DNA of 52,636 nucleotides from positions 1 through 52,636 of the forward strand of contig JAAYOY010000156.1 in assembly GCA_012520035.1 (NCBI GenBank). Direction: 5' to 3'. Origin of the DNA: Bacillota bacterium (lineage in GTDB: Bacteria; Bacillota; Dethiobacteria; DTU022; UBA8154). The translations under genes were made by a program, and so were the position numbers. Positions 1 to 52,636 of the stretch are shown piece by piece. Numbering within the stretch: position 1 is the first letter of the stretch; each line of letters begins with the position of its first letter. The notes under the pieces were generated by a model that had not been told where the DNA came from, did no database searches, and was given only the letters and a program-made list of their open reading frames with translations.

Positions 1-112
1 GGCAAGCCGGGGGACGGTTCTTGTTCTTGCCTTTTTTCTATTCTATTCTAGCCAAGGACGGTTCTTGCTCAGGGCAAGCCCGGGGACGGTTCTTGTTCTT
101 GCTCTTGTTCTT
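1..112. repeat. GGGACGGTTCT-core hairpin repeats, CAAG-stem variant
   Basis: Two or three adjacent copies of the dispersed repeat share the core GGGGACGGTTCTTG. In the first copy the core is flanked by GGCAAG on the left and CTTGCC on the right, so the unit can fold into a hairpin. The second (about 54-71) lacks a clear left arm, and the third (about 82-105) is followed by extra CTTGTTCTTG units. The stem differs from the GCGACAG/CTGTCGC stem used elsewhere in the window while the core is the same. From 113 to 420 I see only AT-rich DNA with no supported gene. Confidence 0.7.
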
Positions 113-420
113 AATTTTTTTATCCTGCTTACTCGGGATTCAGTTAATCTTCCCAAAAGCTCCCCTGTTGTCCACCGGCGGGTTCGTAATATAATGAAAA
201 TATCCCTTCTATGCTTTAGAACTTTAGAGCATCTATAACAATACCTGCCTTAACAGGATTATTATGTATATATATTTACTTAATTCCAGTAAATATGTAT
301 CATTATCCATTATTTAATTTTTATATCGATCTTGAAATAGTGCTCTACCCTTTTGTATTTGTTGAATCACTCCATTTGGCCACTTTTATCCATATACTAC
401 AAATTACTACTATATTTTGA

Positions 421-444
421 CAGGCAAGTCAAGAACCGTCCCCT
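421..444. repeat. GGGACGGTTCT-core repeat, inverse orientation
   Basis: A single short copy reads GGCAAGTCAAGAACCGTCCCC on the plus strand at about 423-443. It abuts the recR stop codon and so forms the immediate 3' flank of that gene. Confidence 0.6.
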
Positions 445-1039
445 ACATCTCCCTTCTGCTCTCCAGAGCGCGGGTCATTGTCAATTCATCGGCATATTCC
501 AGATCCCCGCCCACCGGAAGCCCAAAACCGATGCGTGTTACTCTGACCCCCAGAGGCTTTGCAGCCCCGGCGATATAATATGCCGTGGCATCGCCTTCGA
601 CGTTGGGATTGGTGGCGATAACGACCTCTTCGATCTTTTTATCCTTTATAAGCTGCAGGAGCTGCGGAATCATTAGTTCGTCGGGGCCGATCCCCTCCAC
701 CGGGGAGAGAGCCCCGTGAAGGATAAAATACCTGCCTTTGAACTGCCCCGTTTTTTCAATAACCATCATATCCCGCGGTTCCTGTACCACACAGAGCAAA
801 GCTTTATCGCGACGCTCATCCCTGCAGACAGGGCAGAGCTCATCTTCAGTAAGATTTCGGCAGCGGGTACAATACCTTACCCGCTTCTTGGCTTCCACTA
901 AAGCACGGGCCATCTCCTGCACTTCTTCATTTTTCATCGTTAGAACAAAAAAAGTCAGGCGCAGAGCCGTTTTGGGCCCAATGCCGGGCAGGCGTCGAAA
1001 TACTTCAACCAATCTTGTAATTGAGGGGGAAAAAAGCAT
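443..1039 (-). CDS. recR: Recombination mediator protein RecR
   Basis: RecR works with RecO and RecF to load RecA at gapped DNA. The 198-residue protein has the family layout: an N-terminal helix-hairpin-helix (LPGIGPKTALRL), a four-cysteine zinc finger (C57, C60, C69, C72), then a Toprim domain starting at CVVQEPRD. I chose the ATG at 1039, which gives MLFSPSITRL; a TTG at 1051 would add four residues but has no spacing from the GGAAGG in front of it. It is the last gene of dnaX-ybaB-recR, 33 bases after ybaB, an arrangement common in Firmicutes and many other bacteria. Confidence 0.95.
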   Translation of the reverse strand: MLFSPSITRLVEVFRRLPGIGPKTALRLTFFVLTMKNEEVQEMARALVEAKKRVRYCTRCRNLTEDELCPVCRDERRDKALLCVVQEPRDMMVIEKTGQFKGRYFILHGALSPVEGIGPDELMIPQLLQLIKDKKIEEVVIATNPNVEGDATAYYIAGAAKPLGVRVTRIGFGLPVGGDLEYADELTMTRALESRREM

Positions 1040-1072
1040 ATATGTTACCAACCTTCCCGAAATATGGCCGGT

Positions 1073-1393
1073 TTAGAATAAATCTTTTGGCAGGCCCGGT
1101 ATACCGGCGATTTTCTGCATTTCTGAGCTGACCATTTTATCGGCCTGGCGAAGAGCTTCATTAACCGCGCTGATCACAAGATCCTGGATCATCTCCGCCT
1201 CTTCGTCCTTGAGAATCTCGGGATCAATCTGCAGCTCAACCAGTTCCTTGGAACCGCTGACCACAGCGCGCACCGCTCCACCCCCGCTGGTAGACTCTAC
1301 AGTGCGTTTAGCAAGGTCTTCCTGCAGCTTTAACATTTCTGCCTGAACCTTTTGCATCTGTTTGAGCATCTTACCCATTTTACCGTTTGCCAT
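1073..1393 (-). CDS. ybaB: YbaB/EbfC family nucleoid-associated protein
   Basis: A 106-residue DNA-binding protein of the YbaB/EbfC family, whose members form dimers that bind DNA and associate with the nucleoid. The N-terminal helix (MGKMLKQMQKVQAEMLKLQE) and the later motif MIQDLVISAVNEA are typical, and the length is normal. It lies 30 bases downstream of dnaX and upstream of recR, the usual operon order. The biological role of the family remains only partly known. Confidence 0.93.
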   Translation of the reverse strand: MANGKMGKMLKQMQKVQAEMLKLQEDLAKRTVESTSGGGAVRAVVSGSKELVELQIDPEILKDEEAEMIQDLVISAVNEALRQADKMVSSEMQKIAGIPGLPKDLF

Positions 1394-1423
1394 TTTTTCT
1401 ATCTCCTTTCATCACCGATATTC

Positions 1424-3589
1424 TTATTCATCCGTTTCTTCGGTTACGGAATCAATACTAAAAGACCAGAATTCGCGGGATTTTAGTTCATTGCTGCCGG
1501 CTTCGATAAGTTTGCCATCAAAAAGCTCGAGCATCTCCCGAATAAAATAATCGTTATCCCCGCTTATCTGGGTGCCCCCGGCACCGTAACCCGCGCCGCT
1601 CTCATTCAACGGGTTATGCTTATAACCGGAGCGAAGAGAGTGGCGATTGGTTATTTTCCCTTTAGTTTTCTCCTTTTTGTTTATTTCTTGTTCGCTTTCT
1701 TCCAGAGAGCTTTTACCCTGTGCATTTTTTCCTGCTGTGCTTTTCTCTGCATTTACTTCTCGTGTAATTTCTTCACGTGGATTTTCTTCACGCGTATTTT
1801 CTTCTTGCGAACCAAACCAGTTGCCAGTTTCTTCAGGTTTCTCCTGCAAAATAACCCTCAAATCCACGGCATAACCGAGCAGGTATTTCAGCAAAGATTC
1901 TATATATTTTTTATTCCTGGTTGATTCTATTCTCCCTTTATGAAAGCTGTATCCCTGAGGCAAACAAATGGTAAATACGCCCTTTTTGCAGGAAAAAGGG
2001 CGGCCGTCCTGCAGCAGGGCATAAATATTATGCTTACGCTGTTTTTTTATCTCCGGCAGCAACTTATTATGCCATATTTCCCTCAGCTGTTCCAGATCAA
2101 CTTCCCGCTCCGGTTCCCGTTCCGCTTCTCGTTCCGGTTCCTCAAATCCCACTTTACCGGAGCTACCCGCAGGAGAATGAGTCTCCCCTTCTAAGAGACC
2201 CGGGTCCCCTTCCGGAGCTGCTGCCTTCCCCAGACCTGAAGCTGTTTCCTCTCCTGCCGGTGCTTTTCCGTCTGCCGGCGGCAGTATTTCACCGGGGACA
2301 GAATCGTCAACTGCAGCGGCAGCCCTTTCGGGCCCGGCAGCCGGCTTTTCTTTCCCGGAAGCCTGGCTTTTAGCCCCGGTTCCAGCATTTAACCCTTCCA
2401 GACCAGCTGATTGGAGTTTCTCTTCCAGCTCTTCCAGGCGGCTTAGAAGCGCCTCCGGAGAAAGATAATCGCGAAAGCGATAGACCCGCACCAGACGCAA
2501 AAAAGCCAGTTCCAGGAGAAACGAGGGTTGTGAAGAATTCCTGAGCTTGCCGCTGAGGCCCTGCAGGATCTCAAGCATTTCCAGTAATACGAGGTCGTTA
2601 AATTTATCCTTATGCCTGAGCAGGTAGGGCTTTAAGCCGGGTACATCCTGAAGGGTCTTTTCTTCATCGCTGCCGGACTGAAGCAGAACCAGCCGGCGCA
2701 GGTACAGGGTCATCTCCTGCAAAAAGCGCTGCAAATCCTTCCCCTTGCTCACCACCTCATTGATAGCGGCCAGCCCCGAAAGGTTATCCCCTTCCACTAT
2801 CGCCTGTAACAAATTGTAGATTGCCTCCGGCGCGGTAAGGCCGAGAATCTCCAGCGCTTCGCTGTAGCTAACCTTTTCACCGCCATAAGCCCTGCACTGT
2901 TCCAGAAGGCCAAGCGCATCCCGCATCGATCCCTCTGCCTGACGCGCCAGAAGATAGAGGGTTTCCTCCTCTACAGAAAAATTCATCCCACGGGCAACCT
3001 CCTGGAGGCGACCCACAACCTGCTTCCCTTCCAGCAGGTGAAAGTCAAAACGCTGGCAGCGTGAAACGACCGTCAGCGGAAGTTTGTATACTTCGGTAGT
3101 GGCCAGGATGAAAACCACCCCCGGAGGCGGCTCTTCGAGGATCTTGAGCAGGGCGTTAAACGCCTCATTGGTGAGCATGTGCACTTCGTCTATGATATAA
3201 ACCTTGAACCTGTTCTGCGCCGCAGCATAACGGGCCTTGTCCCGCAAATCGCGAATCTCGTCTATCCCGCGGTTGGAGGCGGCATCGATCTCCAGCACAT
3301 CCATATTGCGTCCGTCCATAACCTCCTGGCAGGAACGGCATCTGCCGCAGGGTTCCGGGTTAATCCCCTCCAGGCAGTTGAGAGCCTTGGCCAGCAGTTT
3401 GGCCATTGTTGTTTTCCCGGTACCTCTGAGGCCGCAAAAAAGGTAGGCATGAGCTACACGCCCCGCTGCAAGGGCGTTCTGTAGCGTACGGACAACATGT
3501 TCCTGCCCCACAACTTCGGAGAAGAACTGCGGCCGCCAGCTGCGGTACAGGGCTCTGTATGGCTTATTTTCAGGGCTCCGGGTTGACAA
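1424..3589 (-). CDS. dnaX: DNA polymerase III subunit gamma/tau
   Basis: The clamp-loader ATPase of the replicative polymerase. Visible features are the AAA+ Walker A GLRGTGKT (about 53-60), a zinc-binding cysteine cluster (CLEG...CGRCRSC, about 72-87), the DEVHML Walker B and the SRCQRFDF sensor region. The first 370 residues are conserved. Residues about 390-490 and 600-660 are low-complexity and rich in Glu, Lys and Ala, with repeated (E)REP/REEN units, followed by a tau-like C-terminal region. At 721 residues it is longer than many homologues because of these linkers. The likely start is TTG at 3589 with GAGGGG about nine bases ahead. I saw no obvious programmed frameshift site, so I call one product. 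Confidence 0.95.
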   Translation of the reverse strand: MSTRSPENKPYRALYRSWRPQFFSEVVGQEHVVRTLQNALAAGRVAHAYLFCGLRGTGKTTMAKLLAKALNCLEGINPEPCGRCRSCQEVMDGRNMDVLEIDAASNRGIDEIRDLRDKARYAAAQNRFKVYIIDEVHMLTNEAFNALLKILEEPPPGVVFILATTEVYKLPLTVVSRCQRFDFHLLEGKQVVGRLQEVARGMNFSVEEETLYLLARQAEGSMRDALGLLEQCRAYGGEKVSYSEALEILGLTAPEAIYNLLQAIVEGDNLSGLAAINEVVSKGKDLQRFLQEMTLYLRRLVLLQSGSDEEKTLQDVPGLKPYLLRHKDKFNDLVLLEMLEILQGLSGKLRNSSQPSFLLELAFLRLVRVYRFRDYLSPEALLSRLEELEEKLQSAGLEGLNAGTGAKSQASGKEKPAAGPERAAAAVDDSVPGEILPPADGKAPAGEETASGLGKAAAPEGDPGLLEGETHSPAGSSGKVGFEEPEREAEREPEREVDLEQLREIWHNKLLPEIKKQRKHNIYALLQDGRPFSCKKGVFTICLPQGYSFHKGRIESTRNKKYIESLLKYLLGYAVDLRVILQEKPEETGNWFGSQEENTREENPREEITREVNAEKSTAGKNAQGKSSLEESEQEINKKEKTKGKITNRHSLRSGYKHNPLNESGAGYGAGGTQISGDNDYFIREMLELFDGKLIEAGSNELKSREFWSFSIDSVTEETDE

Positions 3590-3714
3590 TGAAAATTACC
3601 CCTCTATACTCTATAATGACCTTACCCTAACCTTGCCGGATAATGCGCCCGTCCGAAACGATTACCGGTTGCCTTCCTGGCAGGCTGTCTTCTCGTGGAT
3701 CCGGTCTTTATCCT

Positions 3715-3766
3715 AAAAAACCGCCAGCGACACAGAAGGGCGCCTGCCCCGGCTTGGCGGTTTTTT
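3715..3766 (-). terminator. Rho-independent terminator between SRP RNA and dnaX
   Basis: AAAAAACCGCCA pairs perfectly with TGGCGGTTTTTT across a GC-rich loop, giving a stem with T tracts on either strand. On the minus strand it follows the SRP RNA and precedes dnaX, so it would end the RNA transcript. The flanking stretches 3590-3714 and 3767-3962 hold no gene; the latter has a short GGAACCA duplication near 3836. Confidence 0.7.
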
Positions 3767-3962
3767 CAAACAGCAATGTTTAATGTTAATGATATAAAGA
3801 ACATTTACTTATTATATATGTATTCGTGTATCCAGGAACCAGGAACCAGAAATCTATATTCTGTTCATCATATAATATATCATAATAATCGGCCTTTGTA
3901 GCTGAAGCGAATTTCTGAAGTGTTCTGGCTCCCGGCTTCTGACTAAGTGATTTAATATTAAT

Positions 3963-4232
3963 GGTCGTGCACCTACCTTTGACCCCGCCCCCCAGGCGTA
4001 ACTCCGGCAGTTTGCTCAGCCCCAGCGCCCCTGTGGCACCCACAAGTCACCACTTACCGCTGCTTCCTCCCGGACCTGACGGGGTTTATGGGCTTATGCC
4101 GCACAGGACCAAGGCTTCTTCACCACTTACCGGAGGCAGACCCTGCAAAGCTAAGGGCCGGGGGTAGGAGTTCAATCCTGCTTTAGCGGGTTGCAGGTTC
4201 AGGGCACCGCTACCTCCCCATCTAGCACGACC
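3963..4232 (-). ncRNA. ffs: Signal recognition particle RNA, large Firmicutes type
   Basis: The RNA scaffold of the signal recognition particle. On the minus strand the 5' end GGTCGTGC pairs with the 3' end GCACGACC, giving a closed molecule of about 270 nt, close to the Bacillus scRNA. The Alu-like region GGGGAGGTAGCGGTGCCCTG follows the 5' end, and the conserved helix 8 segment GTCAGGTCCGGGAGGAAGCA, which binds Ffh, is present. Its position just upstream of dnaX is the same as in Bacillus subtilis. Confidence 0.96.
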
Positions 4233-4267
4233 AAATTTATTGGCACATACATATTAAGAGAAAAAAA

Positions 4268-4360
4268 TGGCGGAGAGAGAGGGATTCGAACCCTCGAGAC
4301 GGTGTTCGCCGTCTACTCGCTTTCCAGGCGAGCGCCTTCGTCCAACTCAGCCATCTCTCC
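4268..4360 (-). tRNA. tRNA-Ser(GGA)
   Basis: A class II tRNA with a long variable arm. The acceptor stem GGAGAGA/TCTCTCC, discriminator G and encoded CCA are present, and the anticodon loop CTGGAAA gives GGA. It lies 35 bases upstream of the SRP RNA on the same strand and could share its transcript. Confidence 0.96.
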
Positions 4361-4383
4361 GCAGGACTCATTTGCAATATTTA

Positions 4384-4413
4384 ATTATACTACAAACTAC
4401 TTCTTTATTTTAA
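4384..4413 (-). promoter_or_regulatory. Possible sigma-A promoter for tRNA-Ser(GGA) and SRP RNA
   Basis: A perfect TATAAT -10 (4384-4389) sits about 24 bases upstream of the tRNA 5' end, with TTAAAA 18 bases further upstream as a weak -35. From 4414 to the purL stop codon I see no gene and no clear hairpin. Confidence 0.4.
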
Positions 4414-4705
4414 CCCAAACCGGTTCTTTTTGCAAGGCTCCAGAAAATCAGGTGTGTTTAATCTGTGATAATGTCACCCCGAAATATTTCTGGGAAAATT
4501 TCATCTTTGATAAAGTCAAAGGATGATCTTATCAATGGCACAGAATGTACGAAACAGGCTTATGTTGCCTGCTGTCACCTAACAGAAAAATGCCAATTTG
4601 CAAGCCTGCATGGATTTGGTCCTGAGCTACGTCGGTGTTAAGTGCAGCGCCTATCCCTTTTTCATTATAATTTTTATTATAAAACGTATCAAGAAACAGA
4701 AATTC

Positions 4706-7700
4706 CTACCGGAAATAATTAATCCCGGCCTCAAAGATGCGCTGGTCTTTTTCCCCGGGGACATTTACGGCAACATAGCGCCCGATTCTTTCGGAATGGG
4801 CCATTTTGCCCAGCACCCGTCCGTCCGGGCTGGTAATGCCCTCTACCGCCTCATCCGACCCGTTGGGGTTAAAGTGTATGTCGTTGCTCGGCTTTCCGTC
4901 GAAATCAACATACTGGGTGCAGATCTGCCCGTTCCGGATTAGTTTTTTTATCAATACATCAGGTGCCACAAACCTTCCCTCACCGTGGGAAACGGCCAGG
5001 GTATGGACCGCCCCGGCTTCTACGTTGTTGAACCAGGGGGAAAGGGTGGAGACCACTTTTGTGCGTACCTGGCGGGAAACGTGGCGACCGATGCGGTTAA
5101 ACGTAAGGGTAGGGCTATCCGGCGTCCTCTCGACTATTTCCCCGTAAGGGACCAGGCCAAGTTTGATCAGTGCATGAAACCCGTTGCAGATGCCCAGCAT
5201 CAGCCCGTCCCGCTCCTTAAGGAGTTTCATCACGGCTTCGCTGATCAGGGGGTTTCTGAACATGACGGCGATAAATTTTCCTGAGCCGTCCGGCTCATCG
5301 CCGGCGCTAAACCCGCCGGGAATCGCAACGATCTGTGCTTTCCCAATTCTCCTGGCCATTTCACGAATGGATTCGTCCACATCCGCCGGGGTAAGATTTT
5401 TTATTACCAGCGTCTCCACTTCTCCGCCTGCCCTTTGAAAAGCCCTGGCCAGATCATACTCGCAGTTTGTCCCCGGAAATACGGGTATAAACACCAGCGG
5501 TCTGGCCTTCTTGATTTTTGGCCTGTGCGTGTTTCTTACCGTATAAGCTATTTCCCGGGGCTCTCCCGGAAGGGATGCCGTCCTGGTTGGGAAGATCTCC
5601 GACAGGGGTTCTTCCCAGGCTGAATATGCTTCGTCAAGCCCGATCTCGGTACCATGCAGCGTGATTGCCGGTTTTTCAACGGTGTAACCGAGCAGGCGGT
5701 AATCGACATCGCCGAAAGTTTCCTCCAGATCCACTTGCCCATCCAGCTCTAAAATGAGGGAGCCGTAGTCGGCACGAAAGAGGGCAACCAGGCCGTCCTC
5801 TCCAACGGAAGAGGTAAAGCTCATTCCGATCCGGTTGCCGAAAGCCATCCTGGAAACCGCCGCCGCCAGCCCCCCGATCCTTACGCTGCAGGAAGATAGC
5901 ACTGCCCCCGAGTTTATCAGTTCAGTTACTTTAGCGAAACTGCGCCCCAGCTTGTAAAAATCGGGCATGGCTTTTTCATCCCTGGTTACGGGAAGCAGCA
6001 CCACCTTGCTTCCCAGACTTTTGAATTCCCCCGATACGACACGTTCCGCGTCAACCACGCCCACCGCAAAAGCAACTAGTGTGGGCGGCACGTGCAGGTC
6101 CATGAAAGTGCCCGACATGCTGTCCTTCCCGCCGATAGCCGGGATGCCCAGCTTCTTCTGGGCATAAAATGCTCCCAGCAGGGCGCTGAAGGGTTTGCCC
6201 CACCTGGAAGGATCCTGGCCCAGTTTTTCAAAATATTCCTGAAGGGTAAGGCGCAGACTGCGGTAATCCGCTCCAAGTGCCACCGCTTTGGTCACAGCTT
6301 CTATGACGGCATAGAGTGCGCCGTGGAAGGGACTCCAGCTGGCCAGCGCAGGATTGTAACCGAAGGTCATGATTGTGGCTGTACGGGTATCGCCGGAGAG
6401 AACCGGCAACTTGGCAACCATCCCTTCGGCCGGCGTCGCCTGGTACTTCCCTCCCAGGGGCAGCAGCACTGTCGAGGCGCCGACAGTGCTGTCAAATCTT
6501 TCAACCAGCCCTATCTGGCTGCAAACGTTTAGATCTTTTAGATTTGCCAGCCACGCTTCTTTTAAATCGGGAAGCCGCTTTTCTATCGCATTGGGAAGAG
6601 TATCGAAATAGTTTTCATCTTCAACCGGTGAAGCTGCCGCAACCCTTGTTTTTTGCTTGACCCCGCTGGTATCCAGGAAATCTCTGGAAATATCCACGAT
6701 GGGCTTGCCTCGCCAGGACATCTTTAGCCTGCGCTCGGCGATCACCCTGGCAATGGGGGTTGCTTCCAGGTTTTCTCTGGCTGCAGCGCTGGTAAAAGCC
6801 TCCAGGTTCCCGGGCGCCACTACTACAGCCATTCTTTCCTGGGATTCGGAGATGGCCAGTTCCGTACCGTCCAGGCCTGCATATTTTTTAGGGACAGCAT
6901 CCAGGTTAATATCCAGGCCGGCAGCCAGTTCGCCAACAGCTACCGAAACGCCGCCGGCACCGAAGTCGTTACATTTTTTTATCATCCTGCTAACCGCAGG
7001 GTTCCTAAAGAGCCTCTGAAGATTTCTCTCTGTTGGGGCATTACCCTTTTGCACTTCGGCCCCACAGGTAAAGAGCGAATCAACCGTATGTTCCTTGGAA
7101 GACCCGGTAGCGCCCCCGCAGCCGTCACGGCCGGTTCTCCCGCCCACCAGCAGAACCAGATCCCCCGGGGCCGGTTTTTCCCGCACAACATTATCTCTGG
7201 GGGCAGCGCCAATTACGGCACCGAGCTCCATTCTCTTGGCCAAAAACCCCTGGTCATAGATCTCCGTAACCTGCCCGGTTGGCAGGCCGATTTGGTTCCC
7301 GTAGGAGCTATACCCGGCCGCCGCCAGGGTAGTAATTTTCCTCTGGGGCAACTTACCGGGAAGGGTATCCTCGACCTTGGCCCTGGGATCTGCGCAACCC
7401 GTCACCCGCATCGCCTGATAAACATAAGATCTGCCGGAGAGCGGGTCCCTAATCGCACCACCCAGGCAGGTGGCCGCACCGCCGAAAGGCTCAATTTCTG
7501 TGGGATGATTATGGGTTTCATTCTTGAACATGACCAGCCATTCTTCGTTTTTACCGTTTATTTCGGCATTAACGACGATACTGCAGGCGTTGATCTCATC
7601 GGACTCGTCCAGATCCTGCAGCAGGCCTTTTTTCCGCAGCTCCTTCATCCCCATCAGCGCAATATCCATCAGGCAGATATCTTTTTCCTGGCTACCATAG

Positions 7701-8494
7701 ACATAGTTCCTGGAGACAAGGTATTCGTCGTATGCTTTCTCAATGGGCTCGCTGTAGCGGCCTTTTTCGATCTTTACATCTTCAATCTTCGTTAAAAAAG
7801 TAGTATGGCGACAGTGATCCGACCAGTAGGTATCGATCACTCTGATCTCCGTTATAGTTGGCTCCCTTTCCTCCTTATTCCTGAAATATTCCTGACAAAA
7901 CACCAGGTCATCAAAGCTCATGGCCAGGCCTAGTTCATTTGAAAAATCCTGCAGTTCAGTCGGGGTCTTCCCGTTGAAGCCCTCAAGAATCTGCACGTCA
8001 TCCGGTACCGCCGTTTCCATCTCCAAACTAGACGGCTTATCCGGGGAGGCTTCCCGGCATTCGATCGGATTGATGCAGTAGCCTTTAACCTTCTCGAATT
8101 CTTCGTCGGTAATATCACCCTTGAGAATTATTACTTTAGCGGATAGTATATCCGGACGTTCTCTCTGGGTAAGAATCTGCACGCACTGGGCTGCTGAATC
8201 GGCGCGCTGGTCAAACTGGCCCGGGAGGTACTCTAAAGCAAACACCCTTTCATCTTCGTTTAACGGAAAAACTTCGTCGTAAACCAGATCTACAGGCGGC
8301 TCGGAAAAGATTATATCCCGCGCCCTGGCATATTCCTCATCCGTAATGCCGGAAATATCGTAGCGGTTCAAAACCCTCACGTCTTCCAGCCCTTTGATTC
8401 CCAGGTACTCTTTGAGTTCTTCATAGAGGCTGCGGGCTTCAATATTGTATCCCTTCCGCTTCTCTACAAATATTCTGCGCACTTTGCTTAACAT
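4706..8494 (-). CDS. purL: Phosphoribosylformylglycinamidine synthase, single-chain
   Basis: Catalyses the ATP- and glutamine-dependent conversion of FGAR to FGAM, step four of purine synthesis. This 1262-residue clostridial form fuses the PurS-like N-terminus, the duplicated ATPase/synthetase halves (FKNETHNHPTEIEPFGGAAT, later GGKDSMSGTF) and a C-terminal glutamine amidotransferase. The last starts near VFIPVFPGTNCEYD, with nucleophile Cys in LGICNGFHAL (about residue 1105) and the His/Glu of AHSERIGRY. I chose ATG 8494 (MLSKVRRIFVEKR), preceded by GGGGGGATTTT. An earlier ATG adds 28 residues of unlikely sequence. No other pur gene is adjacent, so it stands alone here. Confidence 0.95.
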   Translation of the reverse strand: MLSKVRRIFVEKRKGYNIEARSLYEELKEYLGIKGLEDVRVLNRYDISGITDEEYARARDIIFSEPPVDLVYDEVFPLNEDERVFALEYLPGQFDQRADSAAQCVQILTQRERPDILSAKVIILKGDITDEEFEKVKGYCINPIECREASPDKPSSLEMETAVPDDVQILEGFNGKTPTELQDFSNELGLAMSFDDLVFCQEYFRNKEEREPTITEIRVIDTYWSDHCRHTTFLTKIEDVKIEKGRYSEPIEKAYDEYLVSRNYVYGSQEKDICLMDIALMGMKELRKKGLLQDLDESDEINACSIVVNAEINGKNEEWLVMFKNETHNHPTEIEPFGGAATCLGGAIRDPLSGRSYVYQAMRVTGCADPRAKVEDTLPGKLPQRKITTLAAAGYSSYGNQIGLPTGQVTEIYDQGFLAKRMELGAVIGAAPRDNVVREKPAPGDLVLLVGGRTGRDGCGGATGSSKEHTVDSLFTCGAEVQKGNAPTERNLQRLFRNPAVSRMIKKCNDFGAGGVSVAVGELAAGLDINLDAVPKKYAGLDGTELAISESQERMAVVVAPGNLEAFTSAAARENLEATPIARVIAERRLKMSWRGKPIVDISRDFLDTSGVKQKTRVAAASPVEDENYFDTLPNAIEKRLPDLKEAWLANLKDLNVCSQIGLVERFDSTVGASTVLLPLGGKYQATPAEGMVAKLPVLSGDTRTATIMTFGYNPALASWSPFHGALYAVIEAVTKAVALGADYRSLRLTLQEYFEKLGQDPSRWGKPFSALLGAFYAQKKLGIPAIGGKDSMSGTFMDLHVPPTLVAFAVGVVDAERVVSGEFKSLGSKVVLLPVTRDEKAMPDFYKLGRSFAKVTELINSGAVLSSCSVRIGGLAAAVSRMAFGNRIGMSFTSSVGEDGLVALFRADYGSLILELDGQVDLEETFGDVDYRLLGYTVEKPAITLHGTEIGLDEAYSAWEEPLSEIFPTRTASLPGEPREIAYTVRNTHRPKIKKARPLVFIPVFPGTNCEYDLARAFQRAGGEVETLVIKNLTPADVDESIREMARRIGKAQIVAIPGGFSAGDEPDGSGKFIAVMFRNPLISEAVMKLLKERDGLMLGICNGFHALIKLGLVPYGEIVERTPDSPTLTFNRIGRHVSRQVRTKVVSTLSPWFNNVEAGAVHTLAVSHGEGRFVAPDVLIKKLIRNGQICTQYVDFDGKPSNDIHFNPNGSDEAVEGITSPDGRVLGKMAHSERIGRYVAVNVPGEKDQRIFEAGINYFR

Positions 8495-8760
8495 AAAATC
8501 CCCCCATTTAAATACATTGCCAGGCAATATGAATACCGTGATCAAAACATGCCATGAGCACGGTTCCCTCCTCTCCATGAAACGTTCCCATGGCTTAAAA
8601 ATTATGGCCTGCTTGACCTACAGCTTAAGCAGTTAAGATCATTGGAAAAAAACAGGCTTAAGGGCTCGCAACTAATTTACCGAAAGCGTCAGAGTTGTCC
8701 TTTTCCATTAACATTATAACACAGCAGTGTATCGTGTGCGAGAAAAAAGTACGCGACAAG
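8495..8760 (-). promoter_or_regulatory. Upstream region of purL with possible -10
   Basis: A leader of about 220 bases precedes purL. A TATAAT (8713-8718) could be the -10; the -35 at the right distance is poor. The segment between holds partly self-complementary pieces such as TTAACTGCTTAAGC, but I cannot match it to a purine riboswitch and I do not assign one. Confidence 0.3.
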
Positions 8761-8790
8761 TGCGACAGGGGACGGTTCTCCCTGTCGCAT
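8761..8790. repeat. GGGACGGTTCT-core hairpin repeat, CGACAG-stem variant
   Basis: A clean unit: TGCGACAGG, core GGGACGGTTCTC, then CCTGTCGCA. The two arms are perfectly complementary over nine bases. Confidence 0.8.
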
Positions 8791-8925
8791 AATATGTCCA
8801 GTTTATTGCAAACCTTAAAACTGCCTGCATAGGTACTACCTTTTCTTTATATTATCCTACACTTGGAAGTTTGGTAATATGTATCGATACTGTTAACTAG
8901 TGCCTAAAAGATATTTTTTTAATAT

Positions 8926-9120
8926 ATAGCTAAGAAATATAGCTAAGAAAAAATTACGTTAGCCAGCATTCCTTAAAATTGCAAATTTTAGGAACCGTCC
9001 CTAGTGTTGCATCGCACTAGTGTCGCAGCCAGCATTCTTAAAATTGCAACGGCAAGAACCGTCTCTGGCGTAGCACCCCTGGGCGTCGCATGCGACAGTA
9101 AGAACCGTCCCTAGTGTCGC
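8926..9120. repeat. Composite repeat cluster downstream of ecfT
   Basis: Several repeats lie end to end. ATAGCTAAGAAA occurs twice (about 8926-8951). AGCCAGCATTC(C)TTAAAATTGCAA occurs at 8961-8984 and 9027-9049. Three GGGACGGTTCT cores in reverse orientation occur near 8991, 9054 and 9102. The last unit (about 9096-9120) runs into the coding sequence of ecfT. The same last unit, at about 32 bases, recurs in inverse orientation near 18772-18803. Confidence 0.7.
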
Positions 9121-9833
9121 ACTGCATAGACCAGCACTGCGGTGATAATTAAGGAAAGAGTCATGATCACATAATCTATTTTCCCCAGGGATATATCCCG
9201 ATAATATGTTCTGGTAGGAGATTTACGAAAACCACGTAGTTCAAGCAGTATCGAAAGCTTTTCAGCCTTCTGCAAAACGCTGTAGATAACCGGAGAAAAG
9301 ATGCTGACATACACTTTGAGCACTTTCCTTTTATAAACCCGGCGCAGGTCTACCCCCCGCAGTTGGATACCGTGAAAGATATTTTGCAGTTCGCCCATGA
9401 ATACCGGGATAAACCTGATCCCCACCTGTATCATAAAGACAATCTCGTAAGGAATGCGCAGCTTGACCAGCGCCAGGATTAACTCTGAAGTGTTACAGTT
9501 CAATATAATTAACCCCGACCCAACCAGTATAAAAAAGCGCAGCATTATGGATATCCCGTAAAGAACTCCATCAGTAGTTAATAGATAAATGCTGCCCAGT
9601 TGCAACAGCGGTTCCCCGTCCCTCACGAAAAAGCTCTGGATAACCATCAATGCTGCATACATATAGATAAAGCCTTTAAAGCCGCGAAAAATATGCAGCG
9701 GCACCCTGAAGAGTATAACGGTCAACAGGTTTAAAAGCAAGATAATGCCCAGGGTCCGGGGATCTTGATATGCCAGAGCCAAAACGGAAAAGATAGCCAC
9801 TATAAGGAGTTTAGTTCTGATATCTACCCGCAT
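9111..9833 (-). CDS. ecfT: ECF transporter transmembrane protein EcfT
   Basis: The membrane coupling subunit of an energy-coupling factor (ECF) importer; it links two ATPases to a substrate-binding S component. The 240 residues show several hydrophobic segments in the first 130 positions, then the two coupling-helix motifs: IQLRGVDLRR and LLELRGFRKS, LRG variants of the usual ARG signature. It overlaps ecfA by 23 bases and ends the six-gene operon. Its last residues, VRH, and TAG stop are read from a dispersed intergenic repeat, so the native C-terminus may have been altered by repeat insertion. The substrate is not evident from this subunit. Confidence 0.88.
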   Translation of the reverse strand: MRVDIRTKLLIVAIFSVLALAYQDPRTLGIILLLNLLTVILFRVPLHIFRGFKGFIYMYAALMVIQSFFVRDGEPLLQLGSIYLLTTDGVLYGISIMLRFFILVGSGLIILNCNTSELILALVKLRIPYEIVFMIQVGIRFIPVFMGELQNIFHGIQLRGVDLRRVYKRKVLKVYVSIFSPVIYSVLQKAEKLSILLELRGFRKSPTRTYYRDISLGKIDYVIMTLSLIITAVLVYAVRH

Positions 9834-10488
9834 CTTCTACAACCTCACCCTTTACCATGTGTATCCTTCTGCCGCCGTAAGCTGTTAAAAATTCCTTATC
9901 GTGGCTGATAACCATAATTCCCGTACCAAGGCGCCAGATTTCCTGCAAAATATCTTTCAACCTTTTTTTCCGGAAAGTGTCGATGCTCTTTGTCGGCTCA
10001 TCCAGGATCAGAAAACGGGGCTGCAGTGCCAACACGGCACAGATTACCACCAGTTGTTTCTGCCCCTCGCTCAGGTTAAAGGGAAGCTCGTCCCGCAGGT
10101 GCCAGAGTTCAAAGAATTCCAGGTATTTTTTGCAGAGGTGAAAAACCTCATCTTTTCCCTTGCCTTTCCATTTCAGACCAAAAGCAATTTCGTTAAAGAC
10201 GCTCGTGTTAAAAAGCATCTGGCTGGGGTTTTGAACAACATAACCTATTTTTTCCCCAATTTTAACCAGGGAATATTTACCCAGCGGAAGGCCGTCGAGA
10301 ACGATGTTTCCCGCTTGAGGCTTGAGAAGGCCAAGGATCAGTTTGGCCAGCGTGGACTTGCCGCTGCCGTTCAAACCGGTAAGGGCAATCTTCTCCCCCT
10401 CTTCAATATTAAGAGTAATATTTTTAACCGCAGCCTCTTTCCGCCCGTTGTAAGTGTAACTCACTTCCTGCAATGAAATAAAAGCCAC
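9811..10488 (-). CDS. ECF transporter ATP-binding protein, second copy
   Basis: One of two ABC ATPases of the ECF module. It has Walker A GLNGSGKSTL, a Q-loop region at GYVVQNPSQM, signature NLSEGQKQL, Walker B FLILDEPT and switch His in ISHDKEF. At 225 residues it is slightly short for an EcfA, ending soon after the H-loop. It overlaps ecfT by 23 bases and follows the first ATPase by 43. The pair would form a heterodimer driving the S component encoded upstream. Confidence 0.9.
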   Translation of the reverse strand: MAFISLQEVSYTYNGRKEAAVKNITLNIEEGEKIALTGLNGSGKSTLAKLILGLLKPQAGNIVLDGLPLGKYSLVKIGEKIGYVVQNPSQMLFNTSVFNEIAFGLKWKGKGKDEVFHLCKKYLEFFELWHLRDELPFNLSEGQKQLVVICAVLALQPRFLILDEPTKSIDTFRKKRLKDILQEIWRLGTGIMVISHDKEFLTAYGGRRIHMVKGEVVEDAGRYQN

Positions 10489-10531
10489 CTTAACACCTCC
10501 GGCCTTGCTATAACTTCAGCAACAATTGGCG

Positions 10532-11272
10532 CTAGAAAAAGAACCTGTGTTCCCTTAAGAACTCTTTGTTCTGCAGGACAAAATCTTTGGAACCCCGGTA
10601 GATAATCCGCCCCTCTTCCAGAATAAAAATTTTGTCGTACACTTCAAAACCTTTCATGGTGTGGTCAATAATAACCTGAGTGGTTCCCTCGTCTTTTAAT
10701 CTCTGCATGACTGCTATAATCCTTCGCGCCGCCAGCTCATCAAGCATGGAGAGAGATTCGTCAAAAACAATAATGGAAGGGTTTAGAGCCAGCACAGTAG
10801 CCAGTGCGACCAGCTGTTTTTCGCCCCCCGACAAGTTGTTGGGATTTTCGTCTTTAAGCCCGGTAATGCCCACCGTTTCCATAGTCCTGTAAATGCGCTC
10901 CCTGATCTCCTCGCGGGGGAGGTTGTGGTTCTCCAGGGCAAAGGCAATATCATCTTCTACCGTAGGCATCAACAACTGGATACCCGGATCCTGCAGGACA
11001 ATTCCTATTTCTGTGGTCAGCTGGTATAAAGGGGTCTCCCTGGTGTCTTTTCCGTTAACCAGCACCCGCCCTTCCAGCTTTCCCTTCAGGTAATGGGGAA
11101 TAATGCCACAGAGGCAGTAACTCATGGTGGTTTTACCGCAGCCGTTCAGCCCGATAACCCCCAGGGCTTCCCCTTCAAGAAGCTTAAAGGTAATATCCTT
11201 TAAAACCGGATGATTACTCGCTTCATATGTGAAAAATAAATGTTCTACCTTCAGGCGCTCCATGCTTTTCAT
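10532..11272 (-). CDS. ECF transporter ATP-binding protein, first copy
   Basis: The 246-residue partner ATPase. Visible motifs are Walker A GLNGCGKTTM, Q-loop GIVLQDPGIQL, signature NLSGGEKQL and H-loop VIIDHTM. Walker B reads IIVFDES, with Ser where the usual motif has Pro after the catalytic Glu. The start at 11272 has GGAAAAC upstream. It follows the S component by 62 bases, enough for a weak regulatory gap but no clear terminator. Confidence 0.9.
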   Translation of the reverse strand: MKSMERLKVEHLFFTYEASNHPVLKDITFKLLEGEALGVIGLNGCGKTTMSYCLCGIIPHYLKGKLEGRVLVNGKDTRETPLYQLTTEIGIVLQDPGIQLLMPTVEDDIAFALENHNLPREEIRERIYRTMETVGITGLKDENPNNLSGGEKQLVALATVLALNPSIIVFDESLSMLDELAARRIIAVMQRLKDEGTTQVIIDHTMKGFEVYDKIFILEEGRIIYRGSKDFVLQNKEFLREHRFFF

Positions 11273-11334
11273 GTTTTCCGCTTATTCACCACCAGTATTT
11301 TTATATTCCGGCCCTGGCCTAATCCTGCCCTGAC

Positions 11335-11925
11335 CTAATCCTGCGGTTTCTCATTCGCTGTATTCCCTTGCGCACCTTTTAAATTGTTGACCACATCGTA
11401 TAGCTTATAGCCTACAATTCCTCCAATTCCTCCAAAAATGACGGAAACAATCAATGAAACCAGCATGGGAATAAATGCAAGGCGCATAAAAACCACGCTA
11501 ACGATAAACGAACCGGTAGCGTTGCACACCGCTCCGGCGGTAAACGAACTGAAAAGCGTAGAAACATAATGCGGGAAGGCCAGCATCGCCAGTTCCAGGG
11601 TAATCCCGGGTACTACGTAAACTAAAAGGTTGGCCAAGCCACGGTTGCCGAGCATGTCAAATACCACTACCAATACTGATTGCACAATGCCGACTAAAAT
11701 AGCCGTTCCCCTTTTTTTTACAATAGCGCAGGCCAGGACAATCCAGAGCATATAAAAGATACCGGCTACCGTCCCGATGGGGACCAGGGTTCCCGTAAAT
11801 ATCTCGGCCAAAAACCTGACAAAAGGTTTTGTGGCAATCCCGCAGGCTGATAAAAGTGCAATAATTACGAAGTCGAAGGTAGTAAACCTGATAAAAAACT
11901 TGTTAATCATTGTCAACTGTTTCAC
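11335..11925 (-). CDS. ECF transporter substrate-binding S component, YkoE-like
   Basis: A 196-residue membrane protein with five or six hydrophobic segments and a hydrophilic C-terminal tail. Its pattern (GTLVPIGTVAGIFYMLWIV, then KKRGTAILVGIVQS, then a long NLLVYVVPGITLELAM segment) resembles the YkoE-type S component known for thiamine precursor uptake. I judge this by eye, and the resemblance need not mean the same substrate. The start overlaps the methyltransferase by 23 bases, and the ATPases and EcfT follow, so the operon encodes a complete importer. No thiamine gene or THI-box is visible. The ModE-like operators upstream suggest a molybdenum- or tungsten-related substrate, which is inference. 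Confidence 0.75.
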   Translation of the reverse strand: MKQLTMINKFFIRFTTFDFVIIALLSACGIATKPFVRFLAEIFTGTLVPIGTVAGIFYMLWIVLACAIVKKRGTAILVGIVQSVLVVVFDMLGNRGLANLLVYVVPGITLELAMLAFPHYVSTLFSSFTAGAVCNATGSFIVSVVFMRLAFIPMLVSLIVSVIFGGIGGIVGYKLYDVVNNLKGAQGNTANEKPQD

Positions 11926-12673
11926 TTCTCCCTTTCCAGATAATCATGGCGCTTTTCCTGGGGTTGGGAACCCAGCAAAGGCCGTTTCTCGTGGTGATAA
12001 TTTTTTGAAGATGCTCTTTTAAAAGATCCGTGGGAGGCAACCCCAGCTTTTCTCCCATGTAAAAGACGCAATTGTCGAGCTCATCCCTGCTTGCCAGGGG
12101 CATACCAAAATCATATTCAATTATTTTGCACTCAACCTCCTTCCCCTGATTTTGTAACAGATGCAGGAGGTCGCGGTAGTCACCGCTGAAAGAGGGGGGC
12201 GCAATTCCCATTTTTACGTAAAGTTCTTCAGTTAAAAAATCAGTTTGAACGCTTGAATACGGAGAAATTAAGAAAGCAGCCTTTCCGGCGATCTCAAATA
12301 TTTTTTTTAGCCCCCGGGCTGTGCCGATTGTACCGCCGAAACTGTAAGCACAGACAGCGACATCGCTTTTTTCGGCCTCCACCTCCAGCCAATCGCCGTA
12401 AATAAGTTTTACCTTCTTCAACCCCAGCTCTTTTATTCTCCCCTGCAGGGCATCAAGGTTTTTTTTGCTTATATCTACCGCCTGAACATGAAAACCATCC
12501 CGGGCAGCCGCCAGCGCAAACGCCCCGGGACCGCACCCGATATCAATCAAGGATGTGCAGCCGTCAAGGTGCGGCCGCATGGCCTCCCAGAACACCCGCG
12601 GGTAGTCGCTGTGCTCGATTCCCAGGTAATAATTTAAAATTTGTTCGTCTGTCCATTCTTTCATCACGCTCAC
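11903..12673 (-). CDS. Class I SAM-dependent methyltransferase, unknown substrate
   Basis: A 256-residue protein with a Rossmann-like methyltransferase core. Motif I is LIDIGCGPGAFALAAA (about residues 38-53), followed by the acidic end of strand 2 in VQAVDISKKN, and a motif near LIYGDWLEVEAEKSDV. The likely start is GTG at 12673 with GGAGAGGG upstream; it overlaps the NTPase stop by four bases, so translation is probably coupled. An ATG at 12664 is an alternative. Its place between a P-loop NTPase and ECF genes suggests it modifies or detoxifies the transported compound, or is a chalcophore- or cofactor-type enzyme. I cannot name the substrate. Confidence 0.8.
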   Translation of the reverse strand: MSVMKEWTDEQILNYYLGIEHSDYPRVFWEAMRPHLDGCTSLIDIGCGPGAFALAAARDGFHVQAVDISKKNLDALQGRIKELGLKKVKLIYGDWLEVEAEKSDVAVCAYSFGGTIGTARGLKKIFEIAGKAAFLISPYSSVQTDFLTEELYVKMGIAPPSFSGDYRDLLHLLQNQGKEVECKIIEYDFGMPLASRDELDNCVFYMGEKLGLPPTDLLKEHLQKIITTRNGLCWVPNPRKSAMIIWKGRSETVDND

Positions 12674-13332
12674 AACACGGCCCTCTCCACAAATTTTTTT
12701 ACTCTGTTTTTGATTTCCGGGATATTGCTCCCGGTAACTCGCAAGAGCTCCATCTCCGGATGAGATTTGATACGCTGCAGGAAAAAGGCTCTGTTACTAC
12801 CCCTCCTTTCGTTTTTTTCTGCATAAACAACAGAAACAGCAAACGCATTGTCAGCGCATTTACCAGCCAGGGCTGCATCCAGCTTCTCCGCATTTCGCGG
12901 GGATTTTAAAACACCGAGCACGGGAATTTTACTGTTTAACACCGTCATAACCGCTTCCATAAAAGCGGGGCAGTCAAGCTCCACCCCTCCCAATTCATCC
13001 AGCAGTATTAAATGCTTGTTTTTTTCGACACTTTCCCTCAAGTATGCAACCCCGCTGTTTTCAAAAACTTCTTTATTCGGTCGCCATTTACCTTGGCTGT
13101 CGCTGTAAAGAAAAAGGTTGTCCACTTCACTTAAACTGTTTACGTGTTTATTCAACCTGTAATCCGCCGCTTCTTTTATCGGATGCAATTTAAACGCGAC
13201 ATACCGCTCCCCAATAAATATCCTCTGCACAAAAATCCCTCCCACTTTGGGCAAAAAGGGAAGCAGGATTTCCCGAATAAGTGCAGATTTCCCCAGACGG
13301 ATATTTCCTTCTAAAAATAAATTTTTCTTCAT
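12670..13332 (-). CDS. THEP1-like P-loop nucleoside-triphosphatase
   Basis: The protein begins with KNLFLEGNIRLGKSALI, where GNIRLGKS is the Walker A motif. Walker B is LILLDELGGVEL, followed by the F..AV segment typical of the THEP1/NTPase_1 family; VLGVLKSPRN may be the sensor strand. Known family members hydrolyse NTPs in vitro and their cellular roles are unclear. I chose the ATG at 13332, or the GTG directly before it, because GGAG lies about nine to twelve bases ahead; the ATG at 13362 has no ribosome binding site. It heads the methyltransferase-ECF operon. A MobB-like role in cofactor handling is an alternative reading, given the ModE-like boxes upstream. Confidence 0.78.
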   Translation of the reverse strand: MKKNLFLEGNIRLGKSALIREILLPFLPKVGGIFVQRIFIGERYVAFKLHPIKEAADYRLNKHVNSLSEVDNLFLYSDSQGKWRPNKEVFENSGVAYLRESVEKNKHLILLDELGGVELDCPAFMEAVMTVLNSKIPVLGVLKSPRNAEKLDAALAGKCADNAFAVSVVYAEKNERRGSNRAFFLQRIKSHPEMELLRVTGSNIPEIKNRVKKFVERAVL

Positions 13333-13456
13333 CACAGTATCATTCTCCGGTGCTTTTTTCATCAGTTCAGTTTTGTTTAGTTCAATTCTTCAGACCAGTT
13401 CAATTCTTAATCACGTTTTAATGCGCTGTATATAATTTAATTTATATGAAGCTTTC

Positions 13457-13480
13457 GCGCCGTATATTATTTATATGCGC
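13457..13480. promoter_or_regulatory. Degenerate palindrome near the ModE-like boxes
   Basis: GCGCCGTATAT then TATTT then ATATGCGC forms an imperfect 24-bp palindrome immediately downstream, on the transcribed side, of the two strong boxes. A still weaker relative (GCGCTGTATATAATTT) starts at 13423. These may be extra operator sites or simply AT-rich promoter DNA. Confidence 0.3.
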
Positions 13481-13490
13481 CTTTCTTCAT

Positions 13491-13542
13491 CGTTATACTT
13501 ATATACGTATAACGATGGCGTTATATTTCTACACGTATAACG
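13491..13542. promoter_or_regulatory. Tandem ModE-like operator boxes upstream of the NTPase/ECF operon
   Basis: Box 1 (13491-13514) is CGTTATAC-N8-GTATAACG, a perfect 8-bp inverted repeat. Box 2 (13519-13542) is CGTTATAT-N8-GTATAACG with one mismatch. Each is 24 bp and they start 28 bp apart, so they lie on nearly the same or slightly rotated helix face. As I recall it, the Escherichia coli modA operator has the same 24-bp length and the same CGTTAT/ATAACG half-sites. A possible minus-strand promoter (TTACCG at 13544-13549, TATAAC at 13520-13525, spacer 18) overlaps box 2. The boxes lie 160-210 bases upstream of the NTPase start, with no other gene between. Confidence 0.72.
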
Positions 13543-13689
13543 ACGGTAAAAGAAAAGGGTTTTTGAATAAACTTACACTGCCCCATATAACCGATTATAA
13601 TTTAACAAGTTTGCTTATTTCAATTTAATGTAAGGTTGCAGGACAAAGTCCTCAGAGCTCAGCACTTAGCGCCAACAGAATTATTCCTT

Positions 13690-13720
13690 AGCACTTAAGT
13701 ACTTAGTAGCGCTTAGTGCT
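13690..13720. other. Imperfect hairpin downstream of the xdhC-like gene
   Basis: AGCACTTA and TTAGTGCT form an interrupted inverted repeat inside a stretch rich in CACTTAG motifs (13657-13720). It could be the 3' end of the xdhC transcript, but there is no good T tract on that strand. The remainder of 13543-13782 shows no gene. Confidence 0.3.
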
Positions 13721-13782
13721 TTTATAAAGCAAACGGCAACAGAATCTTTTAAATTTAAAATTATACTATTATTTCACAGTTG

Positions 13783-14604
13783 TCAAGCAGGACAGGTGTT
13801 CTTTTTAAACTTTACTCCTTTAAAAGCTTTAGCTTTGTTCTTTTCAAATATTAACTGTGCAAGGATGCTGACGGCGATCTCTTCTGCGGTAATGGCTTTG
13901 ATATCCAGACCGATAGGAGCATGCACTTTCTCCAGGTCTTTTTCTGTAAAACCTTTTTCCATTAAGTTATTAAATATTGTTTGAACCTTAATTTCGCTAC
14001 CGATCATCCCCAAATAATAAGCTCCGGAAAGGAGAGTTTTTTCCAGGGCTATCTGATCGTGTTCATGGCCACGCGTTACAATGGTAATGTAAGTATTCCT
14101 GGTTATCTTCCAATTCTGCAGCAGCTCAGGTATCTCTCCAACCAGGCACTGATCCGCCGTCGGAAATCTCTCGCTGTTGCAGAATTCCTCCCTGTCATCC
14201 ATCACGGTCACATGAAAACCCACAATTTTCGCCATAGCTGCGAGGGGCTGGGCAATATGCCCTGCGCCGATAATAAGAAGCGATTCCGGAGGAATAATTA
14301 CATCGATGAAGACCGTTACATCCCCGCCGCAGATCATTCCCAACCCTCCGGCTTGTTCATTATCCAGCCTGTACTTTCTGATTTGGGAGGCATTTTTTTT
14401 AATGGCCTCTACAGCATCCCGGATCACTGTCGCCTCAATCCGGCCGCCGCCAACAGTACCCAATGTATTTCCTTCAAGATCCACCAGCATTTTAAAGCCT
14501 GTTTTACCCGGAGCGGATCCGGTTGATTCGATAATCGTAACAAGGGCGGCAGGTTCCGCGTTTCCTGCCATCTTACTAAGATGTTCAAAAATATCTTTTT
14601 CCAT
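13783..14604 (-). CDS. XdhC/CoxI family molybdenum hydroxylase maturation protein
   Basis: XdhC-type proteins bind molybdenum cofactor, promote its sulfuration and deliver it to xanthine dehydrogenase-like enzymes. The N-terminal XdhC/CoxI domain shows ALVTIIESTGSAPGKTG and LGTVGGGRIEA. The C-terminal Rossmann domain begins at LLIIGAGHIAQPLAAMA and includes VMDDREEF and IVTRGHEHD. I chose ATG 14604 (273 residues), preceded by GGGGGTG at nine bases; GTG at 14616 would add four residues. The yqeB-type gene lies upstream on the same strand after a 286-base gap with its own inverted repeats. The two typically act in the same Mo-hydroxylase system. Confidence 0.88.
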   Translation of the reverse strand: MEKDIFEHLSKMAGNAEPAALVTIIESTGSAPGKTGFKMLVDLEGNTLGTVGGGRIEATVIRDAVEAIKKNASQIRKYRLDNEQAGGLGMICGGDVTVFIDVIIPPESLLIIGAGHIAQPLAAMAKIVGFHVTVMDDREEFCNSERFPTADQCLVGEIPELLQNWKITRNTYITIVTRGHEHDQIALEKTLLSGAYYLGMIGSEIKVQTIFNNLMEKGFTEKDLEKVHAPIGLDIKAITAEEIAVSILAQLIFEKNKAKAFKGVKFKKNTCPA

Positions 14605-14748
14605 CAATTTACACACCCCCGGAACAAATTTTTAATTGAAATGCTGCAGCTAAAGCACCGCTAAATACTACTGAACCTAATGGAGACAAAACATCATATA
14701 TAATTGATTCCACTGCAAAAATCATTATTTATGAATTGAATTTAATAG

Positions 14749-14866
14749 ATCTCCACTATAAAATTTTTAGGCCTTTTCTTGTTTGCAGCATAATAAAATA
14801 AGGAAAACGAATATAGTCTCTCCACTTTAGAAACAATGTTAATCAAAATGAAATTTTACAGTGGAG
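14749..14866 (-). promoter_or_regulatory. Leader with alternative pairings upstream of the xdhC-like gene
   Basis: In minus-strand RNA order the leader holds CTCCACTGTAAAATTT (14866-14851), then TAAAGTGGAGAG (about 14829-14818), then AAATTTTATAGTGGAG (14766-14751). The first segment is complementary to both of the others, so two mutually exclusive helices are possible: a short-range one of about 10 bp, and a long-range one of 15 of 16 bp. This could be a regulatory RNA or three copies of a protein-binding site. It does not match a riboswitch I recognise. Confidence 0.4.
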
Positions 14867-14890
14867 CCATAATAATAAAGTGCTATATGA

Positions 14891-15703
14891 TCACCGGTTA
14901 TACGACAAATGTAAAATTGCTTCCAACACCCCTCCTGCTACGGATCTCGCTTTATCAGAAATGGTATGAACAGCTATTTCTTTCCCGCGGGGATCGATAT
15001 CTCCAATTTTTGCCCCCGGCTCAACTTCCAGGCCAGGAAATAGTAAACCGCGTAGAACACCGCTTATTGCCGCCTTCACGGGTACATCGTTTACAGTAGC
15101 AACTGTCTCGCCTTCCCCGACAAGGTCGCCAATTTTTTTCTGGGTTGTAAATACCCCTGCAGCCGGTGCCCGCAGCACTCTTTCCAGTGCAAAGCCTGCA
15201 ATATCGCCGGGCACACCGGTGTTTGGGGCGGCAGAACCGTTATAGATTACTCTGCCCAGATCATGGCCCCGCTGGGTTTCAATAACAGCATGGACATCCT
15301 TCCCGGCGGTAAAACCGGGACCCAGCCCTATAACAAGGGGTGCATCTCCAATAGAAGTGCCTGTATTTCTTTTGGCCAGAATGGCGTCAACCAGAACATC
15401 GGGTTGATAGATTTGTACCAACTTACCCTCCGGATCGATAAAAACGGGTATAATTCGTTTTCCCAACAATTCATCTATTCGATCGGCCTCTTCGATCCCT
15501 TGGCAACATCTCGCTTCAACCCCTTCAATAGACACGGAACCCTCATAAACGGCAGAAGCAAAAGAAACGCTGCGCCTTACGACAAGCGGTTGCGGCAGCT
15601 CCAGCATGACAACATCAAATCCGGCCTGCCACAGGCGGTGGGCGGTTCCGCTGGCCAGATCCCCGGCGCCTTTGATCAAGATTTTCGATGGTAGCTGTCT
15701 CAC
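14891..15703 (-). CDS. yqeB: Selenium-dependent molybdenum hydroxylase system protein, YqeB family
   Basis: The 270-residue protein matches the YqeB/EF2563 type found with XdhC, SelD and Mo hydroxylases. The N-terminus ILIKGAGDLASGTAHRLW is a Rossmann-like nucleotide-binding loop, and VVMLELPQPLVVRRSVSFA follows, with LVIGLGPGFTAGKDVHAVIE and RGHDLGRVIYNG further on. Its biochemical activity is not established; genome context ties it to maturation of selenium-containing molybdenum hydroxylases. It lies upstream of the xdhC-like gene on the same strand. No selenium genes are seen in this window. Confidence 0.85.
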   Translation of the reverse strand: MRQLPSKILIKGAGDLASGTAHRLWQAGFDVVMLELPQPLVVRRSVSFASAVYEGSVSIEGVEARCCQGIEEADRIDELLGKRIIPVFIDPEGKLVQIYQPDVLVDAILAKRNTGTSIGDAPLVIGLGPGFTAGKDVHAVIETQRGHDLGRVIYNGSAAPNTGVPGDIAGFALERVLRAPAAGVFTTQKKIGDLVGEGETVATVNDVPVKAAISGVLRGLLFPGLEVEPGAKIGDIDPRGKEIAVHTISDKARSVAGGVLEAILHLSYNR

Positions 15704-16203
15704 CTTTTATCAACTCCTAAAAATGACTCTTTCCACTGTTTACAGATACTGCCATCTTCTGAGATAACCCCAATGGCGTTAAAATAATTACATTATGAGT
15801 GAGCGACCTGTGGCATAAATTTTTTTCATATCACAGCACCTTGCTTCTCTGCTTCTCTACTTCTCTACTTCGATACGGTAGAATATACCCGCATCCTGCT
15901 TTTTTATTGATTTTTTAAATTGTAACCCAATTAATGAGCATATGTCAATATTTTATGGTACATACAGCAGTTACAGCAGTTGCCCCGGCAGAGGGGTCTT
16001 AATTTAATATGGTATTAACCATGATCTTCCTCTCTGTGCCAGCTGGATCAATATCACCTGTTGTAGGATAATGGATATGCTAATATTTCATTACATATAA
16101 GGTTTCTATATTTCTTCTAATATTCCTACTTCTATTCCTGTATGCAGTGAAATTAAGAATTAAAGCGTCTAACAATATAAAAGGCTGAAGGGGGGCGGCG
16201 GTT
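15704..16203. other. Divergent intergenic region between yqeB and the sigma gene
   Basis: About 500 bases separate the divergent yqeB and sigma operons. A short tandem run of CTTCTCT(A) units lies at 15843-15870 and a CAGCAGTT doublet near 15966. GTGAAATTAAG and AGCGTCTAAC near 16147-16173 recall an extracytoplasmic-function promoter but the spacing is too short for the usual form. I see no gene. Confidence 0.4.
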
Positions 16204-16779
16204 ATTGAAGAGAAGCAATTGGTAGCCAGAGTCCTGAAAGGCGAAAAAGCAGCCTTTCAGCCGCTGGTTATTAAATACAGCAAATTAGTCTATACGACAG
16301 CCCTAAAGATTGTCAGAGATCCCGCTGCGGCTGAGGATATCTCCCAGGAGGCCTTCTGGCAAGCTTTCCGCTCCCTGAGCAGTTTTCGTTTTCAGGCTTC
16401 TTTCTCTACCTGGCTCGTCCGCATAACAGTGAACAAATCGCTGGATTACTGCCGGCGGGAAAAGTGCCATCACCTCCTGCGCGATGAGCAGGAGATATAC
16501 ACGCGGAACAATATTCCAGAGGACCTTGATCCACAGGAAGCCGTAATTAAGCTCGAAGAGCAGTCCGAACTTTACCGGAAAATCGAAAACCTTCCAGATA
16601 TTTACCGGCGGGCAATTCTCGAACATTACATTATGCGAAAGACTTACAAGGAAATGGCCGGCAAGGAAAAGGTCTCGGTGAAGACGATAGAGTCCAGAAT
16701 ATACAGGGCAAAAGCAATGCTGAAAAAAGTAGAGCCGGGAGGTGAAAAGAATGAAATGCCCCGAACATCAACATCTTAA
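16204..16779 (+). CDS. ECF-type RNA polymerase sigma factor (sigma-70 family)
   Basis: A group 4 sigma factor. Region 2 runs from about LVIKYSKLVYTTALKIVRD through DISQEAFWQAF and FSTWLVRITVNKSLDYCRR. Region 4 is LPDIYRRAILEHYIM...KEMAGKEKVSVKTIESRIYRAKAMLKK. The start is uncertain. No ATG or GTG opens the frame; ATT at 16204 follows AAGGGGGG by about nine bases and gives the expected IEEKQLVARV N-terminus, whereas TTG at 16219 has poor ribosome binding. The next gene overlaps its end by 29 bases and encodes a membrane protein with the look of an anti-sigma factor. Confidence 0.88.
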   Translation: MEEKQLVARVLKGEKAAFQPLVIKYSKLVYTTALKIVRDPAAAEDISQEAFWQAFRSLSSFRFQASFSTWLVRITVNKSLDYCRREKCHHLLRDEQEIYTRNNIPEDLDPQEAVIKLEEQSELYRKIENLPDIYRRAILEHYIMRKTYKEMAGKEKVSVKTIESRIYRAKAMLKKVEPGGEKNEMPRTSTS

Positions 16780-17158
16780 CTGGGCGGATTATACAGAGGG
16801 GAAGGTTGAAAATGAAGAAGAATACAGAAAAGCCTTGCAAACCTGTGAGCACTGCCTGCAGCTTTTCGTAGACTGTCTGGGAAACAACCTGGAATCCCCA
16901 CCCGCTGGTTTTGTTGATCGAGTCATGGGCGGCTTGCCGGAAATTAGCTCTTTTAAAGAAAAAAGAAACGTACGGGCCTGGGCATGGCTCCACTATGCGG
17001 CCGCGGCGTGTATCACCGTAATCCTGGTTCACTTTGGGTTTTTTGATTACATCTCCCGGCTGCCGGGGGAACTGCAGAACTTTGATCAGTTTATTATATC
17101 GGATTATTATTTCCACTCTTTATTGGATAGATTAAAAGATTTTATAAACTTTATCTAA
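16751..17158 (+). CDS. Probable anti-sigma factor, single-pass membrane protein
   Basis: A protein of about 135 residues. Its cytoplasmic N-terminus carries CPEHQHLNWADYTEGKV and TCEHCLQLF, resembling the zinc-binding anti-sigma domain, although the canonical H-x3-C-x2-C spacing is not exact. One transmembrane helix follows (AWLHYAAAACITVILVHFGFF), then a short extracytoplasmic tail. ATG 16751 follows GGGAGGTG at about seven bases. It overlaps the sigma gene, the classic pairing in which the second product holds the sigma factor at the membrane until an envelope signal arrives. Homology is weak, so the call rests mostly on context and topology. Confidence 0.75.
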   Translation: MKCPEHQHLNWADYTEGKVENEEEYRKALQTCEHCLQLFVDCLGNNLESPPAGFVDRVMGGLPEISSFKEKRNVRAWAWLHYAAAACITVILVHFGFFDYISRLPGELQNFDQFIISDYYFHSLLDRLKDFINFI

Positions 17159-17191
17159 GAAAAAACAGATTACTGTAAGGGGGTATCAATT

Positions 17192-17671
17192 ATGCAACAC
17201 GGAAAACCCAGTTTAATCCTAACGTTTTTTCTCTCCTTTATTCCCGGGGTAGGCCATCTTTACCTGGGAGCGATGAACCGCGGGCTCCAGTTTATGATCC
17301 TTTTTTTCGGCTCGATATTTTTAGTTGATTTTCTGCGGCTGGGGTTTCCTTTCTGGCTTCCCATCATCTGGTTCTACGGCCTTTTCGATGCTCTGCAAAA
17401 AACAAGGGATTACACTCTCTATGGTGAGATTGTCGATGAACCGCTCATTCAATGGGAAGCTTTGAGGACAAAACAACCCTGGCTGGGGTGGGGCCTCATC
17501 GTGCTCGGAGCTTATCTGCTGGCAGACCGCCACCTCGGGCGTTTGTGGTCCCTTTATTTTGACACCGGTTGGTACGACTTTCGTTCCCTTTTAACGGCGG
17601 TATTGTTAATTGCACTGGGGGTCTTTATTCTGCGGGGAAAGAAGGTGAAAAACAGTGGAGAAAAACAATAG
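17192..17671 (+). CDS. Multi-pass membrane protein, unknown function
   Basis: A 159-residue protein with four or five hydrophobic segments. The start SLILTFFLSFIPGVGHLYLGAMNRG resembles the turn found in TM2/DUF5683-like proteins (pGxGhlYlG...rGl). AAGGGGG precedes the ATG. It is third in the sigma-factor operon and its end overlaps the next gene by 17 bases. A role in envelope sensing or stress is inferred from position only. Confidence 0.7.
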   Translation: MQHGKPSLILTFFLSFIPGVGHLYLGAMNRGLQFMILFFGSIFLVDFLRLGFPFWLPIIWFYGLFDALQKTRDYTLYGEIVDEPLIQWEALRTKQPWLGWGLIVLGAYLLADRHLGRLWSLYFDTGWYDFRSLLTAVLLIALGVFILRGKKVKNSGEKQ

Positions 17672-18746
17672 TGAACAGAATGCGAAAAACCGGAGCATTC
17701 CCGGCCCGGCTCCGCAAACAGCCCGTCCCCAGCCTGCCGGACGAAACAGCGAAATAAGATACTGGAGAGTAGGAACCTTTTCCATGGGGTTAACGCTAAT
17801 TGCCCTGGGGTTATTTCTAATCCTTGGCAGGTTTTTCGAGGTTGACATTTTATACTATATCGTTAATTTTTGGCCGTTGATGATCATTGTTCTCGGGCTA
17901 GAGATAATCCTTTTTAATTCGCTGGCCTTTTCCAAAAAGAGCAGGTTTCGTTTCACTTATGATTTTCTTAGCATTTTCCTGGTCATAGTATTCCTGGCAG
18001 CCGGCGCCGGGTTTTATTTCCTTGAATCGTCGGGATTGTTCGCAGCGGCACAAAAATTTTTCCTTTCCAGCGCCCGGGTGGTTGAAGAAGAAAAATTGTC
18101 CTGCAGCATTAACGACGGTTTGCAGTCTCTTTCTCTTGAAGTGGAAAGCGGTGACGTGATTTTAAAGGCATACGAAGGTGATGAGATTAAAATATCCGCC
18201 ATTTACAAAGGGTATTTTCTCTCGAAAGAGGAAGCGGAAGCCTATGCGAAGGAGCAGATGGTAAAAGGGGAGCATTTAGGGAACACCCTTTACGTGAAAA
18301 TCTTCCGTCCTGCCAACTCGCATCATCTCCTGTTCCACCACGAGGTAACAGACCAGGAAATAACCGTGCTCATTCCGGAAACAATTAATGTAGAGGTCCT
18401 CAAAACCCGGGGGAATCTTCAGCTCCACCTGCCAGCTGTAAAAAGCAACTGGTCCATAAACCACGAGGGGAATAATTCACAGGTGTACCTTGATTCGGCA
18501 GAAGATACCCGCCTGGCGGTGGAAATACTAAGGCAGGGGGATCTGCAGGGCAATGTAACATGGGACCTACTTGAAACCCGGGAAGAAAAGATGACTGGGC
18601 ACGAAAGGACAGAACAGGAATTGGCCGTACCGCAAGATGTAAAGCCCTGGCTGAAAGCCGTAAAAAGCTGGGGAGAAGGAACACATAGCATATCCCTGCG
18701 CCAGGCAAGAGGCAACACTACAATCAAAGTAAATAGCGAACAATAA
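17655..18746 (+). CDS. LiaF/DUF4097-like membrane protein
   Basis: A 363-residue protein with a polar, Pro/Asn-rich N-terminus (to about residue 35), then three hydrophobic segments (about 40-60, 68-85 and 100-125), the first two shaped as in LiaF-TM/DUF5668 proteins. The remainder is an extracytoplasmic beta-rich domain with SLEVESGDVILKAYEGDEIKI and LKTRGNLQLHLPAVKS, like the DUF4097 adhesin-like repeat. The start is GTG 17655 inside the previous gene. It closes the sigma operon and is likely part of a cell-envelope response. The specific function is unknown. Confidence 0.72.
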   Translation: MEKNNSEQNAKNRSIPGPAPQTARPQPAGRNSEIRYWRVGTFSMGLTLIALGLFLILGRFFEVDILYYIVNFWPLMIIVLGLEIILFNSLAFSKKSRFRFTYDFLSIFLVIVFLAAGAGFYFLESSGLFAAAQKFFLSSARVVEEEKLSCSINDGLQSLSLEVESGDVILKAYEGDEIKISAIYKGYFLSKEEAEAYAKEQMVKGEHLGNTLYVKIFRPANSHHLLFHHEVTDQEITVLIPETINVEVLKTRGNLQLHLPAVKSNWSINHEGNNSQVYLDSAEDTRLAVEILRQGDLQGNVTWDLLETREEKMTGHERTEQELAVPQDVKPWLKAVKSWGEGTHSISLRQARGNTTIKVNSEQ

Positions 18747-18763
18747 TGTAACATTGCAACAGT

Positions 18764-18896
18764 GCGACACTAGTGCGACACTAGGGACGGTTCTTACTGT
18801 CGCACAGGTGGTTTTTGCGACAGCGGGGATGCGACAGCGGGGACGGTTCTCGCTGTCGCATGCAACACAGAGGACGGTTCTCGCTGTCGTACATGC
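18764..18896. repeat. Tandem GGGACGGTTCT-core hairpin repeats, CGACA-stem variant
   Basis: Three units follow the end of the sigma operon. Unit 1 (about 18772-18803) is GTGCGACACTA, core GGGACGGTTCTT, ACTGTCGCA and is an inverse duplicate of the unit at the end of ecfT. Unit 2 (about 18830-18861) is GCGACAGC..GGGGACGGTTCTC..GCTGTCGC. Unit 3 (about 18863-18890) is a decayed copy, CACAGAGGACGGTTCTCGCTGTCG. A partial stem lies at 18761-18771. Confidence 0.8.
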
Positions 18897-18923
18897 GGTT
18901 TTAGTGGAGGCTGAATAAACACC

Positions 18924-18977
18924 CGTGTAAATGTCGATAATCCCCATAAAACAATGGAGGTTATTGACATTTACACG
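18924..18977. repeat. Long imperfect inverted repeat
   Basis: CGTGTAAATGTC begins the left arm and GACATTTACACG ends the right arm; the full arms run 23-24 bp with about four mismatches around an AT-rich loop. Outside them AAACACC and GAGTGTTC may extend the pairing. It lacks a T tract. It may be a small mobile-element relic or a structured RNA. The stretch to 19193 holds no gene I can support. Confidence 0.5.
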
Positions 18978-19191
18978 AAAGAGTGTTCACACCCTATCGC
19001 TCCACACAGGTAGTTTTAGTGTCAACGTCCGCCCCTATACTGCTATAACTATCCCCAATGCCTTCTTTATGCGCTGTTTTTCAAGTGTTGAATAGTATAA
19101 AACTGAATTTAAACACCCCATTGCTTAGCAGAGGCTACAGCAAGCGGCTGTTCTTTTTATGCAGCTACCACATTCCCAGTAATAAAAAATA

Positions 19192-19224
19192 GTGCGACAG
19201 AGAGAACCGTCCCCTCTGTCGCAC
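19192..19224. repeat. GGGACGGTTCT-core hairpin repeat downstream of the cold-shock gene
   Basis: GTGCGACAGAG, AGAACCGTCCCC, CTCTGTCGCAC: an intact unit with nearly perfect arms, lying 13 bases past the cold-shock stop codon. It could act as a 3' hairpin for that transcript. Confidence 0.75.
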
Positions 19225-19236
19225 GCCTTGGAAATC

Positions 19237-19434
19237 TTATAGAGGAACAACGTTGGCCGCTTGAAGGCCACGATTACCTTCAACAACCTCAAATTTTACG
19301 CTTTGCCCTTCTTCTAGTGTTTTAAACCCGTCGGTCTGGATTGCTGAAAAGTGGACAAATACATCTCCACCTTCGCTTCTTTCAATAAATCCGTACCCCT
19401 TCTCTGAATTAAACCATTTTACTTTACCTTCCAT
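19237..19434 (-). CDS. Cold-shock domain protein (CspA family)
   Basis: A 65-residue single-domain RNA/DNA-binding protein. RNP1 is KGYGFIER and RNP2 is VFVHFSAI, with [16 protein letters not shown] at the N-terminus, as in Csp proteins that melt RNA structure. GAGGAGG lies about eleven bases before the ATG. Monocistronic; an upstream leader of about 100 bases is available, but I see no clear cold-box. The specific paralogue cannot be told from sequence alone. Confidence 0.95.
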
Positions 19435-19620
19435 ATAATGGCAGGCCTCCTCAATATTTTTTGAATCAAAAAGCGGAATAACACAAACATACTTCGTCCT
19501 AGCTATGTTAAGAGAGGCCTTAAGTTCGTTTAGGTTGTTCTCATCTTTTCAATTCCAAGTTACTTTACCATATACAATTTATAAATGCAAGCTGACTGCA
19601 GAAAAATAAAAAAAATACAT

Positions 19621-19717
19621 TGTGACAGGGAGCGACAGGGGACGGTTCTCTTTGTCGCAGTTACCCATCCCCATCAAAAGATAATTTTGCGACAGAGAGA
19701 ACCGTCCCCTGTCGCAG
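19621..19717. repeat. Two opposed GGGACGGTTCT-core hairpin repeats
   Basis: Unit 1 (about 19631-19660) is GCGACAG, GGGACGGTTCTC, TTTGTCGC. Unit 2 (about 19688-19716) is the reverse orientation, GCGACAGAG, AGAACCGTCCCC, TGTCGC. They sit just downstream of tRNA-Ser(CGA). No gene is supported between 19435 and 19620. Confidence 0.78.
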
Positions 19718-19724
19718 TCAGAAG

Positions 19725-19816
19725 TGGCGGAGAGAGTGGGATTCGAACCCACGAACGGGATCAACCGTTACACGATTTCGAGTCGTGCGCCTTCAACCGG
19801 ACTCGGCCATCTCTCC
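19725..19816 (-). tRNA. tRNA-Ser(CGA)
   Basis: A class II tRNA with acceptor GGAGAGA/TCTCTCC, discriminator G and encoded CCA. The anticodon loop CTCGAAA gives CGA. The long variable arm is AACGGTTGATCCCGTT. Confidence 0.96.
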
Positions 19817-19879
19817 TTATTCATTTGCAGTAGATTTTCTTACTTTCGCCGGCTCATCTTCACTGGACTGTATTGTTTA

Positions 19880-20107
19880 TTATACAACAGTACTCGAAAC
19901 CTGTAAAGGAACCTTGAAATTCACAAAATACCCGGCTCCCTGCGCGCCTATAACGTGGCGGAATTTCCAGAAGTCACATTTCAAGCATTTTCCAGCAGAA
20001 CCCTGTAAAATCGGTACATTATACTCTCTATTTTGCACCTCAGTTTCTACATGGTATTTGGTATACGGATACTTTTTTCCTTTAACATTACTTATGATTT
20101 TACTCAT
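19880..20107 (-). CDS. Small hypothetical protein overlapping the tadA end
   Basis: A 75-residue frame whose ATG overlaps the tadA stop region by four bases, as in translationally coupled genes. The product is basic with one CLKC motif (about residues 41-44) and no recognised domain. Its ribosome binding site would be GGCGG within the tadA tail. The tRNA-Ser(CGA) lies downstream. The coupling supports it; the lack of any family and its short length argue against. Confidence 0.33.
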   Translation of the reverse strand: MSKIISNVKGKKYPYTKYHVETEVQNREYNVPILQGSAGKCLKCDFWKFRHVIGAQGAGYFVNFKVPLQVSSTVV

Positions 20108-20562
20108 TTTTTCCGCCGTTCCTCAAAAAATTTCTGCAGCAATGAAGCACATCTTTCACTTAAAATACCCTCTTCCACCTCAAGGCGATGGTTCAATCTC
20201 GGATCCGCCGGGATATTATAAAGCGACACGGCTGCACCTCCCTTGGGATCCCGGGCCCCGAAAACAAGGCGTGATACCCTGGCCTGCACGAGGGCACCGG
20301 CACACATCGGGCACGGTTCCAACGTAACATATAGCGTAGTCCCCAGCAGGCGCCAGCTTCCCAGCAGCCCTCCCGCCTCGCGCAGGACCAGAATTTCCGC
20401 ATGTGCCGTGGCATCCTGCAATTCCTCACGCCGGTTGTGATTTTGGGATAATATTTCACCATCCCTTACCAGCACCGCACCGATGGGCACCTCCCCGCGC
20501 TTAAACGCTTCTTCAGCCAGATCCAGCGCTGCCTGCATATATTGCTCATCTCTCGATATCAT
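20104..20562 (-). CDS. tadA: tRNA-specific adenosine deaminase TadA
   Basis: Deaminates A34 to inosine in tRNA-Arg(ACG). The 152-residue protein carries the zinc-binding HAE motif (ATAHAEILVLREA) and PCPMCAGALV of the CDA fold, and the N-terminal MQAALDLAEEAFKRGEVPIG. The C-terminal ends with a FFEERR helix. Its substrate tRNA-Arg(ACG) is encoded about 120 bases away on the same strand. In Bacillus subtilis the homologue also neighbours the SRP RNA and dnaX. Confidence 0.95.
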   Translation of the reverse strand: MISRDEQYMQAALDLAEEAFKRGEVPIGAVLVRDGEILSQNHNRREELQDATAHAEILVLREAGGLLGSWRLLGTTLYVTLEPCPMCAGALVQARVSRLVFGARDPKGGAAVSLYNIPADPRLNHRLEVEEGILSERCASLLQKFFEERRKK

Positions 20563-20678
20563 TAAAAAGCTCCTCCGAAATATCCTTTAATTTGTCCTTG
20601 TTTTTTTCCTGCAGTCTGCTTGCTATTCTTAAAGAAAAAAGGCTGGAGTATCCTCCAAGCCCTTAGATTTATCTTTTA

Positions 20679-20755
<77 letters not shown>

Positions 20756-20761
20756 ATATTG

Positions 20762-20856
20762 TGGCGGAGAGAGTGGGATTCGAACCCACGAAGCGAGCTT
20801 TAACCCGCTTAATCGCTTAGCAGGCGACCGCCTTCGACCGGCTCGGCCATCTCTCC
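20762..20856 (-). tRNA. tRNA-Ser(GCT)
   Basis: Class II tRNA, acceptor GGAGAGA/TCTCTCC, discriminator G, encoded CCA. Anticodon loop CTGCTAA gives GCT. The variable arm is long, with complementary GCGGGTT and AGCTCGC pieces. Confidence 0.95.
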
Positions 20857-20879
20857 GCATTTTTCCTTCATTCTCTTTT

Positions 20880-20967
20880 TGGCGGAGGGGGTGGGATTCG
20901 AACCCACGGCTCTTGTCGAGTCACCGGTTTTCAAGACCGGCTCCTTAAACCGCTCGGACACCCCTCC
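20880..20967 (-). tRNA. tRNA-Ser(TGA)
   Basis: Class II tRNA, acceptor GGAGGGG/CCCCTCC, discriminator G, encoded CCA. Anticodon loop CTTGAAA gives TGA. Third serine tRNA in 1.3 kb, 213 bases downstream of serS on the same strand. Confidence 0.95.
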
Positions 20968-21180
20968 CGGTTATTCCCTAGAAAAACCGCCGGCCTTTCC
21001 GTAGCATGAGTATAGCACAAGACAGCAACACTGTCAACCGGAGAGCAATCCAAATCAATCTAAAATGACACCGCGGAACAATCCTAATCCCTAATTCCAT
21101 AGTAGATCCCAGAGATCCACAAATTGTCCGCTAACATTTCCACAGCCACTTCTTAAGAATTGGCTCAAATGCAAGCAGTC

Positions 21181-22479
21181 TTAGCCCTGTTCCGGCCTGA
21201 TAATCCCTTCGTGACCCTTAGGAAAATAGGGGCGCAGCACTTCCGGAATAACGACGCTGCCATCTTCCTGCTGGTAGTTTTCCAGGACAGCGGCCAGCGT
21301 CCGCCCGATGGCAACCCCGGACCCGTTCAGTGTATGGACAAATTCTGCTTTTGCCCCCGGAGCGGGACGAAAACGTATCCCTGCCCGACGAGCCTGAAAA
21401 TCGCGGAAATTGCTACAGGAAGATACTTCACGGTAGGCATTATAAGAGGGATACCAGATCTCCAGATCGTATTTTTTGGCCGCTGCAAACCCCAGGTCAC
21501 CCGTACACATGAGCATTACCCGGTACGGTATCCCCAAAAGCTGCAGCACCTTCTCCGCATTGTTTACCAGCTTCTCCAGCTCCTCATTGGAATCTTCCGG
21601 TAATGTGAATTTGACCAGCTCCACCTTATTAAACTGGTGCTGCCTGATCAGCCCCCGGGTGTCCCTGCCGTGGGCACCGGCTTCAGCCCGGAAGCAGGCG
21701 CTGTAAGCAACGTAATAAAGGGGCAGTTGCTCCTTCTCCAGAATCTCCTCGCGGTGCAGGTTGGTTACCGGGACCTCGGCTGTAGGAATCAGCCAGTATT
21801 CCGTCCCGGCTACATTGAAGGCATCTTCGGCAAACTTCGGAAGCTGCCCGGTGCCGATCATGCTCCGGCTGTGGACTAAAAAAGGAGGAAAAATCTCCTT
21901 GTAGCCGTGCTCGGATGTATGCAGGTCAAGCATAAAATTTATTAAGGCCCTTTCCAGGCGGGCACCTTCTCCCCGATAAAGCACAAAACGCGAACCGGTT
22001 ATTTTCCCGGCTCGGGGGAAATCCAATATCCCCAGCTGTTCCCCCAGCTCCCAGTGAGGCTTGGCGCTAAAGTCAAATTGCGGGACGTCCCCCCAGCGGC
22101 GAACTTCCTTGTTGTCCTCTTCGGCAGTACCCACAGGAACGTCAGGATCAGGCAGATTGGGAATATGTAAGAGTATCTCTTCCATGGTGGTATCAATTTG
22201 CCTTTGTTCTTCATCCAGTTCTTTAATGCGTTCATTTACAAGGCGCATCTTTTCCACTAGCTCCGCTGCATCCCGCCCTTCCTTTTTCAGCCGGCCTACA
22301 TCCTTTGAAACAACGTTGCGCTGGTGTTTTAGTTCCTCTACTTCCTGCAACAGTTCTCTCCGCTTCGTATCCAGGCGCAGAAAATCGTCCAGAGCTGCTT
22401 GTTCGCCTTTGATCTCTATCGCCCGGCGTACCGCCGGAATATTTTCCCTGACAAAACGTAAATCCAGCAATTTTTCCAC
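21181..22479 (-). CDS. serS: Seryl-tRNA synthetase
   Basis: Charges tRNA-Ser. The 432-residue enzyme begins with the long antiparallel coiled coil (about 25-105) that reads the tRNA-Ser variable arm. The class II core follows, with motif 2 in [21 protein letters not shown] and motif 3 in [19 protein letters not shown]. The start is GTG 22479. It lies 15 bases downstream of argS, so the two are probably cotranscribed, and three serine tRNAs follow. No T-box is visible before it. Confidence 0.97.
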
Positions 22480-22494
22480 CTACTTCATTAATGT

Positions 22495-24246
22495 TTACAT
22501 TTCTTCCGGAGCTTCAATCCCCAAAAGATCAAGTCCGTTATGCAGGACAACACGTACACCATCAATCAGCAGCAGCCTTGCCTCTTTTAAACCTCCAGCA
22601 GCCGTAAGGACAGGACAGTTGTGGTAAAATTTATTAAAGTCCCTGGCCAGGTCAAGAAGATAGCGGGCCAGGAAAGAAGGACGGTATTCCTCCGCGGCGC
22701 GCCGCATTTGCTCCTTAAAACGCGCAAGGGTTATCAAAAGCTGCTCTTCTTCGGGAGCTTCCAATAAGCCCTCTGCCCTGGCCAGTTCACCGACCAGCCC
22801 GCCGGCTATACGCCCTTCACCAAGATCTGCCGTTACGCTTCCCCCCTTTGCCTTTCTCAAAATACTGCAGATGCGCGCATGGGCATATTGAATATAGGGT
22901 GCCGTTTCTCCGGAGAAATCCAGCACTTTATCCCAGTCAAACTCAACATCCTTAATACGATCGTTAACGAGATCCCCGAATATTATCGCTCCCAGGCCAA
23001 CCATCTTTGCGGCTTCTTCTTTATTGGCCAGGTCGGGGTTCTTCTCGCGGATAATATTTTGCGCCATATCAACTGCTTTGTCTATCACATCCTCAAGAAA
23101 GACCACTTTCCCCTCACGTGTAGACATCCTTCCATCCTTAAAATGAATCAAGCCGAAAGGAACGTGGACGCAATCACCGGCCCAGGAGAAACCCAGTAAC
23201 TCGAGCAGCTTAAAGAACTGCTTAAAGTGCAGTGTTTGTTCCGCCCCAACTACATACAAAAGTTTGCTGAAGCGATATTTTTTATATCTGTAAATTGCCG
23301 CGGCGAGGTCCCTGGTCATATACAGCGCTGCACCGTCTTTCTTGCGCAGCAGGCAGGGAGGCAGTCCGTGGGGCTCCAGATCTGCCAGCAAGGCTCCCTC
23401 GCTTTCCTTCAGCAGACCTTTCTCCCGCACCAGTTCTACCGTTTCGTCCAGCATGTCGTTATAAAAACTTTCCCCTTGGTAGGAATCGAATTCAATACCC
23501 ATCAACCTGTATAAACGCTGGAATTCGATAAGACTCAAACCGCGAAAATGCTCCCACATACCCACAGCATCCTCGTCCCCCAGCTCGAGTTGCCTGAACC
23601 AGTAACGCGCTTCCTCATCAAGATCAGGATCTTTTTCCGCCTCCTGGTGAAATTGCACGTAGAGCTGGTAAAGATAATGTACAGGATCTTTTTCCAGCTC
23701 AGAGCTGTCGCCCCAGCGACGGAAGGCCACGATTAATTTGCCAAATTGCGTTCCCCAATCGCCAATATGGTTAATACCCACCACGCGGTATCCCAGTGCC
23801 CTGTAAAGCCGGTAAAGGGCACTGCCGATAACTGTGGAACGCAGGTGACCCACACCAAAAGGTTTGGCAATATTGGGCGCAGAATAATCAATTACTATTG
23901 TATGGTTATTCTCTTCCTCTTTCCCATAGCCGTCACCGGCGCCAGTTATCTCCGGTAATAGCTTTTCAAAGAGATAAGGGCGGTTGATATAGAAATTAAG
24001 ATAAGGACCTTTATTCTGAGCTTCTCCCGAAAAACTGCCCGGCTTTATGCGATCAGCAAGCTCGGCGGCAATAATATGCGGCGGTTTTTTTTGCAGGCGC
24101 GCCAGTGCAAAGCAGGGGAAAGCATACTCCCCCATTCCCGCCTCAGGAGGAATCTCCAGCAATGAATAAACCTCGGCAGGGCTCATCGCTGTTAGTGAAG
24201 AAAGTATACCGGCGATCTCTTCTTTAAAGGTAAGCAAACCAATCAC
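22495..24246 (-). CDS. argS: Arginyl-tRNA synthetase
   Basis: Charges tRNA-Arg. The class I HIGH-like motif is in PFGVGHLRSTVIG (about residues 135-147), and the KMSKS position reads MSTREGKVV. The N-terminal Add-1 domain and the C-terminal DALR anticodon-binding domain (CSILRKA ... LYHNCPVL) frame the core; 583 residues is typical. GTG 24246 is very close to AAGGAA; a TTG three codons further in is better spaced and may be the true start. Followed at once by serS. Confidence 0.96.
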   Translation of the reverse strand: MIGLLTFKEEIAGILSSLTAMSPAEVYSLLEIPPEAGMGEYAFPCFALARLQKKPPHIIAAELADRIKPGSFSGEAQNKGPYLNFYINRPYLFEKLLPEITGAGDGYGKEEENNHTIVIDYSAPNIAKPFGVGHLRSTVIGSALYRLYRALGYRVVGINHIGDWGTQFGKLIVAFRRWGDSSELEKDPVHYLYQLYVQFHQEAEKDPDLDEEARYWFRQLELGDEDAVGMWEHFRGLSLIEFQRLYRLMGIEFDSYQGESFYNDMLDETVELVREKGLLKESEGALLADLEPHGLPPCLLRKKDGAALYMTRDLAAAIYRYKKYRFSKLLYVVGAEQTLHFKQFFKLLELLGFSWAGDCVHVPFGLIHFKDGRMSTREGKVVFLEDVIDKAVDMAQNIIREKNPDLANKEEAAKMVGLGAIIFGDLVNDRIKDVEFDWDKVLDFSGETAPYIQYAHARICSILRKAKGGSVTADLGEGRIAGGLVGELARAEGLLEAPEEEQLLITLARFKEQMRRAAEEYRPSFLARYLLDLARDFNKFYHNCPVLTAAGGLKEARLLLIDGVRVVLHNGLDLLGIEAPEEM

Positions 24247-24373
24247 GTTCCTTAAAATGAATTTGCATTACAGCGTTTTCCTAAAAATATTTTGTCATGA
24301 AAAGTAGGATAATTATAACTATCCTATCATTATTCTACCTTAACTGTGAAAGGAATACAATTCCATAAGATAA

Positions 24374-26476
24374 TTATTGCTCGGGGTTAATATAAAAAGG
24401 ACGACTGATTTCCAGATTCAGCATGGAATATCCGGCCGGGGGCCACCAGGTTTTGCCTTCCACTTGAAAAACCATGCGATCCTGCGGTAAATTTTCCCCC
24501 AGTGTAAGCAACAACGCATCAACAAAAAGGGCCGCCAGCGCTTTTTGTTCCGGGTTGCCTCCAAGTGGAAACAGTTTTTTTATTGAGGGCGTCCAGTCCA
24601 GAACAATACAATTTTCTTGCAGCTCAATACTAGCCAGCTCCGGCACTTCATCAAATAAAAGCCTGCTTTCCTTCAAAACCATATTTACCATCTCCTCGGG
24701 GGTGAATGGTTTGTGCCCCAGCTGTATTATCTCACGGGGAAGCAGGTAGTATTGTTCACCGGAACGGTACGGGAGATAAACCAATCTTGCATTTTTCCCC
24801 GGGAAACGCGAAGGGAAAGTCCTGTCTAGAGAAAGGCCCGCCGCACCAAATGTTGCGTTCTCTTCACCCGACAGCAAAAAACGTATCCCCTGTACATAAG
24901 GAAACTGTGAAATAGTAGAGATAAGGGAATTTAAAATGCCCGTTATCTGGCTTGCCCCCCCCAATTTGCTCAGTTCTGCCGGAAGATCGATTATTGCAAT
25001 ATCTTCATTAAGAGCAATATTGATACCGGTGTCCTTAGGAATGGTACGAGAAAGATTGCTTAAGCGCCGCGGCCCCTTTACCAGTTCGTTTATTGCGGTC
25101 TGCATGGTCAACTGGTTCTTTTTAATCCCGCGGTTTACAGGAATAAGGTGTGCAGCTTCTTCATCAAAAAAATAAAGCTTCAAGTATGCTGTATCTGGAG
25201 GAACGCTAAATGCTACCGGATGGTAAATTTCCTTCTCTGTTCCGTTCTCTTCGTTTAAATCCGTCTCCGCAGTCAGGAACCTGTGAAAAGGAATATCCAT
25301 AACAAAGATATTGCCGTCATTGCCGGCAAGAGCCAGAATGTTGCCGTTACCCGACAGGGCCAGCTTTTCTATCCTGGTTGCCATCTCCAGTTTCTGAAGA
25401 ATGTTGCCGTTGTTATCAAAAACGAGCACTTTATTAAAATCATCACTGTATTCCTGCCAGGAAGAAGCCACAATTCTCTCCCCATAATAGGAGATATCCA
25501 AAAGGGATCCGCCGGGAATCCGCTTGTCCCAGAGCAGGTAACCTTCTTTATGAAAGACAAAAAGGTTACTGCCGGATCCGGAAAAAGCGCTGTAGGCAAA
25601 GATACGTTCTCCATTATCGGCAATCTCCAGCCAGCTAATCTTGTCTCTTGCCGAACAGGTGGAGACCAATCGGGGGGGTATTGCATGGCTATCAAGTCTG
25701 TATAGATTTATCTTCTCATCGTTATAGATGACGGCATAATTCCCGCAGCCGGAAATAGAAGCAAGCAGAGCTTCTTCCTCAAAAACTACCTCGCCATCTC
25801 TCAGGTATACAACAGTATTGACCTCCTCCCCTTTTTCAAGATAACAGATATCGCCCCCGGGCAGGATGTTCAGTTTAAGCAAAGGGCCTGTTTTCTTCTC
25901 CTGAAGCGTTGTTCCCCATTGGTCCAGGAGATAAAGAGTATGCCCGTCTTCTCCTGCCAGCGAAAACGCCAAATAAGCTCCGTCATCAGCCAGGGCAAGC
26001 TGCTCAACTTTCCCCGTATAATAGTTTTCCCAGAGAACACGTCCGCTATCGTTAATGAAATATACCCTGCCCTGGTCTGTGCCTGCAGCCAGGTAACGCC
26101 CATCAGGTGTCAGCACGGCGGATAAAGGGAGGCCTTCGGGAGTAAATTCCCATTTTAGCTGTCCATGATCATCAATCATATTTACAGAACGTGAATCCAG
26201 GCTAAAAAGGATACTTCTGCCCGTATCAGATATCGACAGGGAATATACTGTCATCTCAGGATTTACTACGGAAAAACGGCCGCGGAGAAACTGCTCGTCT
26301 GAATTTTCCAGACCGCTTACCACCGGTTCAATCGGTGACTCTCCCTGAGGAGGAGGAACCTTGGGCATGCAGGCGGAAATAAATAACAAAGACGGCAGGA
26401 GCATAAAAACAACCATGAGCTTTCTGGTGCTATTTATTAAGTTCTTCCATGTTCGGCAAAATAATGTTTGGAGCAC
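24374..26476 (-). CDS. Lipoprotein with beta-propeller and GerMN domains
   Basis: A 700-residue predicted lipoprotein: signal peptide to about residue 35 with lipobox ISAC (Cys36). Residues about 60-400 contain repeated WD40/PQQ-like blades (SISDTGRSILFSLDS, LTPDGRYLAAGTDQGRVYFI, LALADDGAYLAFSL, LALSGNGNILALAGNDG). A GerMN domain follows (about 425-550, with LTMQTAINELVKGPRR), and a second, more diverged GerMN-like region ends the protein. GTG 26476 follows GAGG. It lies 40 bases downstream of the histidine kinase gene, so it may be a target or accessory of that two-component system. GerMN domains occur in spore and envelope lipoproteins; the propeller fusion is less usual. Confidence 0.82.
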   Translation of the reverse strand: MLQTLFCRTWKNLINSTRKLMVVFMLLPSLLFISACMPKVPPPQGESPIEPVVSGLENSDEQFLRGRFSVVNPEMTVYSLSISDTGRSILFSLDSRSVNMIDDHGQLKWEFTPEGLPLSAVLTPDGRYLAAGTDQGRVYFINDSGRVLWENYYTGKVEQLALADDGAYLAFSLAGEDGHTLYLLDQWGTTLQEKKTGPLLKLNILPGGDICYLEKGEEVNTVVYLRDGEVVFEEEALLASISGCGNYAVIYNDEKINLYRLDSHAIPPRLVSTCSARDKISWLEIADNGERIFAYSAFSGSGSNLFVFHKEGYLLWDKRIPGGSLLDISYYGERIVASSWQEYSDDFNKVLVFDNNGNILQKLEMATRIEKLALSGNGNILALAGNDGNIFVMDIPFHRFLTAETDLNEENGTEKEIYHPVAFSVPPDTAYLKLYFFDEEAAHLIPVNRGIKKNQLTMQTAINELVKGPRRLSNLSRTIPKDTGINIALNEDIAIIDLPAELSKLGGASQITGILNSLISTISQFPYVQGIRFLLSGEENATFGAAGLSLDRTFPSRFPGKNARLVYLPYRSGEQYYLLPREIIQLGHKPFTPEEMVNMVLKESRLLFDEVPELASIELQENCIVLDWTPSIKKLFPLGGNPEQKALAALFVDALLLTLGENLPQDRMVFQVEGKTWWPPAGYSMLNLEISRPFYINPEQ

Positions 26477-26516
26477 AACCTAACCTCTTTGTCTTTTTTT
26501 TTGATAGCCGCTCACA

Positions 26517-27977
26517 CTATACCGGCTCGGGGCTTTCCACTAACTGCAGCTCTTCGTGGTATTCCTGTATACTCCTCTCCACGGGCAGGATAAAGTAAAA
26601 AGTGCTTCCTTTATCTTCCTGGCTTTCTTCCAGTCCGATTTCCCCTCCATAATGCTCAATTATCTCCTTGCAAATGGCCAACCCCAAACCTGTTCCGCCC
26701 AGATAACGGGACCTGGCTTTATCCACCCTGTAAAAGCGTTCGAAAATATAAGGAATTGCCTCTTCCGGAATGCCGCAACCCGTATCCTGCACAGTGACAC
26801 GAACGTTATTTTCGTCGCTCTTGGCGATAAGCTTCAGCCATCCGCCGGAGGGAGTATACTTTATAGCATTATCCAAAAGGTTAAAAAGAACCCTTTTCAG
26901 GGCTTCCGGGGACATATTCAGCAAAGGAAGCTTTTCGTCAATTTCCGTAAATAGCTTTAACTCCTTACGATCCACACGGGGCTGTATAGAGTCCAGTACT
27001 CCTTCCAGGAGAGCTTTTAAAGAAAATACCTCCACTTTCTCGGCTACTTCCTGTCTCCTGGTCATCTCCAGGAGATCTTCAACAAGATATATTAACCGCT
27101 GGGTTTCATGGTATATATCATCCAAAAATTCCTTTTGCTCTTCGGGTTTCATCTCATATTCCTGCATTGATTGCAGGCAGAGGTGTATAGAAGCCAGCGG
27201 CGTTCTCAGTTCATGGGATACATCCGCCACAAAGCGCGTCAAGCGCTGGTTCGTCTCCATAATTCTGCTGGCCATAACATTAAATTGCTGCGCCAGCCGG
27301 CCTATTTCATCTCTGGAGGTTATGGGTATCTGCTGATCAAGTTTGCCCTCAGCCATCTGCTGCGCGGCGCTCGTAAGCCTTTTAATCGGTACCGTCAGAT
27401 GATGTGAAAAGAAAACAACAAGAGCACCGGCAAAAAGCAGCGCAAGGAAAGTAAACATTAGGAGAAACCGTTGAACAGCCGCAAGCGTTGCATAGACAGG
27501 ATTGAGGGAGGAAGCAAGGAAAATAACCCCCAGTGGAGTGCCGTCCTCTTCCCTTGCGGGAACCGCCACCTGGAGAACCCACTGCTTGGAAATATGACTG
27601 TACTGAATACTGCAGCCTTTTTCCAGCTTGAGGGCATCCTGAATTTCGGGTCGTTCAATTTTTGAACCTGAAAGCCCTCCAATACGCACCGAATCTCCCA
27701 GAACAAGGTTATCTGTACTGACAATAATAACCCTGGCATTAATCTGGTGGCTGATATTCTCAGCAACGCTGCTTAGGAGAACCGGATCAGCATCATCCCT
27801 CAAATAGGAAATAATAGATTGGGCGGCCAACCTGCCGGTCCGCTCGATGTTTTCTTCCTCGGAGGAGAGATAATGCTTTTCGAGCATATTTAAAAGCACA
27901 ATCCCCGTCACCAGCATAATCGCCACAATAAGCAGGAGATAAGTTATTGTCATCCTCAGGCGAATACTATTTAACAT
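26517..27977 (-). CDS. Sensor histidine kinase, PhoR/ResE-like
   Basis: A membrane kinase of about 486 residues. A first transmembrane helix (TYLLLIVAIMLVTGIVLLNM) is followed by an extracytoplasmic sensing domain (about 35-165), a second helix (FLLMFTFLALLFAGALVVFF), a HAMP linker and the HisKA dimer helix with H in FVADVSHELRTPL. The HATPase has NLLDNAIKYTP, DTGCGIP and GTGLGLAIC. I chose ATG 27977; the longer frame begins inside the response regulator gene. The sensed signal is not evident. Thirteen bases separate it from the regulator. Confidence 0.93.
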   Translation of the reverse strand: MLNSIRLRMTITYLLLIVAIMLVTGIVLLNMLEKHYLSSEEENIERTGRLAAQSIISYLRDDADPVLLSSVAENISHQINARVIIVSTDNLVLGDSVRIGGLSGSKIERPEIQDALKLEKGCSIQYSHISKQWVLQVAVPAREEDGTPLGVIFLASSLNPVYATLAAVQRFLLMFTFLALLFAGALVVFFSHHLTVPIKRLTSAAQQMAEGKLDQQIPITSRDEIGRLAQQFNVMASRIMETNQRLTRFVADVSHELRTPLASIHLCLQSMQEYEMKPEEQKEFLDDIYHETQRLIYLVEDLLEMTRRQEVAEKVEVFSLKALLEGVLDSIQPRVDRKELKLFTEIDEKLPLLNMSPEALKRVLFNLLDNAIKYTPSGGWLKLIAKSDENNVRVTVQDTGCGIPEEAIPYIFERFYRVDKARSRYLGGTGLGLAICKEIIEHYGGEIGLEESQEDKGSTFYFILPVERSIQEYHEELQLVESPEPV

Positions 27978-27990
27978 AATAAATCCGGGT

Positions 27991-28680
27991 TTATCCCTCC
28001 CTGAATTTATAGCCTGCACCCCAGACAGTAAGAATATAACTAGGTTCTGCCGGATGCTCCTCAATTTTCTCCCTTAAATGCCTGATATGAACATCTACAG
28101 TGCGCAAATCACTTGCGGAAACATAACCCCAGACTTCTTCAAGAAGCTGCTCCCGGGAATAAACCCTCCCGGGGTTGGAGGCCAAAAAGCTAAGCAGGGC
28201 GTACTGTTTGGAAGTAAGCGACACCTCGCAGCCTCTAACCACAACTTTGTGTTTAATAAGATCTATTTCCAGGTCTCCCAGTTTGATATTTTTTTTCCCC
28301 GAAGCTCCCCCCTGGCCGGTACGGCGTAAAATAGCCTTAATGCGCGCCAAAAGCTCGCGCGTATTAAAAGGCTTGGTCATATAATCATCCGCTCCCAACT
28401 CCAGCCCGAGAATTTTATCGATCGCCTCATCCCGCGCTGTGAGCATGATGATCGGAAGATCCGACCTACGACGGATCTCACGGCAGACCTCATAGCCGTC
28501 AATTTTGGGGAGCATCAGGTCAAGAATAACGAGATCCGGATAACCCCCGGCGAGAGCCTGCAGGGCTTCTTCACCATCATAAGCAACATCAACCTTAAAA
28601 CCTTCTTTTTCAAGGCTGAACTTGAGCGCTTTAGCCAGGGTTTTTTCATCCTCCACCAGTAAAATTTTTCCATACATCAT
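27991..28680 (-). CDS. OmpR/PhoB-family response regulator
   Basis: A 229-residue regulator. The receiver domain has the acidic pair in LVEDEKT, phospho-acceptor Asp in DLVILDLMLPKIDG, Thr in IIMLTARD and Lys in DYMTKPF. The C-terminal winged helix shows SLTSKQYALLSFLASNPG and LRTVDVHIRHLREKIE. Start MMYGKILLVEDE at 28680 follows AAGGGGAA. It lies between the uracil-DNA glycosylase and the kinase gene; with the kinase it forms a PhoPR/ResDE-like pair of unknown signal. Confidence 0.93.
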   Translation of the reverse strand: MMYGKILLVEDEKTLAKALKFSLEKEGFKVDVAYDGEEALQALAGGYPDLVILDLMLPKIDGYEVCREIRRRSDLPIIMLTARDEAIDKILGLELGADDYMTKPFNTRELLARIKAILRRTGQGGASGKKNIKLGDLEIDLIKHKVVVRGCEVSLTSKQYALLSFLASNPGRVYSREQLLEEVWGYVSASDLRTVDVHIRHLREKIEEHPAEPSYILTVWGAGYKFREG

Positions 28681-28684
28681 ATAT

Positions 28685-29287
28685 TCAGTTCCCCTTCGGG
28701 TTAATTTCATTGTAAAGGGCCATTACCTGCTTGATATCCTCCCATACGGGACGTTTTTTTGCCGGATCGCGTAAAAGAGCGGCCGGGTGAAACGTGGGCA
28801 TGAGCATGCGATTACCAAATTGATGCCATTTCCCTCGCTCTCTGGTAATATATAAATTCCAGGAACCGAGGAGCACCTTTGCGGAGACAGCACCAAGCGT
28901 TACAATAATCTGCGGATCAATCAGTTCAATCTGTTTCTCCAGGAGAGGATAACAGACCTCAATCTCCTCCTGTAACGGGTTACGGTTTCCGGGGGGACGG
29001 CATTTAACGACATTGGCAATATAGACTTCCTCCCTCTTCCATCCGGCGGCAGCAATAATGCGATCGAGCAGCTTGCCGGCCGCGCCCACAAACGGACGGC
29101 CCATTTTATCTTCCTCGCCGCCCGGACCTTCACCTATAAACATAATCCCGGCATGCGGGTCGCCCTCGCCAAAGACTACATTCGTAGCCCCTTTCCGTAG
29201 CGGACAGCGCTGGCAGTTGAGGCAGAGTTCCCGCAACTCATCCAGAGAACTAACGTGCAATGCTTTTTTTAAAAGCAGATCGTCCAA
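28685..29287 (-). CDS. Type 4 uracil-DNA glycosylase, 4Fe-4S
   Basis: Removes uracil from DNA. The family 4 features are the iron-sulfur cysteines CLNCQRCPL (residues about 22-29), the catalytic motif GEGPGGEEDKMGRPFVG, later cysteines in NVVKCRPPGNRNP and EVCYPL, and the closing MPTFHPAALL. The 200-residue length is normal. It lies just ahead of the response regulator, with the start codon of the latter four bases beyond its stop. Confidence 0.92.
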   Translation of the reverse strand: MDDLLLKKALHVSSLDELRELCLNCQRCPLRKGATNVVFGEGDPHAGIMFIGEGPGGEEDKMGRPFVGAAGKLLDRIIAAAGWKREEVYIANVVKCRPPGNRNPLQEEIEVCYPLLEKQIELIDPQIIVTLGAVSAKVLLGSWNLYITRERGKWHQFGNRMLMPTFHPAALLRDPAKKRPVWEDIKQVMALYNEINPKGN

Positions 29288-29399
29288 AACGGCTCACCCC
29301 ATCCAGCAAAACGTTTCACTCCATCCAGGATTGTCGATCTTCTCCGGGATATTTCCGGCACACTTGTCCCAGGTACATCTCTCATGCGCGGCAGAGGCC

Positions 29400-29440
29400 T
29401 GCGACAATGCGACACCGGGGACGGTTCTCCCTGTCGCATT
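29400..29440. repeat. GGGACGGTTCT-core hairpin repeat
   Basis: GCGACAATGCGACACC, core GGGGACGGTTCTC, CCTGTCGCA. The left stem is doubled and partly decayed. It lies about 110 bases upstream of the uracil-DNA glycosylase. Confidence 0.75.
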
Positions 29441-29533
29441 TAATGCCAATGAAGAACCTTATAATATCTCTGAAATACTTATAATATGAAAAGCCTTATT
29501 TCATCGCAATATTTACCTGATAGAAATTCGAAA

Positions 29534-29655
29534 GTGCGACAACAAGAACCGTCCCTCTGTCGCAACGTCCCTCTGTCGCATTTAATCAGATACACCTTAG
29601 GGGAGAATGCGACAGAAGAACCGTCCCCCTGTCGCATGTCCCCCTGTCGCATGCA
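29534..29655. repeat. Clustered GGGACGGTTCT-core hairpin repeats, inverse orientation
   Basis: Unit 1 (about 29535-29564) is TGCGACAAC, AAGAACCGTCCC, TCTGTCGCA; an extra CGTCCCTCTGTCGCA follows. Unit 2 (about 29607-29639) is TGCGACAG, AAGAACCGTCCCC, CTGTCGCA; an extra TGTCCCCCTGTCGCA follows. Each unit thus has a duplicated right arm. The rest of 29288-29710 is non-coding. Confidence 0.78.
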
Positions 29656-29710
29656 TTAAATGTGCTAGTAGTTATATTCTTGATTTATTCCGGGATTCCT
29701 TTTTGAAAAT

Positions 29711-29739
29711 AAATGAAAAGAAAGGGCATAAACCCTTTC
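29711..29739 (-). terminator. Terminator downstream of pdxS
   Basis: On the minus strand GAAAGGG-TTTATG-CCCTTTC is followed by TTTTCATTT. It lies about 90 bases past the pdxS stop codon. Confidence 0.6.
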
Positions 29740-29831
29740 AATATATCTTCACATATCTTCACGAACAATCAGCTCAAAGGTTTTCCTCAGATTGGAATAA
29801 GTGAATATTTCAAGCCTGGCTCCTATAATCC

Positions 29832-30716
29832 TTATACTCCCCTGGTCTGCATACGCTCTGAATCGGCCAGCAGCTTAATATCGATTCCGGGCATCGCTTC
29901 ACCCAGCCCGCGGGAAACCTTCGCCAGGAGCTCGGGATCATCGTAATGCAAGGCCGCTTCAACAATGGCCTTTGCCCTTTTCTCCGGTTCTTTGGACTTA
30001 AAAATGCCGGAACCTACAAAAACCCCGTCTGACCCCAGCTGCATCATCAATGCCGCATCAGCAGGAGTGGCAACCCCCCCGGCAGCAAAATTGGCTACTG
30101 GCAATCTCCCCAGCTTTTTAACCTCCAGGATCAGCTCGTAAGGGGCTCCCATCTCCTTGGCAAGCGTCATGAGCTCATCATCGGGGGTACCCTGCACCTG
30201 TCGAATCTCATCCATCACCCGACGCATGTGCCGCACCGCCTCAACCACATTGCCGGTCCCCGGCTCGCCTTTGGTGCGGATCATGGATGCGCCTTCCCCG
30301 ATACGGCGCAGGGCTTCGCCCAGGTCCCTGCAGCCACAGACAAAAGGTACCGTGAATTGATGTTTATTAATATGATACTTTTCATCCGCAGGAGTAAGAA
30401 CTTCGCTTTCATCTATATAATCAACACCCAGGGCTTCCAGTATCTGCGCTTCGACAAAATGCCCTATACGGCACTTGGCCATAACAGGAATAGTTACGGC
30501 ATCCATAATCTCCTGAATAATCTGGGGATCCGCCATGCGTGCTACACCGCCGGCAGCCCTGATATCCGCCGGTACTCTTTCCAGGGCCATTACCGCCACC
30601 GCACCTGCCGCTTCAGCGATTTTAGCCTGCTCGGGGCTGGTAACATCCATGATAACCCCGCCTTTTTTTATCCCGGCCATCTCTTTTTTAACCCTAAATG
30701 TACCTTTCTCTATCAT
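29832..30716 (-). CDS. pdxS: Pyridoxal 5'-phosphate synthase subunit PdxS
   Basis: The synthase subunit of the PdxST complex, which makes PLP from ribose 5-phosphate, glyceraldehyde 3-phosphate and ammonia. The 294-residue TIM barrel is highly conserved: [42 protein letters not shown], and the Lys in [14 protein letters not shown]. The length is typical. The partner glutaminase pdxT usually follows directly, but here the downstream region is repeats and a terminator, so pdxT must be elsewhere or absent. In Bacillus subtilis pdxST lies next to serS. Confidence 0.97.
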
Positions 30717-30879
30717 ATTAACCAGCCTCCTGCCATTCTCAAAAACCTTGCCGATTTTGGTTTACGGTTTATTACGGTCATATTTTACTACACTAAAAAT
30801 CAATTAACAAGTTTCAAAAATAATACAGGGCTGCCCCGATGTCTGTCGAATGCCTTTGAGAGTATTTGGGAAAGACCAT

Positions 30880-31992
30880 TTAAGCTTTATACCGGGTCAG
30901 GAGCCTGCTTTTTTGCCGCTGCCTCTCCAGGGCAATCTCCACCAGTTTGTCGATCAGTTCCCCATAGGGTACGCCGCTGTATTCCCACAGCCTGGGATAC
31001 ATGCTGATCTCTGTAAACCCCGGCATGGTGTTGATCTCGCTGACGTAGATCTCCTTTCCTTTCTCCCGGTAAAAAAAGTCAACTCTCCCCAGGCCACTGC
31101 AATCTACAGCCTGAAAAGCCTGTATAGCATACCGCCTTATTTTTTCCTGAGCCTCCGCATCAAGAGGTGCGGGAATTATCAGCTGTGAGCGGTTATCGAT
31201 GTACTTTGCCCGGTAATCGTAAAAATCAGAACTGGGGATAATTTCCCCGGGCACGGATGAAATGGGATCGTCGCCCCCCAGGACGCTGCATTCTATTTCC
31301 CGCCCGTCGATAAAGACCTCTACAATCGCCTTCCGGTCATAACGCAGGGCTAATTCTATCCCTGCAATAAGCCCATCCTGTCCGGAAGCCTTGCTTACAC
31401 CAACGCTGGAACCCAAATTGGCAGGTTTGATAAAACAGGGGTAACCTATTTTCTTTTCGACCAATTCAATAATCGAGCTGCGCTCCTTCCTCCACCGGTA
31501 ATCCTTAAAAGCAATAAAATCAGCAACAGGAAGCCCGCAGCGCTGGAAAAGGATTTTCATCACCTCTTTATCCATCCCTGCGGAGGAGGCGAGAACGCCT
31601 GCGCCTACATAGGGTATCCCTGCCAGCTCAAGCAACCCTTGAACAGTACCGTCTTCCCCGTAAGGCCCGTGTAGAACAGGGAAAACTACATCCAGGGAAA
31701 TAAAATCGACAACCTTACCGTCTTTAAAAAGGAATAGCCCCGGGTCCAGGGGATTGGTTACCAGCGAAGCGAGGAAACACCCCCGTGGAAATTCTTTTTT
31801 CCGCAGCGCCTGGAGCGGGTCCCCTCCCGCCAGCCACTGGCCATCTTCTGTAATACCTATGGGAATGATATCATATTTGTTTTTATCCATCGCGGCCATG
31901 ACCGAGGCGGCAGACAGCAGCGAAACGGCGTGTTCACCTGAACGACCCCCAAATAAAACGCCCACCCTTATTTTGCCGGCCAAGATCTTCAC
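30880..31992 (-). CDS. ddl: D-alanine-D-alanine ligase
   Basis: Joins two D-Ala with ATP to make the peptidoglycan dipeptide. The 370-residue ATP-grasp enzyme has [18 protein letters not shown] at the N-terminus, the central [20 protein letters not shown], the glycine-rich [16 protein letters not shown] and the metal-site [10 protein letters not shown]. It lies 66 bases downstream of the EF-G-like gene on the same strand. Confidence 0.95.
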
Positions 31993-32010
31993 CCCTTTGA
32001 AGTTGAGGAA

Positions 32011-32033
32011 GCTCCCCGCCTAATCCGGGGAGC
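32011..32033 (-). other. GC-rich hairpin between the EF-G-like gene and ddl
   Basis: GCTCCCCG pairs with CGGGGAGC around a short loop; a second small hairpin TTTTGG-TAAA-CCAAAA lies next to the stop codon at 32042-32055. Neither has a T tract, so termination or RNA processing is possible but unproven. Confidence 0.35.
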
Positions 32034-32058
32034 CTTCCGCTTTTGGTTTACCAAAACC

Positions 32059-34146
32059 TTAATTTCCTTCTTTTTCAGCTTTGGCGGCGGCGATAATTTT
32101 CTCCGCTTCCTGGAAGGGAACTTCTTCGTAATGGGAAAACTTCATTGTGAAAGAGCCTCTCCCCTGCGTCATTGAACGTAAATCTATCGCATAATCATAC
32201 ATTTCGGCCATAGGGGCCTGCGCCTTGATCGTCTGCTGGCCCTCACCGGGGACCATCCCCTGGATACGGCCTCTTCTACTGTTCAGATCGCCCATTATAT
32301 CGCCCATGAAATTTTCCGGAACGGTTACCTCTACATCCATGATCGGCTCCAGAAGAACGGGATCTGCCTGGTCGATAGCACCCCTTAAGGACATGGAAGC
32401 GGCAATTTTAAAAGCCATCTCGGATGAGTCTACCGTATGGAAGGAACCGTCATAAAGGGCAACCTTGATATCCACTACCGGATAACCGGCCAGGTTACCT
32501 TCCTCCATGGCCTCAATGACACCCTTCTCCACTGCCGGTATATACTGGCGGGGAACAACTCCGCCGACAATCCTATCTTCAAAAACGAATCCCTCACCCC
32601 GGGGCAAGGGGCTTATCTCCAGAAAAACATGCCCGTACTGACCACGGCCACCGCTCTGCTTCTTATATTTACCCTCTTTTTTAGATGTTCCGCGGATGGT
32701 TTCTTTATAGGGAATTTTGGGCGGCGTAAGTTTGACTTCCACACCGAATTTTTTGGCCAGACGCTCAACAATAACGTCAAGATGGGTATCACCCATACCG
32801 GAGATAAGAATCTGCTTTGTCTCCGTATTCCTTTCCACACGGAAAGTCGGATCCTCTTCCAGAAAACGGTGCAGGCCTGCACTTACCTTTTCTTCATCAC
32901 CCGTGGATTTTGGCTCAACAGCAAAACTAATTACCGGATCAGGAAAATCTATCGGCGGGAAGATAACGGGGCTGCCTTTATCGCCCAGCGTATCCCCTGT
33001 GCCGGTTACGGCCAACTTGGCTACAGCGCCGATATCTCCGGCAACAATTTTATCTGTCTGCAACTGGTTTTTCCCCCGCATAAAGAAAACACTTCCGATA
33101 CGCTCCATCTTCTCTTTATTAAAATTATATACCTGAGAATCGGCCTTTAATACTCCTGAATTTACCCGAAAATAGTTTACTCTGCCCACATAAGGGTCTG
33201 CCAGCGTCTTAAAAACCAGAGCTGAGAGAGGTTCATTTATATCGGCTTTTTTGATTACCTCTTCTTCCTTGTTGGGGACGGTACCTTTTGCGGGAGGTTT
33301 ATCCAGCGGGGAAGGCAGCGCGCTCTGTATCAGATCCAGCAAAGGCTGTATACCGTAATTCATTGTCCCTGAGCCGCAGAGGACGGGTACTATCCTGCCC
33401 TCCAGCGTCCCTTTGCGCAGCGCGGCATTTATTTCTTCCTCATCCAGGGCTTCCTCTTCCAGATATTTTTCCATCAGCTCATCATCTGATTCGGCCGCCG
33501 CTTCGATAACTTTTTCCCGAAGTTCTTCCGCTTTTCCCAGCAGATCCTCCGGAATATCCTCTTCTTGTACTTTAAGGCCCTCCTTATCGGTGTAAACAAG
33601 GGCCTTCATTTTGACAAGATCTACTACCCCGCGGAAAGAATTCTCCTCTCCCAGGGGAAACTGCAACGGGAAAACCTTCAGGCCGAAAAAGCTGCGCAGT
33701 TGTTCCAGAACGGCACTAAAATTGGCGTTTTCCCGGTCTATTTTATTGATAAAAACCAATCGCGGCAGGTTATACTTATCCGCATAACTCCATACTTTTT
33801 CAGTGCCCACTTCCACTCCGGAGACGGCACAGACTACAATAACTGCACTATCCGCTACCCGCAGCGCCCCCTGCACTTCGCCCACAAAATCAAAATACCC
33901 CGGGGTATCGAGTAAATTAATTTTTACCCCGTTCCACTCCAGGGGGGCCAGTGCAGTACTGATCGTTACCTGTCGTTTGATTTCATCCGGATCGTAATCC
34001 GTGGTAGTATTGCCTGCTTCTACTTTGCCCAGGCGGGTAATCGCCCCCGAAGTATAGAGCATTGCCTCCGCCAGGGATGTTTTCCCCGCTCCTCCATGTG
34101 ATATTAAAGCTACGTTTCGTATTTGCCCGGTGTTGTAATTTTTCAT
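32059..34146 (-). CDS. Elongation factor G-like GTPase
   Basis: A 695-residue translational GTPase paralogue of EF-G. G1 is SHGGAGKTSLAEA (GHGGAGKT in relatives), G3 is LLDTPGYFDF and G4 is VFINKIDREN. The beta-barrel domain, domain IV (RGQYGHVFLEISP) and domain V follow. The N-terminus MKNYNTGQIRNVALISHGG and acidic inserts mark the FusA2-type group rather than the housekeeping factor encoded with rpsL. I chose ATG 34146; a longer TTG-started frame contains GGAGG in the middle and looks non-coding. Its role (alternative translocation or ribosome recycling) is not settled. Confidence 0.9.
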   Translation of the reverse strand: MKNYNTGQIRNVALISHGGAGKTSLAEAMLYTSGAITRLGKVEAGNTTTDYDPDEIKRQVTISTALAPLEWNGVKINLLDTPGYFDFVGEVQGALRVADSAVIVVCAVSGVEVGTEKVWSYADKYNLPRLVFINKIDRENANFSAVLEQLRSFFGLKVFPLQFPLGEENSFRGVVDLVKMKALVYTDKEGLKVQEEDIPEDLLGKAEELREKVIEAAAESDDELMEKYLEEEALDEEEINAALRKGTLEGRIVPVLCGSGTMNYGIQPLLDLIQSALPSPLDKPPAKGTVPNKEEEVIKKADINEPLSALVFKTLADPYVGRVNYFRVNSGVLKADSQVYNFNKEKMERIGSVFFMRGKNQLQTDKIVAGDIGAVAKLAVTGTGDTLGDKGSPVIFPPIDFPDPVISFAVEPKSTGDEEKVSAGLHRFLEEDPTFRVERNTETKQILISGMGDTHLDVIVERLAKKFGVEVKLTPPKIPYKETIRGTSKKEGKYKKQSGGRGQYGHVFLEISPLPRGEGFVFEDRIVGGVVPRQYIPAVEKGVIEAMEEGNLAGYPVVDIKVALYDGSFHTVDSSEMAFKIAASMSLRGAIDQADPVLLEPIMDVEVTVPENFMGDIMGDLNSRRGRIQGMVPGEGQQTIKAQAPMAEMYDYAIDLRSMTQGRGSFTMKFSHYEEVPFQEAEKIIAAAKAEKEGN

Positions 34147-34230
34147 AATTGCCTGCCCCTGCTGCCCCAATCCATGAAACACAGGACAGGCTAACACCTC
34201 CTTCCTCAACAATGAGTTTACTTTATTTAA

Positions 34231-34731
34231 TTACTTTTTATTCTGTTTCTCCCTGATATAGTTAATAAGGCCGCCTTTGGCCATTATTCCCTGCATAAAA
34301 GGAGGAAAAGGAACTGCGGTGAAGGTACGGCCGCTGGAAAGCTCGCTAATTTTCCCCTCTTCCAGGTTGATCTCCACCTGTTGTCCTTCTTTCAAAAAAG
34401 CTGCGGCTTCCGCCGACTCGAGAATAGGAAGCCCAATATTAATTGCATTGCGATAAAAAATACGCGCAAAGTTTTCGGCTATGACACAGCTTATCCCTGC
34501 CGCCTTAATCGCCAGAGGGGCGTGTTCCCGGGAACTGCCGCAGCCGAAATTTTTACCGGCAACGATAATGTCACCGGGAGATGCCTTGGCTACAAATGAT
34601 GGATCGGCATCCTCCATACAATGCAGAGCCAGTTCGCTCGGATCGGAAGTATTCAGATAGCGGGCCGGGATAATCGCATCCGTATCAATATCGTTGCCAA
34701 AAGTCCAAACCTTGCCTTTTAAGATGCTCAC
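34231..34731 (-). CDS. leuD: 3-isopropylmalate dehydratase small subunit
   Basis: With LeuC isomerises 2-isopropylmalate to 3-isopropylmalate in leucine synthesis. The 166-residue swivel domain shows [16 protein letters not shown], the loop [21 protein letters not shown] and GLPILES. It belongs to the short HacA/LeuD group that also includes homoaconitase-type small subunits. Its start overlaps the leuC stop by four bases. Confidence 0.94.
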
Positions 34732-36005
34732 CTCGCTTCACCTCCTCCGATATCCCCGGGATGGGCGATAACACCGGATACCGCCGAGGCCGCCGCCACA
34801 GCGGGGCCGGCCAGGTATACCCGGCTTTCGGGATGGCCCATACGCCCGACAAAATTGCGGTTGGTGGTGGCCACAGCCACTTCTCCTGCAGCCAGTATGC
34901 CCATGTGGCCTCCCAGGCAGGGCCCGCACGTGGGAGTGCTCACAGCAGCTTCCGCTTCGGCAAAAATCTCCAGCAATCCTTCACGCATAGCCTGCAGATA
35001 TATTGCCTGGGTGGCGGGTATAATTAAGAGGCGCACCCGGGGATGAACCTTTCTGCCCTTTAAGATAGCAGCCGCCTGGCGCAGATCATCGATCCGCCCG
35101 TTGGTACATGAACCAATCACAACCTGATCTATCTCCGTCCCGACCACGCTGGAGACAGGTTGCGCATTGGCCGGGCTAAACGGGAGGGAGACCTGCGGCT
35201 CCAGGCTTTCCACATCCCAGTTGTATTCCTCCGCTACCGGGGCGTCATCATCACCCAGTACAGCGTTATACGGCCTCACTGCCCTCCCCTGGAGGTATTT
35301 GCGGGTTACCTCGTCCGGCGAAAAAAGCCCTGCTTTGGCACCGGCCTCAATCGCCATATTGGAAATGGTGAAGCGGTCGTCCATACCCAGCTTACCGATC
35401 GCGGGGCCGCTAAATTCCAAGGCGGCATAACGCGCCCCATCAACCCCCAGTTTGCCGATAGTATATAAAATAAGGTCTTTTCCTCCAACCCACGGCGGTA
35501 GATTGCCGTGATAAACAATCCTGATCGTCGGCGGCACCTTAAACCAGAGTTCTCCGGTGGCCATGACCGCCGCCAGGTCCGTGCTGCCTACACCGGTGGC
35601 AAAGGCGCCCAGCGCCCCGTAGGTACAGGTATGGGAATCGGCTCCGATTACGACTTCTCCCGGCAATACAAGTCCCAATTCCGGGAGCAGGGCATGCTCT
35701 ATACCCATACGGCCCACCTCATAATAATGGACAATTTCCTGCTGGCGGGCAAAATCGCGCATCAGCTTCACCTGTTCCGCCGATTGAATATCCTTATTGG
35801 GCGTAAAATGGTCCGGGATTAAAGCGATGCGCTCCTTATCAAAGACCTTATCCGCACCGGTTTTTTTAAATTCATTGATCGCCACAGGCGCGGTAATATC
35901 ATTTCCCAGGGCAAGGTCTATTTTCGCATTAATTAAATCTCCGGGGAATACTTCCTTTTTCCCTGCTGCCCTGGCCAGAATCTTTTCCGCTATGGTATGA
36001 CCCAT
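34728..36005 (-). CDS. leuC: 3-isopropylmalate dehydratase large subunit
   Basis: The 4Fe-4S aconitase-fold subunit, 425 residues. Cluster cysteines lie in [18 protein letters not shown] and [14 protein letters not shown]; substrate residues are in [38 protein letters not shown] is the typical start. It is separated from ilvN by a terminator, so leuCD is probably its own transcript. leuA and leuB are not in the window. Confidence 0.95.
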
Positions 36006-36100
36006 GTTTTCCTCCCCCTTTTAAACTCTACAATCTCCATTCTACTATAAAAATAATTTCTTGTATACAATTGTTCGCAACTTAGGCGGAGCAAAGCCTG

Positions 36101-36133
36101 AAAAAAGCAGCCGCCCGGGAATAATCGGGCGGC
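36101..36133 (-). terminator. Terminator after ilvN
   Basis: On the minus strand GCCGCCCG-ATTATTCC-CGGGCGGC is followed by TGCTTTTTT. It lies 29 bases past the ilvN stop codon and separates the ilv operon from leuCD. Confidence 0.8.
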
Positions 36134-36161
36134 AAATAGAATCTTGCTTCCAACAAACCGC

Positions 36162-36662
36162 TTAAGCCCTCAAATCCCGGGTTACTTTACTTCCTCTGAG
36201 CAAGGAAACACTGCCTGTTGAGACAATCTCCTTAATACCAAATTCCTGCATCATAAGCAGGAAGGCCTGCAGTTTTCGCTCCTCACCGGTTACCTCGATA
36301 ATCATGGAATCGGGCGAAATATCAACAATCTTAGCGCGAAAAGTTGCTGCCATCTGCTGGATTTCACTTCGCCTGCCCGGTTCAGCCTTAACCTTGATGA
36401 GCATGAGTTCGCGTTCGACAGAATTTTCATCTGTAAGATCGCTGACCTTGAGCACATTAACAAGCTTGTTCAGCTGCTTGACAATCTGCTCAACAGTGTT
36501 CGGATCCGCTTCTACGGTAACGGTCATCCGGGAAATCCCGGGTTCCGTCGTTGGACCAACGGCTATATTTTGAATATTATACCCCCTGCGGCTAAAAAGA
36601 CCCGAAACCCTGGTCAGCACCCCGGGGCGGTCCTCCACCAGAATGGCAAGGATCCTCTTCAC
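36162..36662 (-). CDS. ilvN: Acetolactate synthase small (regulatory) subunit
   Basis: The ACT-domain subunit that confers valine feedback control. The N-terminal ACT domain is [28 protein letters not shown], followed by a C-terminal half with [19 protein letters not shown]. At 166 residues it is of the standard IlvN/IlvH length. The start overlaps the ilvB stop by four bases. Confidence 0.95.
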
Positions 36663-38338
36663 CTTTCCTCACCCCCGATCATCTCTACAATGGACGTGTT
36701 CGGAGCAACCATGGGAAGGACATCCTCTTCCGGGTCGACTTGAAAATCGATCACAACAGGACCGGGAGTATTGAGGGCTGCATCGATTACCGTCTCCACC
36801 TCTCCAACATTCCTTGCACGAAAACCGGCGGCACCATAGGCCTCTGCCAGCCGTACAAAATCCGGGCTTCCAGCCAGACTTGTCTGGGAATAGCGGCCTC
36901 CATAAAAAAGCTTCTGCCATTGACGCACCATTCCCAGGTACTGGTTATTAATAATAGCCACTTTAACCGGAAGTTTATATTTTACCGCCGTGGCAAGTTC
37001 CTGGGAATTCATCTGAAAGCTGCCGTCTCCGGCGATACAGATGACCTTTTTTTCAGGAAAAGCCACCTGGGCTCCAATTGCAGCGGGAAAGCCAAAACCC
37101 ATCGTTCCCAATCCTCCGGAGGTTATGAAATTTCGAGGATTTTTCATCCGGTAATAATGTGCAGCCCACATTTGATGCTGCCCTACATCCGTCGTGACAA
37201 TAGCTTCCCCGCCGGTGAGGCGGTGAAGTGCCTCAATAACATACTGCGGCTTGAGGCAGTTGTTCGATTCCTGCCTGTAACGTATAGGGTGAGCTTTTTT
37301 CCAGCCGAGTACCTTCGCGCACCACATCTCTGTATCTCCCGGCTGTATGCGCTTGAGCATCTCGGTCAAAACCAGCTTCACATCACCCACAATAGGGATA
37401 TCGGCCAGGACATTTTTCCCAATCTCCGCAGGATCAATATCAATATGAATTACCCGGGCATTTGGCGCAAAAGTATCCAGTTTTCCTGTAACACGATCGT
37501 CAAAACGCACCCCGACTGCAATGAGCAGTTCCGCTTCGTTAATAGCATTATTGGCAGCATAAGTTCCATGCATACCCGGCATCCCCAGAAAAAGTTCATA
37601 ATCGCAGGGAACCCCCCCCAGCCCCATCAGAGTCGTGGTTACGGGGATACGGGCTTTCCTGGAAAACTCCAGCAGCTTTTCATGCGCCCCGGAGCTGATC
37701 ACCCCTCCGCCGGTATATAACAAAGGCTTTTTCGCCTTTCTGATAGCGTCGCAAGCCTTGATAATCTGACCGGGGTGCCCTTCATAAGTCGGCCTGTAAG
37801 TGGAAATCTTCAGGCGGTCAGGATAATCAAATTCCCCTTCCTGAGCCTGGATATCCTTGGGGAGGTCGATCAGCACCGGTCCCTTGCGCCCGGTATTGGC
37901 GATATAAAAAGCTTCTTTTAAAATCCAGGGCAGCTCACAGATATCCTTTACCAGGTAATTATGTTTGGTAACCGGTAAAGTTATACCTGTAATATCAGCT
38001 TCCTGAAAAGCATCGGTTCCGATAAAGGGTTTTGCCACCTGACCGGTAATGGCTATAAGAGGAACCGAATCCATATAGGCGGTAGCTATACCGGTTACCA
38101 GATTCGTCGCTCCGGGGCCTGATGTAGCGATAACAACACCCGGTTTATTTGTAACCCTGGCATAACCGTCCGCCGCATGCGCTGCACCCTGTTCATGACA
38201 GGTTAAAATATGCCGCAAGCCCCTTTTATATATCTCATCATAAAGGGTTAAAACTGCACCGCCCGGAAAACCAAAGACAACATCAACATTCTCTAATTCC
38301 AGGCAGGCCAGGACCATCTGGGCTCCTGTCAATTTCAT
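36659..38338 (-). CDS. ilvB: Acetolactate synthase large subunit
   Basis: ThDP-dependent enzyme making acetolactate or acetohydroxybutyrate. The 559 residues show the ThDP glutamate in [17 protein letters not shown]-binding middle domain, and the [15 protein letters not shown] metal-binding motif. It follows ilvD by only one base and overlaps ilvN, so the set is one transcript. Confidence 0.96.
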
Positions 38339-40018
38339 TTATTTTTCACTCCTTCCCGGATTATCCAGGACGGCTCCTCTCGCTGCAGATGTTACCTGTG
38401 AGGCATAACGCATGAGGTAACCTTTTTTTACTGCCGGTTCCGGTAAAATCAGCTTATCCAGACGCTGCTGCCATTTCTCAGGCGAAAGAAGCAGCTCCAG
38501 ACGTTTTCCGGGTATATCAATCTCAATCGTATCCCCGTCTTCTACGATAGCCAGCGGGCCTCTATCAATTGCTTCAGGAGATATATGCCCTACGGCAGCC
38601 CCCCTGGTAGCTCCGGAAAATCGCCCGTCAGTGATCAGCGCTACTTCTTTATCCAATCCCATACCGGCCACCGCTGAAGTCGGAGTAAGCATCTCCCTCA
38701 TGCCGGGCCCCCCTTTGGGCCCTTCAAAACGAATTACGACCACATCCCCAGGGACAATCTTTCCTCCATACACTGCTTCCACAGCGGCCTCTTCTCCATC
38801 GAAAACCCTGGCCTTGAGCTTCCTTTGCTGCATCTCCGGGGCTACCGCACCCTGTTTCACTACCGCCCCTTCAGGAGCAAGGTTGCCAAAAAGAATAGCC
38901 AGACCCCCTTCAGGACGATATGGTTCCTTTATAAAACGGATAATCTTCCCGTCAGGAGAAGGCGCGGAAGCAATATTGGCGCCGATCGTCTCCCCGGTCA
39001 CCGTGATTAAACTTGCATCAAGAAGATCGCTTGCAGCCAGCTCCTTCATTAAAGTCTGGATGCCGCCCGCTCTGTTCAGATCTTCAATATGGTCAGGACC
39101 TGCGGGGCTTAACAGACAGAGCTGGGGGGTCTTCTCGCTGATCTGATTAATTTCAGCCAGATCCCATTTTATACCCAATTCGCTGGCGATAGCAGGCAGG
39201 TGCAGCACCGTATTCGTAGAACAGCCCAAAGCCATATCAATCGCTAGGGCGTTACGGAATGCCTGCGGGTTCATTATTTGGGACGGGCGCAAATCTTTAT
39301 GCAAGAGCTCCACGATTTTCATTCCGGCTTCTTTTGCCAGCCTTAAGCGCTGAGCCGTAACCGCCGGCACGGTGCCGTTCCCGGGCAGAGCCATCCCCAG
39401 GGCTTCCGTTATACAATTCATGGAATTGGCTGTAAACATTCCCGCACAGGAACCGCACCCCGGGCAGGCGGCCATTTCCAGGCCTTCAAGTTCTTCCGGG
39501 GTGATACGCCCGGCCTTCACGGCACCTACGGCCTCGAATACACTGTTAAGATTTACAGTGCTGTTATCATAATACCCTGCAAGCATGGGCCCCCCGCTGA
39601 TAAAAATTGCAGGAAGATCCAGGCGTGCAGCCGCCATAAGCATTCCGGGTACAACCTTGTCGCAATTGGGTATAAAAACCAGGGCGTCAAAGGCATGTGC
39701 CTCTGCCATAGATTCCACACAATCGGCAATAAGTTCCCTGCTGGCCAGGGAATACTTCATCCCTACGTGCCCCATGGCAATTCCATCACAGATAGCGATT
39801 GTCGAAAATTCCACCGGCAACCCCCCGGCGGCATAAACGCCGGATTTCACCGCCGCAGCAATTTTATGCAGATGAATATGGCCGGGAACAATTTCATTCG
39901 CCGAATTCACCACACCGATAAGTGGTTTATTAAGTTCTGTAGGATGATAACCCATGGCATAGAAAAGAGAGCGTTGCGGGGCTTTTTCCAGCCCTTTTTT
40001 TACTATATCGCTGCGCAA
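38339..40018 (-). CDS. ilvD: Dihydroxy-acid dehydratase
   Basis: Dehydrates the dihydroxy acids to 2-keto acids of valine and isoleucine synthesis. The 559-residue protein has the iron-sulfur cysteines in [12 protein letters not shown] and [17 protein letters not shown], and the C-terminal [19 protein letters not shown]. It sits between ilvE and ilvB. The intermediate gene ilvC is not present in this operon. Confidence 0.96.
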
Positions 40019-40105
40019 GTTTCTACTCCCCTCCTTTAAAGATTCAAACGTTTAAGGCATAAGACATTGCTAATATCAGATGATAGTTTTCCTTCAGCTT
40101 GACGG

Positions 40106-40990
40106 TTATCCTTCAGCGTGATAAACAGGAGTACCGTTGTTTTGTGCATAATTATGAAAAATCTCCATTAGTTTTTTCGTAATGGGGCCGGGAGCACCAC
40201 CGCCTATAGCCCGCCCGTCAACAGAGGTTACGGGTATCAGTTCGGCAGCCGTTCCCGTTAAAAAACACTCCCTGGCAATATAAAGATCGTGCCGTGTAAA
40301 AGGAGTTTCTTTAATGGTAATCCCTTCTTTTGCCGCCAGCTCCATCACCGTGTTGCGCGTAATTCCTTCCAGGATCCCCAGGTACATGGGCGGAGTTATC
40401 AGTTCGCCATATTTGTTTACAATAAACACATTGCATCCGGAACCTTCCACAACGTAACCCTGCTCATTCAGGACGATCGCATCGAGAACCCCGGACTGGG
40501 CAGCCTCAATTTTAACCAGAATATTGTTAAGGTAGTTTAGTGATTTAATGCGCGGTTCCAACGTATTTGCATTGCGCTGGCGCGTTACCGCGGTAGTGAC
40601 GCTTAACCCGTTATCATAGTACTCCTGAGCATAGAGTGAAATTTTATCGGCAATAATAACCACTGTGGAACCGTAGCAATTTTTGGGATCCAGACCAAGG
40701 TCTCCAGGGCCACGGGATACTACGGTCCTGATGTAAGCATCCTGCAAGTTGTTTCGGCGCACGGTCTCCAGAGTTGCTTCTTCCATTTCCTTCATTGAAA
40801 GAGGGATATCGAGCAATAAATGGTGTGCAGATTCATAAAGCCTTTGCAAATGCTCCTCCAATTTAAAAATGCGGCCGTTATATGCACGTATCCCCTCAAA
40901 CACCCCGTCCCCATAAAGAAAACCATGATCAAAAACAGATACTTTAGCCTCTTCCCTGCTGCAAAATTGTCCATTAAGGTATATTTGCAT
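40106..40990 (-). CDS. ilvE: Branched-chain amino acid aminotransferase
   Basis: PLP-dependent fold type IV enzyme that makes valine, isoleucine and leucine from their keto acids. From ATG 40990 the protein is 294 residues: MQIYLNGQFCSREEAKVSVFDHGFLYGDGVFEG in the N-terminal half, the PLP lysine in EPRIKSLNYLNNILVKIEA, and TGTAAELIPV near the C-terminus. An upstream in-frame extension of 53 residues overlaps the T-box terminator and is not part of the protein. First gene of the T-box controlled operon. Confidence 0.95.
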   Translation of the reverse strand: MQIYLNGQFCSREEAKVSVFDHGFLYGDGVFEGIRAYNGRIFKLEEHLQRLYESAHHLLLDIPLSMKEMEEATLETVRRNNLQDAYIRTVVSRGPGDLGLDPKNCYGSTVVIIADKISLYAQEYYDNGLSVTTAVTRQRNANTLEPRIKSLNYLNNILVKIEAAQSGVLDAIVLNEQGYVVEGSGCNVFIVNKYGELITPPMYLGILEGITRNTVMELAAKEGITIKETPFTRHDLYIARECFLTGTAAELIPVTSVDGRAIGGGAPGPITKKLMEIFHNYAQNNGTPVYHAEG

Positions 40991-41063
40991 ACTTTTACCA
41001 GCCTGACCACCGGTACAGCCGGTAATCAAACCTGCCTCCCTCCATTCGTTCTCTTTTTTATCT

Positions 41064-41316
41064 AAAAAAAACTCCCCCATCCTGACAAGGGACGGAGGAG
41101 CGATCTCCGCGGTACCACCCTTATTGCCCTGTAATGAGGGCCTCCTCAAGCGCGAAACCTTTCCTTTAACGGCGGAATACCGTCAACCCTTACCCGGTAA
41201 AAAATAAGGCTTTTTACTTTCAGGGAAGAACTCCAGGGTGACCAAAAGGCATCTTTCCACCGGTTTCCAGCTTTCCCCCGGCTCTCTGCAGAAAAGAACT
41301 GCCCTTTTATATCCCC
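41064..41316 (-). promoter_or_regulatory. T-box leader for the ilvE-ilvD-ilvB-ilvN operon
   Basis: The conserved T-box GGGTGGTACCGCGG lies at 41107-41120 on the minus strand, followed by the terminator CTCCTCCGTCCC...GGATGGGGGAG and a T tract at about 41064-41071. Stem I contains the AG-rich CAGAGAGC (41282-41289) and, on its 3' side, GGTCACCCTGGAG. The triplet GTC at 41240-41242 is the likely specifier, which would mean uncharged tRNA-Val; ATC or CTC readings are not supported. Uncharged tRNA would favour the antiterminator and expression. Confidence 0.88.
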
Positions 41317-41612
41317 ATCATAGTTTTATTGCTATTGTGTTGCTTAATTATATTCAAGATTATGATTCTTGCTTAATTATGGTGCTTACCTGGATGTATG
41401 TTTTGGTAGAAATTAATTGCTATTAATTATATATGCATGAGGCCTCTTTGTCAACTTTTTTTTCGTCACCACCCATAGTACTCCGGAATAAAATAGTTGA
41501 TTTTTTGCCCGTTTGGGGGTGAGGTTGAATATTCGATATATGCACTGGATATTCTATGATATATACCAAATAAAATATCCCTTATCAATTTAAACAAAGG
41601 AGGTTTTATACC
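41317..41612 (+). promoter_or_regulatory. Upstream region of mop
   Basis: A non-coding stretch with the strong site AAAGGAGG at 41598-41605 ahead of mop. GATATAT occurs twice (near 41536 and 41560) and one half-site CGATATATG recalls the ModE-like boxes, but no 24-bp palindrome is present. A weak promoter (TTGAAT, then TATTCT after 19 bases) lies near 41524-41554. Confidence 0.35.
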
Positions 41613-41840
41613 TTGGGAACATCGGTCGCCTTAAAAATTAGCGGCAGAAACAAGCTACGCGGAAAAGTAGTAAATGTTACCCCCGGTATCGTCACGGCAG
41701 AAGTGGAGGTTGATATCGGCAACGGTAACAGAATTACCGGGGTAATTACCAAAAATTCCCTGGATGAAATGCAAATCAAAACCGGGGATGAAGTTATCGC
41801 CCTGATTAAAGCAACTTCAGTCATGTTTATAAAAGAATAA
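41613..41840 (+). CDS. mop: Stand-alone Mop/TOBE molybdate-binding protein (molbindin)
   Basis: A single Mop/TOBE domain of 75 residues: SVALKISGRNKLRGKVVNVTPGIVTAEVEVDIG and ITKNSLDEMQIKTGDEVIALIKATSVMF. Molbindins oligomerise and store or sense molybdate and tungstate. Translation starts at TTG 41613 with AAAGGAGG nine bases ahead. It is a plus-strand single gene in an otherwise minus-strand molybdenum island. It is notable because neither ModE nor ModC here carries such a domain. Confidence 0.93.
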   Translation: MGTSVALKISGRNKLRGKVVNVTPGIVTAEVEVDIGNGNRITGVITKNSLDEMQIKTGDEVIALIKATSVMFIKE

Positions 41841-41851
41841 AAATACCCGGA

Positions 41852-41885
41852 AACAGCCCTTGTCAAATTAATAACAAGGGCTGTT
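41852..41885. terminator. Bidirectional terminator between mop and the molybdopterin-binding gene
   Basis: AACAGCCCTTGT and ACAAGGGCTGTT form a 12-bp stem. It follows mop on the plus strand and the molybdopterin-binding gene on the minus strand; the T tract is better on the minus strand. Confidence 0.65.
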
Positions 41886-41941
41886 ATTAACCCGTTTTCC
41901 TGTTAAAATAGTTGTTATTTTTCCTTTCATATAGATGCTTA

Positions 41942-42973
41942 TTAACTGCTTTTTCCAAAGTGGCATCTGGGATAGGTACATTTGGGACAAGTATAACATA
42001 AACCACCATGGCCCAGCGCAACAATATCCTCAGCCGCTACCTGTTCCCCAGCTAATAACCTGGGTAAAATAAGGTCGAATATCGTAGTTTTATAATACAT
42101 CACGCTCCCGGGAAGCCCTAAAACCGGCAGGTCATCCAGGTAAGCCAGCATAAACATAGCTCCTGGCATTACAGGAGTTCCATAGGAAACAAGCCGGCCG
42201 CCTGCAGCTAAAATGGCCGACGGTGTTACATCATCGGGATCTACCGCCATGCCACCGGTTAATATAATCAATCGTGCTGCGGCAGCTTGAGCTCTTTTTA
42301 TAGCAGCAGAGATCATTTGCACATCATCCGGCAGATAGGTCCGGCTTATAACATCACAGCCAAACTTTTTCATTTTGCTCTCAATTACAGGGGCAAATCC
42401 GTCATCTATCCTGCCAGAATAGATTTCGCTTCCAGTAACAATTATAGCTGTCGATAGGGGCGTAAATGGTTTAATGGTGATAATTGGCCCGTTCTTTTTT
42501 ACCTGCTCCTTCAGCCCGGCTATTTTTTCTTTCTTAACAACCAGCGGGATAATCTTGGCAGCCGCTACGAGATCGTTTGCAGCAACAACACTGTTGTTGT
42601 GTACGGTAGCCACAACCATCTCCGGGATACTATTAACATCATTTAACCCCTTGACATTTATTTTTAATAACCCATCCCTTTCTGCAAATATATCCACTCT
42701 GCCTGTTTTTGCTTCCCCACACACCACCCCTTCACCGGTAATTTCACCTGCCAGGACGGAAGCGGCATCATTTTCATGCAGGGTATCTGCATCCAACTCA
42801 TAAACATATATATTGTGCTTTCCCATTTCCAACAAACGGGGGATGTCTTCCTCTTGGATAATCCGTCCCTTGCGAAAAAGGGCATCTTTATACTTGCCGG
42901 GTACAATTTTTGTCAAATCCTGGCCCAGGACTTTTCCAATCGCCTGCTCTACAGGTACAGTTTTCATATCCAA
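41942..42973 (-). CDS. Molybdopterin-binding protein with MoCF domain and Cys-rich tail
   Basis: A 343-residue protein. The middle contains a MoCF/MogA-like molybdopterin-binding domain: AIIVTGSEIYSGRIDDGFAPVIESKM, then RLIILTGGMAVDPDDVTPSAI, then VLGLPGSVMYYKTTIFDLILP. The N-terminal 170 residues resemble the adaptor part found in Firmicutes relatives near XdhC and Mo-hydroxylase genes. The C-terminus ends in Cys326, 329, 332 and 337 (C-x2-C-x2-C-x4-C), a probable zinc or iron-sulfur site not found in MoeA. It has its own promoter and palindromic operator sites upstream. Precise enzymatic role is unknown; MoeA proper is encoded 1.7 kb upstream. Confidence 0.82.
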   Translation of the reverse strand: MDMKTVPVEQAIGKVLGQDLTKIVPGKYKDALFRKGRIIQEEDIPRLLEMGKHNIYVYELDADTLHENDAASVLAGEITGEGVVCGEAKTGRVDIFAERDGLLKINVKGLNDVNSIPEMVVATVHNNSVVAANDLVAAAKIIPLVVKKEKIAGLKEQVKKNGPIITIKPFTPLSTAIIVTGSEIYSGRIDDGFAPVIESKMKKFGCDVISRTYLPDDVQMISAAIKRAQAAAARLIILTGGMAVDPDDVTPSAILAAGGRLVSYGTPVMPGAMFMLAYLDDLPVLGLPGSVMYYKTTIFDLILPRLLAGEQVAAEDIVALGHGGLCYTCPKCTYPRCHFGKSS

Positions 42974-43000
42974 CTCCCTTCCAATTTAACCAGCATTCGA

Positions 43001-43044
43001 TTATGTTTATACAAACCTTTCATTATGTTTATACAAACATAATA
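43001..43044. promoter_or_regulatory. Palindromic operator pair upstream of the molybdopterin-binding gene
   Basis: Copy 2 (43023-43042) is the perfect palindrome TTATGTTT-ATAC-AAACATAA. Copy 1 (43001-43016) has TTATGTTTATACAAAC. Copies are 22 bp apart, two helical turns. With its flanks copy 2 reads CATTATG...CATAATA over 24 bp and aligns with the ModE-like box upstream of modA (CGTTATGTTT), differing mainly in the outer G. They lie downstream of the putative -10 and 28-70 bases before the ATG. Confidence 0.55.
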
Positions 43045-43068
43045 AAGATACAAAAAAATATTTCTTAC

Positions 43069-43098
43069 ATTATATAATGATATATATTATTATTACAA
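43069..43098 (-). promoter_or_regulatory. Promoter of the molybdopterin-binding gene
   Basis: TTGTAA (43093-43098) and TATAAT (43069-43074) are separated by 18 bases. The operator palindromes lie just downstream, so a bound regulator would block transcription initiation or clearance. Confidence 0.5.
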
Positions 43099-43158
43099 GC
43101 CAGGTTATTATATTACGTTATTATCTAACCTTTCATCAGGTATTAAAAAGAATGAACC

Positions 43159-43194
43159 GCTCCTACCTCTAAGATTATAATTAGAGGTAGGAGC
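43159..43194 (-). terminator. Terminator after the Mo-hydroxylase-like gene
   Basis: GCTCCTACCTCTAA and TTAGAGGTAGGAGC form a perfect 14-bp stem around an 8-base loop, 47 bases past the stop codon. On the minus strand it is followed by GGTTCATTCTTTTTAATA. Confidence 0.8.
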
Positions 43195-43241
43195 CTGGGT
43201 AATTGCGTAATATTTGTCTACGCTATAAACTGTACAGGAAT

Positions 43242-44549
43242 TTATTCAGTATTCCACTTAACGGTGACAGAACCATATTTTTCACGCGCATGGTCACAAT
43301 ACTTCAAAAATACAGGCCTTCCGGTCGATAGAAAAGCCTGGCCCAGGATGGCCTCCGCAAAAGGACCAAAACCCTGAGGCACTTTCATAGCCCCATGAGC
43401 ATGCACCAGCTCAAGCTGGTCCTCATTAAGTCCAATAGCCCAGGCAATAACGCCGCGGTAATGGTCCGGGAAAGAAAACCTGGAATATATCACCAGCTTG
43501 CCATTGCGATCGAGGTTGGCAAACCCTAAATTGTAAGCCTGAGGGTGACAGATCGGTTCCGCCATCGCCTTACTGAACTGAGTTCTGTCTTGTATTCCCG
43601 GAACTTCCTCCTTCCCTGAAAATTTATATTTCGCTTTTACCTTTCGGGCAGCCGCAAGGGCGTTTTGCAGGGAGTCAGCACATACAACAGCGAGCACTTC
43701 ATCCTTGCTTTTAATTTTTTCTCTGCAGACGCTGAGAATGGGGCGGCTAAACTCGAGCCCTTCTCCCCGTACAGAAGCCGGAGCGCTCAAATAATTGCTT
43801 CCCAAAACATCATGATAAGTAATCACCCGATACACCCCGGAAACACCCCACGCTTCGCCTACCTCAATAGATACCAGTTCTTCATTGGTTATCCCGGCAC
43901 GAACCAGTGCCAGGTGCAAAGTGTCGGGTGGAATCTTGATACCCAGTTCGGGAACGGGGGTCCAGGAGGCTGAATCTCCGATGATAGAATCGAACACAAT
44001 TTGCCGGGAATCAATCACTTTTTTTTCAGTCGAAATCATGCCGGCCAGCTCATTAATACCTGTTTCGCCACGTATAACCCGGGCGGCATCCTCAATGGCA
44101 TTTATCCGCTTTTGCATAGTCCTTTCATCGTTACAACATTTAAAGGACAGCTGATAAAACCAGCTTTGTATATCTTTCCTGCCCGGGAACGGATTGATCT
44201 CCAACATCGAAGCAGCAGTGCCAATTGCCTTTCCGGAACAACAAAAACAACCGGGGCTGCCATGAACGACCCAGGCCAATTGCAGGGCCTGCAGGGCTCC
44301 GCCTTCTTTTATGCCTTCTCTGGTGGTAATAAATGTGCCGTCCGGCAACTCCCCAAGAGCAGTAGTACAGGCAAGAGCTGCTTTCCCATTGATAATGACA
44401 AAACAGTCTTCACAGTCTCCCGTACCACACCGGCCATTATCCAGACTGATTCCCAGGCGCCGGTTTTGAAAAATCACCGCCAGAGAGACTGCGGGATCCG
44501 CAATTAGTCGCCAGCGAACACCGTTTATATTCAGCTCTTTTTTTATCAT
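43242..44549 (-). CDS. Truncated molybdenum hydroxylase-like protein with 2Fe-2S domain
   Basis: A 435-residue protein shaped like the first half of an aldehyde oxidoreductase/xanthine dehydrogenase. Residues 1-90 hold a plant-type 2Fe-2S domain with C41, C46, C49 and C61 in exact spacing. The second cluster domain is altered: C101/C104 fit CFCC, but KCCND (136-140) replaces the usual C-R-C-T-G. Residues about 190-310 form the alpha/beta hammerhead. The molybdopterin domain begins (LVIYSRFSFPDHYR, QGFGPFAEAILGQAF) but stops at about 435, before most cofactor contacts and the catalytic Glu. A strong terminator follows. It may be a dead remnant or an electron-transfer or cofactor-scaffold protein. 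No small or large partner subunits are nearby. Confidence 0.8.
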   Translation of the reverse strand: MIKKELNINGVRWRLIADPAVSLAVIFQNRRLGISLDNGRCGTGDCEDCFVIINGKAALACTTALGELPDGTFITTREGIKEGGALQALQLAWVVHGSPGCFCCSGKAIGTAASMLEINPFPGRKDIQSWFYQLSFKCCNDERTMQKRINAIEDAARVIRGETGINELAGMISTEKKVIDSRQIVFDSIIGDSASWTPVPELGIKIPPDTLHLALVRAGITNEELVSIEVGEAWGVSGVYRVITYHDVLGSNYLSAPASVRGEGLEFSRPILSVCREKIKSKDEVLAVVCADSLQNALAAARKVKAKYKFSGKEEVPGIQDRTQFSKAMAEPICHPQAYNLGFANLDRNGKLVIYSRFSFPDHYRGVIAWAIGLNEDQLELVHAHGAMKVPQGFGPFAEAILGQAFLSTGRPVFLKYCDHAREKYGSVTVKWNTE

Positions 44550-44663
44550 CGGCTAACTCCATCGGCTTCTTTACATCAACAGATTAATTACTGCCTTTAG
44601 AAACTTAATTTCAGAAATAATTAAAAACGCCGCTATGTCATAATATTCATAACGAGATAATTA

Positions 44664-45896
44664 TTAGAACTTAAAAATGTTCTCTGTGTTATTAATTGGA
44701 ATAACCGACACCATGGAATTCTCTTCCACCGGGGGATGCCCTGCCCGAAGGTCAATCAGCGAATTGTAGTTTAACAGAGATCTTAGCATCGTTGATTTCT
44801 GACCGGGTAATATCCTTACCTTTCCCACACCTTCTTCTACAAACATCCGCCCTCGCAGAAAACGGCGTATACCTCCATTTTTGTGATATTTGTCAACACA
44901 GAGCGCCGCAGTTGTTTCCGGGGCAAAGGCTAACCCCTGCATTTGACGTAAAACGGGAGAAACCAGCAGGTGATACCCAACCGTGCATGCTGAAGGGTTG
45001 CCGGATAAAGCCAATACCGGTTTGGAGCCCCACAATCCGCCGCCGGAGTGGCTTCCGGGCTTGGCCTGAATCCCCCAGAATAATATGTTTACCCCCATTT
45101 CACAAAGAAGTGGCAGCGCCTGATGATCAGGTTCTCCCAAAGCAGTACCTCCGGTTGTAATAACCAGATCTGCCTTCTCGAACATCTCCTCTATTGTAGT
45201 TTTAAAACTGTCCCTGGTAGGAGCTTCCCTCAAATACTTTAAACCGACAACCTTTCCTCCATCCTGAAGGATCAGCGATTCCAATATCGGCCCGTTGCTG
45301 TCCCTGATCTCCCCTGCTGCAGGCATTAAATAGTGGGGAATTATATCCGGGCCCAGGCAGATAATCGCCACAGAAGGGCAGCGGTTGACCAGGACCGTCT
45401 CTTGGCCGAAAGCCGCCAGCGCCCCCAGGGCGCCCGGGGTTAGCCGGGATTGGCGCCGCAAGATTATTTCGCCCTTTTTAAAGTCCTCCCCCTGGACCTT
45501 TACATTGGCACCAGGGGTAATTTCATCCTTGACTAACAAGCAATTATCCTTAAAAATGGCTGCTTCTTCAGGTATTACCGCTGCCGTGCCCTCCGGCAAC
45601 ACTCCTCCGGTAACCACTTTAACCGTTTTCCCCGGATTCAGCGGGTATGAAGGAATTTTCCCCGAACCTAGTTCTTCCCCAACCAGAAGTTTAGATCCTC
45701 CGTTTAAGTCATTTCTATGGACGGCAAATCCGTCAACCGCCGATTGCGCACAAGATGGCAAATCTCCGGTAGCTGCTACATCCGCAGCGGCAATCCGGTT
45801 CAGAGAATCCATCAGCAATACGCTCTCCGGCTGAAGCGGAACTGTAACATTATGAAGTATCTCCCATACTTCTTCAACAGCCACATCTGTAAGCAT
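44664..45896 (-). CDS. moeA: Molybdopterin molybdenumtransferase MoeA
   Basis: Inserts molybdate (or tungstate) into adenylated molybdopterin. The 410-residue protein has the domain III/I signature PSCAQSAVDGFAVHRND, the MoCF core ADLVITTGGTALGEPDHQALPLL, and LALSGNPSACTVGYHLLVSPVL. GGAGG lies eight bases before the ATG. It lies between the molybdopterin oxidoreductase gene and the truncated hydroxylase gene on the same strand. Whether it serves tungsten or molybdenum cannot be told. Confidence 0.93.
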   Translation of the reverse strand: MLTDVAVEEVWEILHNVTVPLQPESVLLMDSLNRIAAADVAATGDLPSCAQSAVDGFAVHRNDLNGGSKLLVGEELGSGKIPSYPLNPGKTVKVVTGGVLPEGTAAVIPEEAAIFKDNCLLVKDEITPGANVKVQGEDFKKGEIILRRQSRLTPGALGALAAFGQETVLVNRCPSVAIICLGPDIIPHYLMPAAGEIRDSNGPILESLILQDGGKVVGLKYLREAPTRDSFKTTIEEMFEKADLVITTGGTALGEPDHQALPLLCEMGVNILFWGIQAKPGSHSGGGLWGSKPVLALSGNPSACTVGYHLLVSPVLRQMQGLAFAPETTAALCVDKYHKNGGIRRFLRGRMFVEEGVGKVRILPGQKSTMLRSLLNYNSLIDLRAGHPPVEENSMVSVIPINNTENIFKF

Positions 45897-46065
45897 CTTT
45901 TAAACCTCCACCTGATAAGCAGAAGATAAGCGAAATGTTCCACGCTGATTTTGACATATTACTTCCAGCTAAGAAACTATTTTGTTAATTAAATAGCGCT
46001 TATTTTAATGACAAAATATGCTCTTCTCGGGAGGCCATGTCCGGTTGCCCTCCGCATACTATAAT

Positions 46066-48117
46066 TTAACCAAGCTTGACGATACGGCAACCGTTACCTC
46101 TCATAGTGATATAACTGGAAACTTCGTCTCTAACTTTTGTGTCCAGCAGTAAATTAACGTTGGCCATTGCCCAGCCATGCGGAATGGATACTACACCGGG
46201 CAGTATATCCGGTGTGACTTTCGCTTTAATCTTGATCCTGCCGCGCGGGGTCTGTACGCCAATCATCTCGCCGTCCATTATGTCATATTTCTTGGCAGTA
46301 ATGGGGCTTATCTCCGCTTCAGGTTCCGGTACTCTAATCCTCAGAGCCGGAACATCCCGCATTTGAGCGCCGATATATTCCTCTTTTCTTGCACCGGTCA
46401 GCAATACCTCAGGATACTGCTCAGCAAAAACGGGATCCGCTACATGGCTCTGCTGCGGTTCGAAGTGGCCGGGTAAGCCTGATGCCCCCAGTCTTTCCAT
46501 TTCTTCTGAATAAAGCTCGATTTTCTTTGTTTCTGTGGAGAAGCCAATTTTCTCATAAAGATTGTACTCTATTTCGCCAAAATAAAGGCCCGCGGGATGT
46601 TCCTTCAGTTGCTCCATAGTTACCCCGGTGGTGGAGAAGAAGTGTTCTGCCACTTCTTCGTCGGTCTTCCAGGGGAAGTACTCTCCCAGGCCGACCTTGT
46701 GGCCCAGCTCGCTCCAAATTTGCCAGATCGGCTTGCTTTCATGCAAAGGTTCCACAACTTTCTTGCGCAGCAAGATGTAGGGCTTGCAATATGAAATGGC
46801 ATAGGGGAATCCTCCGATACCGGTCTCCTCCAGGGAGGTGCAGGCAGGAAGGACATAATCGGCCAACTGGCATGTTTCTGTCATATACGGGTCAATCGAT
46901 ACAAATAATTCCAAATTCTTTATGGCCTCTAAGAAACGGTTGGTATCGGGAAAAGTCAGAGCAGGGTTGCTTCCCGAGCTAAATAAAGCCTTGATCGGGT
47001 ACGGCTTCTCGGTGATCATCGTTTCTGTCATCATGGACGCAGAGCCGTACGGGGGGGTGCGCTTGCGGAACTGATGGAATACGGGGTATTCATCATAACC
47101 GAGGCTATTTCCCTCAACCGGCACGCGCAGGTCGGCAAGCCTGATTTGAGGACAGGTAACCCATCCACCGGGCCTGTCAATGTTGCCGGTAATGGCCATC
47201 AGGATGCAAAAAGCCCTTTCCGTCTGCAGGCCGTTGGCGTACTGGTTCAGGTGCCCCACACCTTCTACGATACAGGCTCTTTCGGTATTGGCAAAAGTCC
47301 TGGCGATACGCCGCACTTCCGAGGCCGGAACACCGGTGACAGCTTCGGCTTTTTCCGGCGTATAATCTTTAACGTGCTCAACCAGCTTGTCAAAACCGGA
47401 TACCCACTTGTCGACAAATTCCTTATCCCATAATTCTTCTGCGATAATAACGTTAATCATAGCCAGGGCGAGGAAGCAGTCAGTCCCCGGGCGGATCGGT
47501 TGATAAATACCCTCTTTGGCCAGCGGGATGCGTCTCGGGTCAATAACGATCAGCTTCGCCCCTGCCGCAACTCTGTTGCGAATAATTTTTGCCTGCGGGG
47601 GGTAACTTTCATCCGGGTTATGCCCCCAGAGAAGAATACAATCGGCATTCCTCGGCTCCTCTACAGGGTAGCGGCCGAAGGTAATCTGACGGGCCAGGAT
47701 GCGGGTACGGAAACAAATACCTTCGGGATTGAAAAAGTTTGGGCTGCCGAAAGCCTTGGCGAAGCGTTGGTTGAAAGCCGCCATCTCAAAATGCTCCACA
47801 CCGACCGAGCCTGTCCAGGTGGCCAGAGTACGGGCACCGTACTTTTTCTTAAGTTCCAGCAGCTTATCTGCTATTTCGCTCAGAGCCTGATCCCAGGAAA
47901 TCCTCTTAAATTTCCCGTCCACTTTTTTCATGGGATATTTTACACGGTTGGGAGAATAAAGATTTTCTACCAGGTGCTTACCCTTTTCGCACAACTCGCC
48001 CTCATTCAGCCAGTTCTCCTTCGTACCTTCCACCTTAACCAGCTTGCCGTTTTCCACATAAGCATCAATACCACAGCTGTTAATGCATAAACCGCAATCG
48101 GTCTTGATAACTTCCAT
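46066..48117 (-). CDS. Molybdopterin oxidoreductase (DMSO reductase family)
   Basis: A 683-residue bis-MGD enzyme. The 4Fe-4S cysteines are C8, C11, C15 and C43; the likely metal-ligand Cys is in NPEGICFRTR (about residue 135); VIDPRRIPLA, GHNPDESYPP and the C-terminal dinucleotide-binding domain (LLTGARKEEYIGAQMRDVP) complete the family plan. No signal peptide is present, so it is cytoplasmic. The sequence is in the formate dehydrogenase/thiosulfate reductase-like and acetylene hydratase-like range, but the Asp that follows a cluster Cys in acetylene hydratase is Ile here (I12). No membrane or electron-transfer partner gene adjoins it. Substrate unknown. It has a good sigma-A promoter and a long leader. 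Confidence 0.85.
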   Translation of the reverse strand: MEVIKTDCGLCINSCGIDAYVENGKLVKVEGTKENWLNEGELCEKGKHLVENLYSPNRVKYPMKKVDGKFKRISWDQALSEIADKLLELKKKYGARTLATWTGSVGVEHFEMAAFNQRFAKAFGSPNFFNPEGICFRTRILARQITFGRYPVEEPRNADCILLWGHNPDESYPPQAKIIRNRVAAGAKLIVIDPRRIPLAKEGIYQPIRPGTDCFLALAMINVIIAEELWDKEFVDKWVSGFDKLVEHVKDYTPEKAEAVTGVPASEVRRIARTFANTERACIVEGVGHLNQYANGLQTERAFCILMAITGNIDRPGGWVTCPQIRLADLRVPVEGNSLGYDEYPVFHQFRKRTPPYGSASMMTETMITEKPYPIKALFSSGSNPALTFPDTNRFLEAIKNLELFVSIDPYMTETCQLADYVLPACTSLEETGIGGFPYAISYCKPYILLRKKVVEPLHESKPIWQIWSELGHKVGLGEYFPWKTDEEVAEHFFSTTGVTMEQLKEHPAGLYFGEIEYNLYEKIGFSTETKKIELYSEEMERLGASGLPGHFEPQQSHVADPVFAEQYPEVLLTGARKEEYIGAQMRDVPALRIRVPEPEAEISPITAKKYDIMDGEMIGVQTPRGRIKIKAKVTPDILPGVVSIPHGWAMANVNLLLDTKVRDEVSSYITMRGNGCRIVKLG

Positions 48118-48245
48118 CGTAAACCTCCCACTCCTTAAGTTTAATAAATCACCAACAAATCGCTAACGCATCCACACAAGGAGACTCAAAACTAATAATA
48201 AATAAAGTTATAAATATGTAATCAACAACTTAATCTATATTAAAA

Positions 48246-48326
48246 CACCTCCGTTCATTATGCCTGCGCTGGCATTTGTGCCATAATTGACATAATGAGT
48301 ATAATATAAAAACTATTCTACGTCAA
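48246..48326 (-). promoter_or_regulatory. Promoter and palindromic start region of the oxidoreductase gene
   Basis: TTGACG (48321-48326), 17-base spacer, TATACT (48298-48303). CATTATG and CATAATG (48256-48262 and 48291-48297) form an inverted repeat starting at the expected transcription start, enclosing the smaller hairpin GGCA-CAAA-TGCC. GGAGGTG at 48246-48252 has no start codon behind it. Transcription would begin near 48291, about 170 bases before the ATG. The palindrome may be an operator or an RNA leader structure. Confidence 0.6.
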
Positions 48327-48386
48327 GACACAAAGCATCAGCAGGAAGTATGGAAACCGGGAGGATTAAAGTAGAAAAATATAAAA

Positions 48387-48421
48387 ACCCAGGATAATTA
48401 GGCTTTGAAGCTGACCTGGGT
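48387..48421 (-). terminator. Terminator after modE
   Basis: On the minus strand ACCCAGG, a partly paired loop, CCTGGGT, then TTTTTATATTTTT. It lies 13 bases past the modE stop codon. Confidence 0.7.
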
Positions 48422-48433
48422 GGAATAACGCAT

Positions 48434-48748
48434 CTAAAACTCATGAAAAAATTCAAAAAAAACACTGTCTGTAACAGTGATTACATCCTTTTTATATTGC
48501 TTATAAAGATTTAACAGTTCCTTTCCCTTGGGAGTTAATTCGGCACCACTTTTTCGCCCCCCGGCCTGCCTTTGAACCAGCTTTAACCCAAGCCTTTCTT
48601 CCGTAGCTTTAATCTTGCCCCAGGCTGCCCGGTAGGACATGTTCAATTTTTCCGCCGCCTGTTTGATGGAACCTGTTTCTTCAATAGCCTGAAACAGGGC
48701 AACGCGCCCCCCGCCGAAAACAACGGCACCGTCTACCTCAAGCCACAA
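48434..48748 (-). CDS. modE: ModE-type winged-helix regulator without molybdate-binding domain
   Basis: A DNA-binding protein matching only the N-terminal half of ModE: VDGAVVFGGGRVALFQAIEETGSIKQAAEKLNMSYRAAWGKI, then LVQRQAGGRKSGAELTPKGKELL. The TOBE/Mop C-terminal half is absent. The start is uncertain. TTG 48748 has no ribosome binding site and drops expected N-terminal residues (KLK before LWLEVDG). An ATG at 48804 gives MEDKKK and then reads out of frame through ten A residues (48786-48795); adding one A would join it to NEDIHCKIQPKLKLWLEVDG. The HTH frame has no other ATG or GTG. Its own strong promoter lies upstream. Confidence 0.82.
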   Translation of the reverse strand: MWLEVDGAVVFGGGRVALFQAIEETGSIKQAAEKLNMSYRAAWGKIKATEERLGLKLVQRQAGGRKSGAELTPKGKELLNLYKQYKKDVITVTDSVFFEFFHEF

Positions 48749-48843
48749 TTTTAATTTTGGTTGTATCTTGCAATGAATATCCTCGTTTTTTTTTTGTCTT
48801 CCATATTTCGCTATTACTCTCTTTTAATAAGGCTTTCTTTTAA

Positions 48844-48872
48844 AGTATAGCGAAGTTCCCTCCAAGTGTCAA
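48844..48872 (-). promoter_or_regulatory. Sigma-A promoter of modE
   Basis: A consensus TTGACA (48867-48872), a 17-base spacer and TATACT (48844-48849). The expected start is near 48837, so the ATG at 48804 and the A10 run lie within the first 60 transcribed bases. Confidence 0.75.
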
Positions 48873-48932
48873 CAACAGGGAAAACCTGTTCCGATTGCGA
48901 AGATAGAAACCGTGAACCAGCGCATTTGCTTG

Positions 48933-49031
48933 ATATTGTTCATATGTACCGTTGCTTCTTACGCAGTGCTATGCGCTCGTGGCTAAACAGTACTTTTCTA
49001 AATATTGTTCATATATACCGCGGCTTCTTAC
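48933..49031. repeat. Direct repeats between modD and modE
   Basis: ATATTGTTCATATGTACCG and ATATTGTTCATATATACCG, each followed by GGCTTCTTAC or GTTGCTTCTTAC-like sequence, are 69 bp apart (48933-48962 and 49002-49031). They lie about 60-160 bp upstream of the modE promoter and could bind a regulator. The rest of 48873-49058 shows no gene. Confidence 0.5.
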
Positions 49032-49058
49032 CCCAAGATTAATATGGTTTTATTCCTG

Positions 49059-49904
49059 TTAAGTAGCTTTCATTGTTACACCGATGTTTATCGGCCGGCC
49101 AAAATACATTGAAGTCGTGACAATTGCATCCACTCCCGTTGCAGCGTATTCATCAATATTATTTTCATTTATCCCTCCAGCAGCAATGCAAAGGATCTGT
49201 GGAAAATCCATTTTAATTACCCTCACCAGATCCGTCAATTTTTCGGGAGGCAATTTGTCAAACTGCAGCCCATCTACACCCGCCCGGCATAAAGGAAATG
49301 CCTCCTCCGGTTGCTCAATTTCAATGATTATCTTTTTTTCACAGCTTTTTGTTTTTAATTTCTCTATTTTCGTTGTTGGCTCATCCCATGAACTGTCAAA
49401 AACCCGGTGCTGCTTAAAAATGAGTATCGATTCCGATAAACCAAGGCGATGAGGAAGCCCTCCGCCGCATAAAACCGCCTTTATGCACAGCTCTTTTGTT
49501 CCTGGAAAGACCTTTCTCGTTGATAGTATAGATACCTTTTCGTTCACTTTCCTCGCTTTTTCCACCAGCCTGTTAGTGCGGGAGGCCACGCCGCTGGCGT
49601 ACTCCAGGATATTTTGTGAGGTTTTCCAGAGCAGATGCAGTATCCCGGCTCTGCCGGCAACTTTCATAAAAACCTGTTCGGGAAAAACTTTTGAGCCTGA
49701 AGAGAGGTACTCCAGCACCTCCCCACCCTTTAACGCGGTCAATCTTGCCACTTCCTCTGTTCCGCATATAACGGCTTCGTCCCTGCTAAAAAAATGCATT
49801 TCACCATTCCGGCTGCCTATACCCATCATACAGGTTGTTAAATCCATGTAGGGTATATCTTCCTTAAGCCATCTTTCCAAAGTATCATTAGTGATATTAA
49901 ACAT
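49059..49904 (-). CDS. modD: ModD, NadC-like phosphoribosyltransferase family protein
   Basis: A 281-residue protein of the nicotinate-nucleotide pyrophosphorylase fold that occurs in molybdate transport operons as ModD. It shows DIPYMDLTTCMMGI, YASGVASRTNRLVEKAR, STRKVFPGTKELCIKAVLCGGGLPHRLGLSESILI and the barrel-closing AAGGINENNIDEYAATGVDAIVTT. AGGAGG is seven bases before the ATG. Activity is not established; NadC itself is an alternative, but the place behind modABC favours ModD. Confidence 0.88.
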   Translation of the reverse strand: MFNITNDTLERWLKEDIPYMDLTTCMMGIGSRNGEMHFFSRDEAVICGTEEVARLTALKGGEVLEYLSSGSKVFPEQVFMKVAGRAGILHLLWKTSQNILEYASGVASRTNRLVEKARKVNEKVSILSTRKVFPGTKELCIKAVLCGGGLPHRLGLSESILIFKQHRVFDSSWDEPTTKIEKLKTKSCEKKIIIEIEQPEEAFPLCRAGVDGLQFDKLPPEKLTDLVRVIKMDFPQILCIAAGGINENNIDEYAATGVDAIVTTSMYFGRPINIGVTMKAT

Positions 49905-50013
49905 GGAAATCCTCCTAAAGGGTTGATAATAATTAATCGAGCATCAAATACTTCACATTCAAGACAATTAACCTCAGCCAATGCACCAAAATAGCTGCTT
50001 GAATACTGTATTA

Positions 50014-50748
50014 TTAGAATGAACAGGCAAATGCTTTTTTTATAGGCCCTATCCCCAGGAATTGAGCTACTTCCTGATCCCCGTTCTTTTCAAAGATTTC
50101 CCTTGAAACTCCTACTTGCCTTACTTTTCCCTTTAATAATACCGCTATTCGATCTGCAAGTATGTTTGTTTCGTTAAAATCATGGGTAACATGAATAATA
50201 GTGCATCTGTACTTCTCATGAATCTTTTTAAGTTCCTCGCACAAAACCCATTTTGTATTAGGGTCTAGAGCACTTAACGGCTCATCCATTAAGAGTATCT
50301 TAGGTTTCATAATCAGGGCTCTGGCAAGCGAAACGCGCTGCTGCTCACCGCCGCTCAATGTACCCGGATAACGCCCCAGCAAATGACTAATTTTCATCAT
50401 ATCCGCCATCTCTTTTACACTTTTTTTCATCATAGAAGGCGATATTTTGCGAATCTGTAAGCCGAAGGCAATATTTTTAAAAACATTTAAATGAGGAAAT
50501 AGCGCATAATCCTGATATACAAAGCCGATTTCCCTTTTCTCGGGAGGAATATTTGCTGCATCAACTTCATCAATCAACACCTTACCCGCATCAGGTCTGT
50601 ACAACCCCGCAATCAACTCCAAGATGACGGTTTTGCCACTTCCTGTTGGACCCAGTATGGTGAAAAATTCCCCGGAATGTATGGTTAGGTTAATATTATC
50701 AAGCAAAAAATCCCCCAGCTTAATTGATACAGCAGAAAGCCTGATCAT
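50014..50748 (-). CDS. modC: Molybdate/tungstate ABC transporter ATP-binding protein
   Basis: The ATPase of the importer, 244 residues. Walker A GPTGSGKTVILE, Q-loop FVYQDYALFPHL, signature LSGGEQQRVSLAR, Walker B ILLMDEPLSALD and H-loop IIHVTHDFNE. I chose ATG 50748 after GGAGGGCGGCTC; a longer frame adds 19 residues without support. It ends soon after the H-loop, without the C-terminal TOBE/Mop domain that many ModC proteins have. A gap of 83 bases follows modB. Confidence 0.92.
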   Translation of the reverse strand: MIRLSAVSIKLGDFLLDNINLTIHSGEFFTILGPTGSGKTVILELIAGLYRPDAGKVLIDEVDAANIPPEKREIGFVYQDYALFPHLNVFKNIAFGLQIRKISPSMMKKSVKEMADMMKISHLLGRYPGTLSGGEQQRVSLARALIMKPKILLMDEPLSALDPNTKWVLCEELKKIHEKYRCTIIHVTHDFNETNILADRIAVLLKGKVRQVGVSREIFEKNGDQEVAQFLGIGPIKKAFACSF

Positions 50749-50831
50749 GAGCCGCCCTCCTTGCCAGTTGCATGTAAAATAATAATACTCCCCGTGTTTT
50801 GCCATCCAGACCGGTTACACTCCGGTTATAC

Positions 50832-51641
50832 TTAAATACCACGGGTGTCTCCAATAAAGTCACCTCCGCACCTGTTAAAGATATACAAGCATATTAACGA
50901 AATAATTATCAGCAGATTTGCTGCCGCCATCGCACCGTCAAGATCTCCGGTCGACATATTTAAGAATAATGCTATCGGCAATGTCTCTGTGCGAAAACGA
51001 GTAGCCCCGGCTAACATTAATACGCCGCCAAATTCCCCCAGAGCTCTTGCCCAAGTGATAACAGCCCCGGCTATGATCCCATTTCTCGAAAGCGGCAGAG
51101 TTATTTTAAAGAAAGCCTGGGCAGGAGTACAGCCGAGGGTTCGCGCAATAAATTCTAAACGGGGATTCACGGATAAAAACGCCGCTTTCATTACCCTGAT
51201 CATAAAAGAGAGGTTTACAAAAATCTGCACCATGATAATCCCCTTGACCGTAAAGACAAAGGAAAGGCCGATCCCTTCCAGCCAGGCCCCAAAATTTGTC
51301 GTACCAAAAAAAAGCAGAAGGCAAACACCCGCAACCAGAGGAGGCAGCGCCAGGGGCAAATCCAAAAGCGTATTAATAAGAAACTTCAGAGGAAGATCCA
51401 CTCTAACCAGGGCATATGCTACCGGTATCGCAATAAAGATACAAAAAACTGTAGACACCAGTGAAGTATAAAGACTTAACTTGATCGCAAACTGAATCTC
51501 GGGAGTAGCCAGGGATTGGGCAATACGCGGAATGCCCCTGACCATTACCGCTAAAACGGCAGATACAATGAACAGAAGGACGAGGCAGATTATAATTACC
51601 ACAAAAAAGCTAAACCAATCTTTCAACCATACTTTCTTCAT
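50832..51641 (-). CDS. modB: Molybdate/tungstate ABC transporter permease
   Basis: A 269-residue permease with about six transmembrane segments. The cytoplasmic coupling loop reads FIARTLGCTPAQAFFKITLPLSRNGIIAG, the EAA-type motif, and SLYTSLVSTVFCIFIAIPVAYALVR is the first conserved transmembrane pair. It begins three bases after modA. Confidence 0.92.
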   Translation of the reverse strand: MKKVWLKDWFSFFVVIIICLVLLFIVSAVLAVMVRGIPRIAQSLATPEIQFAIKLSLYTSLVSTVFCIFIAIPVAYALVRVDLPLKFLINTLLDLPLALPPLVAGVCLLLFFGTTNFGAWLEGIGLSFVFTVKGIIMVQIFVNLSFMIRVMKAAFLSVNPRLEFIARTLGCTPAQAFFKITLPLSRNGIIAGAVITWARALGEFGGVLMLAGATRFRTETLPIALFLNMSTGDLDGAMAAANLLIIISLICLYIFNRCGGDFIGDTRGI

Positions 51642-51644
51642 AGG

Positions 51645-52478
51645 CTAATGGCCTCCGTTACCGGGTTTAAATCCGCTTTTTTCCCATATGGCCATCGCCT
51701 TTTCGCCCGCTACAAAATCGACAAACCGGTTAGCAGCTTCCGGATTTGCGGAACATTTTAAAGAAACGACAGGGACTGTTTTGATATAATGCTCAAGTTC
51801 TGAAGCATGAACCATTTTAATATCTTCTTTGCCCACAAGATTGTCTTCCCAAATAACTGCCGCATCAGCCTGCCCCAGAGCAAGATAAGTAAAAAGCTCA
51901 TTAACCGTAGCCGTCCGGGCAACAATATTGGGTTCCACGCTTTCAAATAAACCATATTCTTTTAATACCTTATCAGCAATTTTCCCAATGGGATTTGCCT
52001 CAGGATCGCCAAGAACAACCTTAACCCCCGCTCTGGCAAGATCCTCTAAGCCGGTTATTTCAGCAGGATTATCAGCAGGCACGGCTAGCGCAGGAATATG
52101 CAGAACCACCGGTTTTTGCCGATCAATCTTATCTTTTTCATTCAATTCCCTCAGTTCATCAACATCTCCAGGCAGGAAGACATCTCCTTTTTCAACAAGG
52201 AGAATCTGTCCTACACATTGGGCCGAACCTCCATATGAAAATTGCACCATGATGCCGGTTTCTTCCTGGAACATCCTTGCAATTTCTTCCATAGGTATAC
52301 GCAAACCCGCACCGCAGTATACCAGAAGCTCTTCTCCTCTACTTTCTCGCTCCGGCTCTGCCCCTGGTTCTTGGCCTGCAACAGCAAGATCCGCGTCCCC
52401 TGGCCGGCAACCACCTGTTGCCCCAATAAGAACAACAACAACTACTACTACTGCAATTAGAAAAAAATATTTTTTCAA
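51645..52478 (-). CDS. modA: Molybdate/tungstate-binding lipoprotein
   Basis: The substrate-binding component. From TTG 52478 the protein (277 residues) begins with the signal peptide KKYFFLIAVVVVVVVLIGA and a likely lipid-attached Cys24 (TGGC). The mature part has LLVYCGAGLRIPMEEIARMF, VQFSYGGSAQCVGQI and PVVLHIPALAVPADNP, as in ModA. TTG follows GGGAGGTTTTAGG; the ATG at 52499 has no ribosome binding site. TupA/WtpA-type tungstate binding cannot be excluded. First gene of modA-modB-modC-modD. Confidence 0.9.
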   Translation of the reverse strand: MKKYFFLIAVVVVVVVLIGATGGCRPGDADLAVAGQEPGAEPERESRGEELLVYCGAGLRIPMEEIARMFQEETGIMVQFSYGGSAQCVGQILLVEKGDVFLPGDVDELRELNEKDKIDRQKPVVLHIPALAVPADNPAEITGLEDLARAGVKVVLGDPEANPIGKIADKVLKEYGLFESVEPNIVARTATVNELFTYLALGQADAAVIWEDNLVGKEDIKMVHASELEHYIKTVPVVSLKCSANPEAANRFVDFVAGEKAMAIWEKSGFKPGNGGH

Positions 52479-52546
52479 CCTAAAACCTCCCGATTGCATT
52501 CTTTTTTAAGAAATATGACTTGGAGCTGCTTAGCTTTAATTGGTCC

Positions 52547-52570
52547 CGTTATGTTTTTTTAAGCATACCG
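52547..52570. promoter_or_regulatory. ModE-like operator upstream of modA
   Basis: CGTTATG-N10-CATACCG, 24 bp, one mismatch between the arms (CGTTATG against CATACCG). On the minus strand it contains TATGCT, a possible -10, so binding would compete with RNA polymerase. It lies about 70-90 bases before the start codon. Nothing else is recognised in 52571-52636. Confidence 0.62.
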
Positions 52571-52636
52571 GTAGTAAAAAAATAAACCCTCTGCCAACAA
52601 AACACCTATTAAAAATGTTCACCCCCTAAGAAAATA

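Follow-up and report, generated by a model that had tools for sequence, protein, structure and literature searches.

An ECF importer encoded behind what look like ModE operators raises the question of what it carries. The operon lies on the minus strand of the window, by which we mean the whole analyzed stretch of 52,636 nucleotides (contig JAAYOY010000156.1 of the Bacillota assembly GCA_012520035.1, from an uncultured anaerobic bacterium). An earlier note on this DNA had placed the operon in the molybdenum or tungsten (Mo/W) regulon and had named molybdate, tungstate and a molybdopterin-type compound as possible substrates. Our analyses favor, with a probability of about 0.6, the reading that the operon encodes a dedicated ECF transporter of group I, which would be switched by ModE through tandem operators and would import a molybdopterin-type compound.

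Domain searches agreed with the earlier description of a minus-strand operon with a THEP1-like NTPase first and an ECF importer last. The gene order is NTPase–methyltransferase–S–A–A'–T, comprising the THEP1-like P-loop NTPase (12670–13362; PF03266, 58.2 bits against a cut-off of 23.9), a class I SAM-dependent methyltransferase (11903–12673), the S component of the PF09819 family (11335–11925), the ATPases A (10532–11272) and A' (9811–10488), and the T component (9111–9833; PF02361). The NTPase carries GNIRLGKS as its P-loop and matches the NCBIfam model PRK13695 below the cut-off; its true start is probably at 13332, 10 codons inside the open reading frame, because the orthologues begin with MKKNLF. 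The T component resembles the CbiQ models, through PF02361 and, below the cut-off, TIGR02454. An operon with a full set of S, A, A' and T genes to itself has the layout of a group I ECF transporter, and the order is conserved in relatives. The domain search found neither a molybdate-binding protein nor a ModB-type permease in the operon, and PDB searches with the NTPase sequence or a profile of S gave no useful match.

The two 24-bp inverted repeats reported upstream of the operon were found exactly as described, with a start-to-start spacing of 28 bp. Both are perfect: predicted operator 1 (13491–13514) reads CGTTATACTTATATACGTATAACG, of the form CGTTATAC-N8-GTATAACG, and predicted operator 2 (13519–13542) reads CGTTATATTTCTACACGTATAACG, of the form CGTTATAT-N8-GTATAACG. 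They share the frame CGnTAT-N12-ATAnCG, which is the geometry of ModE operators and identical to the frame of the Escherichia coli ModE consensus, ATCGNTATATA-[N6]-TATATANCGAT (PMC545781). Allowing up to three mismatches, the window contains four box matches against 0.27 expected, and none of 100 shuffles gave four; in a scan of the draft genome at up to two mismatches, these two boxes were the only perfect matches. An imperfect box with three mismatches, CGTTATGTTTTTTTAAGCATACCG, lies upstream of modA (52547–52570). A genome from the genus of the window organism (G054) also has two boxes at the orthologous operon. A sigma-70 promoter of the ECF operon, TTGAAA-N18-TATAAT, was predicted by consensus match only on the minus strand at 13594–13623. 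The boxes sit downstream of its –10 element, a position suited to a repressor, and at several orthologous loci the box starts 9–27 bp downstream of the –10 element.

To place the boxes in a wider context, we scanned the 98 genomes available for the class with the pattern CGTTAT-N12-ATAACG, using the reversed pattern as a control. The pattern was present in 49 genomes, and the control gave only a handful of matches. The genes close downstream, identified by similarity to the window's proteins, were mostly MoeA-like molybdopterin-binding genes, modA or other molybdate/tungstate transporter genes (tup), xdhC, yqeB and aldehyde-oxidoreductase-like genes, while a minority of the boxes had no Mo-related gene nearby. 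As the same box precedes Mo/W genes across the class and the control has few matches, the box is predicted to be the Mo/W operator of these bacteria. A variant, CGTTATGT-N8-ACATAACG, occurs often in some genomes (L178:341–364, L069, L101–L106) and may belong to another type of ModE.

Orthologues of the NTPase (E below 1e-25) were found in 14 of the 98 genomes, the window's own included, and a scan of one genome per species (84,980 species) brought in further carriers, under the labels Desulfotomaculum, Thermoanaerobacteraceae and Tepidanaerobacteraceae. We tested 18 orthologous NTPase loci, 16 of them with transporter genes. Within 400 bp, 14 of the 18 had a box with no more than one mismatch, where chance would give 0.017. 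At three S-containing operons (L119, L125 and L142), there was no box directly upstream of the NTPase, and L125 has one before xdhC. The earlier note had tied its reading to conservation of the boxes in front of orthologous operons; their recurrence there and before known Mo/W genes bears out the assignment, and by comparison the ECF operon is a predicted part of the Mo/W regulon. At locus L141, the order is modE–yqeB–yqeC–mocA–xdhC–[box]–NTPase–methyltransferase–S–A–A'–T, with similar clusters at L138, L125/L134, L142 and L139; xdhC and the ECF genes are clustered together at L125/L134, L138, L141 and L142. The identity of YqeC and MocA comes from a domain search of the homologous gene at L173 only. 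Such shared clusters tie the ECF transporter to the maturation of Mo hydroxylases.

The window itself is rich in molybdenum genes. On the same strand and upstream of the ECF operon are genes for an XdhC-type Mo-hydroxylase maturation factor (13783–14616) and for YqeB, a selenium-dependent Mo cofactor biosynthesis protein (14891–15703; TIGR03309, 362 bits, above cut-off). A Mop-type, molbindin-like molybdenum-pterin binding domain is encoded on the plus strand (41613–41840; TIGR00638, above cut-off). Farther along, the minus strand encodes a ModE protein (48434–48748; TIGR00637, 1.4e-20, below the curated cut-off), ModD (49059–49904; TIGR01334, above cut-off) and a modCBA-type molybdate/tungstate ABC transporter (50014–52499; ModA matching TIGR01256 above cut-off), whose ATPase (50014–50805) is closest to the WtpC model, below its cut-off. 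By eye, we observed the motif ATTGTTCATATRTACCG repeated at 48939 and 49006, between modE and modD. The match of a 435-aa open reading frame at 43242–44549 to a 905-aa model of a molybdopterin-dependent aldehyde oxidoreductase does not extend beyond the first third of the model, and the gene is probably truncated or broken.

The earlier note had looked to the window's ModE as the protein to bind the boxes. This protein consists of the DNA-binding domain only, with no molybdate-binding domain, and its gene adjoins modD and modCBA. The genome encodes a second ModE of the DNA-binding domain only (G000:C114), beside a YqeC-MocA fusion gene, and a third, larger ModE-domain protein. ModE genes located beside boxed MoeA-like or xdhC genes or ECF operons are about 34–40% identical to the window copy. 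Because the context of the second ModE resembles that of the ModE genes beside ECF operons and boxes, it would be the likelier regulator. In one genome with a box (G014), no ModE was detected. Elsewhere, we observed a 391-aa protein in which a ModE DNA-binding domain is fused to a TupA-like tungstate-binding domain (L117:803–1978), possibly a tungstate sensor; a ModE-domain protein of ~418 aa in the window's genome (G000:C3:2650–2886) may be of the same kind.

We then considered the S component. An AlphaFold model built from a 39-row alignment had a pLDDT of 90.3 (nine close sequences gave only 57), and its best match in the PDB was YkoE (5edl, TM 0.71), with further matches to 4hzu_S, 5kbw and 3rlb, RibU and ThiT among them. 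The thiamine contacts of YkoE are W49, E77, Q95 and D131 (PMC5037267). In the alignment, residues Y46, W49, E77, Q95 and D131 of YkoE correspond to G55, Y58, V86, P106 and V142 of the window S; in helix 2 the alignment may be a few positions off and Y58/W61 could match Y46/W49, leaving E77, Q95 and D131 without counterpart. In the phylogenetic tree, the window S, which we assign to a Moco-linked clade, falls in a 100/100 clade nested in a 100/99 clade together with sister S proteins and apart from YkoE. No TPP riboswitch was found in the window. Given the pocket residues, the separate clade and the missing riboswitch, import of thiamine or HMP was rejected.

The sister S proteins were the most informative about the substrate. 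Their operons encode MobB and PF00174-domain lipoproteins, and some also MoeA, ModE or XdhC. The NTPase–methyltransferase pair also occurs beside sister-type S genes at two loci, L235 (genome G106, without MoaC or MoeA) and L250, supporting a process shared with the sister clade. Neither MoaC nor MoeA was found in eight sister carriers (G106, G132, G190, G277, G301, G341, G371 and G385), absence calls that concern draft genomes and these two families; completeness was 94–99% except for G385, and G190 is a single contig. These carriers nevertheless contain molybdopterin oxidoreductase domains. In G106, formate dehydrogenase-N is split by a stop at the usual place of selenocysteine, a layout repeated in G277 and G301; G341 has MobB and MobA on either side of a formate dehydrogenase, G190 a PhsA-like enzyme and G132 a 652-aa oxidoreductase. 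The evidence from G371 is weak, its only match being among a number of PF01568 proteins of ~540 aa that may be NuoG-like and cofactor-free. In a 100% complete genome lacking MoaC (G336), formate-dehydrogenase-like genes are divergent from an S–PF00174-like–MobA group. PF00174-domain lipoproteins and small membrane proteins accompany several sister ECF operons (L220, L222, L223, L224, L235 and others) and could be extracellular receptors. A role of the lipoproteins as sulfite-oxidase-type enzymes was unsupported, as those inspected had no recognizable Mo-ligating Cys motif.

We quantified the association in a 300-genome sample of the phylum. Of the well-covered genomes that had strong PF01568 but lacked MoaC, 9 of 11 carried S, vs. 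18 of 188 with MoaC (p = 1.9e-7; sets compiled by hand and genomes not independent, the S-bearing ones spanning at least seven families); a strict version, with 7 of 8, gave p = 1.8e-6. None of the 68 genomes in the sample with neither PF01568 nor MoaC had S. A congener of G190 (G152) has MoaC and no PF09819 match; in G253, a congener of G106, and in G198, PF01568 was present and neither MoaC nor S was detected. Molybdoenzymes in the absence of MoaC and MoeA are a pattern of sister-clade carriers; in the window clade, MoaC is retained by every carrier but one bin of 82% completeness, and MoaA by most. Moco auxotrophy of the window organism itself was rejected, MoaC and a contig-edge MoaA being present.

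For cells that use Moco without an early step and the metal-insertion step of its synthesis, finished cofactor from outside is the simplest need. The substrate is probably a molybdopterin-type cofactor and not a bare oxyanion; of the three substrates in the earlier note, the sister-clade operons and the carriers lacking MoaC and MoeA favor the molybdopterin-type compound and make molybdate and tungstate less plausible. With sufficient molybdate or tungstate, ModE would hold the ECF operon off, and a shortage would derepress it. The ECF complex would then import the compound, most likely the finished Mo- or W-cofactor or a nucleotide form of it, from other microbes, and the NTPase and the methyltransferase, as we would guess, handle or modify it before it reaches the Mo-hydroxylase maturation proteins. 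In the window clade, the presence of MoaC would make import optional, which fits control by ModE, and the role carried over by homology would be cofactor scavenging under Mo/W shortage. The sister S proteins are only about 40% identical to those of the window clade, which limits the transfer, and the window-clade operon has neither MobB nor PF00174 lipoproteins. To the fuller proposal, in which the importer of finished Mo- or W-cofactor is obligate in bacteria lacking Moco synthesis and facultative under ModE in the window clade, with the NTPase–methyltransferase pair processing the cofactor, we would give even odds.

The main rival to a molybdopterin-type substrate is uptake by the complex of molybdate or tungstate as such, or of a chelate of the oxyanion, as a second route beside modABC or tupABC. 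The membership of the operon in the Mo/W regulon is what such a route would predict, ModABC and TupABC genes are among the neighbors in G054 and G068, and in G056 an NTPase orthologue with three perfect boxes is divergent from genes for a BtuC-type permease, an ABC ATPase and a lipoprotein (L121:9130–13082). From its gene content, this BtuC-type operon appears to be a second transporter class tied to the NTPase, and type II importers of molybdate and tungstate exist, such as MolBC-A of Haemophilus. However, it is hard to see what the sister carriers lacking MoaC and MoeA would do with bare molybdate, yet they have kept the transporter together with MobB, and modABC or tup genes are already present in several carriers; an oxyanion-binding S component is, moreover, not known to us. 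We consider this rival unlikely. A pterin intermediate, cPMP or metal-free molybdopterin, would show the same association with Moco-deficient genomes as the finished cofactor, and window-clade genomes retain enzymes able to finish it, but the sister carriers also lack MoeA and so have no known route for the metal into imported metal-free molybdopterin; import of an intermediate is, in our judgment, quite improbable.

Two further explanations concern the identity of the transporter and of the boxes. A transporter of thiamine, HMP or another vitamin, of YkoE type and placed under ModE control, would agree with the PF09819 match and with YkoE as the best structural match; the unmatched thiamine contacts, the separate clade, the lack of a TPP riboswitch in the window and the molybdenum context throughout make it very improbable. 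The explanation that we credit least is that the boxes bind a different repressor or form hairpins in the RNA. Hairpin folding is possible for the box, its reading as a ModE site comes from sequence, and a different motif has been predicted for the single-domain ModE proteins of Desulfovibrio (PMC545781). Against this, the same box recurs across different Mo/W operons, modE genes are encoded with boxed operons, the E. coli consensus is matched and no Rfam family matched at the boxes.

Moco is an unstable molecule, and the general assumption is that any cell using it makes its own. The open literature searched offered no precedent for an ECF transporter for molybdate, tungstate or Moco, or for one linked to THEP1, and according to a 2022 paper, uptake of exogenous Moco had not been observed outside Caenorhabditis elegans (PMC9793310). 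If the preferred reading is true, it would explain how organisms can live with formate dehydrogenase in their genomes and no Moco pathway, and would predict cofactor sharing in anaerobic communities. It would also provide a named candidate gene set for Moco transport, probably the long-missing importer of the finished cofactor.

Among known systems, the group I thiamine/HMP transporter YkoEDC likewise comes with A, A' and T genes to itself, and its S component, YkoE, is alike in fold and in belonging to the PF09819 family. In contrast to it, the window S lacks most of the thiamine contacts and falls in a separate clade, and the window operon has two ATPase genes, the NTPase and methyltransferase genes and predicted Mo/W control. 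With ModABC, TupABC and WtpABC under ModE, the window operon has operator and regulon in common, but it has an ECF architecture and no periplasmic binding protein or permease of the ModB or TupB type. The metal importers CbiMNQO and NikMNQO are approached through the T component, which matches CbiQ models, whereas the window S is of PF09819 and not CbiM or NikM, and no CbiN gene was seen in the operon. In several genomes, the selenium-dependent Mo-hydroxylase maturation genes (xdhC, yqeB, yqeC and mocA) show physical linkage with the ECF operon; to our knowledge, no transporter, NTPase or methyltransferase of such a kind belongs to that set. The transporter is of a known kind, while its substrate class and its Mo/W control would be new.
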